Assembly (NCBI GenBank): GCA_003154025.1 | Contig: PMCE01000413.1 | Coordinates: forward strand, 1 to 17,907 | Source: Syntrophaceae bacterium | GTDB lineage: Bacteria > Desulfobacterota > SM23-61 | Direction of reading: 5' to 3' | DNA: 17,907 bases | In this document: positions 1 through 17,907 of the stretch, piece after piece | How the letters are laid out: the number at the start of each line of letters is the position of its first letter | How positions within the stretch are numbered: position 1 is the stretch's first letter | Translations under genes and position numbers: made by a program | The notes under the pieces: generated by a model | What the model was told of the DNA's origin: nothing | The model's input: only the letters and a program-made list of their open reading frames with translations | Database searches by the model: none

Positions 1-251
1 CCCCCACCCTCCACTGAAGGGATACATTTTTGAATAGAACCCTTCATGACGCGAATTCTGTTGTTCATCCTTTGCAGGAGATTCTGGATCTCGATCTGAA
101 AGGTGGCCAGGCTTTCGGGCCTTTTGGCCAGAATCCGCTCCATCTCCCCCTTCCAGTAAAGAACCGCCTCGATTTCCTTCTTGGTCATCTCCTCTTCGAC
201 TTTCTTTTTCATCTCTTTGGCCCACGCCGATTCATCCAGTCCCAGTTTCAT
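1..251 (-). CDS. Partial hypothetical protein, 5' end only (83 residues visible)
   Basis: An open frame starts at ATG 251 and runs off the left edge without a stop. The start follows a strong ribosome binding site (GGAGGAG, about 5-6 bases upstream). The visible N-terminus begins MKLGLDESAWAKEM and is dominated by Lys and Glu (KKKVEEEMTKKEIE), then IEAVLYWKGEMERILAKRP and LATFQIEIQNLLQRMNNRIRVM, so it is predicted mostly helical and possibly coiled-coil. There is no signal peptide, membrane segment or Cys cluster in this part. I do not recognise the family. It is divergent from the vapB unit at 508. The quality of the ribosome site and the protein-like composition make it a real gene; its function is unknown. 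Confidence 0.7.
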   Translation of the reverse strand, partial: MKLGLDESAWAKEMKKKVEEEMTKKEIEAVLYWKGEMERILAKRPESLATFQIEIQNLLQRMNNRIRVMKGSIQKCIPSVEGG

Positions 252-356
252 GGAAATCTCCTCCTCTCGTCCCGAACTGCGTCGCTCCCGGGAGGACGAG
301 GCTTTTTCGGCGTCTGCTGGCGCCGCGTCCCGGCCCGAAGATTCAGGGGTGATTTC

Positions 357-385
357 AATCTAGCCAAAAAGGAAGGCCCCGGCAA
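357..385 (-). promoter_or_regulatory. Candidate sigma-70 promoter for the left-edge gene
   Basis: Read on the minus strand, TTGCCG (385-380) and TAGATT (362-357) are separated by 17 bases. Each hexamer matches the consensus at 4 of 6 positions. It lies about 105 bases before the ATG at 251. No competing element in this gap looks better, but this is only a moderate match. Confidence 0.4.
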
Positions 386-449
386 GAGGAATGTTTTTCG
401 GTCGGGAAGAGAGGTCGGGGTAGATTTTAGTCGCATTGACTTTAACCCC

Positions 450-478
450 TTGACACATGCTCATAATCAGCATAGAAT
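450..478 (+). promoter_or_regulatory. Strong sigma-70 promoter of the vapBC-PBP unit
   Basis: A perfect -35 box TTGACA (450-455) and a -10 box TAGAAT (473-478) are separated by exactly 17 bases. Transcription would begin near 485, leaving a leader of about 22 bases before the antitoxin ATG at 508. This argues against the longer frame starting at ATG 457, which lies inside the promoter. Confidence 0.8.
457..473. promoter_or_regulatory. Palindromic operator candidate in the vapB promoter spacer
   Basis: An inverted repeat ATGCT-N7-AGCAT (arms 457-461 and 469-473) fills the spacer between the -35 and -10 boxes. A third ATGCT lies at 493-497. Ribbon-helix-helix antitoxins usually bind short palindromes over their own promoter, so this is a plausible VapB or VapBC site. 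The palindrome is seen; its function is inferred. Confidence 0.5.
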
Positions 479-507
479 ATCTTGAAATTTTCATGCTGGA
501 GAACCTC

Positions 508-684
508 ATGAAAAGGACTACGGTGACGCTTCCTCGGGAGCTGGTGGAAGACCTCCTCGATGTCACCCCGGCTAAGAATAAGACCCAGGCTGTCGTCTTG
601 GCCATTCAGGAATGCATCAAGCGTAAGAAATTGGAGACCATCAAGAATCTGGCGGGCCAAGTGAAGATGGCCGCGGATGGCTAA
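508..684 (+). CDS. vapB: VapB-family type II antitoxin (ribbon-helix-helix type)
   Basis: This 58-residue protein has the N-terminal strand KRTTVTLPRELVEDLL typical of ribbon-helix-helix DNA-binding antitoxins. It is followed by a helical, Lys-rich part (NKTQAVVLAIQECIKRKK) and a short C-terminal tail that in this family wraps the toxin. The start at 508 is chosen because it follows GGAG by 8 bases and lies downstream of the predicted transcription start; the in-frame ATGs at 457 and 493 are less likely. The gene overlaps the PIN-domain gene by 8 bases, the standard toxin-antitoxin arrangement. Expected role: bind and neutralise the VapC-like RNase and repress the shared promoter. Assignment to the VapB group rests on gene order and the N-terminal pattern. 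Confidence 0.75.
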   Translation: MKRTTVTLPRELVEDLLDVTPAKNKTQAVVLAIQECIKRKKLETIKNLAGQVKMAADG

Positions 685-1135
685 AGTCTGGGGAATGAAA
701 ACACGAAAAGACCCTCCCCATCGCCCCCCTGTGCTCATCGATACCCCGATCTGGCGAAGCTATTTTCTCAAAGAGGAACGGACCTTTCGAGAGGTCAATG
801 CCCTGATGGATGCCGGACGGGTTTGCTGCCTGGATCTGATCGTGGGGGAGCTGTTGGGTGCGGCCGACACCGAAGAGGAGATCAAGGTTTTGCGGGATTT
901 GACCCGGGTCTTCCCCTTGCTCAAGGAATCGCCAGGAGCCTGGGTGGAAGCCGCCCGGCTGGCCTTTCGCCTCCGCCAGCGAGGAAAGGCCTTGTCTCTC
1001 CGAGATGCCTATCTAGCCTTCATGGCCCAGACGCATGGCGTCCTCCTTTACACCCCCAACCAACCGCTACGGCAGGCCCAGAGGACCTTGGGCTTGAGGC
1101 TGAATTTTTTCCCCTTTAGGAGGAGTCCGGAATGA
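677..1135 (+). CDS. vapC: VapC-like PIN-domain ribonuclease toxin
   Basis: This 152-residue PIN-domain protein shows the acidic metal-binding residues in order: Asp22 in VLIDTPIW, Glu58 in DLIVGELL and Asp110 in LSLRDAYLA. The usual fourth acidic position falls at YTPNQP and is Asn or Gln here, a substitution seen in some VapC proteins. VapC toxins are Mg-dependent endoribonucleases that cut tRNA or rRNA. ATG 677 overlaps the antitoxin stop by 8 bases; a second ATG at 695 would remove six residues and lacks a better ribosome site. The stop overlaps the next start (ATGA), and the ribosome site of the penicillin-binding protein lies inside this gene, so the three genes are probably one coupled unit. 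Confidence 0.75.
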   Translation: MAKVWGMKTRKDPPHRPPVLIDTPIWRSYFLKEERTFREVNALMDAGRVCCLDLIVGELLGAADTEEEIKVLRDLTRVFPLLKESPGAWVEAARLAFRLRQRGKALSLRDAYLAFMAQTHGVLLYTPNQPLRQAQRTLGLRLNFFPFRRSPE

Positions 1136-2415
1136 AGATAGGATGGAGGAGGTCCGGGAGGAATCAGGCCGTAGAGTTCGGCTCCCGTCGTCAAATCGGG
1201 ACACAGCCCCGGCGAGGCCTGGCGATTGCCACCTTATGGATCCTTGGTTTTCTTATAGTGGCCTCCCTGATCGGCGTCTCTTTTCTGTACGCAGCCAAGA
1301 AGGACCCCGGGAGAATTTCCCCCCCTGCCCCTGCGGGATCGTCCCCCTTCAAGGGCAACGGTTCGTCCCCCTCCTTTCATAAAATCGAGGACGGAAAATT
1401 CACCGAATATCGCACCGCTTACCGGTTCACTTATTCCGTAGACCCGGTCTTGCAGGCCTCCGTGGAGGACGTTCTCCGCGCCCACAAGCCTCCCTTCAGC
1501 GCTTTCGTAGCCTTGGACCCCAAAACCGGAAAAATCCTGGCTCTCGCGGAATACTCTCGGGGGAACGCTGAAGACCGGGAAATCTGGAAGCGGGCCACCT
1601 ATCCGGCGGCGTCGGTCTTCAAAATCATCACCGCCGCCTGTGCCCTGGAGACCGGAGCCCTGAATTATGACTCTTCCGTCTCCTTCCGCGGCAATCAGTA
1701 TCGTCTGGGGCCGAGCAAGATCAACCAACCTTCGAAGTGGGAACATCAGACCCATTTCGATGAGGCTCTGGGCAAATCGAACAACGTGGTCTTTGGCCGC
1801 GTAGCCTCAAACCTGGTCGGTTCCCAGACCCTGCGGCGGTATTGCTCGGCCTTCGGTTTCAATCAACCCCTTCCCTTTGACTTCCCCGTCGACCCCAGTA
1901 AAGCCATCATCCCGGAGGAATCCTACGAGCTGGCCCGCTGCGGGGCTGGTTTTGGCGAGGTTACCCTGAACCCCCTGCACGGCGCTCTGATCGCCGCCAC
2001 GGTGGCCAACCGGGGAGTCATGATGCGCCCATACCTGATTGAAAGGATCCAAAGTGAGGAAGGGGAGACCGTTTACGAGGCGCAAGCAGCCGAATGGGCC
2101 CACCCCATCTCGCCCAAGACCGCTCAGGATTTGAACCTCATGATGCGGCGCACGGTAGAGGATGGGACCGCCTCCCGGGTCTTTCAGCGCTATGGGAAGA
2201 ATCTCTTGAAAAAAGTGACGGTGAGCGGAAAGACCGGTTCCTTAAGCGGCGACAACCCCCCGGGCATCTATGACTGGTTCGTGGGCTTCGCCCCCGCCGA
2301 GGACCCGCAGATTGCCTTTGCGGCCATGGCCATCAATCATCAGCGCTCCAAGTTCCGGGGAGTCTTTCTCGCCCAGGAGGCCCTGAAGACGTTTTTCCGC
2401 AACCGGTTGAATTGA
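1132..2415 (+). CDS. Short penicillin-binding protein (transpeptidase domain, membrane anchored)
   Basis: This 427-residue protein has a basic N-terminus, one membrane anchor (about 28-54), a Pro/Ser-rich linker (60-85) and a penicillin-binding transpeptidase domain. All three active-site motifs are present: SVFK (nucleophile Ser161, Lys164), SNN (216-218) and KTG (367-369). It should cross-link or trim peptidoglycan in the periplasm. Class B enzymes such as PBP2 or PBP3 are usually about 550-700 residues and carry a large N-terminal pedestal domain; here only about 45 residues separate anchor and catalytic domain, so it is a minimal form. AGGAGG at about 1118-1123 sets the ATG at 1132, which overlaps the toxin stop by 4 bases. 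A PbpA-like or beta-lactam-sensor role cannot be excluded. Confidence 0.85.
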   Translation: MKIGWRRSGRNQAVEFGSRRQIGTQPRRGLAIATLWILGFLIVASLIGVSFLYAAKKDPGRISPPAPAGSSPFKGNGSSPSFHKIEDGKFTEYRTAYRFTYSVDPVLQASVEDVLRAHKPPFSAFVALDPKTGKILALAEYSRGNAEDREIWKRATYPAASVFKIITAACALETGALNYDSSVSFRGNQYRLGPSKINQPSKWEHQTHFDEALGKSNNVVFGRVASNLVGSQTLRRYCSAFGFNQPLPFDFPVDPSKAIIPEESYELARCGAGFGEVTLNPLHGALIAATVANRGVMMRPYLIERIQSEEGETVYEAQAAEWAHPISPKTAQDLNLMMRRTVEDGTASRVFQRYGKNLLKKVTVSGKTGSLSGDNPPGIYDWFVGFAPAEDPQIAFAAMAINHQRSKFRGVFLAQEALKTFFRNRLN

Positions 2416-2419
2416 GAAA

Positions 2420-2677
2420 TCAAGTGGGATCGCCGGAGTAAGGCTTTCCGCAAACCTTGCAGAAGCCCTGTTCATTGATCACGCCGATGCAGGTTCCATC
2501 GCTGCACAGAGTCCGCCGGGAGAAATCGGAGTCTTCTTCGGCGGGCTTGGGTTCGGCCTCCGGTGTCTCCAGTTTCTTTCCGCACCGGTGGCAGAAGAGG
2601 CCTTCATCGAGGACTTCGGAACCGCAACCGGGGCAGGTTCGAACGCCGATATTTTGGCCGCAATGGGGGCATTTCAT
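2420..2677 (-). CDS. Small multi-zinc-ribbon protein
   Basis: This 85-residue protein has ten cysteines in five pairs: CPHC (3, 6), CPGC (15, 18), CHRC (29, 32), CSDGTC (58, 63) and CKVC (73, 76). A Glu/Pro-rich linker (38-52) separates an N-terminal zinc-ribbon block from the C-terminal part containing SDGTCIGVINEQGF. It is probably a zinc-binding adaptor; no enzyme motif is present. ATG 2677 is preferred because it follows GGAG by 9 bases; the open frame extends 18 codons upstream without a ribosome site. It converges on the penicillin-binding protein, with 4 bases between stops and no terminator, so the two transcripts should overlap. The partner or target is unknown. Confidence 0.75.
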   Translation of the reverse strand: MKCPHCGQNIGVRTCPGCGSEVLDEGLFCHRCGKKLETPEAEPKPAEEDSDFSRRTLCSDGTCIGVINEQGFCKVCGKPYSGDPT

Positions 2678-2721
2678 AGCCAAGAGCTCCTTTTTTAGAA
2701 TAAACAGTGAGAGATAAGAAA

Positions 2722-2750
2722 TTTCTACCATATCCCCTCGGAATCTTCAA
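2722..2750 (-). promoter_or_regulatory. Candidate sigma-70 promoter of the zinc-ribbon gene
   Basis: On the minus strand TTGAAG (2750-2745) and TAGAAA (2727-2722) are 17 bases apart, about 45 bases before the ATG at 2677. Each box matches the consensus at 4 of 6 positions. Confidence 0.45.
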
Positions 2751-2752
2751 CC

Positions 2753-2832
2753 CTCCAAGGATTTCCCTTGGAGCAAGGGAGGCGGGTGGGAGGAATCCAT
2801 CCGGCCGTTCCCTCCTCCGGCCCGAAGGCCGG
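2753..2832. repeat. Two short perfect hairpins between divergent genes
   Basis: CTCCAAGG (2753-2760) pairs with CCTTGGAG (2766-2773) around a 5-base loop, and CCGGCC (2817-2822) pairs with GGCCGG (2827-2832) around CGAA. The second ends 17 bases before the amidohydrolase ATG and could affect its translation, since that gene has only a weak ribosome site (GAGG, 2841-2844). Neither is followed by a T-run, so they are not terminators. Confidence 0.5.
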
Positions 2833-2849
2833 CGAAGGCCGAGGCCCCG

Positions 2850-3725
2850 ATGACCCTGGACGCCCATACTCACCTTTTCCCGGAGGAAGTCCAGAAGAAC
2901 CGAAGGCCCTTCTACTCCCGGGACGAATCCTTCCGTCAGCTTTACGGGAATGAAAAGGCCCGCCTGGCCAGCCTCGAAGACCTCCTGCAGTCGATGGACC
3001 GGGAAGGAGTGGACCGAAGCGTGGTCTGCGGTTTTCCCTGGAGCGATCCGGGGCTCTGCCGGGAAGGAAATGACTACCTCCTGCATTGCGCGCAGAGACA
3101 CCCCCATCGGATCATCCCCTTTGCCACCATCCCCCTCCACTCCCTGCGCCGGGCGGAAAAGGAACTCGAGCGCTGCCTTTCCCGGGGGGCGAAGGGAATC
3201 GGCGAGCTCGCCTTTTATCGGGGAAGAATCACGGCCCGGGACATCCTTCGTCTTTCTTCCTGGGCGCGGTCCCTGGCCGGTTCCGGAGTCCCCCTCCTCC
3301 TCCATGTGAACGAACCGGTGGGGCACGACTATCCGGGAAAGAGTCTGATGACCCTCCAACCCATCTACCACCTTCTCCAGCGGGTCCCCGAGGTGATGGT
3401 GATCCTGGCCCACTGGGGAGGGGGATTTTTCTTCTACGAGCTCATGCCCGAGGTGGCTCAGGTTTCCAGGAATGTTTATTATGACACGGCTGCCTCCCCT
3501 TTTCTCTACCGGCCTCAGGTCTACTCCACAGCCGTTCGGATCGTCGGAGCCGACCGGATCCTCTGGGGAAGCGATTTTCCCCTTCTCCCTCCCTCCCGCT
3601 ATTTTCGGGAACTCGCAGGGGCGGGGCTTTCTGCCCGAGTCCGGGCGAAGATACAGGGGGGCAACGCTCAGCGACTTCTGGGCCTCCGCGGAGAAAAGCT
3701 GGCCTTGTTTCCGAATATGGAGTAA
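2850..3725 (+). CDS. Amidohydrolase-2 family metal-dependent TIM-barrel hydrolase
   Basis: This 291-residue protein has the layout of the amidohydrolase-related (amidohydrolase_2) family. It has an N-terminal metal-binding HxH (DAHTHLF, His6 and His8), a mid-barrel His (LLLHVNEPVGH), AHWGGG on a later strand and the C-terminal metal Asp in LWGSDFPLL, followed by NAQRLLGL. Members hydrolyse or decarboxylate varied small molecules in the cytoplasm; the substrate cannot be read from the sequence. ATG 2850 is the first good start in frame, with a weak GAGG 7-8 bases upstream. It ends 39 bases before the RNase E/G start on the same strand and is probably co-transcribed with it. Confidence 0.85.
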   Translation: MTLDAHTHLFPEEVQKNRRPFYSRDESFRQLYGNEKARLASLEDLLQSMDREGVDRSVVCGFPWSDPGLCREGNDYLLHCAQRHPHRIIPFATIPLHSLRRAEKELERCLSRGAKGIGELAFYRGRITARDILRLSSWARSLAGSGVPLLLHVNEPVGHDYPGKSLMTLQPIYHLLQRVPEVMVILAHWGGGFFFYELMPEVAQVSRNVYYDTAASPFLYRPQVYSTAVRIVGADRILWGSDFPLLPPSRYFRELAGAGLSARVRAKIQGGNAQRLLGLRGEKLALFPNME

Positions 3726-3764
3726 AATACAACCGAATCTCCTTAGATTCCCCCTAAAGCCAAT

Positions 3765-5537
3765 ATGATAAAAAAAATGCTTATCAATGCCCAGGACCCG
3801 GAAGAAAGCCGGATGGTCATCGTGGAAGACGGGGTTCTGGCCGAACTGATCGTCGAGACCTCTCTCCCCACCCCGGCCCGGGGGAACATCTACAAGGCGA
3901 AAATCGTCAACATCGAACCGAGCCTTCAGGCGGTCTTTGCGGAATACGGTGAACCCCGCCACGGTTTCCTCCCCTTCTCCGAAATCCATCCCCATTACTA
4001 CGCCCCTTCTTCCCGGGAGGGAGGAGGAGAATCCCGTCCGCGCATGCAAGAGGTGATCCGGCGGAACCAGGAAGTCCTGGTGCAGATGGAGCGGGGAGAG
4101 ATGGGGACCAAGGGCGCGGCCATGACCACGTACATCTCCCTGCCGGGAAGGTACTTGGTTCTCATGCCCGGAAGCGACGGGGGCGGCATTTCGCGGAAGA
4201 TCGAAGGGGAGAAGGAACGGCGGAAGATCAAAGAGATCGTCCAGGAACTCGAGGTTCCTCCGGGGATGGGGCTGATCGTGCGGACGGCCGGCCTGGAACG
4301 ACCCAAGACCGACCTGGCCAAAGACCTTCATTACCTTCTGCGCCTCTGGGAAACCATCCAGGCGAAAGCGGAAAAGACCCCCGCTCCCGGGCTCATCTAT
4401 AAGGAGAGAGACCTAGTCATCCGCTCCATCCGTGATTATTTCACCTCCGATATCGAAGAGGTTTTGATCGACAGCAAGGAGGTCTTCAACCAAGCCAAGG
4501 ATTTCCTCCGAACCATCATGCCCCGATATCAGAACAAGCTGAAGCTTTACGGGGAAAAGCGTCCCCTCTTTTCCAAGTACGAATTGGAAAAGCAGATCGA
4601 GACGATCTACGAGCGGAAGGTTCCCCTCAAATCCGGGGGGTCCATCGTTGTCGATCCCACCGAGGCCCTGGTCTCGGTGGACGTCAATTCGGGACGGGCC
4701 ACCCAGAGTCGGGGCATGGAAGAGACGGCCCTCCGGACCAACCTGGAAGCCGCGGAAGAGATCGCCCGGCAGCTGAGGCTTCGCGACCTGGGCGGGCTGG
4801 TGGTGATCGATTTTATCGACATGTACGACCGGAAGCATAAGCAGGAGGTGGAACGGAGTCTGCGCAACGCGTTGAAGCGCGACAAAGCCCGAATCGAGGT
4901 GAGCCGGCTGAGCCATTTCGGCCTGCTGGAACTTTCCCGCCAGCGGATCCGCTCGGCGCTCAGCGAAAAGACCCTCATCCAGTGCGAGTATTGTGAAGGG
5001 ACCGGCCTAGTCAAATCCACGGAATCCGCCGCCCTGACCGTCCTGCGCCAGGTGCGGGCAGGTCTGGCCCGGGGCGGATCTACCCGGGTCCGCGTGGACG
5101 TGCCGGACGAAGTGGCCCACTACCTCCTCAAGCAGAAGCGCGACGAGCTCTTCCGCCTGGAAAAGCTCTACGGTTTGAAGATTCAAATCGCCGGGCAGCC
5201 CGGGTTGCCCTACCAGCGGATCAACATCGACTTCTCCCGGAAAGAGGCCTGCCGCCCCGAAAGGCCGGCCCGGGAGAAGAAGGAGGCCGCTTCCCCCGCA
5301 TCAGGCCACCCCGAGAGAGTAAGCCCGGAAGAAGCCGACCGGTTAGCCATCGAAGAATTGAAGAAGGAAACCAAAGAGAGTCTTCTCAAAAAATTCCTCT
5401 GGCCGCCCTCCCTCTGGCGGGGGATCCGCAAATCCTCCCCCCCTTCGGCTCCCCCCGAACAGGTTCCCCCGGCTGAAGGCGCGACGGAGGGGCAGGAGCC
5501 TTCCGAGCCGCCGAAAAAATGGGAAGATCTCCTCTAA
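3765..5537 (+). CDS. rne: Ribonuclease E/G family endoribonuclease
   Basis: This 590-residue protein matches the catalytic half of RNase E/G. It starts with the family pattern KKMLINAQDPEE and contains an S1-type RNA-binding region (about 37-130), an RNase H-like and 5'-sensor region (about 135-290) and the DNase I-like catalytic part. The metal Asp residues are Asp306 (VSVDVNSG) and Asp349 (VIDFIDM), and the zinc-link pair is CEYC (407, 410). It cuts AU-rich single-stranded RNA in mRNA decay and rRNA or tRNA maturation. The length exceeds RNase G (about 490): residues 491-590 form a charged, Pro-rich tail with a hydrophobic/basic patch (SLLKKFLWPPSLWRGIRK, 539-556), far shorter than the E. 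coli RNase E scaffold. No clear ribosome site precedes ATG 3765; the second Met (3777) also lacks one. The symbol could equally be rng. Confidence 0.92.
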   Translation: MIKKMLINAQDPEESRMVIVEDGVLAELIVETSLPTPARGNIYKAKIVNIEPSLQAVFAEYGEPRHGFLPFSEIHPHYYAPSSREGGGESRPRMQEVIRRNQEVLVQMERGEMGTKGAAMTTYISLPGRYLVLMPGSDGGGISRKIEGEKERRKIKEIVQELEVPPGMGLIVRTAGLERPKTDLAKDLHYLLRLWETIQAKAEKTPAPGLIYKERDLVIRSIRDYFTSDIEEVLIDSKEVFNQAKDFLRTIMPRYQNKLKLYGEKRPLFSKYELEKQIETIYERKVPLKSGGSIVVDPTEALVSVDVNSGRATQSRGMEETALRTNLEAAEEIARQLRLRDLGGLVVIDFIDMYDRKHKQEVERSLRNALKRDKARIEVSRLSHFGLLELSRQRIRSALSEKTLIQCEYCEGTGLVKSTESAALTVLRQVRAGLARGGSTRVRVDVPDEVAHYLLKQKRDELFRLEKLYGLKIQIAGQPGLPYQRINIDFSRKEACRPERPAREKKEAASPASGHPERVSPEEADRLAIEELKKETKESLLKKFLWPPSLWRGIRKSSPPSAPPEQVPPAEGATEGQEPSEPPKKWEDLL

Positions 5538-5566
5538 ACAGTCTTCTAAACTTTCTTGCTTTGCCT

Positions 5567-5610
5567 GAAGGAAAAAGGGCTTCGGCACTCGCCGAAGCCC
5601 TTTTTCCTTC
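5567..5610. terminator. Rho-independent terminator, 20-bp stem, bidirectional
   Basis: Bases 5567-5586 pair perfectly with 5591-5610 around a 4-base loop (5587-5590). The core GGGCTTCGGC/GCCGAAGCCC is flanked by A and T runs that lie inside the outer stem (AAAAA on the left, TTTTT on the right), so it can stop transcription from either side. It lies 30 bases after the RNase E/G stop. Confidence 0.9.
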
Positions 5611-5674
5611 CCAGAATTCGCATCCCGAACGCTATACTGCTCTACCTGTTTTCAAGGTTCTAATTCCGCATTTC

Positions 5675-5804
5675 TCAAAATGCCCCGCTGATTTCCAAGC
5701 ACTGCCCGGAGACATAATCGGAAAGCACCGAGGCCAGGAAGAGAACGGGTTCCGCCGATGCCCCGCCCGGACCCGGTCACAATCGCCATCCGATCCTTGA
5801 GCAT
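5675..5804 (-). pseudogene. Short-chain dehydrogenase (FabG-like) remnant with large internal deletion
   Basis: From ATG 5804 the frame reads MLKDRMAIVTGSGRGIGG, the unmistakable N-terminus and TGxxxGxG cofactor motif of a short-chain dehydrogenase/reductase. Right after the glycine-rich motif, a different frame takes over and reads EPVLFLASVLSDYVSGQCLE then ISGAF and stop (TGA at 5677-5675). That is the conserved C-terminus of the same family. The first and last ~20-25 residues are therefore joined out of frame, and about 200 codons, including the Ser-Tyr-Lys catalytic core, are gone. It cannot make an enzyme. An assembly collapse is the alternative to a genuine deletion. Confidence 0.8.
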
Positions 5805-5852
5805 CTTTTCCAAAGTCGGTCTCCTCTCTTCGGCAAAGAACAAAAACGATTA

Positions 5853-6052
5853 GCCACAGAGGAAACGGAGATTACCGAGCTTTATTGGAAACCCCCAAAT
5901 CCCAAGCACCAAATCCCAAATAATATCCAAAAATCAATTTCTAAAATTCGGAATCCTGCCGGTAAGAGGTTTAGAAAATTGGATATTGGAATTTATTTGG
6001 ATTTTGGGATTTGGAATTTTTTTATCACTGTCCCCCCTGTGACCTCTGTGGC
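5853..6052. repeat. ~200-bp palindromic repeat element with terminal inverted repeats
   Basis: The element is bounded by GCCACAGAGG (5853-5862) and its exact reverse complement CCTCTGTGGC (6043-6052). Nested inside, in matching order, are CCAAATCCCAAA (5909-5920) with TTTGGGATTTGG (6003-6014), TATCCAA (5924-5930) with TTGGATA (5979-5985), and TTTCTAAA (5938-5945) with TTTAGAAA (5970-5977). The stretch is AT-rich compared with its surroundings and could fold into one long imperfect hairpin. It starts 6 bases after the thiolase stop and may act as that transcript's 3' structure. Short AAATCCCAAA-type and CACAGAGG-type repeats are known as interspersed elements in many environmental genomes; no transposase is present. 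Confidence 0.7.
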
Positions 6053-6058
6053 AAAAAA

Positions 6059-7258
6059 TCATCGTCCTATGATCGCCACGCTGCACACGTTGGTCGAAGG
6101 GATTCCTCCCAGGTTGTGGGTCAGGCCGAAACGGGGGTTCTTCACTCTCCTCTCTTCCGGCCACCTTTCCAGCAGTTGGTTGTACATTTCGTAGAGCATT
6201 CGCAGCCCCGAGGCCCCGATGGGATGGCCGAAGCACTTCAGCCCGCCGTCCGGCTGGCAGGGAAGCTTCCCCTGGAGGTCGAAGAAGCCGTCCAGGATGT
6301 CGTCGATGGATTTCCCCCGGGGCGAAATCTGCAGGTCCTCGTAGACGGTGAGCTCGGTGATGGAGAAGCAGTCGTGGACCTCCATCATGCTGATTTCCTC
6401 CCGCGGGTTTTTGATCCCCGCCTCCTTGAAGGCCATCTGTCCCGCCCGGAAGGTAGTCTCCAGGTGGGCTCCATCCCAGTTGGTGAAAATGGACTCTTCC
6501 CCGGAGGAGACGGAAATGGCCAGGGCCTTCACCAGGACCGGGTCCTTCTTCTTCAACGTCCGGGCGATCTCCGGAGTGGTCACAATGGCCGCCGCCGACC
6601 CGTCGCTGACCCCGCAGCAGTCAAAGAGGCCGAGGGGATAGGCAATCATCGGAGCATTGATGATCTGCTCTTCGGCTACGGCCCTGCGCAGATGCGCTTT
6701 GGGGTTCAGGACGCCGTTGGCGTGGCTCTTGGCCGAAATGTGGGCGATGGCTTTCTTCCCCAGCTTGGGATCGACCTGGTATTTGGCGAAGTAGCTCGTG
6801 GCCAGCTGGGCAAAGAGCCCCGGCGCCGTGGCGTTGGGCCCCACCAGGGCCTGCATCTGGCCGAAGGCGGTGGTCGCCGGAAGTCCGCCGTAGCCGGTGT
6901 CTTTCAGCTTCTCCACCCCCAGGGCCAGGCAGATATCGTACACCCCCGCAGCCACGGCGTAGCAGGCGCCGCGGAAAGCTTCGGTCCCGGTGGCGCAGTA
7001 ATTTTCGGTCCGGGTGACGGGAATGAAGGGAAGTTTCAGGGTAGTGGCCAGGGGTACTCCGCTCTTTCCCACATTCACCTCATCGATGTGGGTCCCGAAC
7101 CAGGCCGCCTGGATTTCCTTTTTTCCGATTCCCGCGTCGGCCAGAGCCTCCTGGAAGGCCTCGATGATCAGGTCCTCGCCGGAAGCCTCCCATCTCTCTC
7201 CAAAGCGGGTGCACCCCATACCCAGAATGGCCACTTTGTCACGAATTCCAGTTGCCAT
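6059..7258 (-). CDS. Thiolase (SCP-x / DUF35-partner type)
   Basis: This 399-residue thiolase-fold protein carries the nucleophilic Cys88 in TENYCATGTEAF, His295 in EVHDCFSITEL and His345 in CFGHPIGASG, so the active site looks intact. The HDCF pattern and the ending NLGGIPSTNVCSVAIIG are typical of SCP-x-like thiolases that work with a DUF35 partner, not of the classical acetyl-CoA acetyltransferases. It would make or cleave a carbon-carbon bond in a 3-oxoacyl-CoA; the substrate is not readable. Its ATG directly follows the TAG of the upstream HMGCS-like::DUF35 gene with no spacer, and the ribosome site (GGAGGTG) lies inside that gene, so synthesis is probably coupled and the two proteins probably form a complex. 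Retention of the Cys argues against the Ltp2-type aldolases, which lack it. Confidence 0.88.
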   Translation of the reverse strand: MATGIRDKVAILGMGCTRFGERWEASGEDLIIEAFQEALADAGIGKKEIQAAWFGTHIDEVNVGKSGVPLATTLKLPFIPVTRTENYCATGTEAFRGACYAVAAGVYDICLALGVEKLKDTGYGGLPATTAFGQMQALVGPNATAPGLFAQLATSYFAKYQVDPKLGKKAIAHISAKSHANGVLNPKAHLRRAVAEEQIINAPMIAYPLGLFDCCGVSDGSAAAIVTTPEIARTLKKKDPVLVKALAISVSSGEESIFTNWDGAHLETTFRAGQMAFKEAGIKNPREEISMMEVHDCFSITELTVYEDLQISPRGKSIDDILDGFFDLQGKLPCQPDGGLKCFGHPIGASGLRMLYEMYNQLLERWPEERRVKNPRFGLTHNLGGIPSTNVCSVAIIGR

Positions 7259-8716
7259 CTATGCCACCTCCATTTGGGGGACTGCTTTCCAGAAATACCC
7301 ATGGATGTCCCGTTTTTCGTCATAGTATTTTTTGCGGAAGCTGAATGCCACTGTCTTTCCCACCTTAAGGTCTTCCAGGGTGCAGTCGGTGAAGTTGCAC
7401 AGGATCCTCCCTCCCCCGTCGAACTCCACGTAGCCGTACAGCTCGGGAGGATCGTAGGAGGCGGCCAGCATATCCCCGGTGTAGCTGAAGATCCGTCCCT
7501 TCTTGTCCGCGAAGGCATAGTCTTCCATCTGGTCCAAAGCCCCGCAATCCGGGTTGGCGCAAATTCTCTGGGGAGGATACTGGGGCGTGCCGCATTTTTT
7601 GCAGCGCGATCCGATGAGCCCCAGAACGGCTTTGCGTTTTCTCCACAGGTAGCTCCAGCGGGTGACGAAATCCGCCTCTCCCCGAAGGCCGATGTCCACC
7701 GGGATTATGCCCCGGAAGACGGCATATTTCTGGTAGCTGTTGAGTTCGGCCCGGTTGGCCAGGTGCCCCTTTACGCCCTTTCGGCCATTGAGTTTGGAAA
7801 TCCCGTCCGTGACCTGAAAATAAAGGGCATCGCAGCCGTTCCCGAAGCTCACCACCAGGAGCCTGTCCCCGGGTTTGGCTTCTTGTAGAGCCTGGGCCAG
7901 CATGATCAGGGACTGGGCGGTCCCCGTCTCCCCGATGGTGTTATGCTGCGGGTCCTGGATCCTGGCCGGGTCCAGTTTCAGGATCTTGGCCAGCTTTCGG
8001 CGCTCCGAATCATAGAGGCACTGGAAGATGATTTTGGAAAAATCGCCGATCTGGACATTACATTTCTTCAGCAGCCCGCCGACCGCCTTGGGGATGAACT
8101 CGTCGAAGCCCAGGTCCCGGATCCAGCGGTCCTCCCACTGACGATCGAAGGTCGTCCGGGAACCCCGGTAATGATCGACGAAATCGCAGGTCAAAGAATA
8201 GGACCCTCTGAATTCCGCGATCGGCCCTTCTTCTCCCACCAGGAAGGAGGCCCCCCCGTCGCCGAAGATCATCTCCTGGGGACTGCCCATCTTGCCCAGA
8301 CGGCAGTCGGCGGTGCAGACCAGGGCCTGCCGCAGACTCCCGGACCCCACCCCCTCCAGGGCCGAGAGGAGAGCCGAGGTTCCCGATTTGAGAGCCCCTG
8401 AAAAATCGGCTGAGCGAATGTCGTCGCGGAGGTTCAGGGCCATGGAAATAATGCCCGAATTCTGCCTTTCCGCGTAGGGCATGGTGGTCGAAGCAAAGTA
8501 GAGGCCATCTACCTTGGACCGGTCGAAACCCTTCAAACAGTCGATACTCGCCTCCGTGGCCATGGTTAGGCTGTCTTCATCCTGGTTGGCCACCGCTTTC
8601 TCCCCCTGGGCCAGCAGGATGTTGGCGGGGTTGATCCAGCCCATGGCCCCGAAGATGGTCATCCGTTTGAGCCGGTAGCGGGGTACATAGGCTCCGAAGG
8701 AAACAATTCCTGCCAT
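7259..8716 (-). CDS. HMG-CoA synthase-like domain fused to DUF35 (Zn ribbon + OB fold), catalytic residues replaced
   Basis: This 485-residue fusion has residues 1-305 following the archaeal HMG-CoA synthase pattern throughout (GIVSFGAYVPRYRLK, EKAVANQDEDSLTMA, KPGDRLLVVSFGNG). Residues about 350-485 are a DUF35 domain with a zinc ribbon (Cys372, 375, 386, 391) and an OB fold. Lining it up by eye with remembered archaeal enzymes, GSESHPYA becomes ASTTMPYA (catalytic Glu to Thr77), EFACKAGT becomes SGALKSGT (nucleophile Cys to Leu109), and VFHQPN becomes IFQCLY (His to Gln232). It is thus probably not an active HMG-CoA synthase but a CoA-binding scaffold for the adjacent thiolase. ATG 8716 is chosen because GGAGG lies 5 bases upstream; the GTG at 8722 touches that site. 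Confidence 0.85.
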   Translation of the reverse strand: MAGIVSFGAYVPRYRLKRMTIFGAMGWINPANILLAQGEKAVANQDEDSLTMATEASIDCLKGFDRSKVDGLYFASTTMPYAERQNSGIISMALNLRDDIRSADFSGALKSGTSALLSALEGVGSGSLRQALVCTADCRLGKMGSPQEMIFGDGGASFLVGEEGPIAEFRGSYSLTCDFVDHYRGSRTTFDRQWEDRWIRDLGFDEFIPKAVGGLLKKCNVQIGDFSKIIFQCLYDSERRKLAKILKLDPARIQDPQHNTIGETGTAQSLIMLAQALQEAKPGDRLLVVSFGNGCDALYFQVTDGISKLNGRKGVKGHLANRAELNSYQKYAVFRGIIPVDIGLRGEADFVTRWSYLWRKRKAVLGLIGSRCKKCGTPQYPPQRICANPDCGALDQMEDYAFADKKGRIFSYTGDMLAASYDPPELYGYVEFDGGGRILCNFTDCTLEDLKVGKTVAFSFRKKYYDEKRDIHGYFWKAVPQMEVA

Positions 8717-8748
8717 AGTCACCTCCTCAAGGGAATGGATTCATCTGT

Positions 8749-9078
8749 CTACAGGAACTCAATCTGGGAAAAACCTGGATGCCTTTCTTTTAGGAACTCT
8801 TGAATCCCGATCTTCTGATCTCGAGCGTCAATCCTCTCGACCTCCGAAATGGGCTGCCCGGTTTGGCTCCGCCCTTTTTTCCAGGTCCGGATGTAGCCGG
8901 GCACTTTGATGAACGCACACCCTCCGGTCCCACAGCAAGAGGATTCGATGCCGGCCATTCCTACAAGATAGAGCACCTCCTTCCCGCGATAATTTAACTT
9001 CCTCTCCTCTATAAACAGATATCCCCCCCCGAAAAATTCAACTCTCCGGTTGAGCTCTGGGTGGACGAATTCAAGCAC
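8749..9078 (-). CDS. Conserved-looking hypothetical protein with CCGTGGC motif
   Basis: This protein of about 109 residues has no assigned family. Visible features are a beta-rich N-terminal half (LEFVHPELNRRVEFFGGGYLFIEE, then GKEVLYLVGMAGIE), a Cys/Gly cluster SSCCGTGGCAF, a basic stretch (RTWKKGRSQ) and a helical end. The three clustered cysteines could bind a metal or form a disulfide. The start is uncertain. GTG 9078 lacks a clear ribosome site; ATT 9090 has GGAGG 8 bases upstream, and the frame stays open without ATG to about 9256. It ends 32 bases before the HMGCS-like::DUF35 gene on the same strand, so it probably belongs to that operon. Confidence 0.65.
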   Translation of the reverse strand: MLEFVHPELNRRVEFFGGGYLFIEERKLNYRGKEVLYLVGMAGIESSCCGTGGCAFIKVPGYIRTWKKGRSQTGQPISEVERIDARDQKIGIQEFLKERHPGFSQIEFL

Positions 9079-9209
9079 CGACCCGGTAATGGCGAAGCCC
9101 TCCGGAAACGGGTTCAGGGTTGCAGGGTTCTTGGGGATGCAGATTGCTTTTCCCAGTTCCCCCTTTTCCCCCTCTTCGGGAAGGAACAGGATGGACCGGG
9201 AAAATCGAT

Positions 9210-9461
9210 TCAGGGTTCTTGAATCTCGGTTCGCTGGTAGATGATGATCTCATAGCCCCAAACGTCTACCGTATATTGGACCGGTCCCAGACGTACATCA
9301 TGGATCGTTGCGCCTTCAGAGGCATCATCTTCCTTTTCCTTGGGAAAGGCTTGGGCTTCCAGCAGGTAATCCAGAATCTCCCGGATCTCTTTAAAAGAAA
9401 GGTCTAGGTCGGTGAAAATGTTGAATAACAGATTCCGGTGGTGAAAAGGATAAACTTCCAT
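9210..9461 (-). CDS. Small hypothetical protein (83 residues)
   Basis: The ATG at 9461 follows GGGG and an A-run by a few bases, and lies about 17 bases after a predicted transcription start. The protein begins MEVYPFHHRNLLFNIFTDLD, continues with an amphipathic helix (FKEIREILDYLLEAQAF), an acidic stretch (KEKEDDASEG) and beta strands (VQYTVDVWGYEIIIYQRTE). It has no membrane segment or Cys. I do not recognise the family. It is the first gene of the minus-strand run that leads to the HMGCS-like::DUF35 and thiolase genes; the 131 bases to the next gene's GTG contain CAGGGTTCTTG-type short repeats and no obvious terminator. Confidence 0.6.
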   Translation of the reverse strand: MEVYPFHHRNLLFNIFTDLDLSFKEIREILDYLLEAQAFPKEKEDDASEGATIHDVRLGPVQYTVDVWGYEIIIYQRTEIQEP

Positions 9462-9487
9462 GTTTTTCCCCGGGAGAAATTTGGCCC

Positions 9488-9516
9488 ATCCTAGCAAAAA
9501 ATAAAAACCCCATCAA
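9488..9516 (-). promoter_or_regulatory. Sigma-70 promoter of the HMGCS-like/thiolase run
   Basis: On the minus strand TTGATG (9516-9511) and TAGGAT (9493-9488) are 17 bases apart with a T-rich spacer. Transcription would start near 9480, just upstream of the small gene with ATG 9461. It supports that ATG over any start further upstream. Confidence 0.6.
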
Positions 9517-9711
9517 GATATTTTTCGCTACCGGACAGTACGGTTTCAAACTACCTGCGGCAGGGAGACTCCTTTTCTGAGGTACCGAGGGTCGAAGTTC
9601 CCGATGTTTCCGACCGACATTCAAATGCTGGGTCGGGAAGAAAGAGAGCGGAGAAATGCCAGCGAAAGGATAGGCCGAGGTTATCGAACTCGAAGGGAAG
9701 ATCGGAGAAAA

Positions 9712-9751
9712 CTGGGAGCCGGGAGATCTCTTTTCGTCTCCTGGCTCCCGG
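9712..9751 (-). terminator. Candidate terminator after the 2-hydroxyacid dehydrogenase
   Basis: Bases 9712-9726 and 9737-9751 form a 15-pair stem with two weak positions (9713/9750 and 9721/9742) around a 10-base loop. In the minus-strand transcript it starts 24 bases after the dehydrogenase stop and is followed at once by TTTTCTCC. The two weak positions are A-C mismatches in that direction, which lowers confidence. Confidence 0.5.
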
Positions 9752-9774
9752 ATTCTGACTCTTGTCGTCTGCCT

Positions 9775-10755
9775 TTATCTCGGGTAGATCTCGGGGTTGA
9801 GGATATCGGGCGGGATCTGTCCCCGGATGACGGCCAGGATGTTATTCACCGCCCTCAGGGTCATGGCTTCCCGGGTCTCATCCGTAGCGCTTCCGATGTG
9901 CGGGAGGAGGACGGTATTCTCCATTTTGAAGAGCTCGGGGGTAACCTTGGGCTCCGCCTCGAAAACGTCGAGCCCGGCACCCGCTATGGTTCCTGAGCGC
10001 AGGGCCTCGACGAGAGCCTTTTCGTCCACCACCGGCCCCCGGGAGGCATTAATCAGAAAAGCGCTCTTTTTCATCAGGTTCAACTCCTCGGCGCCGATCA
10101 GGTGTTTCGTCTCCGGAGTCAGGGGAACATGAAGGGTGACGAAGTCGGAAATCTGCAGGAGGTCCCGCAAGGGTAGGAACTGCAGCTGGTGCTGCTGCTC
10201 GATGGCCGGGTGCAGGCGCCGGATGTCGTGGTACACGATCCGCATGTTGAACCCCTGTCCCCGCCGGGACACGGCCGAGCCGATTCTTCCGAGTCCGATG
10301 ATTCCCAGGGTCTTGCCGTGCACATCCCCCCCGATTATCAGGTTTGGAGTCCATCCCACCCATTGTCCTGCCCGCACGAAACGGTCGGCCTCCGGGATCC
10401 GGCGGGCGACCCCCAAGAGCAGGGCGAAGGCTAGGTCCGCGGTGGTATCCGTCAGGACATCCGGGGTATTGGTGGCGGCGATTTTCAGCCGGCTGGCCGC
10501 GGCGAGGTCGATGTTGTTAAACCCCACCGCGTTATTCGCCACAATCTTCAGGTCCTTTCCCGCTTCCAGAACCTTGGCGCTCATGGGGTCGCCTCCCATG
10601 GCGAGGAGGCCCATCTTGCCGGGCAGCGCGGCGGTGATCTCTTCGAGAGTCATGGAGCGATTCTCCAGGTTTACGGTTACCTCCGCTTTTCCCCGGAGAA
10701 GTTGCAGCGGGCGGTCATAAATTTTTCGGGTCACCAGGACTTTGGGTTTCATCAT
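9775..10755 (-). CDS. D-2-hydroxyacid dehydrogenase (glyoxylate/hydroxypyruvate reductase-like)
   Basis: This 326-residue NAD(P)-dependent enzyme belongs to the D-isomer 2-hydroxyacid dehydrogenase family. The Rossmann motif is GIIGLGRIGS (151-160). The catalytic residues are Arg239 in NASRGPVVDE, a Glu in GLDVFEAEP and His286 in LPHIGSATDE. The family reduces 2-oxoacids such as glyoxylate, hydroxypyruvate or phenylpyruvate. The YHDIRR after the second strand (an Arg pair past the Asp) leaves NADH or NADPH preference open. The start has two adjacent ATGs (10755 and 10752) behind AGGA; the second has the more usual spacing. It lies 159 bases after ntrX on the same strand with no clear terminator between them, so read-through is possible. 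Confidence 0.88.
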   Translation of the reverse strand: MMKPKVLVTRKIYDRPLQLLRGKAEVTVNLENRSMTLEEITAALPGKMGLLAMGGDPMSAKVLEAGKDLKIVANNAVGFNNIDLAAASRLKIAATNTPDVLTDTTADLAFALLLGVARRIPEADRFVRAGQWVGWTPNLIIGGDVHGKTLGIIGLGRIGSAVSRRGQGFNMRIVYHDIRRLHPAIEQQHQLQFLPLRDLLQISDFVTLHVPLTPETKHLIGAEELNLMKKSAFLINASRGPVVDEKALVEALRSGTIAGAGLDVFEAEPKVTPELFKMENTVLLPHIGSATDETREAMTLRAVNNILAVIRGQIPPDILNPEIYPR

Positions 10756-10914
10756 TTTTCCTTTCTTTAAAAGCGTGAGATGAAAATATAAAAACTGGAG
10801 AATCAGACCGATGGCCGTGAACTTCTTGTCGCGGTAATTTGCTTTTCCTCATTTTCCGCAGAGATTCTTAACCTTCTATACCCTTCCCCTTTCTTTTTTC
10901 ACTTTTTCCCGCGG

Positions 10915-12285
10915 TTAAGCTATTTCTTTTTTCAGGTCAATCCCGTAACTCTTGATCTTCCGGTGGAGGTTGCTCCTCTCGATCCCGATCACCTCCGCCG
11001 TCTTGGAGATGTTCTCTTCGTTCTCCATGAGCTTTTTCATGATGAACCGCTTTTCGAATTCCCGGCGGGCGTCCCGGAGGAGGCCGTATTCGAAGAAAGA
11101 GAATTCCAGGGGAGTCTTGGGCTGCTCGCGGACGGGGCCGGGAACGTCTTTGGCCTCAATGACCTGCCCCCGGGTCATGATGACCATCCGTTCGACTATA
11201 TTCTTCAGCTCCCGGACGTTCCCCGGCCAGGCATAACCCACCAGCAGTTCCATGGACTCCGGGGAGATCTTTTTTACCTCTTTATTGTTCTCCAGGCAGA
11301 AGGTGGTGATGAAGTGTTCCACCAGGAGAGGAATGTCGGCCTTCCTCTCCCTGAGGGGCGGGACCGTAATGGGGATCACGTTCAACCGGTAATAGAGGTC
11401 TTCGCGGAACTTGCCCTTCTGGATCTCTTCCATGAGGTCCCGGTTGGTGGCGGCGACGACCCGCACGTCCACGTAGATCATCTCCGTCCCGCCCACCCGT
11501 TCGAACTTCTGCTCCTGGAGGATGCGCAGGATCTTGGCCTGGGTCTTCAGGCTCATGTCGGCAATCTCGTCCAGGAAGATGGTTCCTTCGTTGGCCAGGT
11601 CGAATTTTCCCCTCTTCTTGGTCAGGGCCCCGGTGAAAGAACCCTTCTCATGCCCGAAAAGTTCGCTCTCGATCAGCTCTTCGGGAATGGCGGCGCAGTT
11701 GACCTCCACGAAGGTCTTCTCCGCCCTCAGGCTTAGACGATGGATTCCCCGGGCCACCAGCTCTTTGCCGGTCCCGTTCTCTCCGTTGATCAAGACCCAG
11801 CCGTTGGTGGGGGCAACGATTTTGATCTGCTCCTTCAACTTGAGGATCTCCGGGGAGGTTCCCACGATCTCGTACTTTCTTTCCACTTCCTGGCGAAGAG
11901 CTTGGTTCTCCTGCTCCAGCTTGGAAAAGAGAAGGGCGTTGTTGGCCGCCAGGAGTACTTTTTCCAGGGAGAGCGGCTTTTCGATGAAGTCGTAGGCCCC
12001 CAATTTGACCGCCTTCACCGCCAGTTCGATATTCCCGTGGCCGGAGATCATGATGACCGGCAGGTTGGGCATCTGCGCCTTCATTCTTTCCAGGATTTCC
12101 ATCCCGTCCATTCCCGGCATCCAGATATCCAGGAGGACCAGGTCCGGGGGATCGGTCTCCAGTTGTTTCAGGGCCTGGGTTCCGTCCTTGGCTTCCTGAA
12201 CCTCATAGCCCTCGTCCTTGAGGATCCCGTTCAAGGATTGACGGATCCGCTCCTCGTCATCGACGACTAAAATCTGTTTGGCCAT
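10915..12285 (-). CDS. ntrX: NtrX-like sigma-54-dependent response regulator
   Basis: This 456-residue protein has three domains. A receiver (1-120) carries the phospho-acceptor Asp53 in LLDIWMPGMDG and the KP of the switch (IEKPLSL). An AAA+ sigma-54 activator domain (about 138-375) has Walker A GENGTGKE (168-175), Walker B IFLDE (236-240) and the sigma-54 contact loop GSFTGA (215-220), where the usual GAFTGA has Ser for Ala. A Fis-type HTH at the end contains ISKTAEVIGIERSNLHRKIK. It activates sigma-54 promoters after phosphorylation, presumably by the NtrY-like kinase 80 bases upstream. NtrYX systems are linked to nitrogen, redox and cell-envelope control in other proteobacteria; neighbouring lpxC points to the envelope here. 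Confidence 0.92.
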   Translation of the reverse strand: MAKQILVVDDEERIRQSLNGILKDEGYEVQEAKDGTQALKQLETDPPDLVLLDIWMPGMDGMEILERMKAQMPNLPVIMISGHGNIELAVKAVKLGAYDFIEKPLSLEKVLLAANNALLFSKLEQENQALRQEVERKYEIVGTSPEILKLKEQIKIVAPTNGWVLINGENGTGKELVARGIHRLSLRAEKTFVEVNCAAIPEELIESELFGHEKGSFTGALTKKRGKFDLANEGTIFLDEIADMSLKTQAKILRILQEQKFERVGGTEMIYVDVRVVAATNRDLMEEIQKGKFREDLYYRLNVIPITVPPLRERKADIPLLVEHFITTFCLENNKEVKKISPESMELLVGYAWPGNVRELKNIVERMVIMTRGQVIEAKDVPGPVREQPKTPLEFSFFEYGLLRDARREFEKRFIMKKLMENEENISKTAEVIGIERSNLHRKIKSYGIDLKKEIA

Positions 12286-12365
12286 TGATTTCCCTTGGCA
12301 TTGGTCAAAAATATAGAGTCTAGGAATTGTGAATGGTTAATTGTCTATTGACCCATACTCTTTGT

Positions 12366-14624
12366 TCACTGCTTAAGGGGCAGTTCGATGATAAACCGCG
12401 TTCCCCGTGGGAGGTTGTCTTTCACCCGGACGTAACCGTGATGGTCCGAGATGATCGAATTGACGATGGCCAGTCCCAGCCCCGTCCCTGAAGGCTTTGT
12501 CGAAAAGTAGGGCTCGAAGAGAAAGGGTTTGTCTTCCGGGGCCACACCGCAGCCGTTGTCCGCCACCTCAATTCGGGCCAGGTTCATCAGGGGGTCAAGC
12601 TGGCTCTCGATGAGGATCTGTCCCTCCCCGTCCTTACCCGCCACCGCATCCACGGCGGACACGGCATTGTCCAGCAGGTTGACCACGACTCGTTTGATCT
12701 GCTCTTTGTCCAGGTTGAAGACCGGGATCTTGTCATCCGGCTTGAATTCGAAGCGGATTTGACGGTGGCCCGCCTCGTAGAGCACCATGGCCTCCCGGAT
12801 GATCTCGTTGAGCTGGTTGGGCGTCGGATTCGCGGCGGGCATACGGGCGAAGCTGGAGAACTCATTGACCAGGTTCTTCAACTCCTCGACCTGGGTGATG
12901 ATGGTTTTGGTGCATTCGTCAAAGATGGCTCCATCCTGCCCGAATTGGTTCAGGTACCGCTTCCGCAGGCGCTGGGCCGAAAGTTGGATCGGGGTCAGGG
13001 GGTTTTTGATCTCGTGGGCAATCCGCCGGGCTACCTCCCGCCAAGCCTCCGCCCGCTGCGCTTTCTGCAGCTGGGTGAGGTCGTCCAGCACCACCACCAT
13101 TCCCAGATAGCGTTCCTCTTCATCCCGCAGAATGGCCATTTTTACCAGCAGGGTCAGCATATCACTGCGCACCCGGAGCTTGATCTGCTGGGTGATGGAA
13201 CGGTTCTCCGCCCGGCTCACCCCCCGCGCCAATTCATGGGCCAGGTGGAGAGATTCGCCCTGAAGGACCTCGGTGTATGCTTTTCCCAAGACCTGGGAAG
13301 CGTCGATTCCCAGGATTTTTTCTGCCGACCGGTTGATGGTCCGCAACCTACCGGCGGAATCCAGCGAGATCACCCCTGTCCCCACGTCCCGGAGAACGAC
13401 TTCCATGTATCTGCGTCTCTGCTCGAGTTCGAGGTTGCTCTTACTCAGCTCCGCATGGGCTTTTTCGACTTGACTCTTGCTGAATTTCAAATCATGAGTC
13501 ATCTGGTTGAAGGAGTCCACCAGCGTCCCGATCTCGTCTCCCGATGTTTTGGGAATGGCAAAATCCAGGTTTCCCTTCACGATCCTCTGGATGCCCTCCA
13601 CCAGTTTCTGGACCGGTTCGGTGATTCCTTTGGCCAGGAACAGGCCGAACCAGATGGCCACAAAAATAATCACCAGGGTAACAAGCAAGAGAGTGGCCAG
13701 ATAGAGGGACCGGATGGGGTGCTTTACCATCCGCAGTTGCTTATAATCCTCGAAGGCGCCGGAGATCTCCGAAACCCGGGAGACTAGGCTCTGGGGAACA
13801 AAAAAAATCGCCGACAGAATGCCGATAACCTCCCGTGGATTTTGGGGAGAAAAAATGGGCACCAGACCCCGGACCAGATCCCCCTGCCCTACCGACTGGA
13901 TTTTGGTGACTTCCTTTCCCCGGAGGGCCTCCTGGACAAGCTTGGACTCGAGGGGAGGAAAATTGACCGAAGCCAGGTTCGGCCCCCGGATCAGAAACGA
14001 GCTGGTCAAAGGGGGCGCGATGAGTTCGACCGCTCCCAGGTTGTATTCCACCCGCTTGGACTTCAAAAGATCCGCCAGCAGGCTTTGGTGCCCCTTTTCC
14101 AAAAGCCGCTGTTGGGCTATCGTCTGACTGATCTGGCGGGCATAATGGAGAGCATTGTTGGCCTGGTCCTGGTAATAGACCTGGGCCACGATTAAAGACT
14201 CTTGGAGCGACCCTTCCACCTGTACGCTGAACCAGTTTTCGATGCTGCTGGTAATAAAAAAAGTGGCGATCAAGAAGAGCAGGATGGTGGGCACAAGGGA
14301 AAGGGTAATAAAGGCCACGACTAATTTGGTCTTGAGCTTGGCCCCCAGGACTTTCTTCTTCCGCTCAAAGACCAGTTTGACTACATTGCGCAGGATGAGG
14401 AGAAAGAGAAGAACCAGAAGGAGGATATTGAGACCGATGAGGGAGATCAATAGAAGGTTGCTCGGAAAGGGAGCCTGGACCTTCCAGGTGGAAATATGGG
14501 TTTGAAAGATGAAAAGAAACCCCACCACCGGCAGGAGCAGGAGGATGATGATAATCTCCCGTCGCCGCCTCTTTGCTCCTTTGTTACTCCCTTTGTCTTC
14601 GGCCAAATGCGGGTTTGGATTCAC
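12366..14624 (-). CDS. ntrY: NtrY-like membrane sensor histidine kinase
   Basis: This 752-residue kinase has membrane segments at about 22-42, 56-80, 103-123 and 307-331, with an extracytoplasmic sensor region (about 124-306) between the third and fourth. These are followed by HAMP (about 330-385), PAS (about 405-515), a dimerisation domain with phospho-acceptor His537 (RRIAHEIKNPLTPIQ) and an ATPase domain with the N box (VVNLLDNAVSAV), ADNGCGV, FEPYFSTK and GTGLGLAI. This is the NtrY architecture. The start is GTG 14624, supported by AAAGGA about 7 bases upstream; the next in-frame starts would cut into the first membrane segment. Cognate regulator: the NtrX-like gene downstream. Confidence 0.92.
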   Translation of the reverse strand: MNPNPHLAEDKGSNKGAKRRRREIIIILLLLPVVGFLFIFQTHISTWKVQAPFPSNLLLISLIGLNILLLVLLFLLILRNVVKLVFERKKKVLGAKLKTKLVVAFITLSLVPTILLFLIATFFITSSIENWFSVQVEGSLQESLIVAQVYYQDQANNALHYARQISQTIAQQRLLEKGHQSLLADLLKSKRVEYNLGAVELIAPPLTSSFLIRGPNLASVNFPPLESKLVQEALRGKEVTKIQSVGQGDLVRGLVPIFSPQNPREVIGILSAIFFVPQSLVSRVSEISGAFEDYKQLRMVKHPIRSLYLATLLLVTLVIIFVAIWFGLFLAKGITEPVQKLVEGIQRIVKGNLDFAIPKTSGDEIGTLVDSFNQMTHDLKFSKSQVEKAHAELSKSNLELEQRRRYMEVVLRDVGTGVISLDSAGRLRTINRSAEKILGIDASQVLGKAYTEVLQGESLHLAHELARGVSRAENRSITQQIKLRVRSDMLTLLVKMAILRDEEERYLGMVVVLDDLTQLQKAQRAEAWREVARRIAHEIKNPLTPIQLSAQRLRKRYLNQFGQDGAIFDECTKTIITQVEELKNLVNEFSSFARMPAANPTPNQLNEIIREAMVLYEAGHRQIRFEFKPDDKIPVFNLDKEQIKRVVVNLLDNAVSAVDAVAGKDGEGQILIESQLDPLMNLARIEVADNGCGVAPEDKPFLFEPYFSTKPSGTGLGLAIVNSIISDHHGYVRVKDNLPRGTRFIIELPLKQ

Positions 14625-14684
14625 GCCCCAATCCTTTCCCCTCCGGGCTTCCTCGCCGCCGACTTCTTCCTGAAGAGTTTCAAC

Positions 14685-14713
14685 ATCTTACTTGATATCG
14701 GGGAAAAAAGCAA
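14685..14713 (-). promoter_or_regulatory. Possible sigma-70 promoter of ntrYX
   Basis: On the minus strand TTGCTT (14713-14708) and TAAGAT (14690-14685) are 17 bases apart, placing a start near 14678, about 54 bases before the ntrY GTG. Box matches are 3 and 4 of 6. If real, ntrYX could be expressed independently of the lpxC promoter across the 214-base gap. Confidence 0.4.
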
Positions 14714-14838
14714 GGGCCAGAGAAAAAAGAGAACCGCACGACGCAAGCCGGGCAAACCAACCCCTTGAAGGGCCCCTTCCGCCGCAGGGAGCCGATCGTT
14801 CCGGGAAAAGATGATCGGGGGACCTCCTGAACAGAATC

Positions 14839-15747
14839 CTAAAAATGGTGGGTGGGCGGGGTGATCCGCAGTCTTCGAATTTCTTCCTCGTTCGAAAATT
14901 CTCGGAGATCAAACCATTCTCTATTGGCAAGAAGTTTATGGATCAGTTTGTGATTCAGGGTGTGGCCGGATTTGTAGCCGATGAAATGCCCGATGACCTG
15001 GGCTCCCAGAAGCCATAGGTCTCCGATGGAATCCAGAATCTTGTGGCGGACGAATTCATCGGTAAAACGGAGCCCACCTTCATTCAGGACCCCCGAGTCA
15101 CCGACGACGACAGCGTTTTCCAGGGACCCTCCCCGAGCAAACCCTCTGGCTTTCAGGGTTTCATATTCCTTCAAAAAGCCGAAAGTCCGAGCTCGGCAGA
15201 TTTCCCGCTCAAAGTTTCCATTCGATATCTGGATGAGGTAAAACTGATTGGAGATGAGGGGGTGCCGAAAATCGATGGTATAGGATAACTTGAAATCACT
15301 GCTGGGCAAAAGAGTAGCCTGCCGGTCCCCGTCGATAACCGTTACCGGATGCTTGATGATGACAAATTTCTTCGGCTTATCTTGGACCTGGATCCCCGCA
15401 TTTTTCAGGAAGGCGTTGAAGGGCTCGGAACTTCCATCCATGATCGGTACTTCCGGACCGTCCAGTTCCACTTCCGCGTTATCCACTCCTACCCCGGCAA
15501 AGGCCGCCATGAGATGTTCGACCGTCGATACTCTCACGCCTTCCTGGCCGATAGTGGTGGCCAAAGTGGCATCGACCACATTGTCGATATGAGCGCGAAT
15601 CCTGATCTTCTTCTCTAAGTCCCGGCGGATGAAAACGATCCCCGTGTTCGGTGCGGCCGGGCGGATGGTCATTTCAGTGGCCAAGCCTGAATGCAAGCCG
15701 ATTCCCGAACAAAGGATCGGGTTTCGCAACGTGGTTTGATATAACAT
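14839..15747 (-). CDS. lpxC: LpxC, UDP-3-O-acyl-N-acetylglucosamine deacetylase
   Basis: This 302-residue zinc enzyme removes the acetate from UDP-3-O-acyl-GlcNAc, the committed step of lipid A synthesis in the cytoplasm. The zinc ligands are visible: His78 in STVEHLMAAFAG, and His235 and Asp239 in RHKILDSIGDL. The catalytic His262 is in SGHTLNHK. Other signatures are GIGLHSG near the start and GPEVPIMDGSS. Length is normal (about 300). ATG 15747 follows AAGGAG by 8 bases. The gene is preceded by a sigma-54-type element rather than the usual cell-division cluster (ftsZ-lpxC) seen in E. coli, and is followed by ntrYX on the same strand. Confidence 0.96.
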   Translation of the reverse strand: MLYQTTLRNPILCSGIGLHSGLATEMTIRPAAPNTGIVFIRRDLEKKIRIRAHIDNVVDATLATTIGQEGVRVSTVEHLMAAFAGVGVDNAEVELDGPEVPIMDGSSEPFNAFLKNAGIQVQDKPKKFVIIKHPVTVIDGDRQATLLPSSDFKLSYTIDFRHPLISNQFYLIQISNGNFEREICRARTFGFLKEYETLKARGFARGGSLENAVVVGDSGVLNEGGLRFTDEFVRHKILDSIGDLWLLGAQVIGHFIGYKSGHTLNHKLIHKLLANREWFDLREFSNEEEIRRLRITPPTHHF

Positions 15748-15792
15748 TAAGGAAACTCCTTGTCGAATTTCATGTTTTCAGGTCTTTGATTT

Positions 15793-15808
15793 AGCAATTT
15801 TAATGCCA
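15793..15808 (-). promoter_or_regulatory. Sigma-54 (RpoN) -24/-12 promoter of lpxC
   Basis: On the minus strand the sequence is TGGCATTAAAATTGCT. It has the invariant GG and GC exactly 10 bases apart, and the wider consensus TGGCA(C/T)-N5-TTGC(A/T). Transcription would start near 15782, giving a leader of about 35 bases before ATG 15747 with the AAGGAG ribosome site intact. A sigma-54 activator (NtrX-like) is encoded downstream. Confidence 0.7.
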
Positions 15809-15896
15809 TACCTACAAAAAAAAGATTTATTTTTTCAGATGCCCGGGGGAAAATTCTAAGATATTCTAATAATGAAGGTTTTATCTCCCCTACCCA

Positions 15897-15920
15897 TCTT
15901 CCTCCAGGGGGAAGATTCCC
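15897..15920. promoter_or_regulatory. Candidate upstream activator site (overlapping palindromes)
   Basis: TCTTCC (15897-15902) and GGAAGA (15910-15915) form an inverted repeat with a 7-base spacer. The overlapping GGGAA-GA-TTCCC (15909-15920) is a second one. They lie about 115-140 bases upstream of the predicted sigma-54 transcription start, the usual distance for enhancer-binding proteins. Binding by the NtrX-like protein is inference. Confidence 0.35.
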
Positions 15921-16055
15921 AAACCGGAGGGCTCCCCGGGAAAATGTGGCAAACCTGACACAATACATTTTGAGGCTATTGTTTTTTTGCAACTTTTCTT
16001 CCTCGAAGGGGAAAAGTATCAAAATCCCACCCTTTTGCCTCGCGCTCAAAGGCCA

Positions 16056-16580
16056 TCATCCACCCTTCCTGCTATTCTCCGAGTGAGGTCCTCCGGGAGC
16101 AGAATCCCGTTCTCCGTGCCCCGATTTCTTCAGGGTTTGATGGAGGTAAAGAGAAAGCCCCAGAGCCGCGACGACGATGGCAATCTGCAGAAGGATCTTC
16201 CATGGGATATTTCTTTTTTCTCTAGGGGGGAGGGCCTGTGGGGATTCGGTAGCGGCCTCCTCTACCTCTTCCAAGGACGGGACCGTCCCCGGAAAGAGGG
16301 ACATTTGGCGAAACTTTTCTTTCCTGCTGGAAAGCTCGGTCTGGATTCGATAGCGACGCAAAACCTCGTCCCGGTGCAGGCCGAGGTGGCGGGCATAGCC
16401 CCGCAGAAAGCCCAGGAGGAATTCCTTCTGGGGGACGTACTCGAAATCATCTCTTTCCAGGGCTTCCAGGATGGGAAGGCTGATACGGGTTCCCTTGGAA
16501 ACCTCCTCCAAGGAAATGCTCCGGGATTCCCGCTCCCGCCTTAAATACTGGCCCAGGGTTTCAGAATAGCGTCCAGTCAT
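16056..16580 (-). CDS. RodZ-like HTH membrane protein lacking the periplasmic domain
   Basis: This 174-residue protein has an N-terminal HTH domain of the RodZ type (about 5-80: LGQYLRRERESRSISLEEVS, then ISLPILEALERDDFEYVP and FLLGFLRGYARHLGL). An acidic linker (100-115) and a single membrane segment (about 128-147, ILLQIAIVVAALGLSLYL) follow. RodZ links MreB to the cell-wall elongation machinery and is typically about 300-340 residues, with a C-terminal periplasmic DUF4115 domain. Here only about 25 polar residues follow the membrane segment, so it is a short form. The fragment is intact, with its own stop. ATG 16580 has only a weak purine stretch upstream. It could instead be a membrane-tethered transcription factor. 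Confidence 0.8.
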   Translation of the reverse strand: MTGRYSETLGQYLRRERESRSISLEEVSKGTRISLPILEALERDDFEYVPQKEFLLGFLRGYARHLGLHRDEVLRRYRIQTELSSRKEKFRQMSLFPGTVPSLEEVEEAATESPQALPPREKRNIPWKILLQIAIVVAALGLSLYLHQTLKKSGHGERDSAPGGPHSENSRKGG

Positions 16581-16640
16581 CGGCAGCCTGTGGAAACCGT
16601 CTTCTCGGCCCTCTTCTCGGGGGCCATTAGGCTCAAATTA

Positions 16641-16670
16641 TTTATAACACGGACCTTCTGTCCCTGCCAA
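16641..16670 (-). promoter_or_regulatory. Sigma-70 promoter of the RodZ-like gene
   Basis: On the minus strand TTGGCA (16670-16665) and TATAAA (16646-16641) are 18 bases apart, about 60 bases before ATG 16580. Both boxes match the consensus at 5 of 6 positions. Confidence 0.6.
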
Positions 16671-16677
16671 CAAGATC

Positions 16678-16706
16678 TTGACAAACCCCAATGATCCTGA
16701 TATTTC
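16678..16706 (+). promoter_or_regulatory. Candidate promoter of the acyl-CoA carboxyltransferase gene
   Basis: A perfect -35 box TTGACA (16678-16683) is present. The -10 is unclear: TATTTC at 16701-16706 gives 17-base spacing, or GATATT at 16699-16704 gives 15. The ribosome site GGAGG lies 7 bases before ATG 16748. The promoter is back to back with the RodZ-like promoter. Confidence 0.5.
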
Positions 16707-16714
16707 CTGATATT
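16695..16714. repeat. Tandem 10-bp direct repeat at the carboxyltransferase promoter
   Basis: TCCTGATATT occurs twice in exact tandem (16695-16704 and 16705-16714), over and just after the -10 region. The one-helical-turn spacing places both copies on the same DNA face, which suits a regulator site. The regulator is unknown. Confidence 0.55.
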
Positions 16715-16747
16715 CATCCTACTCAATTCTATCCTGGAGGAACACGG

Positions 16748-17907
16748 ATGGCAACCAACCCTGCCATGGAGAAAATGTTAAAAGAGCTCGAAGATCAGAA
16801 GGCCAAGATCGAGCTCGCGGGCGGCGCGGACAAGATCAAAAAGCAGCACCAGTCTGGAAAGCTCACCTCCCGAGAGCGAATCCTTAAACTGCTCGACCGC
16901 GATAGTTTCATGGAAACGGATATGTTCGTCCATCACCGTTGCGAGTATTTCGGGATGAACAAGGTGGAGGCCCCGGATGACGGAGTGGTCACCGGGTATG
17001 GGACCATGGACGGAAGGCAGATCTTCATTTTCTCCCAGGACTTTACCGTCCTGGGGGGTTCGCTGGGAGAAGCTCATGCCAATAAAATTGTAAAGATCAT
17101 GGACTTGGCGGCCAAAGTGGGGGCCCCCCTGATCGGAATAAACGATTCCGGCGGGGGACGAATCCAGGAGGGGATCGATGCCCTCGACGGCTATTCCCGC
17201 CTCTTCTTCCGCAATTCAATCTATTCGGGGGTGATCCCCCAGATTTCCGCCATTCTGGGACCCTGCGCCGGAGGAGCAGTGTACTCGCCTGCCATCACGG
17301 ATTTTATATTCATGACCGAGGGGATCAGCCGCATGTTTCTCACCGGGCCGAACGTCATCAAGGAGGTCACCGGCGAAGAGATCAGCGACGAGGAACTGGG
17401 CGGAGCCAAGGTTCATAATTATATCAGCGGGGTGGCTCATTTTTATTCCCAGACGGAGGAGGAATGCTTTCAGCAGATCCGTCGTTTGATGTCCTTTTTG
17501 CCCAGCAGCAACCGGGAAAGCCCTCCCGTCCGCTACTCCGGGGATCCCTTGGACCGCAAGAATGAAAAACTGTTCCAGGTTGTTCCGGTGGATGGGAAAC
17601 GGCCTTACAATGTGATCAAGGTCATCGAAGAAATCGTCGACGACCACGATTTTTTCGAGGTCCATCAGTACTGGGCCCGAAACATGGTGGTGGGATTCGC
17701 CCGCATGCACGGCCATACCATCGGGGTGATCGCCAACCAGCCGATGGTTTTGGCCGGCACCTTGGATATCAACGCTTCGGACAAAGCCGCCCGGTTTGTC
17801 CGCTTCTGCGACTGCTTCGGTATACCCTTGCTGACTCTCGTCGACACCCCCGCCTTCATGCCCGGGAAAGCGGCGGAGTTCGCCGGCATCATCCGCCACG
17901 GGGCGAA
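16748..17907 (+). CDS. Acyl-CoA carboxylase/decarboxylase carboxyltransferase subunit (PccB/MmdA-like), 3' truncated by window
   Basis: 386 residues are visible of a family usually about 510-520 long; the frame is open at the right edge. The N-terminal crotonase-like lobe carries GKLTSRERILKLLD, DGVVTGYGTMDGR, INDSGGGRIQEGIDAL and the oxyanion/CoA site GPCAGGAVYSPAITDF. The C-terminal lobe has the start of its matching site, LLTLVDTPAFMPGKAAEFAG and IIRHGA. Typical PccB/MmdA enzymes read VDVPGFLPG there, so Thr, Ala and Met replace the usual residues. These subunits move CO2 between biotin and an acyl-CoA such as propionyl-, methylmalonyl- or glutaconyl-CoA. No biotin carrier or carboxylase gene is visible yet. 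ATG 16748 follows GGAGG by 7 bases. Confidence 0.9.
   Translation, partial: MATNPAMEKMLKELEDQKAKIELAGGADKIKKQHQSGKLTSRERILKLLDRDSFMETDMFVHHRCEYFGMNKVEAPDDGVVTGYGTMDGRQIFIFSQDFTVLGGSLGEAHANKIVKIMDLAAKVGAPLIGINDSGGGRIQEGIDALDGYSRLFFRNSIYSGVIPQISAILGPCAGGAVYSPAITDFIFMTEGISRMFLTGPNVIKEVTGEEISDEELGGAKVHNYISGVAHFYSQTEEECFQQIRRLMSFLPSSNRESPPVRYSGDPLDRKNEKLFQVVPVDGKRPYNVIKVIEEIVDDHDFFEVHQYWARNMVVGFARMHGHTIGVIANQPMVLAGTLDINASDKAARFVRFCDCFGIPLLTLVDTPAFMPGKAAEFAGIIRHGA

Follow-up and report, generated by a model that had tools for sequence, protein, structure and literature searches.

A family of HMG-CoA synthase-like::DUF35 fusion proteins without the catalytic triad, probable non-catalytic partners of the adjacent thiolase

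The window, a stretch of 17,907 nucleotides from a Syntrophaceae bacterium, encodes an HMG-CoA synthase (HMGCS)-like domain fused to DUF35 in which the catalytic Glu, Cys and His are all replaced, and which is followed at once by a thiolase that keeps its own active-site residues. The same loss is common to every relative sampled. We think it probable that the dead HMGCS::DUF35 protein is a non-catalytic partner of the thiolase, and that across the family the pair completes beta-oxidation of the peroxisomal multifunctional enzyme type 2 (MFE-2) kind by carrying out its final step. Taken part by part, the scaffold role, in which the subunit assembles the thiolase without catalysing, is well supported; the assignment to beta-oxidation is made with moderate confidence across the family, and indirectly for the window itself.

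Results

A fusion protein with vacated catalytic positions

The genes and sites of the window on which the analysis turns are as follows.

7262..8716, minus strand: pseudo-HMG-CoA synthase::DUF35 fusion (P0001), 485 amino acids, with its ATG at 8716 and its stop codon at 7259-7261
7697..8716, minus strand: HMGCS-like domain, about residues 1-340
7274..7654, minus strand: DUF35 zinc ribbon and OB fold, about residues 355-481, placed by Pfam and by alignment to 6esq_E
8722..8728, minus strand: Shine-Dalgarno sequence GAGGAGG, five bases ahead of the ATG, read from the sequence
8486..8488, minus strand: codon of Thr77, at the position of the catalytic Glu82
8390..8392, minus strand: codon of Leu109, at the position of the nucleophilic Cys114
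8021..8023, minus strand: codon of Gln232, at the position of the catalytic His238
6059..7258, minus strand: thiolase, 399 amino acids, starting immediately after the pseudo-HMGCS stop codon
8749..9078, minus strand: small conserved protein, 109 amino acids, immediately upstream of the pseudo-HMGCS gene
5678..5813, minus strand: remnant of an SDR (short-chain dehydrogenase) gene, found by tblastn with the SDR proteins of loci L001, L005 and L006

The sequence-only reading had described an HMGCS-like::DUF35 fusion with an intact gene and a normal zinc ribbon, and this description holds: Pfam finds ACP_syn_III_C, zf-ChsH2 and OB_ChsH2_C in the protein, the frame is whole, and the zinc-ribbon cysteines Cys372, Cys375, Cys386 and Cys391 are all present, each of the four being kept in 135 of 142 family rows. 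The same reading held that the HMGCS framework was retained and that Thr77, Leu109 and Gln232 had replaced the catalytic Glu, Cys and His. In agreement with the first point, NCBIfam HMGCS models give near full-length matches and a structural model of the protein superposes on 6esq_I, the archaeal HMGCS. The second was confirmed by alignment to the same enzyme, in which the three residues stand at Glu82, Cys114 and His238, with no intact Glu, Cys or His at the active-site positions of the archaeal complex. An intact triad masked by misalignment was ruled out, HMMER pairwise and MAFFT alignments being in accord. We take His238, placed by its motif, to be the catalytic histidine of 6esq_I. Glu82 and Cys114 are named as key residues of archaeal HMG-CoA synthase in the available text of the PhlACB study (PMC6392133).

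The AlphaFold2 model of the window protein (60-row alignment; pLDDT 87.2, pTM 0.90) superposes best on 6esq_I (Z 44.6 over 334 residues, 2.1 A), followed by the PhlA-type chains (Z 41.7-42.6) and the MucABC chain (Z 39.7), so that the modelled fold is that of the HMGCS-like family. Ranked by Foldseek E-value, 9skh_C comes first and 6esq_I narrowly second, and the best solved match by sequence is 9skh_A, the PhlA of CsATase (7.1e-38), with 6esq_I at 6.4e-34. The residue register given above is that of the sequence alignments, because the structural superposition spans the domain and gives no residue pairs.

Around the pair, the 109-residue upstream protein gave zero family matches in Pfam and NCBIfam searches; it carries a CCGTGGC motif, and its cluster is present in 12 of 50 loci, Actinomycetota loci among them, directly upstream of the pair in 11. 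An open frame of 625 codons runs antisense to the pair (6011-7888, plus strand) and has a counterpart of 1014 codons in locus L062; base composition and codon use probably account for such frames. Promoter and terminator scans returned sites no more numerous than in shuffled sequences.

Triad loss is the conserved trait of the family

We compared 142 rows, drawn from 49 loci, 12 regions and a further 80 regions together with the window (L139, a 100-base placeholder among the 80, contained no gene, and L151 gave two rows). Rows were selected for their similarity to the window protein and, by hand, to give a spread over part of the matches listed, and some loci are present twice, for example L005/L086 and L034/L087. 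The controls were archaeal HMGCS relatives, the best 120 of the matches listed in a separate search, 73-100% identical to 6esq_I; some of them carry names, and those named are methanogens. All three triad residues are kept in 120/120 of these best-listed controls, and none of the 142 family rows has Glu, Cys or His at any of the three sites, at identities down to about 29% (the Glu, Cys and His sites are gapped in 2, 3 and 0 rows, respectively). The sequence-only reading had raised the question whether homologues next to thiolases share the T/L/Q pattern. What they share is the absence of the triad, in 142/142; the exact combination occurs in 9/142 rows and was rejected as a family signature. 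Judged from these alignments, the conserved trait is the loss of the triad and not T/L/Q itself. The 121 closest proteins all have Thr77; at position 109 they carry Leu, Ile, Met, Val or Pro, and at position 232 Pro, Gln, Asp, Ser or Ala. Over all 142 rows the Cys site is occupied by Leu, Ile, Thr, Gln, Ala and others, and the His site by Pro, Tyr, Asp, Gln, Ala, Ser and others.

This variability bears on the idea of a repurposed enzyme, in which the old pocket would support a new chemistry, such as acyl hydrolysis, decarboxylation or transfer, on Arg139, Asp153 and Glu195. These polar residues are conserved in 136, 134 and 123 of the 142 rows, respectively, and differ from those of archaeal HMGCS, which could point to a new activity. 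However, variable residues at the lost Cys and His sites are what a pocket without catalysis there should have, and Arg139, which the family has in common with PhlA, is found in a protein that takes no direct part in acyl transfer, as far as the accessible portion of PMC6392133 describes it; we regard a repurposed pocket as unlikely. All of the 121 close proteins have Cys233, adjacent to the lost His, but many of the distant rows lack it, and for that reason we do not take it to be catalytic.

Other positions point to what the subunit may have kept. Mth Tyr272, present in 120/120 of the controls (the best 120 of the matches listed), is replaced by Gly in 142/142 family rows and likewise in the solved relatives 5m3k_A, 9skh_A and 9vbo_A. 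Mth Arg203, by comparison, is present in 120/120 of the same best-listed controls and in 130/142 family rows, and its position is Gly in 5m3k_A and 9skh_A and Asn in 9vbo_A. Residues of archaeal HMGCS that persist in the family but are missing from the CoA-independent PhlA suggest, on conservation grounds, that CoA may still be bound; the retention of Arg203 would fit continued CoA use, and from the conservation pattern Mth Arg203 and Tyr12 might be CoA binders.

These comparisons also bear on whether the pair could be a CoA-independent C-acyltransferase like PhlACB or MucABC, moving an acyl group between small molecules instead of cleaving a 3-ketoacyl-CoA. The same kind of residue loss is seen there, and, as described above, the PhlA of CsATase tops the sequence matches and 9skh_C the Foldseek ranking. 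Nevertheless, in an unrooted tree of the HMGCS domain the solved acyltransferase chains 5m3k_A, 9skh_A and 9vbo_A branch together (0.988) beside the 142 family rows (0.936), and this separate branch means that the family is not PhlA; moreover, Arg203 is kept in the family and lost in those chains, the window thiolase is nearer to the archaeal thiolase than to PhlC, and the neighbours of the relatives are acyl-CoA genes. An acyltransferase of this type is accordingly, in our estimate, quite improbable.

A decaying, functionless copy of the gene is scarcely conceivable. The SDR gene beside the pair is broken in the window, as in a decaying locus, but dN/dS of the pseudo-HMGCS gene is about 0.08-0.09 against both L001 and L002 (Nei-Gojobori, by script; 92% protein identity), which shows that it is not decaying and rules this reading out; the frame, start signal and domains are intact, and the triad loss is shared by the whole sample. 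The thiolase gene gives about 0.06 in the same two comparisons. Matches at E <= 1e-10, part of which were inspected, turned up in 82 of 247 genomes sampled from the phylum that includes Desulfosarcina alkanivorans and in 38 of 246 from that of an actinobacterial MAG, the two samples together including at least 8 genomes already represented among the loci.

A place in the mevalonate pathway is improbable

That the protein is a real HMG-CoA synthase which uses other residues and serves the mevalonate pathway is highly improbable. NCBIfam HMGCS models do match it nearly end to end, and one of ten relative genomes (G006) has HMG-CoA reductase. The scores of the window protein, however, fall below the cut-offs of both archaeal-type models (NF003274, 215.1 against 244; TIGR00748, 161.8 against 353.35) as well as of TIGR01835 (48.7 against 360.35), and every row sampled has lost the catalytic positions. 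Of the relative genomes, only that 1/10 has HMG-CoA reductase and 10/10 have DXP reductoisomerase, and in 8 relative genomes there was no archaeal-type HMGCS above the cut-off; these counts, all from relatives, speak against a mevalonate role.

The point matters for annotation. A paralogue, P0126 (L067:1623-3080, minus strand), has T/I/S at the triad positions, yet scores 250.8 against the NCBIfam HMG-CoA synthase cut-off of 244, so that automatic annotation would call a triad-less protein an active enzyme. Many family proteins are named hydroxymethylglutaryl-CoA synthase in their source records, and the family of the window gene is probably misnamed in databases; mevalonate-pathway predictions that relied on such names would be wrong.

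The partner thiolase keeps its active site

The thiolase of the window has Cys88, His295, Cys297 and His345, scores 652 bits with NCBIfam NF004810 (cut-off 403), and has as its best solved match 6esq_A, the archaeal acetoacetyl-CoA thiolase (1.1e-50), PhlC being weaker (6e-21). A thiolase gene starts at most 300 nt downstream of the pseudo-HMGCS gene, or overlaps it, in 133 of 142 rows. The other nine rows comprise one in which the contig stops inside the thiolase (L007), three in which it stops before the thiolase (L030, L046, L164), two with scaffold gaps directly downstream of the pseudo-HMGCS gene (L060, L061), one with the thiolase 1.6 kb off (L137), and two loci of a single genome (L130 and L131, G105) with zero thiolase genes within the 10 kb fetched around each. 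Genome G105 has four matches, of which L127, L130 and L131 were sampled.

Among the partner thiolases the nucleophilic Cys is present in 133/133 (the 6esq_A control row excluded); the His and Cys of the HDCF motif are present in 124/124, and the His of GHx in 123/123, of those whose open frame reaches these sites. Ten thiolase rows are incomplete. Six end with the contig (L026, L031, L041, L066, L068, L070), and that of L049 meets a gap and then runs off the contig. In L047, L099 and L107 the thiolase frame is broken, with HDC and GH motifs in the remainder and a whole pseudo-HMGCS frame; these may be either sequencing faults or real breaks. Judging by the conserved residues, the rows sampled have retained one of the active sites of the archaeal complex and given up the other.

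In addition, the two proteins diverge jointly. From 121 full-length pairs, 116 remained once near-duplicates had been dropped, and these gave a Mantel r of 0.917, with none of 999 shuffles above 0.195; as r is inflated by shared species history, it speaks for joint inheritance and not for contact.

The neighbourhoods of relatives suggest a beta-oxidation setting

The neighbourhoods of 49 loci and the window were grouped into gene clusters by similarity, one or a few members of each being checked with Pfam. Over these 50 loci the clusters comprised SDR (25 loci), acyl-CoA dehydrogenase (20), enoyl-CoA hydratase (15), AMP-ligase (12), MFE-2-type hydratase (9) and 3-hydroxyacyl-CoA dehydrogenase (7). 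At least one of these six beta-oxidation clusters was found in 38/50 loci and none in 12/50, the window among the latter; for loci of at least 12 kb, with the window left out, the figure was 26/28. As a check on chance proximity, the seven pseudo-HMGCS copies of four genomes were examined: four have an MFE-2 hydratase gene within 10 kb (in each case within 4 kb), against a random expectation of 0.05, and the three copies without one are in G010 and G012. Acyl-CoA dehydrogenase genes number 18-37 in each of 4 genomes, and this abundance makes their presence near the pair weak evidence for the setting.

In the window itself, zero of the six clusters lie beside the pair and only the SDR remnant is present, so that the pathway is assigned by way of the relatives. 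An SDR gene follows the thiolase in L001, L005 and L006, of which the window keeps about the first 20 and the last 27 codons; the loss could reflect either a genuine deletion or faulty assembly. With this gene reduced to a remnant, the pathway claim is weaker for the genome of the window.

Fusions to a dehydrogenase, MFE-2-like in the example scanned

In 11 of the 142 rows the chain runs past DUF35 into an SDR domain, with a tail of 425-446 residues in ten of the 11 fusions and one cut by a scaffold gap (L061). The one fusion scanned, P0122 of Desulfosarcina alkanivorans, was found by Pfam to contain SDR and SCP2 domains. Its SDR part has as its best solved matches (3R)-hydroxyacyl-CoA dehydrogenase (2et6) and 17-beta-hydroxysteroid dehydrogenase 4 (1zbq, 1gz6), and also matches peroxisomal multifunctional enzyme type 2 (3oml). 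For 7 of the 11 fusions the same locus contains a hydratase-2 frame of 704-769 amino acids, and the one scanned is a hydratase-2::SDR::SCP2 protein. The two genes of Desulfosarcina alkanivorans adjoin.

L062:3553-6303, minus strand: pseudo-HMGCS::DUF35::SDR::SCP2, adjoining the next gene
L062:6304-8424, minus strand: hydratase-2::SDR::SCP2

The SDR::SCP2 parts of these two proteins are 67.5% identical over 416 residues. By their likeness, the pair in L062 looks like a module duplicated within one operon, and the dead HMGCS seems to have acquired a copy of the dehydrogenase module. Such copying would place steps three and four of beta-oxidation on one complex. In the nine loci where the sequence allows the comparison, the thiolase remains a separate gene beside the fusion.

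Discussion

The sequence-only reading had proposed a pseudo-enzyme that serves as a scaffold for the adjacent thiolase. This proposal gains support from the family-wide loss of the triad, from purifying selection on the gene and from the intact thiolase; it also fits the joint divergence of the pair and the solved precedent of PhlA.

In the mechanism that we favour, the subunit would assemble the thiolase, supply part of the CoA/acyl site and couple the thiolase to the preceding dehydrogenation. By analogy with PhlACB and the archaeal complex, DUF35 would tie the HMGCS-like part to the thiolase, with CoA at the junction, an arrangement drawn from the sections of PMC6392133 and PMC12329534 at hand. 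Conserved residues suggest that Cys88 of the thiolase would do the chemistry, and the vacated HMGCS pocket would probably form a chamber that houses CoA and the acyl chain. The neighbours and fusions suggest that the pair would most likely cleave, thiolytically, the 3-ketoacyl-CoA coming from a hydroxyacyl-CoA dehydrogenase, an enzyme that in some relatives appears to be fused to the pseudo-HMGCS subunit itself.

A more specific version, which we put forward tentatively and hold to be possible though not the likelier case, is that the large family of dead HMGCS proteins forms a docking and acyl-holding module for beta-oxidation, which would take the 3-ketoacyl-CoA from a (3R)-hydroxyacyl-CoA dehydrogenase, carried in some lineages on the same chain with an SCP2 lipid carrier, and deliver it to the thiolase by means of a shared CoA arm. 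If this were true, the archaeal channel would be run in the direction of breakdown, and the bacteria would possess an equivalent of the peroxisomal MFE-2/SCP2-thiolase machinery that handles bulky lipids. With an active archaeal relative and the dead PhlA both solved for comparison, the family is a natural case for testing how an enzyme that has lost its activity turns into a structural or channelling part, and it could bear on lipid or hydrocarbon breakdown by sulphate reducers and their relatives.

Comparison with known systems

The open-access literature that we searched yielded no description of the fused pseudo-HMGCS::DUF35 family, and several solved or described systems resemble it in part. 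The archaeal acetoacetyl-CoA thiolase/HMGCS/DUF35 complex (M. thermolithotrophicus, 6ESQ/6ET9) has all three components in common with it, and Arg17, Arg191 and Arg203 are common to archaeal HMGCS and the window protein; archaeal HMGCS, however, retains Glu, Cys and His and has an unfused DUF35, whereas the window protein is without the triad and fused.

PhlA of PhlACB (PpATase, Pseudomonas protegens; 5M3K/5MG5) is similar in that the catalytic Glu and Cys are missing and the Cys of the partner thiolase is intact. According to the part of PMC6392133 available, the PhlACB subunit layout is very similar to that of the archaeal complex, PhlC residues alone take part in acyl transfer, PhlA being without the Cys and Glu, and the pathway is an antibiotic one that is independent of CoA. 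On the other hand, PhlB is a separate protein in PhlACB and in CsATase (9SKH), whereas DUF35 is fused in the family; at the Glu position PhlA has Cys, and the window protein Thr; and PhlA is without the Mth Arg203 that the family retains. MucABC (Streptococcus macacae, 9VBO/9VBT), a multi-component acyltransferase by the title of its structure, has an HMGCS-like chain, 9vbo_A, with Cys, Glu and Gln at the Glu, Cys and His positions and 22% identity to the window protein over the aligned part. In the passages of PMC10161427 available, MucABC acetylates a tetramate natural product. Its chain branches with PhlA and apart from the family rows.

Pairs of DUF35 and thiolase are also known from degradation. 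The BbsAB and ChsH2-Ltp2 pairs are not known to include an HMGCS component. In the accessible descriptions neither BbsAB nor ChsH2-Ltp2 has an HMGCS-like component, whereas the window protein has one in residues 1-340. In BbsAB, the benzoylsuccinyl-CoA thiolase, and in ChsH2/Shy with Ltp2/Sal, DUF35 binds an enzyme of thiolase fold, and the pathways are degradative, as far as the text of PMC12329534 at hand relates. Finally, the likeness to peroxisomal MFE-2 (HSD17B4) and SCP2-thiolase lies in the MFE-2 type of the P0122 SDR and in the hydratase-2 and SCP2 of the operon. The eukaryotic MFE-2 system presumably has no HMGCS or DUF35 part and a domain order different from that of the bacterial fusion. 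A dead HMGCS-like subunit within a thiolase/HMGCS/DUF35 complex is already known from PhlA; what is new here is the breadth of the family, its fusion to DUF35 and its beta-oxidation setting.
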